Source: Clostridia bacterium (lineage in GTDB: Bacteria > Bacillota > Clostridia > Oscillospirales > CAG-382). Taken from it: a stretch of 55,830 bases of DNA. Below the pieces are notes generated by a model that worked only from the letters and a program-made list of their open reading frames with translations, was not told the DNA's origin and did not search any database. A program made the position numbers and the translations under genes. Positions 1-55,830 of this stretch are shown one piece after another. The DNA lies in NCBI GenBank assembly GCA_017396825.1, contig JAFQKR010000020.1, forward strand, positions 1-55,830, written 5' to 3'. Positions within the stretch are counted from its first letter, which is position 1. Each line of letters begins with the position of its first letter.

Positions 1-66
1 GAGAATAACCAATACTATAAGAATATTGGATACCGCGCTTGTAATTTTTTTAGCTTTGTCGCTCAT
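1..66 (-). CDS. Probable SipW-type signal peptidase I, N-terminus only (cut by window edge)
   Basis: Only the first 22 codons are in the window. They read MSDKAKKITS followed by a hydrophobic run (AVSNILIVLVIL), as in the first membrane segment of a type I signal peptidase. A clear GGAGG ribosome binding site lies just upstream of the ATG at 66. The identity comes mainly from context: it is the last visible gene of a same-strand run, directly after two proteins with SipW-type signal peptides, and Bacillota commonly place the SipW-type peptidase beside such substrates. No catalytic residue is visible, so another small membrane protein is possible. Confidence 0.45.
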   Translation of the reverse strand, partial: MSDKAKKITSAVSNILIVLVIL

Positions 67-148
67 TTAAGTGTCCTCCAAACTGTGGGTTTTGCAGGGG
101 CGGGCTAGCCGCCCCTGCTAATTTTGTCACTATTTTTTATCTTATAAA

Positions 149-1042
149 TTAAGCCTGGGTGAACTTGAAGAAGGTGTTGAACTTGTTGCCGGAAATGTCG
201 TTCAGACAGTCAACATCCTGACCTTCGAGCCAAATGTATACACGAACCTTGTTTATACCCTTTGCGAAGGAGAAGAGGGTGGTAGCGGTGTTTGTAGCGC
301 CTTCAGCGGTTTCGCCGATTGCGGTGGTGGTAACAGCTGCGCCACCGTTAACCATGTCGAAATCGGTACTTTCAGCGTCAACGCCCTTGTAATCAACCTT
401 GGTGTTGTTAATAGCGTTGTTAGCAGCTACTGCGGAAGCGGTGTGCTTAGTAGCAGCGGGTTCCCAAATCATGGTGCCCTGGCTGGTCTTAAGAGCCTGT
501 GCAGCAAGACCGGTGTCAGCAGCGCCGAGGTAAATAAATGCTACGCGAGCAGCATAGTTGGTCTGTGCGCCATTGCTTGCGCTTACGTAAGAACCAGCGT
601 CAAGCTTGAGAGTCTTAGCAGCAGTCATGTTGAAGAAAAGGTCGAATGCATAGTAGTTACCTTCGGTACCCTTAACGTCAGAAACAGCTTCAGTAACAAG
701 CTTACCGTCAACGATAGAGCCATAGAACATAACCAAGTGACCGTCAGCATCAACGGTGCAGGGAGAGGAAACGGGAACTACCTGGGTTGCGGGGATCTGG
801 TTTACATTGCCCTGATAGCCGGTAAGGTTAGAAGTGATATCATCGTTGGTGAGATTGGACTTCCAAGAAGCGCCATCAACAGAAATCTGCATACCTTCTG
901 CTACCTTAACGTCGAGAGCGAGTTCGTTAACAGTTGCTTCGTTACTCATAGTAAACCATGCGTAGGATACGCCGGTAAGAGCAATTACGGAAACGAGAAC
1001 CATTGCGATTGCGGGGAGTAATGCTTTCTTTTTGAAGTTCAT
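149..1042 (-). CDS. TasA/camelysin-like secreted protein with SipW-type signal peptide
   Basis: This is a predicted exported surface protein of 297 residues. The start at 1042 (MNFKKK) is chosen over an upstream in-frame ATG at 1069 because GGAGG sits just before it. The signal has a lysine-rich head, a hydrophobic core and the ending GVSYAWFT, which resembles the cleavage region of substrates of the SipW signal peptidase. The mature part is rich in Ala, Thr, Asn and Asp and looks beta-rich. It ends with IWLEGQDVDCLNDI and an FF-K-F tail, a motif shared with the neighbouring 246-residue protein. The family role (TasA/CalY) is extracellular fibres or matrix. Fibre formation here is inferred from the signal type and neighbours. 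Confidence 0.7.
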   Translation of the reverse strand: MNFKKKALLPAIAMVLVSVIALTGVSYAWFTMSNEATVNELALDVKVAEGMQISVDGASWKSNLTNDDITSNLTGYQGNVNQIPATQVVPVSSPCTVDADGHLVMFYGSIVDGKLVTEAVSDVKGTEGNYYAFDLFFNMTAAKTLKLDAGSYVSASNGAQTNYAARVAFIYLGAADTGLAAQALKTSQGTMIWEPAATKHTASAVAANNAINNTKVDYKGVDAESTDFDMVNGGAAVTTTAIGETAEGATNTATTLFSFAKGINKVRVYIWLEGQDVDCLNDISGNKFNTFFKFTQA

Positions 1043-1151
1043 TTTTTTGCCTCCATTTTTTATAGTCATATTAAATCTATCTTGTATGTGTTGATGTTTG
1101 TTTTAGGTGGTGAGAGGGTTGCCAATACAATTTTTACGAAACTGAAAAGAG

Positions 1152-1892
1152 TTACGCCTTAACCTCTTCAGTTTCTAAAACATGAAATTGCATTGCCATT
1201 TTCATCTCCCCGCCTAAAATATCATCAACACATTCAGGATCTTCGCCTTCGAGCCATATTACCACGGTATATTTATCTATACCGCCTGCCTCAAGCCCCT
1301 CATAGGTCTGACTCATAACCTTTTTATTAGAAGTGAAAGGGGTCGTGTCGGGTTCCGGCTCACCGTTTGCCTTTTGGGGCTTTGCATACAAAGTCGGCTC
1401 GCCGTTACGGTACACCTTAACGCGCACCGCGTGGTCGGTGTCCTTATAAACGGATAAAATGTCGATGGTAGCCGCATAGTCAATGGCTTCGTCATCGTTA
1501 TTTCTTAAGTAAAACGTATATGCTATGTGATTGTCACCATTGTGGGAGCCGTCAACATCCGCTACGTCTGCGGGAAGCCATGACTCGGTTATATTGTCCA
1601 TACTCTCCACGGGATCCGCCTTAAGGAACGTGGACGCCACGGCAAAATCAGCAGTTTCGCTGATGGAAATACTTCGCGAACTGAGCCCCTCCGGCACGTT
1701 TACCGTAAAGTGACCCGCTTTATCTACAAAATACGCCAAGGAAAAAGATATTAGCAACAACAAAATACAGATAAGAGCCACGATGCCCGCGGTCCTAAGC
1801 CATATCCTCCTGCGGTAAACACCTTTTGCCGTTACACGCGTATTGAACATATTCATTTTGTTTACAGTGTTTGGATTGACCGAATTGCCCAA
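1152..1892 (-). CDS. Second TasA-like SipW-substrate protein with extended N-terminus
   Basis: This is a predicted exported or membrane protein of 246 residues. The best start is TTG at 1892, behind AGGAGGTGA. An internal ATG at residue 13 is an alternative. About 26 polar residues precede an arginine-rich stretch (YRRRIWLR), then a hydrophobic segment ending SFSLAYFVD, which resembles the AYF cleavage site of SipW substrates. The C-terminal part contains IWLEGEDPECVDDI, the same motif as in the downstream protein at 149-1042, so the two are probably paralogous partners. The long N-terminal extension could keep part of the protein at the membrane as an anchor or nucleator, which is inference. 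It lies 30 bases after the HD-GYP/EAL gene and is probably co-transcribed with it. Confidence 0.6.
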   Translation of the reverse strand: MGNSVNPNTVNKMNMFNTRVTAKGVYRRRIWLRTAGIVALICILLLLISFSLAYFVDKAGHFTVNVPEGLSSRSISISETADFAVASTFLKADPVESMDNITESWLPADVADVDGSHNGDNHIAYTFYLRNNDDEAIDYAATIDILSVYKDTDHAVRVKVYRNGEPTLYAKPQKANGEPEPDTTPFTSNKKVMSQTYEGLEAGGIDKYTVVIWLEGEDPECVDDILGGEMKMAMQFHVLETEEVKA

Positions 1893-1922
1893 CTTCCCAT
1901 CACCTCCTAAATTTCAGGGGTT

Positions 1923-3353
1923 TTAACCGATTATCTCGCTGAGGGTTATAGGTTGGCCTATAAGAGAGCCGCAAATTTTATCACATTCAAGTGTACGCAG
2001 TATTGCCCTTTGCTGTTCGGTTTCAACGTTCTCAGCAACGACCTCCGCACGCAGCGTTTTTGCCATTTCGATAATACCTTTAACAAGCCCCTTTACACGC
2101 TGACTGTCGTCAAGCTGTCTTACAAAGCTTTTGTCTATCTTAAGGATATCAAAGGGTACTTTATCTATACGAGAAAGGGCGGAATACTCCATACCAAAGC
2201 CGTATATTGCAATCTTTATGCCAAGCTCACGAAGTTTGCCAAGGGTGTCTATAAACGCCTCGTCTGCGGCGGCAACTGCGCTTTCCTTAACCTCTATTAT
2301 AAGAGATTTGAGAGAAACGTGATATGCGTCCGAAAGTTTTTTAAGTTTAGTTATAAGGTTGCGTTTTTTAAAGTACTTTTCCGGCACTCTTATAGAAACG
2401 CGTTTGGTATCAAAATAACGAGTCTTACCGACAACAAGCATTTCGAAAACCTGATCCATAACTATATCGGTAATATCGCATATCTTACCGGTGCTTTCTG
2501 CAACGGTAAGCAAAAGCTCGGTATTTATAACACCATAGTATCTATCGTTTATACAGAAATTACTTTCGTAATAAGAAGCGTTGTGAGCATCTATATCGGA
2601 AACGGGATAATACCAAACCTCAATAGGTCTTACGCTTTCGTTAAGCTTTTTATACGCCTCGGTAGTATTTGCGATCACCTTATCGTGCTTGCTTTGAGTT
2701 TCGTTAAACTGCTCTATCGTAGGAAAACTGTCGCCTTCAACCACAAGCTCATCCACACACTCCAGAAAAGCATCGTACAGAAGCGGGTCAAAGTTGGTAC
2801 CAACCTTCTCCTGCATTCTCTCAAAAGCGTCTGCTTTGGAAAGAGCAGGAACATTGTTTCTGCCAGAGGTATGTACATCAAAAACGTTGCATATACGGCA
2901 TATTCTGGCAATTATCGGGATATCCTCACCGGAAAGCCTGCCCGGCATACCGCTGCCGTTCCACTTTTCATGGTGAGAAAGGGCAGCATCTCTAGCCATG
3001 CCTCGTATAACCTTTTCTGCCGCGCTAAGGTCCTTAGTCTTTGTATGATCGCCATGACTTATTATCTCAGCGCCTACTACGGCATGCTTACCGGCCTTAT
3101 CTATCTCCATATCCTCGGTAATATACCCGATATCAAAGAAACGAACCGCGTCGTATACCAAGGGAGCATTTTTCATCTTCAAGCCGGCATCGGCATGATA
3201 AAGCTTTTTCTCAAGGGCCTTTTTGTAAAGAATCCACGCATTATATCCAATGCGTAAAGAATAAGCGCGCACCCCATCAGGTAACGCAGAAAACACGGTG
3301 TTTCTTTCCACCGCTTCACCGCTTTGAAGTTTTTGCTTTATCTCCGTTACCAA
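1923..3353 (-). CDS. Degenerate HD-GYP plus degenerate EAL domain protein (putative c-di-GMP sensor)
   Basis: The protein has 476 residues, starts at TTG, and has no membrane segment. Residues about 60-200 resemble an HD-GYP domain: HHEKWNGSGMP (127-137) matches the family motif, and KHAVVGAEII (90-99) matches a conserved helix. The HDIGK motif, however, reads FDIGY (73-77), so the metal-binding His and the Lys are lost. Residues about 270-470 resemble EAL: LIIEVKES, LKIDKSF and VVAENVET are present, but the catalytic DDFG reads YGFG (384-387) and no EAL tripeptide is seen. Such changes usually abolish c-di-GMP hydrolysis and leave a binding or scaffold role. Transcription is from a strong promoter at 3491-3519 and probably continues through the TasA-like genes and the signal peptidase. 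The ligand is inferred. Confidence 0.75.
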   Translation of the reverse strand: MVTEIKQKLQSGEAVERNTVFSALPDGVRAYSLRIGYNAWILYKKALEKKLYHADAGLKMKNAPLVYDAVRFFDIGYITEDMEIDKAGKHAVVGAEIISHGDHTKTKDLSAAEKVIRGMARDAALSHHEKWNGSGMPGRLSGEDIPIIARICRICNVFDVHTSGRNNVPALSKADAFERMQEKVGTNFDPLLYDAFLECVDELVVEGDSFPTIEQFNETQSKHDKVIANTTEAYKKLNESVRPIEVWYYPVSDIDAHNASYYESNFCINDRYYGVINTELLLTVAESTGKICDITDIVMDQVFEMLVVGKTRYFDTKRVSIRVPEKYFKKRNLITKLKKLSDAYHVSLKSLIIEVKESAVAAADEAFIDTLGKLRELGIKIAIYGFGMEYSALSRIDKVPFDILKIDKSFVRQLDDSQRVKGLVKGIIEMAKTLRAEVVAENVETEQQRAILRTLECDKICGSLIGQPITLSEIIG

Positions 3354-3484
3354 AAGAACACACTTCCCTTTTAACGCATTATTGTATATATAATATGCCG
3401 CATTATTTCAAAAAACAAAAAGTATAATTATCACTATTCCCAAAGATGGATAGCATAATACACTATAATCCATTATATAATACA
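3354..3484 (-). other. Long AT-rich 5' leader without a gene
   Basis: The stretch between the predicted transcript start and the TTG start of the HD-GYP/EAL gene is about 130 bases, AT-rich and contains no ORF. I see no recognisable c-di-GMP riboswitch core and no strong terminator. It may hold a second promoter or an unknown leader element. Confidence 0.35.
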
Positions 3485-3490
3485 TACACT

Positions 3491-3519
3491 ATTATACATC
3501 TACGCCTATCTTTTGTCAA
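3491..3519 (-). promoter_or_regulatory. Sigma-A-type promoter for the HD-GYP/EAL-TasA-like operon
   Basis: On the minus strand TTGACA (3519-3514) is followed by a 17-base spacer and TATAAT (3496-3491), a perfect housekeeping promoter. The predicted start leaves a leader of about 130 bases before the TTG start codon at 3353. A second weaker candidate (TTGAAA, 17 bases, TATACA) lies within that leader. Confidence 0.8.
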
Positions 3520-3543
3520 CAGATATCTTTTTACTATTTAAAC

Positions 3544-3575
3544 AAAAATGCAGGTTGCTTTTAGGGCAACCTGCA
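3544..3575 (-). terminator. Rho-independent terminator after larA
   Basis: A 10-bp perfect stem (TGCAGGTTGC with GCAACCTGCA) and a short loop are followed on the minus strand by a T-rich run. It begins 9 bases past the larA stop codon and closes the lactate/malate operon. Confidence 0.85.
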
Positions 3576-3583
3576 CTTTGATT

Positions 3584-4861
3584 TTATTCTTTTACTATAA
3601 CCGCAATACCATCCGGTATAACGGTAACGCTGGAGTTCTTGCCAACTATAGCTTCTGCCTTTTCCATTGCCTCCTCAAGGGTAAAGGCGTGCTCTATATG
3701 CATATCCTTTATCATCTGAGGGTCACAATGCTTGCTGACTAATATAACAGTAGCACGGCAAAGTACACGAGCAAGTATCTGCGCTTCCCACTGGTCAAAC
3801 TGGGTATCCTGAGGTTTTACACCGTTGATAGCGTCAAACGCCGCCTTAGCTGTGGGTTGGTCTGCAAGGAGCTTATAGAAAAACTCACCGCCGTGACCGT
3901 CCATACAAGAAGAAGCAATTATTATAACGCCGCCTTCACGGACGCAGGCTTCACCTGCTGTCATACCCTTAACCGTCTGATAAATGTTCTGATCCAAGGG
4001 ATAACCGCCGTTGGTGGTAACCACTATATCAGCAGGAATAGGCTTTACACGGGCAAGAGAGGCAACAAACTCGCACCCCTTAGCGTGGGCCTCGGTAAGG
4101 TCCCCTGCGAAAGCAGCGATAACTTCCTTTTCGCTGTTGATAACAACATTGAGAATAAAGGAGAGACCTGCCTGCTTAGCAGCATAAAGCATATCCTCAT
4201 GCACAGGATTGCCTGCCAGGTTTCCCGTGCGTGCGCGACCGTCTGCCAAAAACAGGGCGTTGTGGTTCCAAAGCACGGTCTTTTTGGAGGCGATACCGGG
4301 AAGCACGGATTTACGACCACCGGAAAAGCCTGCAAAGAAGTGAGGCTCTATAAAGCCCTCGGAAATAAGGAGGTCACATTCATCAACAAGCTTGTTTATC
4401 CAAAGCTCACCGCCGGAAGGAAGAATGCCCTTAAAGGTCATTTCCTCATCAGCGTAAGCGTTGTGAACGACGATCTCCTCACTCTCGGCAATATCCGCAC
4501 CGTATTTATCCACAAGTTCCTCCTTAGTGGTAGGACGGTGCATACCCGTTGCTACGAGAATGGTGATACGGCAGTTACTGTTGGTACTGCGTATCTCCTC
4601 AAGAAGCACGGGCATAGTCACCCTGCTGGGGACGGGACGGGTGTGGTCACTGGAGATAATAACTACGTGTTTTTTGTCCTTTGCAAGTTCCTTTAAGGGG
4701 GTAGCGCTTATGGGGTTGGCCAAAGCATCCCTTACAAGCTCTGTTTGGGATCTACCTGCAACGTAGTCCTCTGAGCGACTTGTCAGAACGCCTGCAAGTC
4801 GGCTGTCTTCAACAGTGAGGCTTAACCGTTCTTTATAATAAGGTAAACTAAAGTTTGCCAT
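3584..4861 (-). CDS. larA: Nickel-pincer-dependent lactate racemase LarA
   Basis: This enzyme interconverts L- and D-lactate with a covalently bound nickel-pincer nucleotide. At 425 residues it matches the usual family length. The key residues fall at the numbering known for the Lactobacillus plantarum enzyme: D72 and R75 in SDHTR, H108 in GMHRP, H174 in EPHFF, K184 (pincer attachment) in GGRKS, and H200 in WNHN. It is the last gene of an operon behind a malic enzyme and an Ldh_2-type dehydrogenase. The cofactor genes larB, larC and larE are not in the window and must lie elsewhere if the enzyme is active. LarA homologues can racemise other 2-hydroxyacids, so the substrate is the main uncertainty. 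Confidence 0.85.
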   Translation of the reverse strand: MANFSLPYYKERLSLTVEDSRLAGVLTSRSEDYVAGRSQTELVRDALANPISATPLKELAKDKKHVVIISSDHTRPVPSRVTMPVLLEEIRSTNSNCRITILVATGMHRPTTKEELVDKYGADIAESEEIVVHNAYADEEMTFKGILPSGGELWINKLVDECDLLISEGFIEPHFFAGFSGGRKSVLPGIASKKTVLWNHNALFLADGRARTGNLAGNPVHEDMLYAAKQAGLSFILNVVINSEKEVIAAFAGDLTEAHAKGCEFVASLARVKPIPADIVVTTNGGYPLDQNIYQTVKGMTAGEACVREGGVIIIASSCMDGHGGEFFYKLLADQPTAKAAFDAINGVKPQDTQFDQWEAQILARVLCRATVILVSKHCDPQMIKDMHIEHAFTLEEAMEKAEAIVGKNSSVTVIPDGIAVIVKE

Positions 4862-4867
4862 ATCTGT

Positions 4868-6043
4868 TTATATTCTTGCAACGCCGGTCTTGCGAGCTGC
4901 TTCTGCAACTGCTTCTGCAACTGCCTTGCCTACTCTTTCATCGAAAGCAGCGGGCATGATATAATCGGGAGCAACTTCTTCATCACTAACGAGGTTTGCG
5001 ATAGCGGTTGCTGCCGCAAGCTTCATTTCTTCGTTTATATCGGAAGCTCTTACGTCGAAAGCACCACGGAAGATGCCGGGGAATGCAAGAACGTTGTTTA
5101 TCTGGTTGGGGAAGTCGCTTCTGCCGGTAGCAACAACAGCAGCGCCGCCGGCCTTAGCATCATCGGGAAGGATTTCGGGAAGAGGGTTAGCGCAGGCGAA
5201 TACGATAGCGCCTTCAGCCATGGTCTTAACCATATCGGTGGTAACCATATTGGGAGCGGAAACGCCGATAAATACGTCAGCGCCAACGAGCATATCAGCA
5301 AGGCTGCCTGCCTTCTTATCAAGGTTGGTAACGAGAGCCATTTCGTCCTTGATGGGGTTCATGCCCTTTTCACGGCCTGCGTATATAGCACCGTTTCTGT
5401 CGCAAAGGGTTATGTTCTTGCAGCCTGCAGAAAGGAGGAGACGGCAGATGGAGATAGCAGCAGCGCCTGCGCCGTTGATAACTATCTTAACGTCTTCCTT
5501 CTTCTTGCCAACAACCTTAAGAGCGTTGGTGAGACCTGCGAGGGTAACGATAGCAGTACCGTGCTGGTCATCGTGGAATATCGGAATGTCGCAAACTTCC
5601 TTAAGTCTCTTCTCTATTTCAAAGCAACGGGGAGCGGAGATATCTTCAAGGTTTACGCCGCCGAAGCTGCCGCTGATAAGCTGGATAGTTTTAACGATCT
5701 CGTCAACGTCCTTAGACTTGATGCACATAGGAAAAGCGTCAACATCGCCAAACGCCTTAAAGAGTGCACACTTACCTTCCATAACAGGCATACCTGCTTC
5801 GGGGCCGATATCACCGAGACCGAGAACTGCGGTACCGTCGGTAACAACAAGACACATATTCCATCTTCTGGTAAGCTCGTAGGACTTATTAACGTCCTTC
5901 TGTATTTCAAGACAAGGAGTAGCAACACCGGGGGTATATGCAAGAGCAAGGTCTTCTTTGGTCTTACAAGGAACGGTGGTGATAACCTCTATTTTACCCT
6001 TTTTCTCATAGTGAAGTGCTAAGCTTTTTTCTGCAGTAGTCAT
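4868..6043 (-). CDS. NAD(P)-dependent malic enzyme, short bacterial form
   Basis: It catalyses oxidative decarboxylation of malate to pyruvate. The 391 residues match the short bacterial form without the phosphotransacetylase-like extension. Recognisable parts are the N-terminal LAYTPGVATPC segment, GLGDIGPEAGMPVMEGK, FHDDQHGTA, and the Rossmann motif in INGAGAAAISICRLL. The start has AAGGAG eight bases upstream. It sits between a probable malate/lactate dehydrogenase and larA, with gaps of 27 and 6 bases, so malate, pyruvate and lactate are handled together. Whether NAD or NADP is used cannot be told reliably. Confidence 0.9.
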   Translation of the reverse strand: MTTAEKSLALHYEKKGKIEVITTVPCKTKEDLALAYTPGVATPCLEIQKDVNKSYELTRRWNMCLVVTDGTAVLGLGDIGPEAGMPVMEGKCALFKAFGDVDAFPMCIKSKDVDEIVKTIQLISGSFGGVNLEDISAPRCFEIEKRLKEVCDIPIFHDDQHGTAIVTLAGLTNALKVVGKKKEDVKIVINGAGAAAISICRLLLSAGCKNITLCDRNGAIYAGREKGMNPIKDEMALVTNLDKKAGSLADMLVGADVFIGVSAPNMVTTDMVKTMAEGAIVFACANPLPEILPDDAKAGGAAVVATGRSDFPNQINNVLAFPGIFRGAFDVRASDINEEMKLAAATAIANLVSDEEVAPDYIMPAAFDERVGKAVAEAVAEAARKTGVARI

Positions 6044-6070
6044 TTTAATAGCTCCTTAATATTTATTTAA

Positions 6071-7198
6071 TTAATAGTTGCCGGAGAACATAGCGCTGTT
6101 GTCGCCTGCATCAAAGTCACCGAAGTATGCCTTAACGTCCATACCGAGGTAGTTAGCCATATCGATCATTTCTCTTACGGTGTTTTCGTTAACCTTAATG
6201 CCGTTTGCCTTTCTGTCGGCAAGTGCTGCGATTTCCTTTTCGCCGTGGGTGTAGATGCGTTCTGCGCCCTCAGCCTTGGGGCTTTGACGAAGTTCTTCAA
6301 GATAGGTGCTGAAGTGAGCCTTTATATCCTCTGCGTTGCCGAAGAAGGAGGGGTTGATTGCCATGAAACCGTGGCAGATACCGCTCTTACCGTTTTTCAT
6401 ACAACCATTGGAGGTAACGCCCTGAGAAAGAATGGAAGCGAAGAATTCACATACCATACCCCAGCCATATCCCTTGTGGCTGCCAAGCTGTTCGCCGGAA
6501 CCGCCGAGAGGCATTATGCCGCCGCCGTTCTTTGCAACGATGTTCTTAAGAACGTCTGCTGCGTCGGAGGAAGGATGACCGTCCTTGTCGAGAGCCCAAC
6601 CTTCGGGAAGGGGCTTACTCATCTTATTATACATTTCAAGCTTACCGCGGGTAACAACGGTAGTAGAAGCATCAAAGAAGAAAGGATAAGGTTCAGCAGG
6701 TGCTGCCATTGCGATGGGGTTGGAGCCTATCATAGCAAGGCGGCCGAAGGTGGGAACCATTATAGCCTCGGAGTTGGTGCATGCGAAGCCAACGAGACCC
6801 TTGTCGCAAGCCATCTTTGCATAATAGCCGGCTATACCAAAGTGGTTGGAGTTTCTAACGGAAACGATACCAACGCCTGCGGTCTCTGCCTTTTTGATAG
6901 CAAGCTCCATGGCGTCGTGACCAACGAGCTGACCCATACCGTCATGCGCGTCGATAACTGCAGAGATAGGAGTTTCAAAAACAACCTCGGGTTTAGCATC
7001 GATTTTGATAGTGCCCTTTTCGATACCCTTGTGGTATCTTACGAGACGCTGCATACCGTGGCTTTCAATACCGTAAAGGTCGGAAAGCATAAGCACGTCG
7101 CTTATAATGCGGCTTTGCTCTTCAGTGAAACCGAACTTGCCAAAAGCCTCCATACAAAATTTGTCAAGATGTTCTGCGGAATAGGTTACGTATCCCAT
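6071..7198 (-). CDS. Ldh_2 family malate/lactate (2-hydroxyacid) dehydrogenase
   Basis: This 375-residue NAD(P)-dependent oxidoreductase belongs to the malate / L-lactate / sulfolactate dehydrogenase family, unrelated to classical LDH. Family traits visible are SDLYGIESHGMQRL near the N-terminus, VRNSNHFGIAGYYA, the TNSEAIMVPTFG segment, GSNPIAMAAP, and GSHKGYGWGM in the C-terminal half. An AAAGGAC site precedes the ATG at 7198. It is the first gene of the operon with malic enzyme and larA, behind a promoter overlapped by an inverted repeat. Malate or lactate is the likely substrate by context. The family is promiscuous, so other 2-hydroxyacids remain possible. Confidence 0.8.
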   Translation of the reverse strand: MGYVTYSAEHLDKFCMEAFGKFGFTEEQSRIISDVLMLSDLYGIESHGMQRLVRYHKGIEKGTIKIDAKPEVVFETPISAVIDAHDGMGQLVGHDAMELAIKKAETAGVGIVSVRNSNHFGIAGYYAKMACDKGLVGFACTNSEAIMVPTFGRLAMIGSNPIAMAAPAEPYPFFFDASTTVVTRGKLEMYNKMSKPLPEGWALDKDGHPSSDAADVLKNIVAKNGGGIMPLGGSGEQLGSHKGYGWGMVCEFFASILSQGVTSNGCMKNGKSGICHGFMAINPSFFGNAEDIKAHFSTYLEELRQSPKAEGAERIYTHGEKEIAALADRKANGIKVNENTVREMIDMANYLGMDVKAYFGDFDAGDNSAMFSGNY

Positions 7199-7271
7199 AA
7201 ATATCAGTCCTTTCCTGAAAATAAATTACTTACGTTTGACGGCATCATCCGCCACTTTTTTCCTAATATAT

Positions 7272-7300
7272 AAGTTATCACAATTATAGTGATTTTGCAA
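7272..7300 (-). promoter_or_regulatory. Promoter region with an inverted-repeat operator for the lactate/malate operon
   Basis: An inverted repeat of ATCAC, 7 bases, GTGAT (7277-7293) contains a TATAAT on the minus strand with only a weak -35 upstream. An alternative pairing is TTGCAA (7300-7295), 17 bases, TAACTT (7277-7272), which puts the repeat in the spacer. In either reading a protein bound at the repeat would block polymerase. The regulator is unknown. Confidence 0.5.
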
Positions 7301-7330
7301 TAGATTTTGCGATTTTTTTGGAATAAAAAG

Positions 7331-7360
7331 TTCCGCAAAGCACACCTTTGCTTTGCGGAA
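7331..7360 (-). terminator. Rho-independent terminator after folD
   Basis: The stem TTCCGCAAAGC with GCTTTGCGGAA is followed on the minus strand by CTTTTTA. It sits 10 bases past folD and closes the long thyX-to-folD gene run. Confidence 0.85.
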
Positions 7361-7369
7361 GGTAAAAAA

Positions 7370-8215
7370 TTATTTTAAATGGTTATTGTAAGCGGTAATG
7401 GTGTTTTCAAGAAGCATTGCGCGGGTCATAGGACCTACGCCGCCGGGCACGGGAGTTATGTAGGAAGCCTTCTCGGCGCAAGCTGCATAGTCCACGTCGC
7501 CGCAAAGCACGCCGTCCTTACGGTTCATACCAACGTCCACTATAACTGCGCCTTCCTTAACCATGTCACCGGTAATAAGGTCTGCCCTGCCGGCGGCGGC
7601 AATAAGGATATCGGCGCGGCGGGTATGGAAGGAAAGGTCGGCAGTCTTGGTATGGCAAACGGTAACAGTACCGCCTGCCGCGAGAAGAAGCAACGCCATC
7701 GGCTTGCCAACTATGTTGCTTCTGCCCACAACAACACATTCCTTGCCCTTTACGTCTATATTATATTCCTCAAGGAGACGCATAACACCGTAGGGTGTGC
7801 AGGGCTTGAATGCATCTCTGCCAAGGGTTATTTTACCAACGTTATAAGCGCTGAATGCGTCCACGTCCTTATCGGCACGGATACGCTCGGTAACCTTGGT
7901 CTCGTTAAGATGGCGAGGCAAAGGCAACTGTACCAATATACCGTCTACGCTATCATCATCGTTAAGACGGTCGATAAGGGATAGCAGTTCCTCCTCGGTG
8001 GTTTCCGCAGAGAGGGTGTTCATCAGACTTTTTATGCCTGTGGTTACACAGTCGTTATGCTTGTTTCTAACGTATATCTGAGAAGCGGGGTCCTCGCCAA
8101 CCAATATTACGGCTAGGCAAGGCTGTCTCTTGCCCTCTGCAGCGTAGGCAGCAGTTTTTACCGCTACCTCACCTCTTATTTTTGCGGCAAGATTTTTTCC
8201 GTCAAGTATAGTCAT
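7370..8215 (-). CDS. folD: Bifunctional methylenetetrahydrofolate dehydrogenase/cyclohydrolase FolD
   Basis: It converts 5,10-methylene-THF to 10-formyl-THF in the cytosol, supplying one-carbon units. Of 281 residues, recognisable parts are SQIYVRNKHNDC with the catalytic Tyr and Lys spacing, the GILVQLPLP motif, KPCTPYGVMRLL, VVGRSNIVGKPMALLL, and the PGGVGPMTRAMLLENT end signature. The ATG at 8215 is preferred to a GTG one codon upstream because GGAGG lies 7 bases before it. It overlaps the lgt stop codon, indicating translational coupling. It is the last gene before the terminator at 7331-7360. Confidence 0.95.
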   Translation of the reverse strand: MTILDGKNLAAKIRGEVAVKTAAYAAEGKRQPCLAVILVGEDPASQIYVRNKHNDCVTTGIKSLMNTLSAETTEEELLSLIDRLNDDDSVDGILVQLPLPRHLNETKVTERIRADKDVDAFSAYNVGKITLGRDAFKPCTPYGVMRLLEEYNIDVKGKECVVVGRSNIVGKPMALLLLAAGGTVTVCHTKTADLSFHTRRADILIAAAGRADLITGDMVKEGAVIVDVGMNRKDGVLCGDVDYAACAEKASYITPVPGGVGPMTRAMLLENTITAYNNHLK

Positions 8216-9138
8216 CACTCTACCTCCGTAGCAGTTTCATTTTCTTCTGTCTCATCAAGTGCTTTTGCTTTTACAAATTCCTCAACCTCGTCAGTCTTAT
8301 TCTTGCTGCGACGAAGCAATATAACGTAAAAAGTAATGGCAACAACACAAGTAATAAGGCCGAGGTAAACCATAAGTTTTTGACCGAATATAAGCAGGCT
8401 GTCGCTTCTGAGTATCTCTATAAGTCCTCTGCCCAGGCCGTACCATGCAACGTAGAAAAGGAATATCTGACCGTCAAATTTCTTCTTTTTATATAGGATA
8501 TTAGCTATAACAAAGCCGATTAGGTTCCAAAGAGACTCATAAAGGAAGGTGGGGTGAGCAACGTAATAATTGTAGTTGGTCTTATCAATAACGCCGTTTT
8601 CCGAATACACAAACCTTTGGACAGTCATACGCCATGGAAGGCTTTCTGCACCATAGCCCAAGCCAAAGGCCTCGCCGTTCATAAAGTTGCCCCATCTGCC
8701 TATAATCTGCCCTATCATTACTGCAGGGCAAATAGCGTCAAAAAATTTAAAGGTAGGAAGCTTTTTAAGCCTTGTATACCCCAACAGAGCTATAGCGCCG
8801 AAAATAATAGCGCCGTAGATGGCGATACCGCCCTCACGGATATTTATCATCTCAAAAAAGTTGTCGTAGCTGTCAAGATTTGTAACTACGTACAAAAACC
8901 TTGCGCCGACAATAGCAAGAGGAACTGCTATCAGAGTTACGTTAAGCACGTCGTCCTCAAGAAGTTTTTCGGTACGCTTTGCCCTATTAAAGAAATAGAG
9001 GAACGCAAGAATTATACCCGTGCAAATTATTATTGCATACCACCTTATCTCTATACCAAAGGGAGCGAAGGCCACTGAGTCAATTTTAAATTCATCTATC
9101 CCCAATCCGGGGAAGGATACCATTACACCGTCAGACAT
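8215..9138 (-). CDS. lgt: Prolipoprotein diacylglyceryl transferase Lgt
   Basis: This integral membrane enzyme transfers diacylglycerol to the lipobox cysteine of prolipoproteins. From the chosen start it has 307 residues. The ATG at 9138 has AAAGGAGG upstream and follows the previous stop by one base, whereas the open frame extends further upstream without such support. The signature GRWGNFMNGEAFG and the HPTFLYES region are present, with about seven hydrophobic segments. The C-terminus carries an acidic tail of about 30 residues rich in Glu, Thr and Asp, which the core enzyme does not need. Substrates in this window include the two LRR lipoproteins at 22078-24814. Confidence 0.95.
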   Translation of the reverse strand: MSDGVMVSFPGLGIDEFKIDSVAFAPFGIEIRWYAIIICTGIILAFLYFFNRAKRTEKLLEDDVLNVTLIAVPLAIVGARFLYVVTNLDSYDNFFEMINIREGGIAIYGAIIFGAIALLGYTRLKKLPTFKFFDAICPAVMIGQIIGRWGNFMNGEAFGLGYGAESLPWRMTVQRFVYSENGVIDKTNYNYYVAHPTFLYESLWNLIGFVIANILYKKKKFDGQIFLFYVAWYGLGRGLIEILRSDSLLIFGQKLMVYLGLITCVVAITFYVILLRRSKNKTDEVEEFVKAKALDETEENETATEVE

Positions 9139-9139
9139 T

Positions 9140-10405
9140 TTAATCCTCCTTTGGGTAGACCACCGAAAATGCGGTACGATCAGTACGGTAGTCACGCATG
9201 AAGCGGTTTTTAACACTTTCGTAATCGGCGTTTCTGAGCATTGATGTATAGTCGAGCAAATCGCAGCCGTCAAACACAAAGCCGAGAAAGGCGTTTGCTA
9301 TCTCCTCGGTGCTGTTGTAAACATCAAGTGCTGTGGAGTAACACACTTTTTTTGCTCTTTCAAACTCTGCCCGAGAGCAAAAATCCCTACGGCAAAGTTC
9401 TATTTCCTCCATAGCTAGGCGGTAAACCTCTTCAGGCTTGGGAGAAGAGCCGCTTATCATAACGAAGGACGTTCCCCTTTCCGAGCTGAAGCCTGCGGAA
9501 AAACGGTCGCCAAGAAGCCCTGTTTCGTAACAGTCGTTATAAAACCTGCCGCTTTTGCCGAACACCATTTGCAGTATTATCTCATGCTCTGCACCCGCAA
9601 TGATACGCTCTTTGCCCATTTCAATATCGGGGCACTTTATGCCGACAGCAAATAAAGGCACTGCGATATCCATATAAGCCTCTGCCCTATCTGTACGAAC
9701 ACACTCCGGTTCCTCCTCTTGTATGCGTTCCGCAACGCCAAGAGGTAAGTCTTCAAGAACAGAACGGGCTATCCTTTCGACAGTTTCCGTCTCCACTTCA
9801 CCACACACGCACAGCGCCATATTGTCGCCCTTGTAGAACATACGGTGGCAGTTGTAAAGCAATTCAGGCGTTATGTCTGCAATAGACTCCTCCGTGCCCG
9901 CAGGGTCGGTACGTATAGTGGAATTATGATACATAGCATCCAAGAGACCGAAATACATCTTCCAGTACGGGTCGTCCATATACATTCTGATTTCTTTGTT
10001 TATTATCAGTCGTTCCTTTTCCACAGAGTCATCCGTGAAATGGGGACGGGTAACAACCTTTAAAAGGAGAGCCAGCGATTCTTCAAAATTTTCCGTGCAG
10101 GAAAACATATAGCAGGTCTTTGATGCCGCTGTGAAGGCGTTAGCGTTAGCGCCGAGAATGGAAAACTGCTCAAAGGCATCGGTTCCGTCCTCGTTTTCAA
10201 ACATCTTGTGCTCTAAAAAATGAGCTATGCCCGCAGGAACGGCAAGGCGCTTACCGTCGCACAAAAACTCTGTATCAGAGGAGCCGAAATCCACACCAAG
10301 CACTGCATAGGCGGTGGAAAGTTTTTTGGGGATAACGTATATATCCAGACCGTGTATATTAAACTTTGTATATTGTTCGCCTATCTCTTTGTTTGTCTTG
10401 ATCAT
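9140..10405 (-). CDS. M16 family metallopeptidase, YmfH/YfmH-like (EF-P modification-associated)
   Basis: This 421-residue inverzincin carries the HFLEH (HxxEH) zinc motif around residue 65 and a downstream glutamate region (EKERLIINKEIRMYMDDP), so it is probably catalytic. It follows its partner gene at 10402 with a 4-base ATGA overlap. The pair matches Bacillus ymfF/ymfH, where one subunit is active and the other is not. In Bacillus these genes have been linked to 5-aminopentanol modification of elongation factor P. That link, rather than the fold, is the uncertain part here. Confidence 0.8.
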   Translation of the reverse strand: MIKTNKEIGEQYTKFNIHGLDIYVIPKKLSTAYAVLGVDFGSSDTEFLCDGKRLAVPAGIAHFLEHKMFENEDGTDAFEQFSILGANANAFTAASKTCYMFSCTENFEESLALLLKVVTRPHFTDDSVEKERLIINKEIRMYMDDPYWKMYFGLLDAMYHNSTIRTDPAGTEESIADITPELLYNCHRMFYKGDNMALCVCGEVETETVERIARSVLEDLPLGVAERIQEEEPECVRTDRAEAYMDIAVPLFAVGIKCPDIEMGKERIIAGAEHEIILQMVFGKSGRFYNDCYETGLLGDRFSAGFSSERGTSFVMISGSSPKPEEVYRLAMEEIELCRRDFCSRAEFERAKKVCYSTALDVYNSTEEIANAFLGFVFDGCDLLDYTSMLRNADYESVKNRFMRDYRTDRTAFSVVYPKED

Positions 10406-11676
10406 TCCTCGTCACCGCCCTCTCCCTTAAGCATAAAGAAGGTATCAGCCGTAAGTCGGCGTGAAACGGCGGTAATATCCTCCACTGTAACCGCATCTAT
10501 CCTTGCAGCCATCTCCTCGGGGGTTATGGATATCCCCATTCCCACGCGGGTGGCGTACCAATTTATCATGGCGCCTGAACTGTCGTATATCTCCTTATAA
10601 GCGGTAGCGGCGGAAATCTTGGCGGCTTTAAGCTCGCTTTCGCTGATGTTTCCCTTTTTAAGTTCCTCTACCTGCGCTTCTATTGCCCTTTCCGCCTTTT
10701 CGCGGTCCTCGGCGTTTATGCCTGCGGAGATTATAAGGAGCCCCTTTACGCCGTCAAGCAGGGGACTGCAATAATAGCAAAGCCCCATTTTTTCTCTTAC
10801 GTTCATAAACAGCTTGCCCGAGGGAGAGCCTAATATGTCGCAGGCGAGAAGAAGGGCGGGGTATTCTTCGCTGTGCAGGTTTATACCCGTGCGGTAACCC
10901 ATACAAAGCCTGCTTTGCACTGCGTCTGCGTCCTCGGTAACACGCTTAACCTCTCCGTTTCCCTCCTTAACCTCCGTCTGATAAAGTTCATAGGGACGGG
11001 GAGCAAAGGGAAGGTATTTTTCACAGTAGTCCTTTAAGGTATCGATAGAGGTGTTGCCCACGAAATAAATATCAACGGGTGCTGTTTTCAAGAGATAGTC
11101 GTAACTTTTCTTAAGATCTGCGCCCGTTATACCCTCCAACACCTTTTCGTCACCGCCTACGGCGACGGAATAGGGCTCGTCCCCGCACATGGCGCGGATG
11201 CATCGGGTAATGGCAAAACGCCCCTTATCATCAATTATAGACTGTATTTCTTCCTTTAAGTTTTTCTTTTCAGATTCCACCACATAGTCAGGGAAAACGC
11301 CCTCCTCGAGAAGGGGATCAAATATCATAGCGCCAAGCAAACGCATGGCGCCCGCAAGGACGTCTGACTTGTCGTAGGTATAGGCGTTTTCTATGCAGGA
11401 GAGTTTGAAACGCACCCTCTGCACCTCGCCCGTTTTTGAAACATAGGAGTCCACGTCTGCCGCATACATTTCCTCAAGGGCTATGTTAAAACTGCGAAGA
11501 GTAGGATACTCCCTACAGCAACGGCTTAGCACGTTCGTAAGCAAAGAGTAGTGGGTTGCCGTTTCCTGCCTCAAGGGGCAACGCAACTCCACTATCATAA
11601 GGTTTGATTTGAATTTATCCGTGGGCAATACGGTAAGCTTAACCCCCTCGCCCAAAACGCGGCTTTGTAGTATCAT
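10402..11676 (-). CDS. M16 family peptidase-like protein, YmfF/YfmF-like, inactive subunit
   Basis: The 424-residue protein has the M16 fold pattern (N-terminal LPTDKFKSNLMIVEL, then GMGISITPEEMAARI near the C-terminus). Where the zinc motif is expected it reads LSRCCREYP, so HxxEH is absent and it is probably not catalytic. It precedes and overlaps the HxxEH-bearing partner by 4 bases. This is the usual non-catalytic plus catalytic M16 pairing, and the two likely act as a heterodimer. It lies 11 bases after ispF. Confidence 0.8.
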   Translation of the reverse strand: MILQSRVLGEGVKLTVLPTDKFKSNLMIVELRCPLRQETATHYSLLTNVLSRCCREYPTLRSFNIALEEMYAADVDSYVSKTGEVQRVRFKLSCIENAYTYDKSDVLAGAMRLLGAMIFDPLLEEGVFPDYVVESEKKNLKEEIQSIIDDKGRFAITRCIRAMCGDEPYSVAVGGDEKVLEGITGADLKKSYDYLLKTAPVDIYFVGNTSIDTLKDYCEKYLPFAPRPYELYQTEVKEGNGEVKRVTEDADAVQSRLCMGYRTGINLHSEEYPALLLACDILGSPSGKLFMNVREKMGLCYYCSPLLDGVKGLLIISAGINAEDREKAERAIEAQVEELKKGNISESELKAAKISAATAYKEIYDSSGAMINWYATRVGMGISITPEEMAARIDAVTVEDITAVSRRLTADTFFMLKGEGGDEE

Positions 11677-11687
11677 CTATATTTCCT

Positions 11688-12161
11688 TTACATTTTTTCT
11701 ATTAAACAAACGGCGTGAGCGGCTATTCCCTCGCCCTTCCCCGTGAACCCCAGATGCTCCTCAGTGGTCGCCTTAACGCTTACTGCGCCGGCATCTATTC
11801 CCAAAGCGTCTGCCATATTACCGCGCATAGCCGCAATGTGTGGCGCAAGCTTCGGTGCCTGAGCAATAACGGTACTGTCTATATTAACTACCGTATATCC
11901 GTTTTCTTTCAGAAGAGCGCCTACAAAGGACAAAAGCTTTATGCTGGATATGCCCTTATAAGCGGGATCCTTATCGGGAAAATGATAGCCAATATCCCCC
12001 AATGCGGCTGCGCCGAGCAAGGCATCGCATACGGCGTGGGTAAGCACGTCTGCATCGGAGTGACCCAAAAGCCCCTTTTCGTAAGGAATGTTGACACCGC
12101 CCATTATAAGGTCCCTGCCCTCTGTCAAAGCATGTACGTCGTATCCGTGACCAATCCTCAT
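11688..12161 (-). CDS. ispF: 2-C-methyl-D-erythritol 2,4-cyclodiphosphate synthase IspF
   Basis: It carries out the cyclisation step of the MEP isoprenoid pathway and acts as a trimer with zinc. The 157 residues are the standard size. The metal ligands are visible in GYDVHAL (D8, H10) and [11 protein letters not shown] (H42), and the [19 protein letters not shown] segment is typical. Its ATG overlaps the stop of ispD (ATGA), as expected for consecutive pathway enzymes. Confidence 0.96.
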
Positions 12162-12859
12162 TGCGTATCCTTCCTTCGCTTTTGCTCTATATAGCGCGCT
12201 ATAAGCACATCCTCGGTGCTTGTAAGCTTAAGGTTGCTTTTGTCAGTAAGCACGTATTCAACCTTAAAGCCTGCATGCTCCGCTATGGCAGTATCGTCCG
12301 TAGCCGCAAAGCCATCTTTTTTTGCAACGGCTGCGGCTGCCGTATAAAGTCTTGCTTCAAACACCTGCGGAGTTTGAAGCGCCAAAAGATTACTTCGGTT
12401 GGGAGTATACACGGTGCCCTTTTCGCTATCCACGTACTTAATAGTGTCCGTAACAGGAGTACAGGCGGTAGCGGCGCCTGATTTTATCGCTGCCTCAGTT
12501 ACCTTGTTTATTATATCAGCAGTTACCAGAGGACGAGCGCAGTCGTGTATGCAATAAAAGGCGCTTTTTCTGTTTGCCGCCGCAACACCGTTAAACACAG
12601 ACCGGGTACGGGTATTGCCGCCCAAGGTAAAGGTAAGAGGCTTTTTATCAAAGCCTTGGCTTTCCCTCTCCATTTCCTCGGTGTCACGACAAACAACAAC
12701 TATCTCGTCAATGCAATCCGCCTCGCCAAAGGTGTCAAGTACCATGCGAAAAGCAGTTTTTTCACCTATTTTTATCAGAGCCTTATTGACACCGCCCATG
12801 CGGGTGCCGTTGCCGGCACCCACAATAACAGCGGTAACAAATGGCTTATCAGCCTTCAT
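12158..12859 (-). CDS. ispD: 2-C-methyl-D-erythritol 4-phosphate cytidylyltransferase IspD
   Basis: It forms CDP-methylerythritol from CTP and MEP. From the ATG at 12859 it has 233 residues. The frame extends six codons further to a TTG. The nucleotide-binding loop [11 protein letters not shown] is a variant of the usual AAGxGx[29 protein letters not shown] and [10 protein letters not shown] are all recognisable. The start lies inside the last codons of the oxidoreductase gamma-subunit gene (11-base overlap) and has only a weak ribosome binding site, suggesting coupled translation. Confidence 0.93.
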
Positions 12860-13382
12860 AGCCAAAACCGATGGCAAGGGCCTTGTTGTTTACCTCGGCA
12901 AGGTGAGCCTTATGAGCAGGTATACCGGAGGTAAGGGATTCCTTAAAGAATTCCTCGGAGAAAAGACCCGTCTTCTTGATAATATAGCCAAGCATGATAA
13001 CGTTAGCCATACCCGTAAGGTCGTTTTCGTTAGCAAGCTCGGTTGCGGGGATATAGAAAGCCTGTATATCGTCTCTCTCGGACTTCTTGTTAACAAGAGA
13101 ACTGTCAACAAAAATCATACCGCCCTTTACTACCTTACTTTCAAACTTATCAAAGGAAGGAGTGTTGAAGGCAAGAAGAATGTCGGGCTTGGTTACGAGG
13201 GGACTGCCTATGGGCTCGTCCTCAACGATAACGCTGCAGTTACAAGTACCGCCGCGCATTTCAGGACCGTAGGAAGGCAACCAGCTTACGTATTTACCAT
13301 CGCGCATACCTGCAAGAACTATCTGTTTGCCTGCAAAAAGTATACCCTGACCGCCAAAGCCTGCAAGCAAAATATTACTCAT
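12849..13382 (-). CDS. 2-oxoacid:ferredoxin oxidoreductase, gamma subunit
   Basis: This 177-residue subunit belongs to a four-subunit 2-oxoacid:ferredoxin oxidoreductase. It shows the family opening LLAGFGGQGILFAGKQI, then LPSYGPEMRGGTCNCSV. The ATG at 13382 overlaps the beta-subunit stop codon. Gene order is delta, alpha, beta, gamma. By family the complex decarboxylates a 2-oxoacid (2-oxoisovalerate or 2-oxoglutarate) to an acyl-CoA and reduces ferredoxin, or runs in reverse for synthesis. The exact substrate cannot be read from the sequence. Confidence 0.88.
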   Translation of the reverse strand: MSNILLAGFGGQGILFAGKQIVLAGMRDGKYVSWLPSYGPEMRGGTCNCSVIVEDEPIGSPLVTKPDILLAFNTPSFDKFESKVVKGGMIFVDSSLVNKKSERDDIQAFYIPATELANENDLTGMANVIMLGYIIKKTGLFSEEFFKESLTSGIPAHKAHLAEVNNKALAIGFGYEG

Positions 13383-14130
13383 TATCACCAGCCTCCTCTG
13401 TTATATCCTTATAAACGCCAAGAGGATAGTGCGCCATCATGTTCTCACGAAGCCACTCAAGAGACTTTTCGGGAGACATACCCCAGTTGGTGGGGCAGGT
13501 GGAAAGCACCTCTATAAGACTGAGACCCTTCTTGTTTTTCTGAGTCTCAAATGCCTTTCTTATAGCCTTCTTTGCGTTACGAACGTTCTTTACACAGTCA
13601 ACAGCAACGCGCTCAACATAAGCGGCACCGTCAAGAGTGGCTATCATCTCTGCAACACGTATGGGGTTGCCCTGTATCTCCTTCTTTCTGCCGTAAGGAG
13701 AGGTGGTGGTAACCTGACCGAGTAGAGTGGTAGGAGCCATCTGACCGCCGGTCATACCGTAGATTGCGTTATTAATGAAGATGATGGTGATGTTTTCACC
13801 TCTTGCGCCAACGTGTACTGTTTCAGCAGTACCGATAGCGGCAAGGTCACCGTCGCCCTGATATGTGAAAACAAAATTGTCGGGATGGCTTCTCTTAACG
13901 CCCGTTGCAACAGCGGGTGCTCTGCCATGAGGAGCCTGAACCATATCACAACCGAAGTAATTGTAGGAGAAAACGGAACAGCCAACGGAAGCGATACCAA
14001 CGGTTTCGCCCTCTATGCCCATTTCGTCAATAACCTCTGCCACAAGTCTGTGCACTATACCATGGGTACAGCCGGGACAGTAATGGAAGGGTACGTCTGT
14101 AAGCGCCTTAGGCTTCTCAAAAACTACCAT
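13375..14130 (-). CDS. 2-oxoacid:ferredoxin oxidoreductase, beta subunit (TPP-binding)
   Basis: This 251-residue subunit binds thiamine pyrophosphate. Visible features are FHYCPGCTHGI near the N-terminus, SVGCSVF, HGRAPAVATGVKR, and the TPP/Mg motif YQGDGDLAAIG followed by NNAIYGMTGGQMAPT. The ATG at 14130 follows the alpha-subunit stop by one base. An upstream in-frame start four codons earlier is less likely. It acts together with the alpha subunit at 14132-15196. Confidence 0.92.
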   Translation of the reverse strand: MVVFEKPKALTDVPFHYCPGCTHGIVHRLVAEVIDEMGIEGETVGIASVGCSVFSYNYFGCDMVQAPHGRAPAVATGVKRSHPDNFVFTYQGDGDLAAIGTAETVHVGARGENITIIFINNAIYGMTGGQMAPTTLLGQVTTTSPYGRKKEIQGNPIRVAEMIATLDGAAYVERVAVDCVKNVRNAKKAIRKAFETQKNKKGLSLIEVLSTCPTNWGMSPEKSLEWLRENMMAHYPLGVYKDITEEAGDNE

Positions 14131-14131
14131 A

Positions 14132-15196
14132 TTACTTGGCACCTCCGTTCATTTCTACTATCTTTGCAAGGATTTCGTCAGGTGTGGGGATAACGCCGCC
14201 GGTTCTGCCAAAGAACTCTACGGGGCGCTTGCAGCCGGTAGCAACCTTAACGTCGTCAACCATCTGCCCCATGTTCATCTCTACAACGAGGAACTTATCT
14301 ACCTTATCAGCAAGACCTGCCAGCTGCTTCTTAGGATAGGGCCAAAGAGTAATAGGACGGAAAAGGCCTGCCTTTATGCCCATCTCTCTTGCCGCCTTAA
14401 CAGCAGTCTTAACTATTCTTGCGGTAATGCCGTAGGCTACAACGCAGATCTCTGCATCCTCGGTCATATACTCGTCATACTGAACCTCGTTTTCCTCTAT
14501 CGCCTTATATCTTTCGTAACGGGCGAGAACGGTGTTCTCAAGGGTCTCAGGCTCGATATAAAGGGAGTTAACTATATTGTGCTTACGCTTGTTACCGTGA
14601 CCGCAAGCAGCCCAAGTCTTTTCGGGAAGCGCTCTTTCGCGCTTTGCCTCAAAGTCAACGGGCTCCATCATCTGACCCAGTGCGCCGTCTGCAAGAAGCA
14701 TAACGGGGGTACGGTAGATGTCTGCAATATCAAAGGCTTCACCCATGAGAGTTGCTATTTCCTGAACGTATGCAGGAGCGAGCACTACAAAGTGCATATC
14801 GCCGTGGCCTAGCGCCTTAGTTGCCTGAAGATAGTCGGACTGAGCAGGCTGAATACCGCCGAGACCGGGGCCGCCACGCTGTACGTTAACAATAACGCAG
14901 GGGAGGTCAGAGCCGATTATGTAGGAAACGCCCTCACTTTTAAGACTTACCCCGGGGGATGAAGAGGAGGTAAAGGCGCGTTCGCCGGAAGCGGTACAAC
15001 CAAGCACCATATTTATTGCAGAAACTTCACTTTCTGCCTGCAAGCAAAGACCGCCAACCTTGGGCATCTTTTTTGCAAGATATTCAGACAGCTCGGTCTG
15101 AGGAGTAATAGGATAGCCGAAGAAATAACGGCAGCCTGCGCGTATAGCGGCCTCACCTATAACCTCGTTGCCCTTCATAAGCATCTTTTCAGCCAT
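14132..15196 (-). CDS. vorB: 2-oxoacid:ferredoxin oxidoreductase, alpha subunit (VorB-like)
   Basis: The 354-residue subunit has the pyrimidine-binding domain (GNEVIGEAAIRAGCRYFFGY, then PITPQTELSEYLA) and the QAESEVSAINMVLG segment with the catalytic-site Glu. RGGPGLGGIQPAQSD follows, and the C-terminal domain includes GLFRPITLWPYPKKQL. It resembles subunits annotated VorB (2-oxoisovalerate) and KorA (2-oxoglutarate), which are hard to separate. Its ATG shares one base with the ferredoxin subunit stop. A co-transcribed P-loop ATPase and housekeeping genes surround the complex. Confidence 0.88.
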   Translation of the reverse strand: MAEKMLMKGNEVIGEAAIRAGCRYFFGYPITPQTELSEYLAKKMPKVGGLCLQAESEVSAINMVLGCTASGERAFTSSSSPGVSLKSEGVSYIIGSDLPCVIVNVQRGGPGLGGIQPAQSDYLQATKALGHGDMHFVVLAPAYVQEIATLMGEAFDIADIYRTPVMLLADGALGQMMEPVDFEAKRERALPEKTWAACGHGNKRKHNIVNSLYIEPETLENTVLARYERYKAIEENEVQYDEYMTEDAEICVVAYGITARIVKTAVKAAREMGIKAGLFRPITLWPYPKKQLAGLADKVDKFLVVEMNMGQMVDDVKVATGCKRPVEFFGRTGGVIPTPDEILAKIVEMNGGAK

Positions 15197-15414
15197 TATT
15201 TCTCACTTCCTTTCTCTACTGTAATTACAACGTCGGGGCACATGGTAGCACACATCGCGCAAGCGATACACTGCGCCATGTCAGTTACGTGTGCAGGATG
15301 ATAGCCCTTTGCATTGAGCACTGCATTGTTAAGCGCAACAATGTGTCTGGGGCAGGCACCTACGCAAAGGCCGCAGCCCTTACAAAGGTCCGTGTTAAAG
15401 CTTACCCTGTTCAT
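15196..15414 (-). CDS. 2-oxoacid:ferredoxin oxidoreductase, delta subunit (2x[4Fe-4S] ferredoxin)
   Basis: This 72-residue ferredoxin-like subunit has two cluster motifs, CKGCGLCVGACP and CIACAMCATMCP, the classical CxxCxxCxxxCP pattern. It relays electrons from the TPP centre to soluble ferredoxin. It is the first gene of the four-subunit set, so the order is delta-alpha-beta-gamma. It starts 35 bases after the P-loop ATPase gene. Confidence 0.93.
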   Translation of the reverse strand: MNRVSFNTDLCKGCGLCVGACPRHIVALNNAVLNAKGYHPAHVTDMAQCIACAMCATMCPDVVITVEKGSEK

Positions 15415-15449
15415 TTTAAGCTTCCTTTCTTTATTGAAAAATTTTATAT

Positions 15450-16106
15450 TTAAAATAACCTTTTGGTAGCGTTATCCATATAGAACACACCCTCACGGGT
15501 AATTCCTTTTACTTCCTTAAAGGCAGTAGTTGCAAGAAAAGGCACACCTACTCTTTCGGATAGGGCGAGGCATGCGTCTTCACCCTCCTCCACCGTCCTA
15601 GCGGTGGTCTCCTCTCCAAGGTTTGTATTGTTTACAAGCCAGCTTATCCTCATGCCGGAGGTAGCCTCGATATACCTTACAGACTCTGCCGCGTCATCCT
15701 CCTCGGATATAAGAGGACGGCTTTTGTTGTAGACGTAAACCATATCATAGCCGCATTCCTCAAAACGTTCCTTATATGCGGAAAGGGCTATGGCACCGTC
15801 ATCGCCGCCTACGTCTATAATGCAAAACTCATCGCTTATAAAAACCGATTGGAACTCCGCAGGAATTGACGGTATATCCACGTTGGTATTGGCGTACTGA
15901 GGAATGATACAGCGCACGCCCAGCTCCGTAAGTTCCGCTCTGTTATCCGCGGTACGGAAATATGGGTTTACAACGTCAAAGTCCACTATGCAGACCCGTT
16001 TGCCTGCCCTTGCCGCCGCCTTGGCAAGGTTGACGGCTACGTTGGTCTTACCTGAGCCGTAGTGGCCGCAAAGTACACATATTCTGTTTTTTATTTTATC
16101 CAACAT
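15450..16106 (-). CDS. ParA/MinD-like P-loop ATPase of unknown role
   Basis: It is a predicted cytosolic nucleotide-binding protein of 218 residues. The Walker A motif is GHYGSGKTN near residue 16. CIVDFDVVNPYFR provides the deviant-Walker aspartate region, and CIIDVGGDDGA resembles Walker B. The start at 16106 lies inside the trhP gene end (11-base overlap). Upstream GTG in frame is possible. It is immediately before the oxidoreductase genes, hinting at assembly or iron-sulphur maturation, but this is only inferred from position. No partner is identifiable. Confidence 0.6.
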   Translation of the reverse strand: MLDKIKNRICVLCGHYGSGKTNVAVNLAKAAARAGKRVCIVDFDVVNPYFRTADNRAELTELGVRCIIPQYANTNVDIPSIPAEFQSVFISDEFCIIDVGGDDGAIALSAYKERFEECGYDMVYVYNKSRPLISEEDDAAESVRYIEATSGMRISWLVNNTNLGEETTARTVEEGEDACLALSERVGVPFLATTAFKEVKGITREGVFYMDNATKRLF

Positions 16107-17331
16107 CTGTATCACCGCATCTTATTATGTCCCATTTCTTTGCCCCCTTAAGAGGCACGTAAAACACCTGCTTAGGGTGGGGGACGCTTTCTATCTCTTC
16201 CATGTTTTCGTCATACATTTTTTCTATGACCGCATCTTTACCGCAAGCACCGGGAGACAGTATCTGCACCTTATCACCTGCGTAAAACTTGTTGCGCTGT
16301 ATGCATTTTGCAAGACCCGTTTCCTCATCGTAATCGCTTACAGTGGCAAGGTACGCCCTATCGTTTATATAAACGTTGGCACTGCACACCTGCGCCGCCA
16401 GATGAGGCGGTGTATAGTAAAAGCCCGTGTCGTATTCCCTATGGCTTACGCTTTCGGTTTCACGCTTCCACATTGGATCGTTTACAAACCCTGCAGGGCC
16501 TTTTACGTAGCTGTCATACGCCATTCGGTATGCGTTGGTAACTGCCGCCGTATAGTAGGCGCTTTTCATTCTGCCCTCTATCTTAAAGCTGTTTATACCT
16601 GCCTCCACAAGGTCGGGTATATGCTCCACCATACAAAGGTCCTTGGAGGAAAAGGCGTAGGTACCCTCCTCGGTCTGTTCTGCACTGTAAAGAGGAAGTC
16701 CGTCCCTTACGTCTGCCATATTATATTGCCAACGGCAAGGCTGAGCGCACATACCACGGTTGGCATCACGCCCCGTAGCGTAGTTGGAAAGAAGGCACCT
16801 GCCCGAATATGAAACGCACATTGCACCGTGGACAAAGCACTCTATCTCCATATCCTCGGGGATATTTTGTCGTATTTCCTTTATTTCATCAAGCGTAAGC
16901 TCCCTTGCAAGAACTACACGCTTTATCCCGAAGTTATCGTACCAAAAACGGCAGGAACGGCTATTTACCGTAGAGCATTGAGTAGAAAGATGAAGTTCTG
17001 CATAAGGCAGCTTTGCCCTTACGGTAGTGATAACGCCGGGGTCGCTTACTATAAAGGCGTCGGGGCATACGGTCCCAAACCCTTCAAGCATGGTCTCAAG
17101 CCCGCTGAACTCCACGTCTCTGGGCATAGTGTTAAGAGTGCAATAGACCTTTGCCCCGTGGGAATGGGCGAAGTGTAGCCCCTTCTCAAGGCTTTCCATA
17201 TCAAAGTTACCTGCCGAGGCGCGCATACCAAAGCGGTTCATTGCCATATATACCGCATCGGCGCCGTATGCCACGGCAAACTGAAGTTTTTCAAGGTCCC
17301 CTGCGGGGGAAAGAATTTCACATCTTTTCAT
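16096..17331 (-). CDS. U32 family tRNA hydroxylation protein TrhP-like
   Basis: This 411-residue U32 protein shows LSPAGDLEKLQFAVAYGADA at the N-terminus, HLSTQCSTVNS, ECFVHGAMCVSYSGRC, NRGMCAQPCRW and SFKIEGRMKS, the hallmarks of the family. Members like Bacillus TrhP1/TrhP2 (YrrN/YrrO) help make 5-hydroxyuridine at tRNA position 34. The cysteines in the CxxxC-type region probably bind a cluster. The gene is directly downstream of mltG, as in Bacillus where yrrL, yrrN and yrrO are close together. Older annotations call it a collagenase-like peptidase, which I consider unlikely. Confidence 0.85.
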   Translation of the reverse strand: MKRCEILSPAGDLEKLQFAVAYGADAVYMAMNRFGMRASAGNFDMESLEKGLHFAHSHGAKVYCTLNTMPRDVEFSGLETMLEGFGTVCPDAFIVSDPGVITTVRAKLPYAELHLSTQCSTVNSRSCRFWYDNFGIKRVVLARELTLDEIKEIRQNIPEDMEIECFVHGAMCVSYSGRCLLSNYATGRDANRGMCAQPCRWQYNMADVRDGLPLYSAEQTEEGTYAFSSKDLCMVEHIPDLVEAGINSFKIEGRMKSAYYTAAVTNAYRMAYDSYVKGPAGFVNDPMWKRETESVSHREYDTGFYYTPPHLAAQVCSANVYINDRAYLATVSDYDEETGLAKCIQRNKFYAGDKVQILSPGACGKDAVIEKMYDENMEEIESVPHPKQVFYVPLKGAKKWDIIRCGDTDVG

Positions 17332-17333
17332 TT

Positions 17334-19052
17334 TTAGTTTCCTGTGTAGGTGCCGTTTTCTATCTGTTCGTTAACCTTTTCCGCCTTTTGTTTATTAACG
17401 CTGTGCTGATAAGGCGTTTGGGCGTAGTACATATTACCAGCCATATCGGAATTGAAATAGTATGCGGTGGTTATACCGAACTTTTTCTTTATCTCGTCTG
17501 ACATATCGGGATAAAGTGCCGCCTCTATAGCGTCCAGACCGGGGTTACATATAGCCCCGGGAGGAAGCCCCTGATACAGATAGGTGTTATATGGCGTCTC
17601 GTATCTGGTGTCCTCGTCGCTGAGTATTGGCTTGCGGTTGACGGGCAGGCCGTTCCTTATATTGTCTGTATCCATAGCGTACTGTATGGTTGCACAGGAC
17701 TCCAGCTTGTCAAATGAGGTGGAGGCAAAACGGTTATGGAATACCTGAGAAACATTCTCAAAGTCGGAAAAGCTCTTACCCTCTGCCTGAACTATGGAGG
17801 CAAACCTTATCATTTCATCAAAGGTAAAGCCAAGCTTTTCGCAAGCAGGCTTATAGGTGGTATAATACTCCGTCCATACACGGGAGGAAAAACCGTTAAG
17901 CATTTTGTTGATAACCTCAACCTCGCCGGTATCCTTATAAAACAGATAGGTATCGGGATACAGATATCCCTCAAGTCTGTAATAGCGACTATCGCTCCAG
18001 CCCTGCTCGTTAAGAAGTTGAACAAACTCATGCTTATAGGGATACTCGTTTATGGCGTAGATATACCCCTCTCTTGTACCTATACCGCTGTTTACCAAAA
18101 GATTTATTATCTGGTCTGCTGTGTAACCCTCAGGAACAGTAACGGTAACCTCTTCCCTTACGTAAGCGGTGGTGGTAAGCGCCAGAATTATCTGGTCGTA
18201 GTTCATACCTGCAGAAAGGGTATGAGTGCCCGAAAGGTAGTCTATCTCATACTTGGGGTCAATATCACCACCGAAAAACATGGTCTTTACAAACTCTTTG
18301 CCAAGGTGGAATATAGAACCCACAAGGTCGTCCTTATCAAGCTCAACGCTCTTGTCGAACTTATATTTAACGTAAAACTTAAATACCTTTTCTTCCTCTA
18401 TTATCCCCTTTTCCTGAAGCTTTGCCGCCACCTCCTCGGTGGTCATGCCGCTTTCAAGAGTCACAGAAACGTCTCCGCCGCTTTTTGTAAAGGCAAAAAT
18501 ATCGTTTGCCATGGGGATTATACCGGGCCAAAAATCAAAGCAGCCAAAAACGGTAAAGAAGGCCAACGCGCATACCACGAAGGTATATGCCACCGCTTTT
18601 ATGATGCTGAGACTTACACTGCCTCTACGTTTTTTCTTGGCGTTACGGCGCTTTGCGCGGATATAAGCCTTGCGCGCCTTTGCCTTCGCCTCTTCACTGC
18701 CCGAAAAATGAACGCCGGACAAGGTATCGTCCCCATCTGCCTTCGGGGCAGAAAGGTCAACGGCGTTGCCCTCGTCGTCGGTCAAATGACCGCCCTCGGG
18801 AGCAGGACGCACAACATCCTCCGTATCCACAGTATCACTGTAATGGTTTGTGTCTACGTTAACCTCGGCAGACTCTACAACGGGAGAAGCCGCCTTTGGC
18901 TGTTCTGCGTTTTCCAAAGGGTCAAGCACGAAGGCGGTGGTATCACCGTTATTATACGGAATTTCCTTCTCCGCGCCCTTGTCTTTTGTAAGACGGTCAA
19001 GCATTGAAAGAAGCTCTTCCGAGTTTTCTTTTACACTCTTCTTTTCGTCCAC
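17334..19052 (-). CDS. mltG: Endolytic transglycosylase MltG with long cytoplasmic N-terminus
   Basis: It cleaves nascent glycan strands at the membrane to set their length. The 572 residues are longer than typical family members (about 340-400). The first 145 residues are acidic then very basic and appear disordered, followed by one membrane segment at about 149-170. The extracellular part has the family active-site stretch ASIVQAEG (conserved Glu), and the YNTYLYQGLPPGAICNPG block is characteristic. Start is GTG at 19052, 11 bases from GGAGG. It overlaps nothing and precedes trhP by 2 bases. Confidence 0.92.
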   Translation of the reverse strand: MDEKKSVKENSEELLSMLDRLTKDKGAEKEIPYNNGDTTAFVLDPLENAEQPKAASPVVESAEVNVDTNHYSDTVDTEDVVRPAPEGGHLTDDEGNAVDLSAPKADGDDTLSGVHFSGSEEAKAKARKAYIRAKRRNAKKKRRGSVSLSIIKAVAYTFVVCALAFFTVFGCFDFWPGIIPMANDIFAFTKSGGDVSVTLESGMTTEEVAAKLQEKGIIEEEKVFKFYVKYKFDKSVELDKDDLVGSIFHLGKEFVKTMFFGGDIDPKYEIDYLSGTHTLSAGMNYDQIILALTTTAYVREEVTVTVPEGYTADQIINLLVNSGIGTREGYIYAINEYPYKHEFVQLLNEQGWSDSRYYRLEGYLYPDTYLFYKDTGEVEVINKMLNGFSSRVWTEYYTTYKPACEKLGFTFDEMIRFASIVQAEGKSFSDFENVSQVFHNRFASTSFDKLESCATIQYAMDTDNIRNGLPVNRKPILSDEDTRYETPYNTYLYQGLPPGAICNPGLDAIEAALYPDMSDEIKKKFGITTAYYFNSDMAGNMYYAQTPYQHSVNKQKAEKVNEQIENGTYTGN

Positions 19053-19078
19053 TGTTTAAAAAACCTCCGTTTGCTGTT

Positions 19079-19975
19079 TTACAGCAAGGCGTTTATAACA
19101 ATAAATACTGCTATCGGCACTATCAGCGCCGGTGTTATATAAATATAAAGATTATTCACGCTTTTTTCGGGTATCGCTTTTCCTTCGGAACTGCCGGAAT
19201 AGGCCGCAAACATATTTTCAAGCCTTGAGAACATAAACGCCAGCGACAACAGCAACACAACGAACAAAACGAAACCCACAAACAAAACGCTTGTATTAAA
19301 AGCGGTTTTGCTTATAAAGGCTGAATTACCGTACAAGCCGTACATATTAAAAGCAAGATGCAACCCCATAGACGGGTACACAGACCTGCAAGCAACGGCA
19401 GTTATACTTAAAACAAGCCCCGCAAACATGTAAATAAGAAAGCCTTCCTTGGAGAAATGCACTAAAGTAAAATACAAGGTGCTTATAACAACGGCGTTAA
19501 AGCTACCGTATTTTTTATACTCACCTATAACTATACCGCGGAAGAAAAGTTCCTCACACACCGCGGGAACAAGGCAGTACGCCAAGAACAAGCCAACGCC
19601 GCTTTTTTCCCCCGCAAACAACGCGTCCATATACCCCTTATCAAAGGTAAGCCCTGAACCGTTGCTGTAAAACAAAAGCTGTAAAAGCAAGCTTCCGCAT
19701 ATCATAACGCCAAAGGCGCCTATCGAGTAAAGCAAAGCGTTGCCGCTTATTTTTCCGGAAAGCATGGGATAGTTAAGCTTGCCGCCCTTAAGCCCGTAAT
19801 ACAAAAAGCAAGGGAAGGCAAATACTATAGCCTGTATAATTATTATTACCAAAAATACGCTGTCATTACCAATACTTTCCGCTTTTATGTATCTGCCGCA
19901 GAAAGACAACAACAAGTATATCACCGCTGTCAGCGCGGGAACGCTGAATGGTGCCGATTTCAAAAATTTAAGCAT
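19079..19975 (-). CDS. CPBP family intramembrane glutamic endopeptidase
   Basis: This 298-residue multi-pass protein has about eight hydrophobic segments. The CPBP (Abi) motifs are visible: EELFFRGIVI (EExxxR), a histidine in FTLVHFSKEG, and HLAFN. Such proteins cleave membrane substrates or process peptides. The role here is unknown. It lies between the DJ-1-like gene and mltG in the same run. Confidence 0.85.
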   Translation of the reverse strand: MLKFLKSAPFSVPALTAVIYLLLSFCGRYIKAESIGNDSVFLVIIIIQAIVFAFPCFLYYGLKGGKLNYPMLSGKISGNALLYSIGAFGVMICGSLLLQLLFYSNGSGLTFDKGYMDALFAGEKSGVGLFLAYCLVPAVCEELFFRGIVIGEYKKYGSFNAVVISTLYFTLVHFSKEGFLIYMFAGLVLSITAVACRSVYPSMGLHLAFNMYGLYGNSAFISKTAFNTSVLFVGFVLFVVLLLSLAFMFSRLENMFAAYSGSSEGKAIPEKSVNNLYIYITPALIVPIAVFIVINALL

Positions 19976-19990
19976 AATGCCGCCTTTTGG

Positions 19991-20536
19991 CTACGCCTTT
20001 CTTATTTGCTCTGCTATCTTGTCAGCCAGATCTGCGCCGTAAAGAAGCTCTGTTATTTTAAGGCCAAACTCAAGGGAAACTCCCATGCCCTCGGCAGTGA
20101 TGAATATATCGTCCACCTCTACCTTTTCGCCTGTGCGGTTAGCAAGGGGCATTTCACTTTCAAATCCGGGATAGCACGCCATGTTCCTATCGTCAAGATA
20201 ACCCATTTTACCAAGAACAGAGGGAGCGGCGCAAATAGCCGCAACGTAACTGCCGGCATCTACTGTTTTTCTGATAAGCTCTGCCGTTTGATAAGACTCA
20301 CTCAAAGCCTCGGTGCCCTTAAGCCCACCGGGAAGAATGAGAACGTCTATTCCATCGGTGTCAAGTTCTGAAATAAGAACGTCCGCCAAAACAGTTATAC
20401 CGTGGGCACCCGTTACTGCCTTATCATCACTTATAGAGGCGAGAAAAACCTCTGCTCCTGCACGCCTTAATATATCGGCAGGGGTGAGAGCCTCACACTC
20501 TTCAAAGCCGTTTGCAAGTAATATTACCGCTTTCAT
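19991..20536 (-). CDS. DJ-1/PfpI family protein
   Basis: This 181-residue Rossmann-like protein begins at ATG 20536, behind AAGGAG. It carries NGFEECEAL with the conserved glutamate, LILPGG, and AAICAAPSVLG with the nucleophile-elbow cysteine. The family includes chaperones, glyoxalases and deglycases. A protective role against carbonyl stress is a guess. Gap to tmk is 20 bases. Confidence 0.88.
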   Translation of the reverse strand: MKAVILLANGFEECEALTPADILRRAGAEVFLASISDDKAVTGAHGITVLADVLISELDTDGIDVLILPGGLKGTEALSESYQTAELIRKTVDAGSYVAAICAAPSVLGKMGYLDDRNMACYPGFESEMPLANRTGEKVEVDDIFITAEGMGVSLEFGLKITELLYGADLADKIAEQIRKA

Positions 20537-20556
20537 ATGCAAAATCTCCTTATAAA

Positions 20557-21243
20557 CTATTGGATACCGTGAGCCTTAAGTATCCCAAGGGCGATATCCT
20601 TCACTTGTCCGTGTATATCCTCTATACTGCGTAAAGCGCCGTCACAAACACAGTCCACTCTGTTCCAGCCATAACTGTCAGAGGCACATAGCGCCGCCTT
20701 GTAGCTGTCCTCCAAGTGTTTTGCGTTATTTTCGTGAATATCCTTAACCGCGCCCGTATTATCGCAACGCTTTTGCACAAGGGCAGAGGATGCCGTCGGG
20801 GGCAGACACAGATATATTACACCTGCGGGGGCAGGAAGCCCAAGCAGTGAAAACTCGTAGTCAAAAAGCCATTTACCAAAGCGGTCCCACTCATCCTCGG
20901 GAAGTTTTGACATCTGATGCACAAGGTTTGCCGTTGTATAACGGTTGGCTATTATCACACATCCCTCCTGATAATCCTTCTTCCAATCCAGCATATATGA
21001 GCAATACCTATCCATTGCGTAGAAGGAGGAGGCGGCAAAAGGGTTTACAGCCTGAGGGTCTTCGCCAAAATCGCCTCTTAAATACATTTTTATAAGGGCA
21101 CTGCTGTCTTCCTTGTATGTGGGAAAGGAAATAAGCCTGTTTTTGATGCCCAATTTATCAAGATAAGCGCAAAGCAGCTTGCTTTGGGTCTCCTTGCCGG
21201 AGCCATCAAGACCGTCTACCGCTATCAGTATGCCCTTTGACAT
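20557..21243 (-). CDS. tmk: Thymidylate kinase (dTMP kinase)
   Basis: It phosphorylates dTMP to dTDP. The start at 21243 (MSKGIL) has GGAGTG upstream. The 228 residues show a P-loop DGLDGSGKETQ, the substrate-binding DRYCSYMLDW, and ANRYTTANLVHQ. The C-terminal lid is somewhat unlike the common tmk pattern, so a broader deoxynucleoside-monophosphate kinase is possible. It is next to thyX, which makes dTMP, a strong functional pairing. Confidence 0.85.
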   Translation of the reverse strand: MSKGILIAVDGLDGSGKETQSKLLCAYLDKLGIKNRLISFPTYKEDSSALIKMYLRGDFGEDPQAVNPFAASSFYAMDRYCSYMLDWKKDYQEGCVIIANRYTTANLVHQMSKLPEDEWDRFGKWLFDYEFSLLGLPAPAGVIYLCLPPTASSALVQKRCDNTGAVKDIHENNAKHLEDSYKAALCASDSYGWNRVDCVCDGALRSIEDIHGQVKDIALGILKAHGIQ

Positions 21244-21262
21244 AGCAAACACTCCAAATTAA

Positions 21263-22021
21263 TTACATGTTTTGATACTTCTCACGTATTTCCTGCGCCT
21301 TGCCACAGCTCATTTTTCCTTCAGGACAAGGACCGGAAACACAAGGGGGCCCTGCTTTCTTAAACAAGGTGGGGGCTACCTGCTTAACCTTGCGGAGCAT
21401 TTCCTCTGCCAAGGCTCTTATCTCCCATTGAGCACGGCTACAGCAACGAAGGTTGAAGAAATTATAAAGAGAGCGAACGTTCATGGTCATAACTATCTTT
21501 GTATCGCAGGCGTTGGGAAGAACGCTGCGAGCATCCTCAAACGCCATCTTCTCTGCCGCCTTTTCGGCTGCCGCAGGATCCATGCCGCCGTCCACAAGTG
21601 TTTTTGTGTGCTTTTCTTTAAGCAACGATGCCAAACGGATATAATGTGCTCTGTCCTCCTCCATAGCCTGAAGGAAAACCTCCTTTGCTTCGGGAAGAGC
21701 TTCTATCTCGGGAGGGATTATGTATGTGAAACTTTCTTTATTAACGTAACGTTGGCTTTGAACGCTGAAGGACGCGATGCGGTGCCTTGTTATCTGGGCA
21801 AGAACGGCGCGTGAAACGCCCTCTATACCAAAGGTAAAGCTTACGTGCTCAAAGGGACTTTCGTGGCCGAGAGATACAAGCATATTAATAAACTTTTCGG
21901 TTTTTTCAGGAGTAAGTCCCTCCATTATACCGTCTATGCCCGTCTGGGAATAGCAAAGCTTTGCAGCAGAAGCTATTATTTTTTCACAATCAGGAGTATG
22001 AGCAATAATTTCAACTTTCAT
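21263..22021 (-). CDS. thyX: Flavin-dependent thymidylate synthase ThyX
   Basis: It methylates dUMP to dTMP using FAD, methylenetetrahydrofolate and NADPH. The 252 residues contain the ThyX signature RHRIASFSVQSQRY (RHRxxSxxxxSQRY) and the early SPFEHVSFTF segment. The C-terminus adds a cysteine-rich tail (CVSGPCPEGKMSCG) not needed for the core enzyme. It is the first gene of a long run ending in folD, which also serves folate chemistry. Promoter at 22053-22081. Confidence 0.95.
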   Translation of the reverse strand: MKVEIIAHTPDCEKIIASAAKLCYSQTGIDGIMEGLTPEKTEKFINMLVSLGHESPFEHVSFTFGIEGVSRAVLAQITRHRIASFSVQSQRYVNKESFTYIIPPEIEALPEAKEVFLQAMEEDRAHYIRLASLLKEKHTKTLVDGGMDPAAAEKAAEKMAFEDARSVLPNACDTKIVMTMNVRSLYNFFNLRCCSRAQWEIRALAEEMLRKVKQVAPTLFKKAGPPCVSGPCPEGKMSCGKAQEIREKYQNM

Positions 22022-22052
22022 AATGTCCCTCCGTTACCGTTCTTAACAGTTT

Positions 22053-22081
22053 ATTGTATCATAAATGACGTTTAAAATCAA
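22053..22081 (-). promoter_or_regulatory. Sigma-A-type promoter for thyX and the long downstream gene run
   Basis: On the minus strand TTGATT (22081-22076), 17 bases, TACAAT (22058-22053). The -35 overlaps the stop codon of the lipoprotein gene ending at 22078, and the -10 is about 30 bases from the thyX start. Confidence 0.7.
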
Positions 22082-23121
22082 GAGTTAATATAGTCCTTGC
22101 CCGTTTCGTTATACCAATTCTTGCAGTATTCTCCTGCCGTTTCTATCGTCTTAAGCGCTGAGCAATTTTTGAATACATCGTCCCCTATTGATTCAACAGA
22201 TGCAGGAAGGGTTGCTTTTTTTACGCTGATGCAACCAAAAAATGCGTAGTTGCCAATAGACTTAACACCCTCCGGAACTGCTATCTCCTTAAGCATTACA
22301 CAACCGAAAAAGCATTTTTCGGGTATATCCTCTAGACCTTCGCCGAAGGTGATATCTTCCAGATCCATGCAATAATAGAATGCTCTTTCGCCCAAAGCAC
22401 AGCCATCGGGAAGCTCTACCTTTTTCACTCCCTTGCAAAAGGAGAAGGCACCTGCTTCGACAGCTCCAACGGTTGCGGGTAACTTAAGTTCTTCCTTTTC
22501 CACAGCCTCAGGGCAACGCAAAAGCACGGTTTTGTCGCCGTTGTAAAGCACCCCATCCACAGAGGAAAAACTTTTGTTTGCTGAGGAAACCTCTATCTCC
22601 TTAAGAGCCTTACATCCATCAAAGGCGCCTGAGTGCAAAACAGCAACGCTACTGCCTATGAAAACATATTCAAGAGATGAGCAACCCACGAAAGCCCCCT
22701 CACCAACGTTTACAACAGTATCGGAAAGAGTAATCCTTTTAATGGAAGTTTTACCGGAAACGGCATCGTCTGTTACAGCGGTAACTGTATAGCCGTCCAA
22801 CTCGGAAGGGAGGGTTATCTCAGTATCCTTCCCTTTGTAGGCACATATCATGGCAACCGTGTTAACAAGCGTATAACCGTAGTCTCCGCTATAAACCACG
22901 TCCTCATCCGAACTTTCCTCAGAGAAAGGTTGCTCAGAACTTTCGAAACTATATTCACCGTCAGAGGTGCTTTCCGTAACCTCCGTAGAGGTTGTCTCGC
23001 TTTGATCGGAGTTTTCCACAGAAGTGTCAACACCGCTTTCATTTGGCTTTATCACTTCTTCGCCGCAAGCGGAAAGAAGAAAGAAGGATAAAGCAATAAC
23101 AGTGCACAAAAACTTTTTCAT
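22078..23121 (-). CDS. Lipoprotein with BspA-type leucine-rich repeats (LRR_5), shorter paralogue
   Basis: The 347-residue secreted protein has a lipobox (SFFLLSAC, modified Cys near residue 20), then a Ser/Thr/Glu-rich linker to about residue 75. At least five repeats of the form (A/C)F-x-GC-x-(S/A)L follow, separated by about 22 residues, as in BspA-type LRR_5 proteins. These bind host or matrix surfaces in some bacteria. The linker is unusually rich in Ser, Glu and Thr. It follows the longer paralogue by 10 bases and is probably co-transcribed. Confidence 0.88.
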   Translation of the reverse strand: MKKFLCTVIALSFFLLSACGEEVIKPNESGVDTSVENSDQSETTSTEVTESTSDGEYSFESSEQPFSEESSDEDVVYSGDYGYTLVNTVAMICAYKGKDTEITLPSELDGYTVTAVTDDAVSGKTSIKRITLSDTVVNVGEGAFVGCSSLEYVFIGSSVAVLHSGAFDGCKALKEIEVSSANKSFSSVDGVLYNGDKTVLLRCPEAVEKEELKLPATVGAVEAGAFSFCKGVKKVELPDGCALGERAFYYCMDLEDITFGEGLEDIPEKCFFGCVMLKEIAVPEGVKSIGNYAFFGCISVKKATLPASVESIGDDVFKNCSALKTIETAGEYCKNWYNETGKDYINS

Positions 23122-23131
23122 AATTTATCCT

Positions 23132-24814
23132 TTACGCAGGCGCTTTAAGGTTTGTATTACCCAGACCCGCTTCTATAAGCGACTCATAGGTGCCGCTGTT
23201 AGGGTCAACTGTAACTATAATCCTCTCGCATCCGTCAAAAACCCCTTTGCCAATTTTTGCATCGTTGCACTTTATAGTTACGTCTGACAGATATTTGCAG
23301 TATGCAAAGGCATAGTCACCGAAAACCGATACGTTATCGCCCAAGGAAACGGCCATAAGCACCGTGCAGTATGAAAAAGCGCCGTAGCCAATGGTGGTAA
23401 GATTATCACCCACCGTAAGGGTCTTAAGGTTACCGCACCCCTTAAAGGCATCTTTTTTTATCTCGGTAACCGAGGCAGGGATGTTCATCGAAAGAAGATA
23501 GGCGCAACCGTAAAACGTCTGCTCCTCGATAACTGTGAGAGCAGTAGAAAGCTCCATTGCAGTAAGGCTTTCACAATAGGCAAAGGCGCCCTTCTCCAGA
23601 GTAGTAACGGTAGAAGGCATAACGTTAGCAGTATCACCGAAATATACAGACCTTAAAGCGGAGCAACCGTAAAAAGCTCCTTCCGGGATCTTGGTGATGC
23701 CTCCGTCAAGCCTTACCTCGCCCAACGCGGCGCAGTAAGCGAAAGAGTACGCAGAAACCGCATCTATGCCGCCGTAGCCTTCGCCACCTATTATTTCAAG
23801 GCTTTTCAACTTTCTGCAACGGTAGAACGCTTTTGCCCCAACACTGTTTACAGGACCCGTTATGGTTAAATAGGTTATTCTGTTACACTCGTAAAAAGCG
23901 CCTTCGGGAATATCAGCAGGACAGCCGAGCGTCACCTTACGCAAGGACTCGGGAACAAAATCGTTATTTTGGGCATAGCTTTCCGCACCGAAAACAGCGC
24001 CGAAAAACAACTTGTCGCTGCCGTTGCCCAAAAAAGGAAGAGTAAGCTCGTAAAGAGAAGAACAACCGCCCAGGGCACCGTCACCGATAGAGGTAACGGT
24101 ATCAGGGATATATAGCTTTTTAAGGGAAGTGCAGCCGTTGAATGCGTTCTTACCAACAGAGATAACGTCACTCAAAACGATGTTTTGGAGACTTTCACAA
24201 TTTGTAAAGGCATCGTCTGCCACTGTTGAACCGCCTGCAACAACAGTGGTAAGGCTTTCCGGTAAAACGGTCTTGTTGCCGCCCGCAGTATAAGCGCCGA
24301 AAATGTAACCAAGGTAGTTGTTTTCTGTTTCCTTACCGCCAACGAAAGGCACAGTAAGGGAAACCAACCCCTTGCAGCAGGAAAAAGCGGAAAATGCTAT
24401 CTGCTTTACACTATCAGGAACCACAATATCGGTGATACACAAGGTAGCTTCATCCGCCACTATATCCTTAACAGCGTTTGCTCCTATAGCCACCACCGCC
24501 TTACCATCTATCTCGGCGGGTATCTTCACAAAAGTGTCGGTGCCGTTATAACCGTTTATGATAAGACCTTCCCCGTAAGCACTTGTAACAAAATGCTCGG
24601 AGGCTGTGTCGGGTATCTCAGAAGTAACGTCTTCGCTGTCATTGCTTTCGTCGCCGGAAACAGTGGACTCGGGTCTAGAATCGTTTCCGCCTTCTAATAT
24701 CTGAGTTATTTCATCAAAGGCTCCGCAAGCCGCAGAAGAAAGAATAACAGAGAAGCAAAGAATGGCAAGAAGGGCTTTCTTTACCATATATTTAGCGTTA
24801 ATGTTTTTAAGCAT
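23132..24814 (-). CDS. Lipoprotein with BspA-type leucine-rich repeats (LRR_5), longer paralogue
   Basis: From the ATG at 24814 (behind AAAGGA) the protein has 560 residues, starting with a signal and lipobox (SSAAC). The main body is a long solenoid of LRR_5 repeats (AF-x-NC-x-SL, AF-x-GC-x-SLKKL and similar). In the middle, extended repeats with LPFLGNGSDKLFFGAVFGA insert into the pattern. The end reads FDGCERIIVTVDP. It is likely surface-exposed and adhesive. Its promoter is TTGACA-17-GATAAT at 24869-24897. Confidence 0.88.
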   Translation of the reverse strand: MLKNINAKYMVKKALLAILCFSVILSSAACGAFDEITQILEGGNDSRPESTVSGDESNDSEDVTSEIPDTASEHFVTSAYGEGLIINGYNGTDTFVKIPAEIDGKAVVAIGANAVKDIVADEATLCITDIVVPDSVKQIAFSAFSCCKGLVSLTVPFVGGKETENNYLGYIFGAYTAGGNKTVLPESLTTVVAGGSTVADDAFTNCESLQNIVLSDVISVGKNAFNGCTSLKKLYIPDTVTSIGDGALGGCSSLYELTLPFLGNGSDKLFFGAVFGAESYAQNNDFVPESLRKVTLGCPADIPEGAFYECNRITYLTITGPVNSVGAKAFYRCRKLKSLEIIGGEGYGGIDAVSAYSFAYCAALGEVRLDGGITKIPEGAFYGCSALRSVYFGDTANVMPSTVTTLEKGAFAYCESLTAMELSTALTVIEEQTFYGCAYLLSMNIPASVTEIKKDAFKGCGNLKTLTVGDNLTTIGYGAFSYCTVLMAVSLGDNVSVFGDYAFAYCKYLSDVTIKCNDAKIGKGVFDGCERIIVTVDPNSGTYESLIEAGLGNTNLKAPA

Positions 24815-24868
24815 CGTACTGTCCTTTCGGTTAGCTGATAGCAAGTTTAAAATTCTTACTCAAGGTAT

Positions 24869-24897
24869 ATTATCTCACAATTCCTTCCATTTGTCAA
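24869..24897 (-). promoter_or_regulatory. Sigma-A-type promoter for the LRR lipoprotein pair
   Basis: On the minus strand TTGACA (24897-24892), 17 bases, GATAAT (24874-24869). It lies between the PH gene terminator and the first lipoprotein start. Confidence 0.75.
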
Positions 24898-24925
24898 TAT
24901 AAATAAGTCCGCCTAATACGACAAG

Positions 24926-24951
24926 AAAAAATCCCCCGATAGGGGGATTTT
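24926..24951 (-). terminator. Rho-independent terminator after the PH-domain gene
   Basis: AATCCCCC, TATC loop, GGGGGATT followed by a T-run on the minus strand, directly after the PH gene. Confidence 0.9.
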
Positions 24952-24959
24952 AAAGCCTA

Positions 24960-25364
24960 TTATTCTTCATCCAAAATGTCGGGAATACCGTCGCCATCCT
25001 CGTCCTCAATATCGCCGATAACCTCATTAACTCTTGCACGGCGAGCGATCTTCATATCCTCAACGCTTTTATGTATAAGTTCCTTGACGTCAAAGCTCTT
25101 TTTTACGTTTTTAATAACGAGAGTAGGCAGACTTGCATCAGAACTTTGAACGGTAACGGTGCCAACGCCGAAAAGTTTTTGCCAAAGATTACGGCTAAGA
25201 CTTATATCTCTTATACGGTAAAGAACCACTTCCTCGTACTTAGTGCTGAACAGACCTGTCTCAACAAAAAGCCTATCCTCGGCAAGCTTATATTTTGTGA
25301 AACTGAGGGGCATGCCCATAAAACGCTTTCTATCCTGCCAAATGTAATTAATTGTATTCTTCAT
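24960..25364 (-). CDS. Bacterial PH-domain protein with a C-terminal calcium-type motif
   Basis: This 134-residue protein starts at 25364 (MKNTINY) behind AAAGGGA. Residues about 15-90 form a YdbS-like bPH_2 pattern (KYKLAEDRLFVETGLFSTKY, then RIRDISLSRNLWQKLFGVGT and VIKNVKKS). The last 18 residues contain DEDGDGIPDILDEE, a very close match to a thrombospondin type-3 calcium-binding repeat. No signal peptide or membrane segment is seen, so it is likely cytosolic. It follows ftsZ, separated by a terminator, and no separate promoter is obvious, so it may depend on read-through. Confidence 0.65.
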   Translation of the reverse strand: MKNTINYIWQDRKRFMGMPLSFTKYKLAEDRLFVETGLFSTKYEEVVLYRIRDISLSRNLWQKLFGVGTVTVQSSDASLPTLVIKNVKKSFDVKELIHKSVEDMKIARRARVNEVIGDIEDEDGDGIPDILDEE

Positions 25365-25385
25365 AACATTCCCTTTCCGCAAAAA

Positions 25386-25414
25386 ACAAAGGGGTGTTAA
25401 AACAACACCCCTTT
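25386..25414 (-). terminator. Rho-independent terminator after ftsZ
   Basis: AAAGGGGTGTT and AACACCCCTTT stem pair, followed on the minus strand by a T-rich run. It begins 10 bases past ftsZ. Confidence 0.8.
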
Positions 25415-25423
25415 ATATACCTA

Positions 25424-26518
25424 TTAATACCTGTCGTAATTGTTGGTCTTACGGCTGTTGTTGAGCATGCTGATAATGCTGTCAATATCGTCGCTTTCTG
25501 CTTCAGGCTCTTCAGCCTTTGCAGGAGCCTCTGCAGTGGGCATAGGCTTGCTGCGATAGTCACCGCGCTTGTCACTGTCAAAGCCGGTAGCAACGAGGGT
25601 AACTATCATTTCGTCCTCAAGAGTCTGATCAAAAGCAGCACCGAAGATGATGTTTGCATCGGGATGCGCTTCGTTGGTAATCATTGCAACAGCGTCGTTA
25701 ACCTCATCAAGAGCGATATCAAGGGATGCGGTGATATTAACAACGATACCCTTAGCGCCGCTGATGTTGGTTTCAAGAAGAGGACTGGACATAGCCATCT
25801 TAGCGGCTGCCTCTGCCTTTTCCTTACCCTTAGCCTGACCAACGCCCATGTGAGCAAGACCGGCGTTGCTCATAACAGTGCTAACGTCAGCAAAGTCAAG
25901 GTTAATAAGACCGTCCATAGTGATAAGGTCGGATATGCTCTGAACGCCTTTTCTGAGAACCTCGTCTGCTTCCTGGAAAGCATTGAGGAAGGTGATCTTC
26001 TTGTCGGTAAGAAGCTTAAGTCTTTCGTTAGGGATAACGATGAGAGAGTCAACGTTTTCCTTAAGCTTTTCGATACCAGCTTCAGCCTGAGCCATTCTCT
26101 TTGCGCCTTCGAAAGCGAAAGGCTTGGTTACAACTGCAACGGTAAGTATGCCAAGCTGCTTTGCAGCCTTAGCAACGATAGGAGCCGCACCGGTACCGGT
26201 ACCGCCGCCCATGCCTGCGGTAACAAATACCATATCTGCGTCCTTGATAGCGTCAGTTATCTTATCAAGGGTCTCTTCTGCTGCCTTTTCGCCAAGGTCA
26301 GGGTTTGCGCCTGCGCCACGGCCCTTGGTGATTCTTTCACCAATGGTAATGATGTTAGGAGTAGCAGAACGCTCCAAAGCGGAAATATCTGTATTAAGAT
26401 TTATAAACTCAATGTCCTTACAACCAACGGTAATCATACGGTTAACTGCGTTACCGCCGCCACCGCCGACACCGATAACCTTTATTTTAACAACGGGCGC
26501 GCCTAAATCTCTTGCCAT
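25424..26518 (-). CDS. ftsZ: Cell division GTPase FtsZ
   Basis: This tubulin-like GTPase forms the division ring. The ATG at 26518 has GGGAGG upstream. The 364 residues contain the tubulin signature GGGTGTG (in [14 protein letters not shown]), NTD motifs near residue 45, and a C-terminal acidic linker. The last residues ([11 protein letters not shown]) could be the conserved C-terminal peptide that binds FtsA/SepF, but it is only loosely similar. Its own promoter at 26570-26598 separates it from ftsQ; ftsA is missing nearby. Confidence 0.97.
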
Positions 26519-26569
26519 TTTTGTACCTCCCAAGCGTACATGTAAATTTGTCTATTATACTTCTGATAT

Positions 26570-26598
26570 ATTATAATATCTTTTTTTATAAATTTCAA
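26570..26598 (-). promoter_or_regulatory. Sigma-A-type promoter for ftsZ
   Basis: On the minus strand TTGAAA (26598-26593), 17 bases, TATAAT (26575-26570). A second TATAAT is found further downstream. It separates ftsZ from the rest of the dcw cluster. Confidence 0.75.
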
Positions 26599-26651
26599 GT
26601 GCTTTTTCTTATTTTTTTAGGGCTTTGAGGCCTTTTTTTGCGATTTTTGCC

Positions 26652-27467
26652 TTAGTTTGGTCTGAAAACCCCTTTGTTAATCTCCGAAACATCTATGGTA
26701 CCGTTACCCGTATCTCCCGGTATGGTGCTTAGTTTCTCCAAAATACCTATTGCAAACGCCAGCTTTGTATCAAACTCCTCTATATCACCCATGTATATAT
26801 CATATTTGCCGTCCACACCCAGATAAATGCCGAAACGGTTGTTGGCATCAATGTAATTAACTCGGTTTACCATGCCGGCATCTATTATATCCGCATAAGC
26901 CTGCTCTACCACGTCACCTGTTCTTACGTCGGCAAAAAGCAGTTTTTCTCCCACTATACATCTGGCAACGGTCTCCGGCTCCATGTCTACCCTTAACAGA
27001 CCGTAAAGCTTTGACGGGTCGTCGGTATACTCAAGTATCTGCATATTATCGGTAAGCAAATATCTGTCTCCGCTTATTTCTACGTACATCTCCGGTTGCT
27101 TTTCCGTTACGTGGATAACGACAGTAGATGGTAAGTCACGTTCGATTTCCACCTTGCTTAGGTACGGAAGCTCCATGACCATCTTTTCCTCAAGGGCTGA
27201 CGCTGTAAAGGAATATAGATTGCTTCCCTCCTCTACGCCGAAGGCTTTTATTATCTCCTCGGCAGTGTATCGGGTCGAGCCCTCTACCTCAACGGTTTTA
27301 ATTTTAAAAAGCACAAGAAAGCATACGGCAGCAAAGACAACGCTAAGTGCCAAAAACAAGCCCACATAAAATACTCTGCGGCGCATTGCTTTTGTTTGTT
27401 GTCTTTGTTTAAGCTTATCAATATCGACCGTTCGCCGTTTAAAACGGTTACTTTGCTCCTGTTGCAT
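26652..27467 (-). CDS. ftsQ: Cell division protein FtsQ/DivIB
   Basis: This bitopic divisome protein links FtsL/FtsB to FtsW/PBP. It has 271 residues, a basic cytoplasmic tail (residues 1-30), a membrane segment around 31-53, and a POTRA domain (IKTVEVEGSTRYTAEEIIKA at about 55-75). The beta domain follows. The ATG has AAAGGAG upstream. It follows murG at 18 bases. Confidence 0.9.
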   Translation of the reverse strand: MQQEQSNRFKRRTVDIDKLKQRQQTKAMRRRVFYVGLFLALSVVFAAVCFLVLFKIKTVEVEGSTRYTAEEIIKAFGVEEGSNLYSFTASALEEKMVMELPYLSKVEIERDLPSTVVIHVTEKQPEMYVEISGDRYLLTDNMQILEYTDDPSKLYGLLRVDMEPETVARCIVGEKLLFADVRTGDVVEQAYADIIDAGMVNRVNYIDANNRFGIYLGVDGKYDIYMGDIEEFDTKLAFAIGILEKLSTIPGDTGNGTIDVSEINKGVFRPN

Positions 27468-27485
27468 TGCTTTCTCCTTTTATTT

Positions 27486-28601
27486 TTACGCCTTTTTGCT
27501 TTCCTTTATAACGATATCGGCAATTACCTCCGCAGCGTTTGACATTGCTCTTGCCTTTGCCGCCGCCGACATTGCATTTCTCTTTTCTTTGTTTACCACC
27601 AACTCCCTTACGGTGTCGGTCAGCACCTTGCCGTCGGTTTCAGACTCCTTAAGCAACAATGCCGCGCCTGCATCGGCAAGGACCTTGGCGTTTTTGTACT
27701 GATGGTCGTCGGTTACGTTGGGCGAAGGGATAAGTATAGACGCTTTCCCCATACAGCAGTTTTCCGCTATGGTTATTGCGCCTGCGCGGCATATAACTAT
27801 ATCCGCTGCCGCAAGCTGACGGTGCATATCGTAAATGTATTCACGTATCTCGATATTAGGTGCCTTGTTAAGCCCTGTTGAAGCGGCTATGGCGCCGTAC
27901 TTTTCGTTGCCGCCTTTACCCGTTGCATGAAGAGCGCGAACCTTATCATTGCCTTTAACAAAGGATCCCAGCATGTGAAACACAAACTCGTTCACCTTTT
28001 CCGCGCCGAGGCTGCCGCCAAAGGAAACGATATACACCTCGTCTCCAAGCCCCAGCTCTTCTCTGGATTTTTTACGGTCGGTGGTGTTTATCTCAGGCTT
28101 TACGGGGTTCCCTGTAATCGTTATCTTTTCAAGAACGTTTTCGTCGAAGTATTTCTTGCTTTCTTCAAAGCTTATGCACACCTTTTTTGCATAACGAGAA
28201 AGACGGCGGGTAGTAACCCCCGGATATGCGTTTTGCTCGTGGATAACCGTAGGTATGCCCAACTTTGCCGCCGCTTTTACAGCCGCCCAGCTTGCATATC
28301 CGCCGGTACCCACCACCACATCGGGTGCGAACTTTTTAATTATCTTCTTTGCGGCGTGCACCGAGGTAACCGCCTTGATCGCCGCATCTATATTTGATAA
28401 AGAAAGTTTGCGCTTAAAGCCGCGAACCTTGACGAACTTTATATCATAGCCCGATTTAGGCACAAGAGTGCCTTCCATGCCGTTCTCGGCACCTACAAAA
28501 AGAGCCTCAAAGGATTTGTCCTTTTGTTTTAAAGTATCGGCAATGGCAATGGCGGGGTTTATATGACCGCCCGTGCCGCCGCAGGAAAACAAAACTTTCA
28601 T
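27486..28601 (-). CDS. murG: UDP-GlcNAc--muramyl-pentapeptide transferase MurG
   Basis: It converts lipid I to lipid II on the inner membrane face. The start at 28601 has CAGGAG upstream, whereas the open frame extends further. The 371 residues contain GGTGGHINPA, FGGSLGAEKVNEFV, and EYIYDMHRQLAAAD with AGAITIAE in the donor-binding domain. The gap to the ftsW stop is 7 bases. Confidence 0.96.
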   Translation of the reverse strand: MKVLFSCGGTGGHINPAIAIADTLKQKDKSFEALFVGAENGMEGTLVPKSGYDIKFVKVRGFKRKLSLSNIDAAIKAVTSVHAAKKIIKKFAPDVVVGTGGYASWAAVKAAAKLGIPTVIHEQNAYPGVTTRRLSRYAKKVCISFEESKKYFDENVLEKITITGNPVKPEINTTDRKKSREELGLGDEVYIVSFGGSLGAEKVNEFVFHMLGSFVKGNDKVRALHATGKGGNEKYGAIAASTGLNKAPNIEIREYIYDMHRQLAAADIVICRAGAITIAENCCMGKASILIPSPNVTDDHQYKNAKVLADAGAALLLKESETDGKVLTDTVRELVVNKEKRNAMSAAAKARAMSNAAEVIADIVIKESKKA

Positions 28602-28608
28602 ATTTATA

Positions 28609-29841
28609 TTACTCCTGTTTAAGATACGAGTAACGGGATACGCACAGCACGACCCCCATCTCGGCAAGCCATATACACAGCGACGTACCGCCGTAGCTGA
28701 AGAACGGCAGACCTATACCTGTACTGGGGATTGAGTTTGTTACAACGGCAATGTTAAGTAAAACGTGTACCGCAAGGGAGCACATTATACCTGAAACTAT
28801 AAGCGCAGAATACATGTTAAGTGCTTTTTTTGCAATTATTATACCGCGCCATATAAGTGCCACAAACAAAGCTATTACTACTATTGCGCCGAAATATCCC
28901 AGTTCCTCGCAAAGTATGGCAAAAATGTAGTCATTATGGGGCTCGGGAAGGTAGCCGTGCTTTTGGTTGCTTTGTCCAAGGCCCAGACCCCAAAAACCGC
29001 CCGCAGAAATTGCGTAAAGAGATTGGGCAGGCTGCCAGCCGTCACCCGAAAGAGCCGCAAAGGGATCGCGCCAAACGGCTATACGCGCTATGGAGTGAGA
29101 CATTTTTTCGCTGTTAAGCACTGCGGCGATGCCTGCCACACCTGCAAGAGCAGAGCCTACCAGCCATTTTGCGGGAGAGCCGCCCATCCACATCATTGCA
29201 AAGGCAATAACGGTAATAATAATAGTACACGAAAGGTGCTTTTGCAATATAACGGGAACGGCGCACATTCCAAGTATCATCAAGAAAGGAAGTATACCTT
29301 TTTTGAAATTATTCATTTCACCCGAGCTGTCACTTGCCTGCTTAGCGCACATGAGTATAAGGGCAAACTTTAACACCTCGGAAGGCTGAAAGTCTATACC
29401 TATATTAAGCCAACGACGGGCGCCGTTACGCTCGAGGCCTATACCGGGAATAGCGGTTGCAACGTTTATCGCAAGGGCTACAATGAAGATGGTAAAGGTA
29501 AAGCGTTTGAGCCAACGGTAGTCACCAAGTTTTGAAACCACCGCCATTGCCGCCATCCCGAAAAGAACGTAATAAAACTGTCTTCTTGCGTAGTAAAAGC
29601 TGTCCTGACCTTTAAGCTCCGCATAGGTATAGCTGGTGCTGAAGACCATTACCGAGCCTATACAAACAAGTATTACCACGAGAATAAGGAAGGGGCGGTC
29701 AACCTGACCAACAAGGCGGGTAAGCTTTTTTTCTCGAACCGTTACACGGGTTCTGCGCTGAACCGCACCGTCGTTCCTTACGTTCACCAAATTTTTATTT
29801 TCCGCCGCAGGAGGGCGTTTTTTGTTGGGATTGTCTGTCAT
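28609..29841 (-). CDS. ftsW: Lipid II polymerase FtsW (SEDS family)
   Basis: It is a multi-pass glycosyltransferase acting with the cognate class B PBP in septal peptidoglycan synthesis. The 410 residues include about 50 soluble N-terminal residues, then ten hydrophobic segments. The SEDS motifs GIDFQPSEVLKFALIL and LPFFSYGGTS are visible. It could also be the sporulation paralogue SpoVE. The position directly before murG fits either. Confidence 0.93.
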   Translation of the reverse strand: MTDNPNKKRPPAAENKNLVNVRNDGAVQRRTRVTVREKKLTRLVGQVDRPFLILVVILVCIGSVMVFSTSYTYAELKGQDSFYYARRQFYYVLFGMAAMAVVSKLGDYRWLKRFTFTIFIVALAINVATAIPGIGLERNGARRWLNIGIDFQPSEVLKFALILMCAKQASDSSGEMNNFKKGILPFLMILGMCAVPVILQKHLSCTIIITVIAFAMMWMGGSPAKWLVGSALAGVAGIAAVLNSEKMSHSIARIAVWRDPFAALSGDGWQPAQSLYAISAGGFWGLGLGQSNQKHGYLPEPHNDYIFAILCEELGYFGAIVVIALFVALIWRGIIIAKKALNMYSALIVSGIMCSLAVHVLLNIAVVTNSIPSTGIGLPFFSYGGTSLCIWLAEMGVVLCVSRYSYLKQE

Positions 29842-29872
29842 AAATACGCTCCTTCCGGCGTCAAAAGCCTGC

Positions 29873-30892
29873 TTAGTTTACGTATAGGGCAAGCAGCAAA
29901 TAGGAAGCGGCACAGCAAATAAGGGTTACAAAGCTGAACACAGAAACTATCTTCCACTCTGACCAGCCGCACATCTCAAAGTGGTGGTGTATCGGTGCCA
30001 TTTTGAAAAGACGCTTTCCGGTTTTCTTAAAGTAAAACACCTGAAGCATAACTGAAATACCTTCTAAGAAGTATACAAGACCTATAAGAACTATCAGCAC
30101 CGATGCGTTGGTCCAGAAGGCCATAAGAACCGTGGTACAACCCAAGAAAAGAGAGCCCGTGTCACCCATGAATACCCTTGCAGGGTGGAAATTGAAGATA
30201 AGGAACGCCAAAAGGCCGCCTATAACCGCAGAGGTAAAGATGCTCATATCCTCCTTTCCGAAGAAGGAGGAGAAGATGAAGAACATGGTCATAATTATAC
30301 AAGCAATACTGCCTGCCAAGCCATCGATACCGTCGGTAAGGTTGGCGCAGTTTATCATGTATACTATAAGAAGCACCGCAAATATATAATAGAACACGCC
30401 AAGGTCTACCTGACCCGTTATAAAGGGAAGGTTTACACTGGTATCAACGTATCCGAAATGGTTCATTGCGAAAAGGTACGCAAGGGATGCGGCGATGAGA
30501 AACAGCATCTTTTGGGTAGCGGTAAGTCCCTTGTTTTGCTTCTTGAAAAGTTTTACGTAATCGTCTATAAAGCCGACTGCACCCGTAAGGGCCGCAAACG
30601 CAAGATGGATAAGAAGACGATAATCCTTTACCATTTCTCCCTTTACGTTTCTGATCAGTGGCGGGTCGGCAAAATAGTTCCAACCGCAAATAAGTACAGC
30701 TGCCGCCGTACCTATTATAAAGAACAGACCGCCCATTGTAGGGGTGCCTTCTTTGCATTTATGCCAACTGGGTCCTATTTCAAGTATTTTCTGACCCAGC
30801 TTTACCTTGCGTAATATGGGTATAAATATTTTATAGAGGACAAAGCTTAGGGCAAAGGATATGATAAGTGCAATCAACGCGCTTGTTTTCAT
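29873..30892 (-). CDS. mraY: Phospho-N-acetylmuramoyl-pentapeptide transferase MraY
   Basis: It makes lipid I from UDP-MurNAc-pentapeptide and undecaprenyl phosphate. This 339-residue protein has ten hydrophobic segments and the MraY motifs: KEGTPTMGG, DDYVKL, NLTDGIDGLA, FMGDTGSLFLG and PIHHHFE. Its ATG overlaps the murF stop by 4 bases. It is followed directly by ftsW, without the murD usually between them. Confidence 0.97.
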   Translation of the reverse strand: MKTSALIALIISFALSFVLYKIFIPILRKVKLGQKILEIGPSWHKCKEGTPTMGGLFFIIGTAAAVLICGWNYFADPPLIRNVKGEMVKDYRLLIHLAFAALTGAVGFIDDYVKLFKKQNKGLTATQKMLFLIAASLAYLFAMNHFGYVDTSVNLPFITGQVDLGVFYYIFAVLLIVYMINCANLTDGIDGLAGSIACIIMTMFFIFSSFFGKEDMSIFTSAVIGGLLAFLIFNFHPARVFMGDTGSLFLGCTTVLMAFWTNASVLIVLIGLVYFLEGISVMLQVFYFKKTGKRLFKMAPIHHHFEMCGWSEWKIVSVFSFVTLICCAASYLLLALYVN

Positions 30893-32247
30893 AAACCGCT
30901 CAACTCCAATACTTTTCGTATATTAGTACGGTTGCTGGCTTTAAACAGCACCGTGTCCCCTTTATTCAAAAGGTTTTTTAAAAGCTCCGCCGCGGCAACG
31001 TATTCTTCACTTTCGAAAACGTAAAGGTTTTCCCCGGCAAAGCCGTCCTCGGTTGCCTTTTCGGCTATGTACTTGACGTCACTGCCAACGCAGATAAGAA
31101 TATCTGCCGCAGAAACCACCGCCGCGCCCACCAATCTGTGAAGTCTTGGAGCGTGTTCTCCAAGCTCAAGCATATCACCAAGAACCGCAATACGCTTGCC
31201 CGTACCCGTTTTAAGCACAGAAAGAGCCGCGCCCATGGACTCGGGAGAGGCGTTATAGCAATCGGCTATAACGGTTACACCCTCGGTTTGACGTATGCTT
31301 TGACGCAAGCCCTCAACCATAAATCCGCCAAGAGCTGCCGCCGCTGATTCTGCAGGAACTCCAAGTCTTACGCCGCACACGAAGCAAAGAAGGGCGTTGT
31401 GTACGTTGTGTATACCCAAGGAAGGAAGGTCTATTGACGTCTCCTTTCCTGCATAGCAAGCAGTAAAACGGGTAAATCCGTCTTTCTCGATAACATCCTT
31501 TATATATGCATCGGTGCCGCTGTCCTTTACGGAGCAGAACACAGCGCCCTCTGTATCCTTGCAAGCCGCAATCAGAAGAGGCTCGTCAGGCATGGTAAGG
31601 TTTACGTCAGTCATGCCTGCTGTTATATCAAGCTTTTCCTTACATATTCCTTCTCTGCTGCCAAAGGCAAGTATGTGTGAATGGCCGATATTGGTTATTA
31701 TAGCCGCCTCAGGCTTTATAAGAGCGGATATTTTAGATATCTCGCCGGGGTCGCTCATGCCCGCCTCAAGGACCGCCCATTCGCTGTCCTCGGGGATATT
31801 AAGAATCTCCATAGGCAAGCCGGTAAGGCTGTTGCGGTTGCCTGCGCTTTTATATACTTTGTAGTGAGCGCCCATAACAAGCGCCGCCATGTTTTTAGTG
31901 GTGGTCTTCCCCACGCTGCCCGTTATGGCAAGAACCTTCAAATGGGACAGTTTCTCACCTCGGTGCTGAAGCGCAAGTCTATAAAGAGCGCTTTTTACGT
32001 CCTTTACGAGAATAGCGTTGGGACAAGCGTAGCCTGGGTCGTCAATTATTGCACCGCCTTTTTCACACAGTTCTGCCGCGAAGCGATGACCGTCAAAATT
32101 GTCGCCACGGAATGCCGCAAACAACGTAGCACCGTCCTTTATGGCACGGCTGTCTGAATCGATCCTTGTAAACACACGATTTCCATCACTGCCTTCACAA
32201 AGGACACCGCCGCATTTTTCGGCTAACTCACTAAGGGTATATCTCAT
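30889..32247 (-). CDS. murF: UDP-MurNAc-tripeptide--D-alanyl-D-alanine ligase MurF
   Basis: It adds D-Ala-D-Ala to the tripeptide precursor in the cytosol. The 452 residues show the P-loop GSVGKTTTKN at about 110-119, the VLEAGMSDPGEI segment, and DCYNASPESM. murE is absent next to it, so tripeptide synthesis is encoded elsewhere. Confidence 0.95.
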   Translation of the reverse strand: MRYTLSELAEKCGGVLCEGSDGNRVFTRIDSDSRAIKDGATLFAAFRGDNFDGHRFAAELCEKGGAIIDDPGYACPNAILVKDVKSALYRLALQHRGEKLSHLKVLAITGSVGKTTTKNMAALVMGAHYKVYKSAGNRNSLTGLPMEILNIPEDSEWAVLEAGMSDPGEISKISALIKPEAAIITNIGHSHILAFGSREGICKEKLDITAGMTDVNLTMPDEPLLIAACKDTEGAVFCSVKDSGTDAYIKDVIEKDGFTRFTACYAGKETSIDLPSLGIHNVHNALLCFVCGVRLGVPAESAAAALGGFMVEGLRQSIRQTEGVTVIADCYNASPESMGAALSVLKTGTGKRIAVLGDMLELGEHAPRLHRLVGAAVVSAADILICVGSDVKYIAEKATEDGFAGENLYVFESEEYVAAAELLKNLLNKGDTVLFKASNRTNIRKVLELSGL

Positions 32248-32270
32248 AATTCTTCTCTTTCAAAAAAGTA

Positions 32271-34598
32271 TTAACCGTAAACGTTCTCGCTGTAACGGAA
32301 TTCTACAGTTATAACTGTGCCCTCAGGCACCTCGGTGCCTGCCTCAATATCCTGAATAACTACCATGGGCGTACCCGTTATGCTTGAGCTGTACGCACCC
32401 GTTACACGAACATTAAGTCCCTTGCCGTAAAGCACCGTAAGTGCATCCTGTGCCCTATATCCCTTTACGTTAGGCACAACGACAGTCTTGTGCTCTTCCT
32501 CGTACTCGGTGTAAAGTATAACCTTACCGCCCTCGGTAAGAACAGAACCTGACAGGGGCATCTGGTCAACGACCTTATCGCCGCCGCCTACCACGCGGTA
32601 TTCAAGACCGAGTGTTGCAAGATCCTTCTTTGCCTCGTCCAAGGTCTTGCCTATCATCTTGGTTACGGTGATGGTTTTATGCTCTACTTCGCCGTTTCTG
32701 GGTATCTCAAGGTAAGGAAGTACCTCGGAAAGTATGCTGGATACAACGGGAGCCGCTACAAGGCCACCGTAAAAATCGTGAACGGAAGGCTCGTCAACTA
32801 CTACGATTATCGCTATCTGCGGGTCCTCTGCGGGAGCAAAGGCAACGCAAGAACTTACGTAAACGTCCTTATCCCTTATATCAAGCTTCTGAGAAGTACC
32901 GGTTTTTGCCGCTATGGAATATCCCTCGACCGCCGCATTTTTGGTTGAACCGGTATTGATGCCACCGTAAAGGATGTCTACAATGGAATCAGAAACTTCG
33001 CTGCTTATAACCTGACGGTCGGTTTCGTATTCAAACGTATAAGTAATATTGCCGTTATCGTCAGTCAGATACTTTGCCAGATGAGGGGTTACAAGATAAC
33101 CGCCGTTGGCAACCACGCTGGTTGCGCGAAGCTGTTGAAGTATGCTGGTCTTAAAGGACTGCCCGAAAGAATAGGTTGCAAGTTCTACTCTGCCGAACTG
33201 AGAATTATTGGTTCCGTAGTAGTAGGTACTGCTTTCACCCACCATATCACAGCCCGTAAGGTCAAGGTATCCAAACTCCTCAAAGTAACGCATAAAGGAT
33301 TCCTTACCTATACGAAGGCCCAGAGAAACGAAGGCGGGGTTGCAGGAGTTTTGAAGGGTTTCCGCAAAGGTCTGGTGACCGTGACCGCCTGCCTTGTGAC
33401 AACCTATGTTTACGCCGTCTACGGAAATGGAGCCAACACATGTGTAGTCGTTATTCAGGCCTGCTATACCCTCCTCCATCGCTATGGCGGTGGTTACTAT
33501 CTTAAAGGTGGAGCCGGGCTCGTATATCTCGCTTACCACCTTGTTGTTCCACATCTCATAAAGCAGGTCGCTTTTCTTTTTGTTTATCTCCTCTTCTGTA
33601 AGAGGCTTGGTAATCTCCTCACCTGTTTCAGGGTCGGTCTTAATTGAAACGCCCGCCTCCACAAACGCATCGTATTCGTAAAGAAACTCGCCCGTAAGAG
33701 TATAGGGATCATTAAGATTAAAATCGGGATACACGGCTGAACCAAGCACTTCACCCGTATTAACGTCCATTATTGCAGCCGCTACACGGTTTTTTGCCTG
33801 TTGGTCGTTATAAACCTTTTCAAGGTATTTCTCAATTATGCTTTGAATGTTTACGTCTATGGTCGTAACCAAATTGGAACCATTTTGCGCCTCTACGTAG
33901 GTCTCGTACTTGTAGGGCATATCGTAACCGCCTGCGTTTTTCGCCTTAACTATACGGCCGTCGGTACCGGAAAGCTCGTCGTCGTAATACTTTTCAAGTC
34001 CCATAAGTCCGCCATCAGTACCATTGATTCCCAAAACATGGCTGGCAAGGTCATTATATTGATAATATCTCTTGCTGGATTCCTCAAGGTTCACCATGGT
34101 AGAAAGGTTGTTGTCTATTATAAACTTTCTTACCTTGTTTGCGGTCTCCTCTTCTACCTCTTTTTTTATTACCTCGTACTGGCTTCCGGTCTTTTCCATG
34201 CGGGCAAGTATCATGCTTTTGTCTACACCAAGGATAGAAGAAAGATTATCCGCGATAAGATTTTTATAGTCCACCTTCTCCGATTCCTTCAGGGTTTCGG
34301 ACTTTTCCTGCTTGCTTATTGCGTCCTTAATGCCCTTGGGCGATATAAACACGGTCTCAACCGTTTCGCTCATGGCAAGAACCTTCATGTTGCGGTCGTA
34401 AATAGCGCCGCGGCTTGCAGGAAGAACTATGGTAGAGGAATACTGTTGGAGCACCTTGTTTCGCAATTCGGCGTAATTGATAAGTTGCAAATACGCAAGT
34501 CTTCCCGCCAAAATGCCGAACAGCACAAGTATGGCTACAAGGGCAACCAAGGTTCGGTTAAGCACCTGCTTCTGAATTGTTTTTGAGTTATTGTTCAT
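32271..34598 (-). CDS. Class B penicillin-binding protein with PASTA domains (PBP2B/SpoVD type)
   Basis: This 775-residue membrane-anchored transpeptidase cross-links septal wall. One membrane segment lies at about 14-36, then the dimerisation domain. Transpeptidase motifs are STFK in EPGSTFKIVTT, SCN in NSCNPAF, and KTGTS in AAKTGTSQK. The last 130 residues hold two PASTA repeats. The paralogue group (PBP2B or SpoVD) is not resolved. It follows ftsL after a 131-base gap with two inverted repeats. Confidence 0.92.
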   Translation of the reverse strand: MNNNSKTIQKQVLNRTLVALVAILVLFGILAGRLAYLQLINYAELRNKVLQQYSSTIVLPASRGAIYDRNMKVLAMSETVETVFISPKGIKDAISKQEKSETLKESEKVDYKNLIADNLSSILGVDKSMILARMEKTGSQYEVIKKEVEEETANKVRKFIIDNNLSTMVNLEESSKRYYQYNDLASHVLGINGTDGGLMGLEKYYDDELSGTDGRIVKAKNAGGYDMPYKYETYVEAQNGSNLVTTIDVNIQSIIEKYLEKVYNDQQAKNRVAAAIMDVNTGEVLGSAVYPDFNLNDPYTLTGEFLYEYDAFVEAGVSIKTDPETGEEITKPLTEEEINKKKSDLLYEMWNNKVVSEIYEPGSTFKIVTTAIAMEEGIAGLNNDYTCVGSISVDGVNIGCHKAGGHGHQTFAETLQNSCNPAFVSLGLRIGKESFMRYFEEFGYLDLTGCDMVGESSTYYYGTNNSQFGRVELATYSFGQSFKTSILQQLRATSVVANGGYLVTPHLAKYLTDDNGNITYTFEYETDRQVISSEVSDSIVDILYGGINTGSTKNAAVEGYSIAAKTGTSQKLDIRDKDVYVSSCVAFAPAEDPQIAIIVVVDEPSVHDFYGGLVAAPVVSSILSEVLPYLEIPRNGEVEHKTITVTKMIGKTLDEAKKDLATLGLEYRVVGGGDKVVDQMPLSGSVLTEGGKVILYTEYEEEHKTVVVPNVKGYRAQDALTVLYGKGLNVRVTGAYSSSITGTPMVVIQDIEAGTEVPEGTVITVEFRYSENVYG

Positions 34599-34650
34599 AA
34601 ATTACTGCGCCTCACGTGGGAAAAAACACTTGTCTTTATATAGTCAAAGA

Positions 34651-34721
34651 AGGGTAAAGCGTATTTTACTACGCTTTTACCCTAAATCTATATTACAATA
34701 TGGCTTTATATATGATTGTAA
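34651..34721. repeat. Two inverted repeats in the ftsL-PBP gap
   Basis: A hairpin AGGGTAAAGCGTA / TACGCTTTTACCCT (34651-34683) and a looser inverted repeat TTACAAT / ATTGTAA (34693-34721) lie in the only gap over 100 bases between rsmH and murG. Neither is followed by a good T-run. They may attenuate, stabilise, or bind a regulator. Confidence 0.45.
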
Positions 34722-34729
34722 CGAAAAAA

Positions 34730-35281
34730 TCAGTCACCGAAAAAGTCTTTTATAACGTTACCTACACCCGTAAGTAAAACGCCAAGACCGTTCTCGTTTT
34801 CGTCCTCGTATTCGGTTATATTAACCTCGTCGTCGGTGTTAAGGTCTATGTAATACTGCCCCTCTACCTCTTCCTTTTTAACCATGCCAAGTTCATTCTC
34901 GGCGTATTTGGTTATCTCGTCAAGGTTATCTCTCTTTGCAACCTTATCCTCAAGCTTATCCCTTTTATCGGAAAGCTCGGCTATTTGCTTATCCTGCCTT
35001 ATTACATCGTCCTTAAGCTCATCAAGAGCGGTGTAGTTCATCATCATAAACAAAAACAGAACGGTAAAGCATATTGCCGCAAGAACGGTAGTCCAAGGGA
35101 AAGGCTTTTTTACCTTTTCCCTTTCTGTTATTATTTTAAAATTAGTAACCTCGGATGCAGAACGGCGCGCCGTGGGGTGAGCGGCCATTTTCTTTGCAAC
35201 CACTGCCTTCTTAGCTGTGACGGGAACTTTTTTTACTGCTCTTTTGGTAGCGGGAACGTTATTTACCCTTTTTTCTTCCAT
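34730..35281 (-). CDS. ftsL: FtsL-like septum protein
   Basis: This bitopic protein has the FtsL position and layout: a basic cytoplasmic tail with Ala/Lys/Val-rich stretches, one membrane segment (TTVLAAICFTVLFLFMMM), and a leucine-zipper coiled coil (LKDDVIRQDKQIAELSDKRD) outside. The start at 35281 (MEEKR, with GGTGATGAA upstream) is preferred to a GTG at 35350 inside rsmH. 183 residues. The family is poorly conserved, so the call is based on layout and position. Confidence 0.8.
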   Translation of the reverse strand: MEEKRVNNVPATKRAVKKVPVTAKKAVVAKKMAAHPTARRSASEVTNFKIITEREKVKKPFPWTTVLAAICFTVLFLFMMMNYTALDELKDDVIRQDKQIAELSDKRDKLEDKVAKRDNLDEITKYAENELGMVKKEEVEGQYYIDLNTDDEVNITEYEDENENGLGVLLTGVGNVIKDFFGD

Positions 35282-35330
35282 TTCATCACCAACCGCGGTA
35301 CGTACCACCGGCGCTTTTCCTTTCTTGTTT

Positions 35331-36254
35331 TTACAGTTTTTCTGCCGCACGAAGTTTTGCGCTGTGGGAACGGCTGTTTTCCGAAAGCTCCTTTTCCGTG
35401 GGCAACAGTGGTTTGCGTGTTATCAATTTAAACTGAGGGACTTTTCCGCACACGCAAACGGGAAGGTCCTTTGGACAGGTGCAACCGCCTGCAAGGGTAG
35501 CAAAGCACCTTTTAACTATTCTATCTTCCAATGAGTGAAAGCTTATTACCGTCAGCCTTCCGCCCTTTTTCAAAAGAGCCGCTGATTTTTCAAGTGCCTC
35601 CGTCACTGCCGAAAGCTCGCCGTTTACCTCTATTCTTATGGCTTGAAACACACGCTTAACGGAGGAAAGCTTGTCCGTTTTACTGCCGTGTACTGCCGAA
35701 AACACCGTATCGTATAACTCTTTTGTAGTGGTATACGCTTTTTCTGCTCTTGCTTTTACTATCGCAGCGGCTATACGGCGGCTGTAACGCTCCTCGCCGT
35801 ATTCCCACATTATCCGGGAAAGTTCCTCCTCCGGATAGTTGTTAACCACGTAAGCCGCATCTTCTCCGCCGCTTACGTCCATACGCATATCAAGGGGTGC
35901 ATCTACGCTGTAAGAAAAGCCCCTCTCTACCGTGTCAAGCTGATGGGAGGAAACGCCAAGGTCCATAAGAACGCCGTCAACCTTATCTATTCCGAGAGAA
36001 GAAAGAACCGCATCTATCTCGGAAAAGTTACTTTTCACCGGGATAAAACGGGGATCATTTACAGTCTTCAAGGCGTTTTGTATTGCGTCTGAGTCTCGGT
36101 CTATACCGATAACTCTGCCTCCTACAAGGCGTTCAAGAATAAGCTTTGTGTGGCCTGCGCCGCCAAGAGTACAGTCCACGTATATTCCGTCTTCTTTAAG
36201 GTCGAGCAGGTCAACCGATTCTTCACGAAGAACGGTGTAATGTTTAAAATCCAT
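35331..36254 (-). CDS. rsmH: 16S rRNA (cytosine1402-N4)-methyltransferase RsmH
   Basis: It methylates C1402 of 16S rRNA with S-adenosylmethionine. The 307 residues from ATG 36254 show HYTVLREESVDLL, the SAM motif DCTLGGAGHT, GVSSHQLD and ISFHSLEDRIVK. The ATG at 36254 lies one base after the mraZ stop at 36256. The C-terminus ends LITRKPLLPTEKEL followed by NSRSHSAKLRAAEK as usual. Confidence 0.96.
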   Translation of the reverse strand: MDFKHYTVLREESVDLLDLKEDGIYVDCTLGGAGHTKLILERLVGGRVIGIDRDSDAIQNALKTVNDPRFIPVKSNFSEIDAVLSSLGIDKVDGVLMDLGVSSHQLDTVERGFSYSVDAPLDMRMDVSGGEDAAYVVNNYPEEELSRIMWEYGEERYSRRIAAAIVKARAEKAYTTTKELYDTVFSAVHGSKTDKLSSVKRVFQAIRIEVNGELSAVTEALEKSAALLKKGGRLTVISFHSLEDRIVKRCFATLAGGCTCPKDLPVCVCGKVPQFKLITRKPLLPTEKELSENSRSHSAKLRAAEKL

Positions 36255-36255
36255 A

Positions 36256-36678
36256 TCAGAACCCAAGCTTTATCATACGGGACATAATGTCCTCGCTTTG
36301 CATACCGTTCTCCAGTTCTGCATCCCAAGCAGCCTCATCCCATAGCTCAAGGTGCTTGTTGTTACCGATGAGAACAACGTTTTTATCTATCCCCGCAAAG
36401 TTTCTGAAGCGTTGAGGGATAACTACCCTCCCCTGAGAGTCAAGACTTGCCCACTCCCCACTGGAAAAGAAATAACGGGGGATCTGCCTATCCTCTACCA
36501 CGTGCAGGCTTTCAAACTTTGCCGCAAAGTCTTCCCACGCATCCTTAGGGTATATCATAACGCAACGCTCGTAACTGCGGCACATTACAAACTCCGCCCC
36601 CAGTTTATCCCTAAGTTTCACAGGAAAGGACAGCCTGCCCTTGGCATCCAGCGTATGTCGATATTCACCAATAAACAA
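36256..36678 (-). CDS. mraZ: Transcriptional regulator MraZ
   Basis: It represses the dcw promoter by binding phased repeats. The 140 residues carry two AbrB-like halves (GEYRHTLDAKGRLSFPVKLR at the start, SLDSQGRVVIPQRFR later), the DxKGR signatures of MraZ. The start codon is TTG at 36678, preceded by AAAGGAGGGG. It leads the cluster, and its upstream leader contains phased G-runs (36703-36756). Confidence 0.95.
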   Translation of the reverse strand: MFIGEYRHTLDAKGRLSFPVKLRDKLGAEFVMCRSYERCVMIYPKDAWEDFAAKFESLHVVEDRQIPRYFFSSGEWASLDSQGRVVIPQRFRNFAGIDKNVVLIGNNKHLELWDEAAWDAELENGMQSEDIMSRMIKLGF

Positions 36679-36702
36679 GCAGAACCCCTCCTTTCGTTAT
36701 TT

Positions 36703-36756
36703 TTGGTTTTAGGGATTTTTCAGGGTGTTTAGGGAAAATGTTGGTAAATTTTAGGT
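36703..36756 (-). promoter_or_regulatory. Phased G-run repeats, candidate MraZ operator
   Basis: Read on the plus strand, runs of GG or GGG occur at 36705, 36712, 36723, 36732, 36743 and 36754, about 10-11 bases apart. Three of them are AGGG. MraZ of other bacteria binds direct G-rich repeats at about 10-base spacing. These lie between the mraZ promoter and the mraZ start. Confidence 0.5.
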
Positions 36757-36799
36757 TTTTTAGACCACATTCTTCCACATAGTTCCACTTTATAGGTTT

Positions 36800-36828
36800 A
36801 TTATATATTACACATAACGAAATTGCAA
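36800..36828 (-). promoter_or_regulatory. Sigma-A-type promoter for the dcw cluster
   Basis: On the minus strand TTGCAA (36828-36823), 17 bases, TATAAT (36805-36800), about 120 bases upstream of the mraZ start. The leader carries the G-run repeats. Confidence 0.7.
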
Positions 36829-36897
36829 TAGTTTTTTTCATATTTGTGCAAGTTTTTTTGCATTATGTCGCTCATTTTTCAACCTTTAACACAGGAA

Positions 36898-36942
36898 CAA
36901 AAAAGCGCCCTCGCTACGGGTTTTGCCCCGTGCGAAGGCGCT
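36898..36942 (-). terminator. Rho-independent terminator after the parvulin gene
   Basis: A long stem beginning AGCGCC and closing GGCGCT, with an inner ACGGG/CCCGT pair, is followed by a T-run on the minus strand. It starts 13 bases past the stop. Confidence 0.88.
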
Positions 36943-36954
36943 CTATATGACACG

Positions 36955-38628
36955 CTAAGCGTCGTAATTATACTTTTTCTTAAGCCTTGCCGTTTCAACA
37001 AACAGCCACAAAACAGCGACTAAGGCTATGGCGCTGATGGCAAGCATTACGTTGAGGAGTGAGAAGATACCGTCATCCACCTCATAGACCAAAACGCCGT
37101 CCTTTTCCACTGCAACGTAATTACGGTCACGGTCGGTTGCCAAGTCGTCGGGCAGCTTTTCCATAACTACACTTTCAGCCTTTACAAGGGGGATATCAGA
37201 CTCCAGTCTTTCACCAAAGCCCTCTACCCTTGCATCAACCAAAGCATTTTTAGCGCTTACCTTCCAACAGGGTTCACCGTACCTTAAGAAGAAAATTATA
37301 TGATAATCATTTCCGCTTTTTACAAAGCCTATCTCGCCGTATTTCCTATCCTCGGAGAAAAGCCAATTCTCGTATTCCTCAACCACGTCTCCGGGGATTA
37401 TATCGGCGTATTCGCCTCCGTAGTACGCAGTATTAAGGTCAAAACTGTGCTCCTTTGCCAAGGTTATAAAATACTCCTCGGTACCGTCTGACAACGCCTT
37501 GTTGTAAATATCCTCCGCTGCTTTTTTTGCCTCGGCGTCAGTTTTAAATGAAGCGCCGCTGATAAGCACACTGCGAGCGTTGGCGGAAGGATGGGTTATT
37601 TTACGACCCGGACGGATAAGCCAGTAGACAACGCAGTAGTTTTCGCCGTACTCCGTAAAGGTATCGCCCTTTTCGCTTTCGCCGTTAAACGCCCAATCGG
37701 ACATGGCGTCCTTTTCGGTATAGTCAATACGACGCACGCTTTGCTCAAGATAGTTGGTTACATCCTTATCGCCTGCGCCCTGCGCCCTTATGTCCTTTTC
37801 TATAAGAGCCATAAACTCTTCTTTCGTTTTACACGCGGTAAAGGTCTTCGCCTTTTCCTCAAGGTCTGCCTTCTTTTCGCCGTAAAACTTATAAAAAGCA
37901 TAGTCGGCGGTTACAAGGCTGGACTTATTTGCTTCGTAATACGCCTCTATGTCCTCATCACTGCAATCAAGCATTTCATCCATGGAAAGCCCATACTGCT
38001 TTTCGCCAAGCCTGTAAAGGCGAAGAGCAGAGCGTAAATCCTCCACGGTCATACCGGGACAATAACGGTAATCCAAATAATTTGCAAAGGTAGTGCCCTC
38101 TTTGCTTGCTTTTTCGGAAAGTTCTTTTATACGGTCCTCTATTTCCTTTTCGTCCTCAGCATCAAGAGTGGTGCCCTTTTCACGCGCAATCTCAGCGTAA
38201 CGAACCACGTCGTCTATACCTTCATAGGTGGTGTTGAGAAGCTCCTCAAACCAGGTGCGAAGAGGGGTATAGTCCATCTCCTTGAGGGGATTTGCGGGGT
38301 CAAGGCCGTAAGCGCCGTATTCACTTTGAAAACGGTCGCTTTCCATGAGGGTATACAGAGCATCGTAATAGTAGTAGCACATATCCATAAGGCTTACGGT
38401 AGTGCTGCCACCCGTTATAACCACGGTCTCCCTATATTCCTTACCCTCTGCAAGCCCTTGCAAAGCTTCATTTCTATCTGCGCGGTCAAATCCCGCCCAA
38501 ACGGTAACCGCAACGCATACGGCAAGCAGCCCTGCCACCCACCATCTCAATTCCTTAAAGATGCGGTACTTACGGCGATGGGCGTCTTTTTCCATTTTCT
38601 TTTGCGCTTTTTTATTTTTAACTGCCAT
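36955..38628 (-). CDS. Parvulin-like peptidyl-prolyl isomerase anchored at both ends
   Basis: This 557-residue protein has a short basic cytoplasmic head, a membrane segment at about 29-47, an external SurA/PrsA-like chaperone region (120-340), and a PpiC-type domain around 345-460 (KITHPSANARSVLIS, then LAKEHSFDLNTAYYGGEYAD and YHIIFFL). A second membrane segment follows at about 524-547 with a short basic tail. Most PrsA-type foldases are lipoproteins with one anchor, so the double anchoring is unusual. Its role is probably folding of exported proteins. A weak divergent promoter shares TTGTCAA with that of birA. Confidence 0.7.
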   Translation of the reverse strand: MAVKNKKAQKKMEKDAHRRKYRIFKELRWWVAGLLAVCVAVTVWAGFDRADRNEALQGLAEGKEYRETVVITGGSTTVSLMDMCYYYYDALYTLMESDRFQSEYGAYGLDPANPLKEMDYTPLRTWFEELLNTTYEGIDDVVRYAEIAREKGTTLDAEDEKEIEDRIKELSEKASKEGTTFANYLDYRYCPGMTVEDLRSALRLYRLGEKQYGLSMDEMLDCSDEDIEAYYEANKSSLVTADYAFYKFYGEKKADLEEKAKTFTACKTKEEFMALIEKDIRAQGAGDKDVTNYLEQSVRRIDYTEKDAMSDWAFNGESEKGDTFTEYGENYCVVYWLIRPGRKITHPSANARSVLISGASFKTDAEAKKAAEDIYNKALSDGTEEYFITLAKEHSFDLNTAYYGGEYADIIPGDVVEEYENWLFSEDRKYGEIGFVKSGNDYHIIFFLRYGEPCWKVSAKNALVDARVEGFGERLESDIPLVKAESVVMEKLPDDLATDRDRNYVAVEKDGVLVYEVDDGIFSLLNVMLAISAIALVAVLWLFVETARLKKKYNYDA

Positions 38629-38660
38629 TTCTTGCTCCTTTTATCGGCTCAACAGCCTTG

Positions 38661-38689
38661 TTGACAAATATTAGATGCTATGCTACAAT
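38661..38689 (+). promoter_or_regulatory. Sigma-A-type promoter for birA-bioY
   Basis: TTGACA (38661-38666), 17 bases, TACAAT (38684-38689). The same box read in reverse (TTGTCA, 16 bases, GATAAA) may serve the divergent parvulin gene. Confidence 0.75.
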
Positions 38690-38743
38690 TTATTATACTT
38701 TTACATTTGTTCCGTGTCAACTAAAATTTTAGGCGGTTACGTT

Positions 38744-39547
38744 ATGAAGGCAAAAAAAGACCAATTGAATAAAGAAAACATAGCCGCACTTTTAGGTGAC
38801 GGGTTTGACGTGGCAGTGGAGGAGTGCTTGGATTCCACCAACACCGAGCTTTGGAAAAGAGGCATGGCAGGCGCAAAGGACAAAACACTGCTTATAGCCA
38901 AAAGCCAAAGATGCGGAAAAGGCCGTTTGGGGCGCAGCTTTGTTTCAGAAGAGGGCGGGCTTTACATGAGTTTGCTTTTAAGGCCAAGCCTTATCCCTGC
39001 CGATACGGCTTTGATAACCCCCCTTGCCGCACTTGCGGTTGCTGAAACCATAGAAAAGCACACCGGGAAGAATGCCCTTATCAAATGGGTAAACGACGTT
39101 TTTTGTGACGGCAAAAAGGTGTGCGGAATTTTGACAGAGGCAAGCCTTGACCCGGTAACAGTACAGACTAATTTCGTGGTGGTTGGCGTGGGGCTTAACG
39201 TATACGCGCCCGAGGAAGGATTTCCTGAGAATATAAAAGGAATAGCAGGCGCTTTGTTTGAAGCGGACTACTGCGAAGAAGGGCTTATGGACATTATCGC
39301 CGCCGATGTTGCAAAAGGAATATCCGACTATTCACAAAGGATAAACGACAAAGCACCCAGGGATAATTACAAAAAAAGATGCTTCGTTTTAGGCAAGGAT
39401 GTTACGGTACACCGCGGGGGCGAAAGTTATGAAACAAAGGCGGTGGACATTGATGATAGATTCGGGCTTATAACCGAAGGGACTGACGGGAAGCCCCTGG
39501 TCCTCAGTTCCGGCGAGATAAGCGTGCGCGTTAAGGACGGTGTGTGA
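38744..39547 (+). CDS. birA: Biotin--[acetyl-CoA-carboxylase] ligase BirA, monofunctional
   Basis: It attaches biotin to carrier domains. From ATG 38744 (AGGCGG upstream) it has 267 residues and lacks the N-terminal DNA-binding domain, so it is a group I enzyme without repressor function. The motifs CGKGRLGRSF (biotinyl-AMP loop) and KWVNDV are present. The C-terminal SH3-like part ends GEISVRVKDG. It overlaps bioY, so biotin uptake and use are linked. Confidence 0.92.
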   Translation: MKAKKDQLNKENIAALLGDGFDVAVEECLDSTNTELWKRGMAGAKDKTLLIAKSQRCGKGRLGRSFVSEEGGLYMSLLLRPSLIPADTALITPLAALAVAETIEKHTGKNALIKWVNDVFCDGKKVCGILTEASLDPVTVQTNFVVVGVGLNVYAPEEGFPENIKGIAGALFEADYCEEGLMDIIAADVAKGISDYSQRINDKAPRDNYKKRCFVLGKDVTVHRGGESYETKAVDIDDRFGLITEGTDGKPLVLSSGEISVRVKDGV

Positions 39548-40062
39548 TGAGCAAGCTTAAATCTTACGCCCTTGCCGCGGTGCTCGCAGCCGTATATGCG
39601 GTTATCGCCCAAATAACGATCCCCTTTCCTCTCGTTCCTCTTTCCTTTCAGTGCTTTGCGATAGCCCTTGGCGGATACGCATTAGGCTGCAGGATAGGTC
39701 TTATCTCTACTGCTCTGTATATAGGAATAGGCGCAGTTGGGCTTCCTGTGTTTTCAGGATTTCGCGGAGGTGCAGAGGTCTTATTTGGCCCTACCGGCGG
39801 TTTTATCTGGGGCTTTATCCTCTTGGCGCTGTTTTGTGGCTTTGGAAAAAATAAAAAGCGTTCCGCCGCCTTTGTTTTGGGTATGGTTGGCCTTATCTTC
39901 TGTAACGCCCTTGGAGTCTTACAGTTTTCGCTTTTGGGAAAGAGCGGTATAACAGCATTTATATTAACTTCCGCACCCTACATACTAAAAGATGCTTTTC
40001 TGTTATGGGTGGCAATAAGCCTTGCACCCACTGTTTCCGCCTCTGTTTTAAGGAAAAGATAA
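39547..40062 (+). CDS. bioY: Biotin transporter BioY
   Basis: This 171-residue membrane protein is the substrate-binding S component of a biotin ECF transporter. It has about six hydrophobic segments and the BioY motifs TIPFPLVPLSFQCFAIALGG, GLPVFSGFRGG and LFGPTGGFIWGF. The ATG at 39547 shares one base with the birA stop codon. It needs an ECF module encoded elsewhere, or works alone as reported for some BioY. Confidence 0.92.
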   Translation: MSKLKSYALAAVLAAVYAVIAQITIPFPLVPLSFQCFAIALGGYALGCRIGLISTALYIGIGAVGLPVFSGFRGGAEVLFGPTGGFIWGFILLALFCGFGKNKKRSAAFVLGMVGLIFCNALGVLQFSLLGKSGITAFILTSAPYILKDAFLLWVAISLAPTVSASVLRKR

Positions 40063-40099
40063 AAGGTACAATTTTTTTGACAAAAAGTGAAAAAATATC

Positions 40100-40128
40100 T
40101 TGACAAAGGGAATACACTATGCTATAAT
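40100..40128 (+). promoter_or_regulatory. Strong promoter for tRNA-Thr and tRNA-Tyr
   Basis: TTGACA (40100-40105), 17 bases, TATAAT (40123-40128), perfect consensus, about 40 bases upstream of the first tRNA. Confidence 0.9.
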
Positions 40129-40170
40129 TACCTTCGCTGGCCGCGAGAGCGGTTGCTGTTACAAATGAAT

Positions 40171-40245
40171 GCTGGTGTAGCTCAATGGCAGAGCAGCTGA
40201 TTTGTAATCAGCAGGTTGGGGGTTCAACTCCCTTCACCAGCTCCA
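40171..40245 (+). tRNA. tRNA-Thr (anticodon UGU)
   Basis: A cloverleaf with acceptor GCTGGTG pairing with CACCAGC, discriminator T, and encoded CCA. The anticodon stem is GCTGA/TCAGC with loop TTTGTAA, giving UGU. The T arm contains GGTTCAA. Confidence 0.95.
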
Positions 40246-40252
40246 ACAATGG

Positions 40253-40337
40253 GGGAGTGTTCCCGAGTGGCCAAAGGGGGCAGACTGTAAATCTGTTGTC
40301 AACGACTTCGGTGGTTCGAATCCACCCGCTCCCACCA
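40253..40337 (+). tRNA. tRNA-Tyr (anticodon GUA)
   Basis: The acceptor GGGAGTG pairs with CGCTCCC, discriminator A and encoded CCA. The anticodon loop CTGTAAA gives GUA. A long variable arm makes it a class II tRNA, as expected for bacterial tRNA-Tyr. It starts 7 bases after tRNA-Thr. Confidence 0.95.
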
Positions 40338-40347
40338 GACAGCAGAC

Positions 40348-40377
40348 AAAGCCAATCCGTTATGGGTTGGCTTTTTT
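40348..40377 (+). terminator. Rho-independent terminator after the tRNA pair
   Basis: AAGCCAA and TTGGCTT stem with a T-run, 11 bases past tRNA-Tyr. Confidence 0.88.
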
Positions 40378-40398
40378 GTTTATTAAGTACAGTCCAAA

Positions 40399-40477
40399 AG
40401 GTGGATGTTTCAGAAAAGAAACACCCACCTAGATGGATATACTGCTTTTGTTTTTCTCCGCGCCTTGGGGCGGTTTT
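40399..40477. other. Structured intergenic segment with two hairpins
   Basis: A 13-bp near-perfect hairpin at 40399-40430 (AGGTGGATGTTTC with GAAACACCCACCT, loop AGAAAA, one A-C mismatch) is followed by a GC-rich hairpin at 40458-40473 and TTTT. It lies between the tRNA terminator and the next promoter and contains no gene. It could be a small RNA or a remnant. Confidence 0.35.
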
Positions 40478-40506
40478 GAAATGTAGGGCACGGATCGATA
40501 GAGTAG

Positions 40507-40535
40507 TTGACTTTTTGCTGAACGGATGATATAAT
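40507..40535 (+). promoter_or_regulatory. Sigma-A-type promoter for the small membrane protein
   Basis: TTGACT (40507-40512), 17 bases, TATAAT (40530-40535), 17 bases before the ATG at 40553. The transcript start would be only about 10 bases upstream, still leaving GAGGTG as ribosome binding site. Confidence 0.75.
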
Positions 40536-40552
40536 AAATACGAGGTGATTTT

Positions 40553-40888
40553 ATGGCTAAAAAAATATTACGGCTTGCGGCACCGCTGTTTTTGTTTTTC
40601 CTTTTGTTTGTTCCCTACTCTTACGTTAACGAAAAATATATAGTAGAATGGTTTGGTTGCGGATGTCCTAAGACTGACGCGGCGGGAAATATTATACACA
40701 GTTATTTTAACGCAAACGATTTTACACTTTTATTTTGGCTGTTTATAACCCTTTGCACCTTGGTTGTCGCCTTCTTTCTTTCAAAAGGTGTTTTAAAGAA
40801 ATGGGGAAGAGCCGCCTATCTCTTTGCCATTCTTATCCTTTCCCTCGGCATAACATACAATTTTTATCAACTGCTTATGTGGAACTGA
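40553..40888 (+). CDS. Small three-segment membrane protein of unknown function
   Basis: I cannot name this 111-residue protein. It has hydrophobic segments at about 7-24, 57-77 and 87-108. Between the first two it has a conserved-looking loop VEWFGCGCPK and a FNANDFT motif. GAGGTG lies 8 bases before the ATG. The FGCGC pair of cysteines would face outside. It is monocistronic, between its own promoter and a bidirectional terminator. Confidence 0.7.
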   Translation: MAKKILRLAAPLFLFFLLFVPYSYVNEKYIVEWFGCGCPKTDAAGNIIHSYFNANDFTLLFWLFITLCTLVVAFFLSKGVLKKWGRAAYLFAILILSLGITYNFYQLLMWN

Positions 40889-40901
40889 AAATACACAAAA
40901 A

Positions 40902-40936
40902 GGGCGTATCGGTTGTTTACCGATACGCCTTTTTTT
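40902..40936. terminator. Bidirectional terminator
   Basis: A perfect 11-bp stem GGCGTATCGGT / ACCGATACGCC with loop TGTTT. A-rich on the left and T-rich on the right, so it can end transcripts from both the small membrane protein (+) and the dehydratase gene (-). Confidence 0.93.
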
Positions 40937-42806
40937 ACACAAGACTTTTGGGGCTGTAGGTAGGAACAAGCTCCTTTACCAGAGAACGTATTTCAGAAGA
41001 ATTATCATTGCACGCCGTTTTAAGCGCCTTGAGTTTTTCCTCAAACCACTCACGGTCGATATCCTCCAACTTACCTATAAAAATAAGATCGTTTTCCGTC
41101 TTGCCCAAACCTTCCTCTGCCATAAGAAGTTCCTCATACAGTTTCTCACCCGGACGGAGCCCCGTATATTCTATGGCAATGTCAACGTCAGGCTCAAAGC
41201 CGGAAAGCTTAATCATATTCCTGGCAAGGTCATCTATCTTTACAGGCTCGCCCATATCAAGGACGAATATCTCGCCGTTGTTGGCGTAAGCGCCCGCCTG
41301 CAAAACCAAAGAAACTGCCTCCGGTATTGTCATAAAATATCTGATTATATCCTTATGAGTAACAGTAACGGGACCACCCTGCTCTATCTGCTTTTTGAAC
41401 AGCGGTATAACACTGCCGTTAGAGCCCAAAACGTTACCAAAACGCACACATGCAAACTTGGTTTCGGAACGCTTTGCAAAATCGCAAATAACCATTTCGC
41501 AAAGACGTTTTGAGGCACCCATTATATTAGTGGGGTTTACCGCCTTGTCGGTGCTTATAAGTATAAACGTGTCTGCACAATGCTTATCTGCGGCTTCTGC
41601 CACGTTATACGTACCGAAAACATTATTCTTTATAGACTCACAAGGAGAGGTTTCCATAAGAGGAACGTGCTTATGCGCTGCCGCATGGAATACAATGCTG
41701 GGCTTATACCTTTCAAACACTGCGTCAACACGTTTTACATCCCTTACCGAGCCTATAAGCACTACAAGGTCAAGATGTGGGTGCTTTCTCCTTAACTCCT
41801 GCTCTATCGCATAGGCGTTGTTTTCATAAATATCAAAAATTATAAGTTTTTGGGGACCGTGTGTCGCTATCTGACGGCAAAGCTCACTACCTATAGAGCC
41901 CCCGCCGCCTGTAACCATCACGACTCTGTCGTTCACGTATTCTACTATCTCTTCAATATTGGTCTTGATGCTGTCACGAGCCAAAAGGTCCTCTATTTCC
42001 ACCTTTCGTATTTTCTTAACGTCAACTTCGCCGTTAACAAGCTGATATATGCCCGGGAGTGTTTTTAGGTTGCAACCGGTTTGTTGGCATTTTTTAAGTA
42101 TCTCACGCCTTTTGGCGGCATTTGCCGTAGGAATTGCAAATATTATATCCTCTATCTCGTGCTTTATAGCCAGATCAACTATATCATCGGTGCTGCCTGC
42201 AATAGGAACGCCGTGAACGTACCTGCCGTTTTTAACCGGATCATCGTCAACAAAGCAAATGACGTTATTCTTAGACTTGGCACTACGCATAAGCTCACGA
42301 AGGATGGTAGCGCCTGCCTCACCTGCGCCAATTATCATGGTACGGCTTTTTTCGCCCTTTGAAATGCTTTTATTATCCTTTATGCTTCTTGCAACTCTGT
42401 ATAAAAGCCTTACGCCCAAAACCATCGCCGTAAGAGAAAGAAAGTTAATAAACACAAAGCTTCTGGGTACGGGAAGCCCGAACAAAAACTGAAGCACAGT
42501 TTGAACGGAAACAGACATCATGCACGCAAACACTGCGTGCACCATTTCCCTTTCGCCCGCAAAGCGCCACAAGCTGTGATACAAGCCAAAGGCGTAACTG
42601 CAAACCACCATCAAAAAGGCGGTAAGGGGTATAAGCTTTAACACGTTTGCCAAAAAATCAGTTTCTGCCAGTTCGCCGTAATTAAACTCAAATCTTAACC
42701 ACAAGGACAAAAACGAAGAAACGATAAACAACGTTATATCAATTAATACCAGTGCTGTTTGCCTGATTATAAGCTTTGTTTTGTAGGACCTTTTTTCTGT
42801 TTTCAT
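40935..42806 (-). CDS. FlaA1/CapD-like nucleotide-sugar 4,6-dehydratase (membrane)
   Basis: The 623-residue protein has four membrane segments (about 13-35, 52-75, 90-110 and 115-135), a first Rossmann region with MIIGAGEAGATILREL, and a catalytic SDR domain from about 290. There TGGGGSIGSE (299-308), STDKAVNPTNIMGASKR and GLRPGEKLYEELL are found. It is likely a UDP-GlcNAc 4,6-dehydratase acting in polysaccharide or glycan synthesis. In this subfamily the active-site Tyr is often replaced by Met, and here NIMGASK fits that. No other glycan gene is in the neighbourhood. Confidence 0.85.
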   Translation of the reverse strand: MKTEKRSYKTKLIIRQTALVLIDITLFIVSSFLSLWLRFEFNYGELAETDFLANVLKLIPLTAFLMVVCSYAFGLYHSLWRFAGEREMVHAVFACMMSVSVQTVLQFLFGLPVPRSFVFINFLSLTAMVLGVRLLYRVARSIKDNKSISKGEKSRTMIIGAGEAGATILRELMRSAKSKNNVICFVDDDPVKNGRYVHGVPIAGSTDDIVDLAIKHEIEDIIFAIPTANAAKRREILKKCQQTGCNLKTLPGIYQLVNGEVDVKKIRKVEIEDLLARDSIKTNIEEIVEYVNDRVVMVTGGGGSIGSELCRQIATHGPQKLIIFDIYENNAYAIEQELRRKHPHLDLVVLIGSVRDVKRVDAVFERYKPSIVFHAAAHKHVPLMETSPCESIKNNVFGTYNVAEAADKHCADTFILISTDKAVNPTNIMGASKRLCEMVICDFAKRSETKFACVRFGNVLGSNGSVIPLFKKQIEQGGPVTVTHKDIIRYFMTIPEAVSLVLQAGAYANNGEIFVLDMGEPVKIDDLARNMIKLSGFEPDVDIAIEYTGLRPGEKLYEELLMAEEGLGKTENDLIFIGKLEDIDREWFEEKLKALKTACNDNSSEIRSLVKELVPTYSPKSLV

Positions 42807-42919
42807 TTATAATCCTCTATTCAATAAGTTTTCACAAAACACCACTATGGATTATAACACTCGTTAGAACAAATTGCAACAACAAACGTGTTTTTTTGTG
42901 TTTTTCCGCCTTAGCCGTA

Positions 42920-42948
42920 TTGCACTAACGGTAAAAATGTGATAAAAT
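42920..42948 (+). promoter_or_regulatory. Sigma-A-type promoter for hpt
   Basis: TTGCAC (42920-42925), 17 bases, TAAAAT (42943-42948), 30 bases before the start. Confidence 0.65.
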
Positions 42949-42977
42949 GGAACAAACTTTACAGTGAGGACACAAAA

Positions 42978-43517
42978 ATGACAAGAGAAGATTTTAATAA
43001 AAGAATTAAAAAAGTGCTTATCACCAAAGAAGAGATTACTGAGGCGATAAAGATTGCAGGCAAGGAGATCAGTGACAGCTATGACGGCAGACCTATTTTG
43101 TTGGTAAGCATACTCAAGGGCGCCTTTGTTTTCATGGCTGACCTTTGCCGTGCCATTACCGTGCCCTGCGAGATCGGCTTTATGTGTGCTAAAAGCTATT
43201 TTGACGGTACCGTTTCTACCGGCACTGTTGCCATTACCATGGATCTTACTCAAGATATAAGTAATTATCACGTTATAATAGTTGAAGACATTATTGATAC
43301 GGGCAGAACTCTCAGTGAAGTAGTAAAGCTTCTCAAAGCAAGACGTCCCTTGTCACTCAAGGTTGTTACACTTCTCGACAAGCCCAGCCGCCGTGTCGTT
43401 GAATTTGAAGCTGATAAGGCGTTGTTTACCATCCCCGACCACTTTGTTATCGGCTATGGGCTTGATTGTGCGGAGTATTACCGCAACCTTCCTTACATAG
43501 CTGAATATGGGGAGTAA
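42978..43517 (+). CDS. hpt: Hypoxanthine phosphoribosyltransferase
   Basis: It salvages hypoxanthine and guanine with PRPP. The ATG at 42978 has GTGAGGA upstream, and the 179 residues are the normal length. Motifs are LVSILKGAFVFMADL and the PRPP loop VIIVEDIIDTGRTL. DKPSRRVVEFEADKALFTIP and GYGLDCAEYYRNLPYIA complete it. It is monocistronic with its own promoter and terminator. Confidence 0.95.
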   Translation: MTREDFNKRIKKVLITKEEITEAIKIAGKEISDSYDGRPILLVSILKGAFVFMADLCRAITVPCEIGFMCAKSYFDGTVSTGTVAITMDLTQDISNYHVIIVEDIIDTGRTLSEVVKLLKARRPLSLKVVTLLDKPSRRVVEFEADKALFTIPDHFVIGYGLDCAEYYRNLPYIAEYGE

Positions 43518-43559
43518 AAATAGTCTCGATCGCAGAAAAATGATTATAGTTTAACTTGC

Positions 43560-43589
43560 AGAAAACGGCTTTTTTGCCGTTTTCTTTTT
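43560..43589 (+). terminator. Rho-independent terminator after hpt
   Basis: AGAAAACGGC and GCCGTTTTCT stem around TTTTTT, followed by TTTTT, 43 bases past hpt. Confidence 0.85.
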
Positions 43590-43670
43590 GTTTGCCGCAG
43601 TTTCAGAGGTTTTTCGACAAGGGCTGTGTGATAAAATATCCACCGTACAAAACGAAGGAGGTGCGAAATA

Positions 43671-44561
43671 TTGAAGTTATCCGAAATTTTTTCTTTATCT
43701 AAAAAGACCACCGCTCCTTGTCTTTTACATATCCCCGTAGACTGTCTTGTGCCTAACCCCCTTCAGCCGCGGCGTATTTTTGACAAAGAGGAGCTTCAAA
43801 AGCTGTCTGCAAGCATAAAACAAAACGGTATTATCCAGCCCCTTTGCGTTCGTCGAAGAGAGAACACCCCCGAAATAAGCCTTAACGGGCAGACAGTACG
43901 GGCGAAGGCAGAGTACGAGATAATTGCAGGAGAGCGCCGCTGGAGAGCATCCCGCATGGCGGGGCTTAAAACCGTGCCTTGTATGCTTATAAGCGCTACT
44001 GCGGGAGAAAGCGCCCAAATGGCGTTGGCGGAAAACGCATTCAGAAACGACCTTGACTACTTTGAGCAAGCCGCCGCCATGCAAAACATTATGATAGTGT
44101 GCGACGTTACCCAAGCAGAGCTTGCCGCAAGCCTTGGGCTTAGCCAACCTACCGTTGCCAACAAGCTTAGGCTGCTGAAATACGGTGAGGAGGAAAGGCG
44201 CATTATAAGAGAAAGCCGTATGCCCGAAAGACAGGCGAGGGCTTTCCTCAGGATAAGCAACTCCGAAGCAAGGCTTAAGCTTTTGCAGGCCGCCGCTGAA
44301 AAGGGCTACACCGCCGAGGAATGTGAACTTCTTGTGGAAAGCTACCTGCACGGCGCTAAAAAGCCCGAAAAACAAAAAAAGAAAGGTGCCACACAAAAGC
44401 TTGTGGGCACCGTTAGCGATATAAGATTTTTTATTAACTCGGTAGATAAAGCGATAGGCCTTGCCTCTGCCGCAGGGTTTACCGTGGAAAGAGAGGAAAC
44501 GGACAAAGGCGATCACTTGGAAATATGCCTTAAAATACCTAAAAGCCGCATGGCGTCTTAG
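43671..44561 (+). CDS. Solitary ParB/Noc/Spo0J family protein
   Basis: The 296-residue protein starts at TTG 43671 behind AAGGAGG. It has the ParB N-terminal domain with NPLQPRRIFDKEELQKLSAS and the CTP-binding GERRWRAS box. The helix-turn-helix TQAELAASLGLSQPTVANKL and a variable C-terminal dimerisation part follow. No parA is next to it, and rsmG is absent, so it is not the usual ParAB operon; a Noc-like nucleoid-occlusion role or a second ParB is possible. It ends convergently with the hydrolase gene, overlapping by 4 bases. Confidence 0.82.
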   Translation: MKLSEIFSLSKKTTAPCLLHIPVDCLVPNPLQPRRIFDKEELQKLSASIKQNGIIQPLCVRRRENTPEISLNGQTVRAKAEYEIIAGERRWRASRMAGLKTVPCMLISATAGESAQMALAENAFRNDLDYFEQAAAMQNIMIVCDVTQAELAASLGLSQPTVANKLRLLKYGEEERRIIRESRMPERQARAFLRISNSEARLKLLQAAAEKGYTAEECELLVESYLHGAKKPEKQKKKGATQKLVGTVSDIRFFINSVDKAIGLASAAGFTVEREETDKGDHLEICLKIPKSRMAS

Positions 44562-45685
44562 AGACTTGCTCTTTCGTATTCTGCAGTGCAAAGATTATGG
44601 AAGGTACGGCGGAAACGGAAAATTCTGTCACTGTTACGAGTAAAATGCACTCTGTTTCCGAGAATTATCACGTAAAGGCCATTGTCTCCGTGGAGATACA
44701 TAGAGGTACCCGTATAGCCGTTGTGGCCGAAGGAACCACCGGGATAAAGGTCTCCCATGGCGCTGAGGGTGCCTGCCTGCTTAACTACAAAGCCAAGACC
44801 TCTGCCCTCTCCGAGACCTGCGGTCATATCGGTACGGGCAAGTTTCATAAGAGAAGGAGACAAGAACATCTTGCCCTTATGAACGCCGCCTGCGGAAAGC
44901 ATGGTAGCGAGGGTCGCTACGTCCTCCGCATTGGAGAACACGCCTGCGTTGGCACTTACGCCACCCAAGAAACGAGCGTTTTCATCGTGAACTATGCCAA
45001 CTTTATACGCGCCAAGGTCCTCGGTGTACTCGGTAGCGGCAATATTAGTAAACCCCTTGTCAAGAGGACGGTAGCAGGTGTTATACATACCGAGAGGCTT
45101 CCATACCATCTCCTCCGCCAACACGTCAAGGGGCTTGTCGCCAAGTTTTTCAAGTATCTTGCCGAGGAGGATATACCCCATACAAGTGTACTCTACCTTA
45201 GTACCCGTAGGGGTGGAAAGAGGATGATCAAGAACTATCTGTGCTGCTTCGCTTGCTTCTCTTCCATCGTTTTCAAGGAGGAAATGTGCCTTAATACCGC
45301 TGGTATGAGTAAGAAGATGGCGAAGTTCTATCCCCTTTTTATCCTCGGGAACGTCTATAAAACGGCTTATACTGTCGTAAAGGGCTATCTTGCCTTCATC
45401 TATCATACGAAGGGCAACCATAGTGGTAGACATTATCTTAGTGCAAGACGCCATATCGTAAAGAGTATCAGAGGTAACAGGATCCTTAGTGCCAGTAAAT
45501 TCTACGGGTTCTTTATCAAAGCAGGGGGCGTTATCGTCGAATACTCTCTTGTAGCCGTAGTTTGCGGTGTAAATTATACCGTCTTTGTCACCGATGGCTA
45601 TCTGTGCACCGGGAAATGCTCTTTCATCTATTGCTTTTAAGACCGCACTGTCTATTACATCGCTGTTAAACGCTCTTTTTATCAT
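44558..45685 (-). CDS. Serine hydrolase of the beta-lactamase/DD-peptidase fold
   Basis: The 375 residues lack a signal peptide. The nucleophile motif SCTK (80-83), the second element YTC (166-168, usually YxN) and GHNGYTG fit a class C beta-lactamase or esterase fold. Such proteins are often esterases or D-peptidases rather than resistance enzymes. It is 12 bases downstream of prfA and is probably co-transcribed with it. Its function is unknown, and I infer a cytosolic location from the missing signal. Confidence 0.8.
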   Translation of the reverse strand: MIKRAFNSDVIDSAVLKAIDERAFPGAQIAIGDKDGIIYTANYGYKRVFDDNAPCFDKEPVEFTGTKDPVTSDTLYDMASCTKIMSTTMVALRMIDEGKIALYDSISRFIDVPEDKKGIELRHLLTHTSGIKAHFLLENDGREASEAAQIVLDHPLSTPTGTKVEYTCMGYILLGKILEKLGDKPLDVLAEEMVWKPLGMYNTCYRPLDKGFTNIAATEYTEDLGAYKVGIVHDENARFLGGVSANAGVFSNAEDVATLATMLSAGGVHKGKMFLSPSLMKLARTDMTAGLGEGRGLGFVVKQAGTLSAMGDLYPGGSFGHNGYTGTSMYLHGDNGLYVIILGNRVHFTRNSDRIFRFRRTFHNLCTAEYERASL

Positions 45686-45697
45686 AACTTTTCCTCC

Positions 45698-46768
45698 TTA
45701 TTCCTGACCCGCTTTAAGTTTTTCCGCACGGTCTGCGGTGATAAGCGCGTCTACCATTTCGTCTATTTTGCCGTTAAGGAAGTTTTCGAGGGAATAGAGG
45801 GTCATACCGATTCTATGGTCTGTAACTCTACCCTGAGGATAATTGTAGGTACGGATACGTTCACTTCTGTCGCCGGTGCCTATCTGGGACTGCCTTTCGC
45901 TGGAAAGGCTTTCTGCCTTCTTGCGCTGTTCCATATCATAAAGACGGGACTTCATTATCTTAAGTGCTTTATCCTTGTTCTTTATCTGACTGCGCTCGTC
46001 CTGACAGTCTACCACGATCCCCGTGGGGATATGAATTATACGAATGGCAGACTCGGTCTTATTTACGTGCTGACCGCCTGCGCCGGTACTACGGTGACGG
46101 GTTATCTCTAGCTCATCCATATTAAGCTCGAACTCCACGTCCTCGGCCTCAGGAAGCACTGCCACGGTAGCGGTTGAGGTATGAATTCTGCCTTGACTTT
46201 CCGTTTCGGGCACGCGCTGCACACGGTGAACGCCGCTTTCAAACTTGAAACGGCTGTAAGCACCCTTGCCCTCTACCATAAAGGAAACCTCTTTAAAACC
46301 GCCAAGTTCAGTTTCGTTTACGTTTACAAGCTCACACTTAAAGCCCGATGCTTCCGCGTACATGGTATACATACGGTAAAGCACCGACGCAAACAAAGCC
46401 GCTTCCTCGCCGCCTGCACCTTGGCGTATTTCTATAATAACGTTCTTTTCATCGTTGGGGTCCTTGGGGAGAAGAAGGTAACGAAGCTCCTCAGTAAAAC
46501 GCTCCATATCCTCCTTTGACGCGGCGTATTCTTCCGCCGCAAGTTCCTTCATTTCAGGGTCGTCGGACTCACGCATGAATTCCTCGGCATCCTTAAAGGT
46601 CTGTTCTGCCAGCTTGTACTCTCTGTACTTGGCAACTACGTCCTCCAAAGCCTTATACTCCTTCATAGTAGCAGTATAGGTATCCATATTGCTGATTATT
46701 GCGGGATCAGATAGGCTTTCTTCCAATTTCTCGTATTTTTTCTCTATTTCCGCAAGCTTTGTAAGCAT
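45698..46768 (-). CDS. prfA: Peptide chain release factor 1
   Basis: It terminates translation at UAA and UAG. The 356 residues are typical, with the GGQ motif in STGAGGQHVNKT and the RVPETESQGRIHTSTATVAV segment of RF1. No programmed frameshift (an RF2 trait) is present. AAGGAG precedes the ATG. It is divergent from the S1-domain gene. Confidence 0.95.
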   Translation of the reverse strand: MLTKLAEIEKKYEKLEESLSDPAIISNMDTYTATMKEYKALEDVVAKYREYKLAEQTFKDAEEFMRESDDPEMKELAAEEYAASKEDMERFTEELRYLLLPKDPNDEKNVIIEIRQGAGGEEAALFASVLYRMYTMYAEASGFKCELVNVNETELGGFKEVSFMVEGKGAYSRFKFESGVHRVQRVPETESQGRIHTSTATVAVLPEAEDVEFELNMDELEITRHRSTGAGGQHVNKTESAIRIIHIPTGIVVDCQDERSQIKNKDKALKIMKSRLYDMEQRKKAESLSSERQSQIGTGDRSERIRTYNYPQGRVTDHRIGMTLYSLENFLNGKIDEMVDALITADRAEKLKAGQE

Positions 46769-46852
46769 AATTATCTCCTTGCATTAATTTATTGTTCTAC
46801 CCTTATCCGTTCACACATAAGTATGGAACAAAAAGGAAAGGAAACCGTGATA

Positions 46853-47776
46853 ATGAAACATAATTTATTCCTGCCTGAGGGACGGCTTATATACACTGCC
46901 GCTAACAAAAACGCTACTTCTTCTGCCGAAGCTTTGGAAAGGGCCTTTGCCGACGGCACTGTTCTTGAAGGAATCTGCTGTCTTTGCGATAACGAACACA
47001 ATCTGCACGTGCGCGTAGGACAGTATACGGGCATCATTCCACACGAGGAATGTGTTTACCTTAGGGACGGAGAACGCCCAAAGGATATTGCCATAATAAG
47101 CCGCGTGGGCAAGCCTCTTTGCTTTAAAATAAAGCAGATATTACCCGACGGCAACCTTATACTTTCCAGACGCGCCGCCCAACGGGAGTGTATGCTGTCC
47201 TATATAGACAGTCTTTCCGCAGGGGACGTTATAAGCGCAAGAGTTACCCACATGGAAAGTTTTGGTGTTTTTGTGGACGTTGGCTGTGGTATCGTTTCCC
47301 TGCTTCCCATCGACACCCTCTCCGTATCAAGGATAGCCCATCCCAAGGACAGACTATACCCCGGTCAGGACATAAACGTGGTGGTGAAAACACCTTCCAT
47401 GGGTAGCGGCCGCATAAGTCTTTCACACAGAGAGCTTCTTGGCACTTGGCAGGAAAACGCCGCACTTTACAGCCCGGGTCAAACCGCCGCAGGGATTATC
47501 CGCAGTATAGAAAGCTACGGGGTGTTTGTGGAGCTTACGCCTAACCTTGCAGGGCTTGCCGAATACAAGGAGGGCGTTGAGGTAGGAAGAAGCGCCGCCG
47601 TTTATATAAAAAGCATCATACGGGACAAGATGAAGATAAAACTGGTCATCATCGACACCTATCCTACCGAGGGTCAACCCCTGCCCCTTAACTATTTTAT
47701 CAAGCAAGGGCACATCGACTACTGGCGTTACTCGCCCATAGAATGCCCAAAGCTTGTAGAAAGCATTTTTGCTTAA
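46853..47776 (+). CDS. Protein with three S1 RNA-binding domains
   Basis: The start at 46853 (MKHNLF) follows AAAGGAAAGG. A frame extension to 46823 has no such site. Of 307 residues, the first S1-like unit (about 35-110) is degenerate. The second ([20 protein letters not shown]) and the third ([20 protein letters not shown]) are clear. It resembles the short S1-like proteins of Gram-positives, which are not stable ribosomal subunits. It ends convergently into the hydratase gene, stop codons overlapping. Confidence 0.8.
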
Positions 47777-50025
47777 TACTTACGGTAGTAATTAATAAGA
47801 CAGCCTTCGGTTATTATACGCTTTTCATCTTCGGTGAGAGCCGGCATAGTAAGAACGGTCTTACTGACCTCGCTGCCTTTTATAACCAAAGCATCTATTG
47901 TCTTATCTCCCTTTTCAATAGCGCCTCTGATACCCTTTACAAAAATATAATCGCCGCAGTCGAAGTCACCCTTAGCGTCGGTAGTAAAGGGAACCATACC
48001 CCAGTTGATAAGGTTGCTTCTGTAACGCTTGGTAGCGTATTCCTCCGCTATGTTAGCGCCTCCGCCCAAAACTCGCTGGCAGGATGCCGCCTGCTCTCTT
48101 GCAGAGCCATCGCCCGGCTTGTTAGCGTAAACAAGGCTGTAAACGCCCGTTTCTGCTTTATTTACAGCTACGCCCGCCTTTTCTATTGCGGCATAAACCC
48201 CTTCAAGTTCGGGAAGCGCTTCTACGGTACTCTTACCGTCAACACGCGCTCTCTCTGCTTCTCTTACTGCCTTTGCTCTGCCAACGTATTCGGGCACCTT
48301 ACGAGAAAGGGCAAACTGAGAAAGCCTTTCAGGATTAGAGCGATAAGAGGAGGTCTCACCGGAGGGGATAAGCTCGTCAGTGGTAGTAACGGGGTCGGTT
48401 ATATATGCAACAACCTTGTAAAGCATATCGTCACAAAGGGGCTCCATCTTAGGCCAGTCTGCAATATTGGGACCGTAAACAAGGCTATCATCAGTCTTTG
48501 CCTTGCCGTAGCCGCTGTATACTCTGCTTTCATAAACGGTAGAGTCATACTCGTAGGCAGGTACGGTCTCGTCATAGTCCACGTCAGCGGCGGAGGTAAG
48601 CACTCCGCCGTTTTTTGCACTTGCCGCAATAGAGCGTGCGTCCATAAGCGCAACGGAGGATATCTGACCCTCACCGGGCTTAGAGCCTTCGCGATTGGGG
48701 AAATTACGTGTGCTGTGTCTTATACTGAGTGCGCCGTTTGCGGGAACGTCCCCTGCGCCGAAGCAAGGGCCGCAGAAGGCAGTCTTTATAACAGCGCCGC
48801 TTTCCGCAAGGGTACGGAGTATTCCGTTCCCGATAGTGGAAAGGTATACGGGCTGACTTGCCGGGTATACGGAAAGAGAGAAAGCACCGCTGCCGGTGTT
48901 GCCGCCCTTAAGTATCGACGCCGCTGCCGCAAGGTTTTCGTAGATACCGCCTGCACAGCCTGCGATAACACCCTGCTGTACCTGTATCTTACCGTCAACA
49001 AGCTTGTCGGTAAGGCTGTAATTTACTCTGCCGCCGAAAAGGTCGATAGCGCTTTTTTCGGTTTCTCTGAGTATATCAGCTGCGTTGGCGTTAAGTTCTT
49101 TAATGCTGTAAACGTTTGCAGGATGGAAAGGAAGGGCTATCATAGGCTCTATCTCGGAAAGGTCAAGCTCTATAACTCCGTCATAATAAGCGGGGGCCTC
49201 TATCTTCATCTCTGCGTATTCACCTGCTCTGCCGTGGGCGGCAAGGTACGCCTTAACCTTGTCGTCGGTCTCCCAAACGGTGGAAAGGCAGGTGGTTTCG
49301 GTAGTCATAACGTCAATACCGTTACGGTAGTCAACGCTTAGGCCCTTTATACCCTCGCCTACAAATTCGATAACCTTATTCTTCACGAAGCCGCAATCGA
49401 ACACCTCTTTAATGAGTGCAAGGGCTACGTCCTGAGGACCCACACCGTGGGAGGGCTTGCCCGTAAGGTGCACGCATACAGTGGCGGGACTGTCGATGTC
49501 ATAGGTGCGGCAAAGAAGCTGTTTAACAAGTTCGGGACCGCCTTCGCCTATCGCCATACAACCGAGAGCGCCGTAACGAGTGTGGCTGTCGGAGCCCAAT
49601 ATCATTTTACCGGGAGCAGCAAAGCACTCTCTCATATACTGGTGAATAACCGCAATGTGAGGAGGAACAAAGATACCGCCGTACTTCTTGGCAGCGGAAA
49701 GGCCGAAAACGTGGTCGTCCTCATTGATGGTGCCGCCAACGGCGCAAAGACTGTTGTGGCAGTTGGTAAGCACATAGGGTACAGGGAACCTTTCAAGGCC
49801 GCCCGCCCTTGCAGTCTGGATAATACCAACGTAGGTTATATCGTGAGACGCCATGGCATCAAAGCGAAGCTTAAGCTTTTCCTCGGTGCCCTTGTTGTGG
49901 TTCTTCAATATGCGGTAGGAAAGGGTGTTTTCCCTTGCACCGTTTCTACCCGTTGCCGCTTTAAGTGCCTCAGCGCTTTCATATACCGCGCCGTTATAGT
50001 AATACGCATTAGTGAGCAATTTCAT
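47773..50025 (-). CDS. Aconitase-family hydratase (YbhJ-like)
   Basis: The 750-residue protein has the aconitase fold: [14 protein letters not shown] (144-150), and three cluster cysteines (C357 in AGCAGG, C418 and C421 in [10 protein letters not shown]). [14 protein letters not shown] follows. Its length matches the uncharacterised hydratase group that includes E. coli YbhJ (about 750) rather than AcnA or mitochondrial aconitase. The substrate is unknown, but the cluster ligands argue it is active. It lies 18 bases downstream of obgE. Confidence 0.85.
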
Positions 50026-50043
50026 AATTTTTACCGTCCTGTA

Positions 50044-51306
50044 TTATAAAACAAAGTCAAATTCTATGCCGTATATTTCAACCGTGTCCCCATCCTTAAT
50101 GCCTGCTTTTTCAAGGGCTTCAATAACGCCGCTGTTTTTAAGCACGCGCTGGAAGAACATGAGTGATTCTCTATCGTCAAAGTTAACGCCGCCGCATACG
50201 CGCTTTATCCATTCACCTTCTACGTGGAATACGTCACCCTCGCGTTTAATATCAACGCTGCGGTCGGTGAAGTCTACTTCCTCTACCTCTACTATCTCGC
50301 TGTCGTAGGTGGTAAGCGGAGGAAGTGTATCAAGAAGCTCGGCAGTGTATTTCATAAGTTCGCCCACGCCCTCGCCGGTAAGCCCCGACATAAGGAACAC
50401 CTTTTGCCCCTTACGAGCCGCATATCGCTTAATACGTGCCAAGGTCTCCTTCTCGTAACCCGTGTCTATCTTGTTTGCAACAAGTATCTGAGGTCTGCTT
50501 GCAAGCTGTGGGCTGTATTTCTTAAGCTCTTTATTTATCTTTTTAATATCCTCAAGGGGGTCTTCCCTCTCCGATGCGGAAATATCAAATATATGAAGTA
50601 TAAGTCTACAACGGTCAATGTGACGCAAAAAGTCGTGACCGAGGCCAAGCCCCTCGGAGGCCCCCTCTATAAGACCGGGGATATCTGCCACAACAAAAGC
50701 CTTTTCGTAAACCTTTACCACACCCAGGTTAGGTGAAAGGGTGGTAAAATGGTAGTCGGCAACCTTGGGGTTGGCGGCGGATATTTTGGAAAGAAGTGTG
50801 GATTTGCCCACGTTGGGGAACCCTGCAAGACCAACGTCTGCAAGCATTTTAAGTTCCAGCACTATCTCCTTATACTCGCCGTCGTAGCCGTTCTTTGCAA
50901 AACGGGGCACCTGCCTTGTAGCAGTGGCAAAATGGGTGTTACCCCAACCGCCTCTGCCGCCCTTTGCGGCGATATAAGGCTCGCCGTCGGACATATCGTG
51001 TATAACCCTGCCCGCCATGTCCTTTATAACCGTACCGCGGGGTACGGGGATACGAAGGTCGGCGCCGCTTTTACCTGCAAACTTTCTGCCTGCACCGTTG
51101 TCGCCGTCCTGCGCTTTAAACTTACGGCGGTTTTTAAAATCCAAAAGGGTGTTCGTGCCGTCATCCACAACGAATATAACGTTGCCGCCTCTGCCCCCGT
51201 CACCGCCGTCGGGACCGCCCTTTGCAACGTATTTCTCACGCCTGAAGGAAACAGCGCCATCGCCGCCCTTGCCCGCTTTTATGGTTATCGCCACTTTATC
51301 TATCAT
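50044..51306 (-). CDS. obgE: GTPase Obg (CgtA)
   Basis: This ribosome-assembly and stringent-response GTPase has 420 residues. It contains the glycine-rich Obg domain (GGPDGGDGGRGGNVIF at about 31-46), the G domain with Walker A GFPNVGKST, and ADIPGLIEGA, NKID. The C-terminal OCT domain ends VEIYGIEFDFVL. It follows rpmA, an arrangement conserved widely in bacteria. Confidence 0.97.
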   Translation of the reverse strand: MIDKVAITIKAGKGGDGAVSFRREKYVAKGGPDGGDGGRGGNVIFVVDDGTNTLLDFKNRRKFKAQDGDNGAGRKFAGKSGADLRIPVPRGTVIKDMAGRVIHDMSDGEPYIAAKGGRGGWGNTHFATATRQVPRFAKNGYDGEYKEIVLELKMLADVGLAGFPNVGKSTLLSKISAANPKVADYHFTTLSPNLGVVKVYEKAFVVADIPGLIEGASEGLGLGHDFLRHIDRCRLILHIFDISASEREDPLEDIKKINKELKKYSPQLASRPQILVANKIDTGYEKETLARIKRYAARKGQKVFLMSGLTGEGVGELMKYTAELLDTLPPLTTYDSEIVEVEEVDFTDRSVDIKREGDVFHVEGEWIKRVCGGVNFDDRESLMFFQRVLKNSGVIEALEKAGIKDGDTVEIYGIEFDFVL

Positions 51307-51352
51307 AATATATCCTCCTGCCCTTTTGGATAAAAAAACAAAAGGAGCTTAG

Positions 51353-51374
51353 TCGGGCGGTTTTCCGCGCCCGA
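51353..51374. other. GC-rich hairpin between rpmA and obgE
   Basis: TCGGGCG / CGCCCGA stem with an 8-base loop. On the minus strand a T-run occurs only 16 bases later, so it is not a good terminator. It might reduce obgE expression relative to the ribosomal proteins. Confidence 0.4.
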
Positions 51375-51400
51375 TAAACCCCTTTTTAATACAAACTAAG

Positions 51401-51691
51401 CTATTTTGCTGCAGCTTCGGTATAAACGCTTACCTTTTTTCTGCCGCCACACATAGGCTCAAACTTAACGATACCGTCAGCAAGTGCAAACAAAGTATCA
51501 TCCTTGCCTCTGCCTACGTTGTTACCGGGATGGATCTTTGTGCCGCGCTGACGAACGATGATGTTACCAGCCTTAGCAAACTGACCGTCTGCTCTCTTAG
51601 CACCAAGACGCTTAGACTCGGAATCTCTACCGTTCTTGGTAGAACCAACGCCTTTTTTATGTGCAAAAAATTGGATGGATATTCTAAGCAT
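51401..51691 (-). CDS. rpmA: 50S ribosomal protein L27 with cleavable N-terminus
   Basis: The 96 residues start with [10 protein letters not shown], then [20 protein letters not shown], the conserved L27 body. The first ten residues match the extension removed in Bacillota by Prp after the QFFA, exposing the residues near the peptidyl-transferase centre. Prp is encoded directly upstream. The standard L-QFFA reads IQFFA here. Confidence 0.97.
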
Positions 51692-51696
51692 TTTTA

Positions 51697-52008
51697 CTAC
51701 TCCTTTACAAGAATATTTTGCGGATATTCCGCCGCTAACGCCACAAGTTCCTTCTTGAAGGAGGCTATTATCTTACTACCCGTTTCGGAAGGAGACTTTA
51801 GCGACAAGGCTATCGTCACACTGTCCTCATCCACTGTGAGATCACAGGGGATGCCAAACCCGTCCGTAAGTAAATTAGCGGTATACATAGTCATTGCACT
51901 GACAGCGGCACAGACAATGTCTTCACCCGCATCAGCATAACCGGAATGCCCACATACACGGAAGCCGTTTAAAGCTTCGCCGCGCCCCGAAAATGACGCC
52001 TTTACCAT
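51697..52008 (-). CDS. prp: Ribosomal-processing cysteine protease Prp
   Basis: It removes the N-terminal extension of L27. The 103 residues show the signature [20 protein letters not shown] with the catalytic His (H21) and Cys (C33). It lies between rplU and rpmA, as in other Bacillota. Gaps are 4 and 5 bases. Confidence 0.95.
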
Positions 52009-52012
52009 AACA

Positions 52013-52318
52013 CTAAGCTATGGAAACTATCTGAAGCTTTGTATAAGGCTGTCTGTGGCCTATATGCTTCTTTTCGTTCTTCTTGGACTTGTAGCGCATT
52101 ATGTGCAGCTTCTTGCCCTTGCCGTTCTTAACAACGTTAGCAGTTACTGTGCAGTCAACTGTAGGAGTACCTACAACAAAGCCTTCAGCACCGGAAACAG
52201 CCAATACCTTTTCGAAGGTATAGGTTTCGCCCTCAGCAACGTCAAGCTTTTCAACGAAGATGATATCACCCTCGCTAACCTTATACTGCTTACCGCCGGT
52301 TTCAACTATTGCAAACAC
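52013..52318 (-). CDS. rplU: 50S ribosomal protein L21
   Basis: The 101-residue protein starts at GTG 52318 with AAAGGTGG upstream. [15 protein letters not shown], then [19 protein letters not shown] are typical. It leads the rplU-prp-rpmA-obgE unit, behind a leader and a good promoter. Confidence 0.97.
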
Positions 52319-52405
52319 GAAAAGTACCCACCTTTCTTATATGTCTCGCTGTATGAGGGCGTAGCCAAAAAGGCATACTTAAAAAGCCCATTACATGCGG
52401 CCTAA
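52319..52405 (-). ncRNA. Candidate L21 leader RNA element
   Basis: The minus-strand leader of rplU has a short stem GUAUG / CAUAC enclosing GCC / GGC and a second stem GGGC / GCCC, with GGCCGCAUGUAAUGGGC near its 5' end. The layout resembles the ribosomal protein L21 leader of Bacillota, thought to give autoregulation. I judged this by eye only. Confidence 0.5.
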
Positions 52406-52407
52406 GA

Positions 52408-52436
52408 AGTTTACCACAAAAGACGCGCCGTGTCAA
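52408..52436 (-). promoter_or_regulatory. Sigma-A-type promoter for rplU-prp-rpmA-obgE
   Basis: On the minus strand TTGACA (52436-52431), 17 bases, TAAACT (52413-52408). It starts 17 bases past the tepA stop. Confidence 0.75.
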
Positions 52437-52452
52437 TAGTTTTTTTGCTTTT

Positions 52453-53175
52453 TTATCCCTTTTTTCGCTTCACTCCGCCTCTTGATCCCCTTGCCATGGC
52501 ATGCAATGCATCAAGGGCGTCTCCAAGCCCGCCTACCGCGTCTATAAGTCCCTCCTTTACCGCCTCTACCCCGTTCAAAACCGTACCTATGTCGGTGGTC
52601 ATCTCGTCGGTGCTTAGCATTAGCTCCTTTACCCTTTTTGCACCTGCGTGGCTGTTTTTTACTATAAACTCTATTATCCTATCCTGCATCTTCTCAAAAT
52701 AGGTAAAACTTTGAGGTACGCCGATAACCAAGCCCGTAGTTCTTACGGGATGAATAGTCATGGTGGCCGAGGGAACGATAAAGGACTTTTTTGCGGATAC
52801 CGCCAAGGGGACGCCAATGGAATGACCGCCGCCAAGAACCAAAGACACAGTGGGCTTTTTCATTCCGGATATCAGCTCCGCTATGGCAAGCCCCGCCTCT
52901 ACGTCACCGCCTATGGTATTTATCAACACCAAAAGCCCCTCCACCTCGCTGCTCTCCTCCACCGCCACAAGGGTGGGAATACACTGCTCGTACTTGGTGG
53001 ATTTAGCAGCGGCAGGTGCCTCGCAATGGCCCTCTATCTGTCCCGCTATAATGAGAGCATGTATTACTCCCCTGCCCGTATGCATGGTCATGCCTCCAAG
53101 CCCCTCCGCCTTAGCTGCCGCAGCCTCCGCCTCCGATGTTGGTGCATTTAGATCCTTATCCCTTTGTTCTGCCAT
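52453..53175 (-). CDS. tepA: ClpP-like serine protease, TepA/YmfB type
   Basis: This 240-residue protein is a ClpP-fold protease without a membrane segment. GGGHSIGVPLAVSA holds the nucleophile Ser, and TIHPVRTTG the histidine. LVLINTIGGDVEAGLAIAEL is the ClpP-family core. Bacillus YmfB (TepA) is close to the dpa genes too and is linked to sporulation or translocation. It follows dpaB by 43 bases. GGAGG precedes the ATG. Confidence 0.85.
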   Translation of the reverse strand: MAEQRDKDLNAPTSEAEAAAAKAEGLGGMTMHTGRGVIHALIIAGQIEGHCEAPAAAKSTKYEQCIPTLVAVEESSEVEGLLVLINTIGGDVEAGLAIAELISGMKKPTVSLVLGGGHSIGVPLAVSAKKSFIVPSATMTIHPVRTTGLVIGVPQSFTYFEKMQDRIIEFIVKNSHAGAKRVKELMLSTDEMTTDIGTVLNGVEAVKEGLIDAVGGLGDALDALHAMARGSRGGVKRKKG

Positions 53176-53218
53176 ATTTAAGCCTCCTTTGTTTTATTAT
53201 GCGCGTATTTTTTGCCCT

Positions 53219-53782
53219 TTAAACCACAACAAGAGGACGAAGCTGCTTACCCCTCTTTGCCCCTTCTATTGCTTTAGGGAGAAGTGACCAATCGCAAACC
53301 AGAGAGGTTGGCTTTTTCTCGGGATCATCCTGCTTCATAGGCACAAAATAGATGTTTTTCTTCTCCAAAAGGGTGGCTATGTTTTTAAGGCTTCCGCTAA
53401 GGGCGTCGTTGGAGGCAAAGGCTATAAGAAGGGACTTTTGGTTACGAAGATGAGCCTTTGCTCCCATAGTAACGGCACCGTCGGTTATACCGAGAGCCAG
53501 ACGCGCCAAGGTATTACCCGTACACGGTGCAATAACCATACAGTCAATATCCGCGCCGGTTATGACCTTTTCTGCGTCAACTATATTTTTTATACCCTCC
53601 CTGCCGCAGATGCACTCCACCTCCGCAATAAAGTCCGCAGCGTTGCCGAAACGGGTATTTGTGACCTGCACCTTTTCGGAAAAAACAGGCAACACCTGCT
53701 CTCCCGAGGCTACAAGAGCTTTAAGTCGGATTAAGACTTCCTTGTGATTGCAAAAGGAGCCGCATATTCCAAAGGCTATCAT
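53219..53782 (-). CDS. dpaB: Dipicolinate synthase subunit B
   Basis: The 187-residue flavoprotein-like subunit makes dipicolinate with DpaA in the mother cell. Features are IAFGICGSFCNHK, VIAPCTGNTLARLALGITDG, and PTSLVCDWSLLP. It overlaps the dpaA stop by 4 bases. Presence of the pair shows the organism makes Ca-dipicolinate spores. Confidence 0.93.
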   Translation of the reverse strand: MIAFGICGSFCNHKEVLIRLKALVASGEQVLPVFSEKVQVTNTRFGNAADFIAEVECICGREGIKNIVDAEKVITGADIDCMVIAPCTGNTLARLALGITDGAVTMGAKAHLRNQKSLLIAFASNDALSGSLKNIATLLEKKNIYFVPMKQDDPEKKPTSLVCDWSLLPKAIEGAKRGKQLRPLVVV

Positions 53783-54630
53783 ATCAACTTTTCCTCCTCA
53801 AGTATACCGATTACCGTTTTAGAGATGTACTCTCCCGCCGTTACGGGAGCCACCTTCCCGGGTAATCCCAATGCCCATATAACGTTTTTTCCCTTTGCCG
53901 CCGCAGAATCCACTCCACCGGGATGGGTGGCCAGGTCTATTATAGGGGTGGAGTCCTTAACCCTTTGCAAAAGCTCGCCCGTCAAAAGCATGGCGGGAAC
54001 GGTATTGAATATCAGCCCAAAGCCGGATATTTTTTTCGATAGGCAAGGATACTCTACTACATCCACTCCCAGAATTCTGCAAACTGCCTTTTCCTTGGGG
54101 TTACGAGTGGCAACGCTGACCTCCGCGCCCAAGCCCTTCAAGGCAAGGGCTAAGGTCTTCCCCACTCTACCAAGCCCCATTATAAGGCATTTGGTGCCAT
54201 GCACTGTAGTCGGCAAAGCCTCCATTGCTATGGCTATTGCCCCCTCCGCCGTAGGGATAGTGTTAAGAAGCTGGAGCTCCTCCTTGGCGTAGTAGTCATG
54301 TACCCATCTGCCCTCAAAATCCTCCTGCTTTATCATGCCGCCAAGGAAAAGGGCGGTAGGAGAAGCAAGTCTGTCCACATCTTCAAGGGTTACCTCACCG
54401 CCGTACAACGGAGCGTTTACACACCTTCTGTCCCTGCTTATAGGGAGAGGAAGCACCACTGCCAAGGCATCGCAAAGGGCGCTTTCAAGTTCTGTGCATC
54501 TGGTTGCGCCGCCTATATCAACGCCGTCCAAGGCAAAAACAGCGCATTCGTAACCACTCGCGGCGAGGGCAGCGGCAAGAACCCCTTGTCTGCGGTCGCC
54601 GCCTATTACCGCAATTTTTATATTTGACAT
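53779..54630 (-). CDS. dpaA: Dipicolinate synthase subunit A
   Basis: From ATG 54630 (GGAGGG upstream) it has 283 residues. It reduces or dehydrates the dihydrodipicolinate intermediate. Features are IAVIGGDRRQG, a first Rossmann-like domain, LNTIPTAEGAI, and the NAD(P)-binding MGLGRVGKTLALAL. A sigma-K-like promoter lies upstream at 54658-54686. Confidence 0.93.
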   Translation of the reverse strand: MSNIKIAVIGGDRRQGVLAAALAASGYECAVFALDGVDIGGATRCTELESALCDALAVVLPLPISRDRRCVNAPLYGGEVTLEDVDRLASPTALFLGGMIKQEDFEGRWVHDYYAKEELQLLNTIPTAEGAIAIAMEALPTTVHGTKCLIMGLGRVGKTLALALKGLGAEVSVATRNPKEKAVCRILGVDVVEYPCLSKKISGFGLIFNTVPAMLLTGELLQRVKDSTPIIDLATHPGGVDSAAAKGKNVIWALGLPGKVAPVTAGEYISKTVIGILEEEKLI

Positions 54631-54657
54631 AAAAACCCTCCATACAGTTTTATGATA

Positions 54658-54686
54658 TATAATATGAAGAGTTTTGTTTTTTGGTG
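54658..54686 (-). promoter_or_regulatory. Sigma-K-type promoter for dpaA-dpaB
   Basis: On the minus strand CACC (54686-54683), 16 bases, then CATATTATA (54666-54658), which matches mACm-16-CATAnnnTA of Bacillus sigma-K. The ATG is 28 bases downstream. Mother-cell sigma-K control is the known regime of dpaAB. Confidence 0.65.
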
Positions 54687-54730
54687 TCGATAAAAAAGCA
54701 GGCGGCATTCTGCAAAAACACATTAAACGC

Positions 54731-54760
54731 TTGACAAAAGGAAGGCTTGTATGTTATAAT
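54731..54760 (+). promoter_or_regulatory. Sigma-A-type promoter for tRNA-Thr (CGU)
   Basis: TTGACA (54731-54736), 18 bases, TATAAT (54755-54760), about 25 bases before the tRNA. It is on the strand opposite to dpaA. Confidence 0.8.
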
Positions 54761-54784
54761 TCGTTTTGCAAAAAATAAATGCTT

Positions 54785-54859
54785 GCTGGTGTGGCGCAGT
54801 GGTAGCGCAATTGATTCGTAATCAATAGGCCAGGGGTTCAAATCCCCTCACCAGCTCCA
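54785..54859 (+). tRNA. tRNA-Thr (anticodon CGU)
   Basis: The acceptor GCTGGTG pairs with CACCAGC, discriminator T and encoded CCA. The anticodon stem is ATTGA/TCAAT with loop TTCGTAA, giving CGU. Acceptor and T arm match the UGU tRNA at 40171 closely. Confidence 0.95.
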
Positions 54860-54867
54860 AAAGCAAA

Positions 54868-54906
54868 AACCTCCCCGTGGATAGTTCCACGGGGAGGTTC
54901 TTTTTT
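54868..54906. terminator. Terminator after tRNA-Thr, facing the amidase gene
   Basis: AACCTCCCCGTGG with CCACGGGGAGGTT, loop ATAGTT, then TTCTTTTTT on the plus strand. It ends at the amidase stop and can serve both strands, though the minus-strand T-run is weaker. Confidence 0.9.
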
Positions 54907-55669
54907 ATTCTATACCTGCATCTTTTTTTAATATTTCCGAAGCATCAAGATTATCTGCGGTGCCGTCACCATTTACATCGGCGGCCTGCTTTTGAGAATC
55001 GGTCAATTCCGCAAGACCCGCATCGTACATAAGGATGCGGGCAGCATCAAGGTTGTCCGATTCTCCGTCACCGTTTACATCTCCCTGCACATTTTTTAGT
55101 TTAAGACCTAACACCTCCGCTATTGCACGAGCATCGGCTTTGGCTATTTCTTTTAAATTGTTAATAATCCACTGTGCGCCTTCTAAAGTATCGTGGAACT
55201 CGTGCTCGATGAGGACGGGTGCTATACCGTACTCCGCAGGCACACGAAGCTCACCGAAATTGAAAGCACCCGTATTCCAGGCATAGATAGCAGGCTGTAC
55301 GGCACGGTTGCTTTTTATGGGGCATATACGGTTGAGTTCGCCTACGAGCCCTAACGCCAAGGCTTTTGATAGGGGATACGACGGATGATAAAACAAGCAA
55401 GCACCCTTACCGCCGCCTGCGTTGCTATGCAGGGCGACGTATACGTTGCAACCAAGGTGTTTTGCCTCTTCGGGTCTGCCCGTGTACTGACGGTCGGCGT
55501 TATAGACCGTTGTGAGTATAGGCTGCACACCCTCGTACCTTTCAAGTTCTCGTACCAAGAAAGGGGCAAGTTTGTCCATCTGTTCTTTTTCAGTATAGCC
55601 TTTAATGATATATGGCTTATAATGGTTTGCAGGGGATATATATATCTTTATTGGTTTATTCTTCGTCAT
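54905..55669 (-). CDS. N-acetylmuramoyl-L-alanine amidase (Amidase_3) with dockerin-like C-terminus
   Basis: The ATG at 55669 gives 254 residues and no signal peptide. The amidase domain (about 1-190) keeps likely zinc ligands: His in SPANHYK, Glu in TEKEQ, His in LHSNA, Glu in IEHEFHD. The last 60 residues form two dockerin type I repeats, GDVNGDGESDNLDAARIL and ADVNGDGTADNLDASEIL. It overlaps a phage-type holin gene by 14 bases, so it is a lysis cassette. A dockerin on an intracellular lysis enzyme is unusual. Confidence 0.88.
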   Translation of the reverse strand: MTKNKPIKIYISPANHYKPYIIKGYTEKEQMDKLAPFLVRELERYEGVQPILTTVYNADRQYTGRPEEAKHLGCNVYVALHSNAGGGKGACLFYHPSYPLSKALALGLVGELNRICPIKSNRAVQPAIYAWNTGAFNFGELRVPAEYGIAPVLIEHEFHDTLEGAQWIINNLKEIAKADARAIAEVLGLKLKNVQGDVNGDGESDNLDAARILMYDAGLAELTDSQKQAADVNGDGTADNLDASEILKKDAGIE

Positions 55670-55829
55670 CTCCCTTTTCCTCCACACTGTTTTTCAGGCG
55701 TTTAGCTATCTTTATCAGGAAGACCGGCATAGGAACTCCTATTTCCGTTAGGTTTTCAAGTATGCTTATGCACTCATTTATAACAAGCCACACAGTGCAA
55801 AGCATAGCAAAATAGGGGCTTGCGTTGAT
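55656..55829 (-). CDS. Phage-type holin, C-terminal part (cut by window edge)
   Basis: The visible 57 residues (frame open to the window end) start INASPYFAMLCTVWLVINE, followed by CISILENLTEIGVPMPVFL, then a basic tail and KGDDEE. This closely resembles the C-terminal half of phage holin family 4 proteins, with a membrane segment and the ILENL-GVP motif. It overlaps the amidase start, the normal holin-endolysin order. It may belong to a prophage remnant or a co-opted lysis system. Confidence 0.8.
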   Translation of the reverse strand: MNASPYFAMLCTVWLVINECISILENLTEIGVPMPVFLIKIAKRLKNSVEEKGDDEE

Positions 55830-55830
55830 A

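Follow-up and report, generated by a model that had tools for sequence, protein, structure and literature searches.

The window, the whole 55,830-nucleotide stretch of DNA analysed here, is one contig (C90) of a 1.63-Mb Clostridia bacterium genome that is 87% complete. Near its first base, a set of consecutive genes runs along the minus strand behind a sigma-70-type promoter, TTGACA-17-TATAAT (3519..3491, minus strand), which matches the consensus at 12 of 12 positions. The first gene (1923..3353, minus strand) has a TTG start and encodes a 476-residue HD-GYP/EAL pseudoenzyme with a Pfam EAL match and a partial HD_5 match. It is followed by a 246-residue, membrane-anchored fibre-type protein (1152..1892, minus strand) and by a 297-residue secreted protein with a SipW-type signal, SYAWFT, that is probably a fibre subunit (149..1042, minus strand); we label these two proteins TasA1 and TasA2. 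The TasA2 start codon is an ATG with a GGAGG site, and a longer open reading frame, 149-1069, exists in the same frame. Bases 66 to 1 of the minus strand then encode MSDKAKKITSAVSNILIVLVIL, the first 22 codons of a putative SipW-type signal peptidase (1..66, minus strand), inside which the contig ends. The arrangement set out in the original prediction, an HD-GYP/EAL gene, two secreted fibre-type genes and the start of a probable SipW-type gene in succession behind one strong promoter, is therefore confirmed.

Between TasA2 and SipW lies a strong GC-rich hairpin (94..118, assigned to neither strand) that lacks a T run on the operon strand and is possibly a site of mRNA processing or partial termination. 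A comparison of the operon's leader with Rfam yielded nothing above threshold, riboswitches included. The best candidate for a known RNA, a sub-threshold L20_leader match (E 0.047; 25.9 versus 58.7 bits), is located upstream of the promoter and was rejected.

The remaining genes of the operon are found at the start of a second contig of the same genome, C63, which opens with a 30-codon tail of an open reading frame and continues with a McrB-like AAA+ protein and a DUF2357 (McrC-type) protein. C90, with SipW cut at its end, and C63 are separate contigs in the present assembly. In relatives, the gene order is SipW-type peptidase, AAA+ protein and DUF2357 protein, which agrees with the expectation that the gene past base 1 is a signal peptidase.

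The fibre-type proteins and the SipW-type peptidase

TasA1 consists of a conserved cytoplasmic tail, one transmembrane helix and a beta-sandwich outside the cell, and its homologues, 30-55% identical, occur in many genomes. Its structure model (mean pLDDT 85) has a long N-terminal helix followed by an all-beta part. The best VIA match to this model is the TasA fibre 8aur with a Z score of 7.1, tied with unrelated folds, and the top of the Foldseek list consists of other beta-sandwich proteins. Iterated profile searches show that TasA2 is homologous to TasA1; neither protein has a Pfam, NCBIfam or TasA family match. A SipW-type peptidase is present near the expected place in most of the relatives examined, where the proteins at this position score above the cut-off of TIGR02228; their matches to the SipW model, at about 1e-30, fall short of its strict cut-off. 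After the DUF2357 gene, the relatives' loci often go on to encode additional fibre-type proteins and another SipW.

The fibre operons SipW-TasA of Bacillus and SipW-BsaA of Clostridium perfringens likewise pair a SipW-type peptidase with small, secreted, fibre-forming substrates. In contrast to the window operon, the C. perfringens operon, sipW-bsaABCRSD, is described without an EAL or AAA+ gene, and the fibre-type proteins of the window, unlike those of the SipW-TasA systems, match no TasA family model.

Catalytic residues and fold of the 476-residue protein

Both domains of the first protein were predicted to be catalytically degenerate, with FDIGY in place of HDIGK and YGFG in place of DDFG. 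Both replacements are present, and further losses accompany them. The Pfam HD_5 match (3.6e-15) covers profile positions 100-168 only, which is the C-terminal part of the profile. Within the HD-GYP site, F73-D-I-G-Y77 replaces HDIGK, the last aspartate has become N156 and GYP reads GMP, while H127-H128-E129 is retained; the protein consequently departs from the metal-binding HD...HH...D and GYP signature of HD-GYP phosphodiesterases. The Pfam EAL match is much stronger (5.6e-45), and the first 12 profile positions, those of the EAL motif, are missing from it. At the EAL site, I-Y384-G385-F-G replaces DDFG with the loss of both aspartates, N322 is replaced by arginine, Q461 by cysteine, and EALxR reads ESNFC, which keeps E263 and loses the arginine. 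Altogether, E263, E354, K405 and E441 are retained, or four of the eight catalytic residues (E/N/E/D/D/K/E/Q). With these four in place, E441 among them, the protein may bind a nucleotide weakly.

The EAL half has nonetheless kept its fold. Its modelled blocks mostly exceed a pLDDT of 80, and its best VIA match, to 5m1t, has a Z score of 31.5 and a deviation of 2.0 A over 235 residues. Matches to solved EAL domains range from Z 25 to 31 and include structures of FimX and LapD, so that sequence (Pfam) and predicted fold (VIA) both place this half in the EAL family. The HD-GYP half is modelled less well, with low to middling confidence.

Conservation of the EAL-fibre gene pair

The original prediction had proposed a neighbourhood search with the 476-residue protein. 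A scan of genome contigs for its close homologues returned zero matches because the EAL gene diverges fast, and the fibre gene is the right probe; we therefore measured conservation with the 246-residue TasA1, and with this probe the arrangement proved to be conserved. TasA1 is present in 35 of 394 sampled genomes of the order, and at 486 confirmed loci among genomes taken one per species. An EAL open reading frame is located directly upstream of the fibre gene at 29 of 39 loci of the order. A second set of named genomes was drawn from the best 80 of the 486 loci, 77 of which had enough room upstream to be informative, and here the count is 58 of 77; about four loci are common to the two sets. 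Carriers in the second set include the cultured species Ruminococcus flavefaciens and Eubacterium ruminantium.

The operon's EAL protein takes two forms, an EAL domain alone (about 250-300 residues) or HD-GYP with EAL (430-495 residues). The window protein has the longer form, and three close relatives (L114, L116 and L117) share the layout of the window. About one quarter of the operons have no EAL gene directly upstream of the fibre gene, which means that the gene is either not essential to the machine or located elsewhere in those genomes. A search within the genus found the EAL gene absent from six relatives, one of which (G002) has the fibre operon without it. A degenerate EAL gene beside the same neighbour in dozens of genomes is far beyond chance, and the window operon exemplifies an operon class that is widespread in gut bacteria. 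The predicted operon for surface fibres, with its SipW-type peptidase and a catalytically dead HD-GYP/EAL protein as its first product, is thus conserved across Clostridia.

Degeneracy and selection across the class

Ordinary EAL domains from related genomes provide a reference for the loss of catalytic residues: 29 of 30 keep all eight and the remaining one keeps seven. None of the 89 operon EALs, a few of which are fragments, duplicates or split open reading frames, keeps more than five, and 74 of them keep two or fewer. The class range of 0-5 of 8, with the window protein at four, is therefore separate from the 7-8 of 8 found in ordinary EALs. The original prediction had depended on intact homologues being uncommon at this position. 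This is borne out for the EAL half, with 0 of 89 intact, and less cleanly for the HD-GYP half, since one long-form relative (L179) has an intact-looking HD-GYP site.

The operon EAL genes have dN/dS values of 0.03-0.06, calculated from close pairs with unsaturated dS, and the fibre gene next door has similar values. Strong purifying selection on genes with degenerate sites indicates functional pseudoenzymes. A pseudogene or decaying remnant is ruled out by these values together with intact open reading frames at nearly all loci; only L079 and L091 have a frame split by a stop. Judged from its residues, the class appears to have given up c-di-GMP hydrolysis while its gene remains under selection.

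The AAA+ and DUF2357 genes

The AAA+ protein is about 510 residues long with an N-terminal membrane segment, and in many loci the SipW-type gene directly precedes it. Those of relatives are 46-79% identical to the one on C63. Its motifs GISGTGKTS, LDEMN and NNDDS are intact, with NNDDS invariant in 15 proteins, and it matches E. coli McrB in a PDB profile search (4.2e-7). The N-terminus forms a hydrophobic helix whose FtsL-type matches are weak (E 0.07-0.2), and homology to FtsB is unconfirmed. The DUF2357 match on C63 scores 36.5 bits against a cut-off of 23.3. At one R. flavefaciens locus (L152), DUF2357 and a signal peptidase are fused in one polypeptide, which ties the McrC-type protein to export.

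These components resemble those of CoCoPALM, the McrBC-linked pilus-assembly systems named in 2024 (PMC11090510). As in the systems described there, the operon combines a McrB-like NTPase that has an N-terminal transmembrane part and an NxD-like motif, NNDDS, with a DUF2357 partner and a linked signal peptidase. Unlike in that account, the operon here regularly includes a pseudo-EAL gene and genes for fibre-type substrates, and the main text of the paper mentions neither EAL, SipW nor TasA. Our literature search traced CoCoPALM in the present sense to no source other than the 2024 paper and its preprint, and found nothing on EAL proteins with SipW/TasA operons beyond general Bacillus work; we found no earlier description of an EAL link to such operons. 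The window operon is best read as a CoCoPALM-type fibre operon with a pseudo-EAL member.

c-di-GMP in carrier genomes

The original prediction had further suggested that the first protein binds c-di-GMP and couples its level to matrix export. We detected 0 GGDEF domains in the window's own genome at its 87% completeness, and GGDEF is present in one of the seven genomes of the genus. GGDEF is also absent from 14 further carrier genomes, which are incomplete assemblies, five of which reach 97-98% completeness. Counting the window's own genome, there are 15 GGDEF-free carriers, and in 14 of them the operon EAL is the sole EAL domain; the exception (G185) carries an additional, intact EAL on a small contig, and its c-di-GMP status is less clean. 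Among the long-form relatives nearest to the window protein, three genomes (G024, G414 and G415) are without GGDEF and a fourth (G416) has one weak match. Ruminococcus carriers have 7-47 GGDEF domains, and their operon EALs are the most eroded, keeping 0-2 of 8 residues. Across the carriers, ligand residues are fewer in GGDEF-containing genomes (Mann-Whitney p 7e-8), a comparison that ignores shared descent and should be taken to mean only that nothing indicates a retention of ligand residues where c-di-GMP would be made.

These data bear on the first alternative, that the pseudo-EAL is a degenerate, ligand-binding c-di-GMP receptor like FimX or LapD and couples c-di-GMP level to fibre export. 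FimX, a c-di-GMP-binding EAL-domain protein, promotes the pilus motor ATPase PilB (PMC5595344), and FimX and LapD are among the fold matches of a domain that has retained E263, E354, K405 and E441; the Ruminococcus carriers, moreover, would have cyclases in number. Against this, the window protein has lost the arginine of EALxR as well as the asparagine, the glutamine and the two aspartates of DD, GGDEF is absent from 15 carriers in which the operon EAL is nearly always the only one, and erosion is greatest where cyclases are most abundant. Of the ligand pocket that the original prediction relied on, the window protein retains a part and the class as a whole little. A c-di-GMP-sensor reading of the window protein is not supported, the proposed coupling to matrix export is the weak part of the original prediction, and we consider a receptor of this kind unlikely.

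A proposed role for the pseudo-EAL

We propose, with a probability of roughly 0.6, that the pseudo-EAL is a cytosolic EAL-fold adaptor of an AAA+-driven fibre-export operon. The operon would make and export surface fibres from its ordered products: the pseudo-EAL, an anchored fibre protein, a secreted SipW substrate, the SipW peptidase, a membrane-anchored AAA+ protein and its DUF2357 partner. Made first, the soluble EAL-fold protein would dock on the cytoplasmic face of the machine, either on the tail that the anchored fibre protein extends into the cytoplasm or on the AAA+/DUF2357 motor, and once docked it would control the time or place of fibre assembly by gating or localising it. Its action would be that of FimX on PilB, except that c-di-GMP would not be needed in this organism.

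Known systems offer precedents for parts of this proposal. FimX, a degenerate GGDEF-EAL protein of type IV pili, likewise links an EAL fold to a filament system that has a motor NTPase. It differs in that it needs c-di-GMP binding to contact PilB, whereas many carriers here have no detected cyclase, and in its domain pairing, which here is HD-GYP with EAL or EAL alone. YdiV/RflP, a degenerate EAL protein that inhibits FlhD4C2 (PMC7515728), is an EAL-fold pseudoenzyme acting through protein binding, but it regulates enterobacterial flagellar transcription and stands outside any fibre operon. Compared with both precedents, the present operons differ in the AAA+/DUF2357 type of motor, in their SipW substrates and in the absence of cyclases from many carriers.

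Two further alternatives concern what the protein binds. Its pocket might have been reshaped to recognise a different ligand, be it pGpG, a linear nucleotide or some other cyclic dinucleotide, whose binding would then gate assembly. Conserved positions peculiar to the class are R242, N269, G274 and V424, with cysteine or proline at former neighbours of the active site, and these differ from the enzymes; the strong purifying selection would also fit. However, they form no recognisable nucleotide site, the pocket differs between subgroups of operon EALs, and no particular ligand is indicated, which makes this alternative quite improbable. Least probable is a YdiV-like transcriptional or post-transcriptional regulator that acts on the operon through protein binding from outside the machine: a soluble product of the first gene would suit it, as would YdiV itself, but the loci examined show no regular association of the operon with a transcription factor, and the partner of the EAL gene is the structural fibre gene, not a regulator.

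The adaptor reading may extend beyond this genome. Tentatively, and with less than even confidence, we suggest that EAL-fold (and HD-GYP-EAL) pseudoenzymes have been recruited across gut Clostridia as c-di-GMP-free adaptors of a McrB-like AAA+ fibre machine. The usual reading of an EAL domain is a c-di-GMP enzyme or receptor, and annotation pipelines mislabel this selected and conserved class. The operon class also offers a concrete handle on CoCoPALM: it points to SipW-type fibre proteins as the likely substrates and adds a new, conserved component in the cytosol. The hosts include many common bacteria of the rumen and gut, some of them in culture, such as R. flavefaciens, and the idea is therefore testable.

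The operon seems to continue on another contig of the same genome, C63, where genes for fibre-type proteins, a SipW-type peptidase and a giant protein follow the DUF2357 gene. These apparent further operon genes lie beyond the AAA+ and DUF2357 genes, at L194:4045-11999 on that contig, and encode three additional fibre-type proteins, a second and complete SipW-type peptidase (6860-7426) and a protein of more than 1,500 amino acids with a sub-threshold match to the SipW-cognate signal. A fusion of DUF2357 and peptidase was observed in Ruminococcus flavefaciens ATCC 19208 (L152:12269-15175), with the signal peptidase C-terminal to the DUF2357 domain in one protein and both matches within a single called ORF.

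The operon's pseudo-EAL gene is directly preceded in one relative by a gene for an intact EAL protein (L087:3734-5635), whose duplication is a possible source of the pseudo-EAL. In another (L179:2041-3507), a single fusion protein carries the pseudo-EAL together with an HD-GYP domain in which the metal residues appear intact, and a GGDEF domain was not found in that genome. Fibre-gene relatives also occur in MAGs of Bacilli and Collinsella (L119-L122, L174 and L181), where no EAL gene adjoins them.

Between the second fibre gene and the SipW gene, the window contains a strong GC-rich hairpin (94-118) with no run of T residues on the strand of the operon. This hairpin might determine how much fibre protein is made relative to peptidase.
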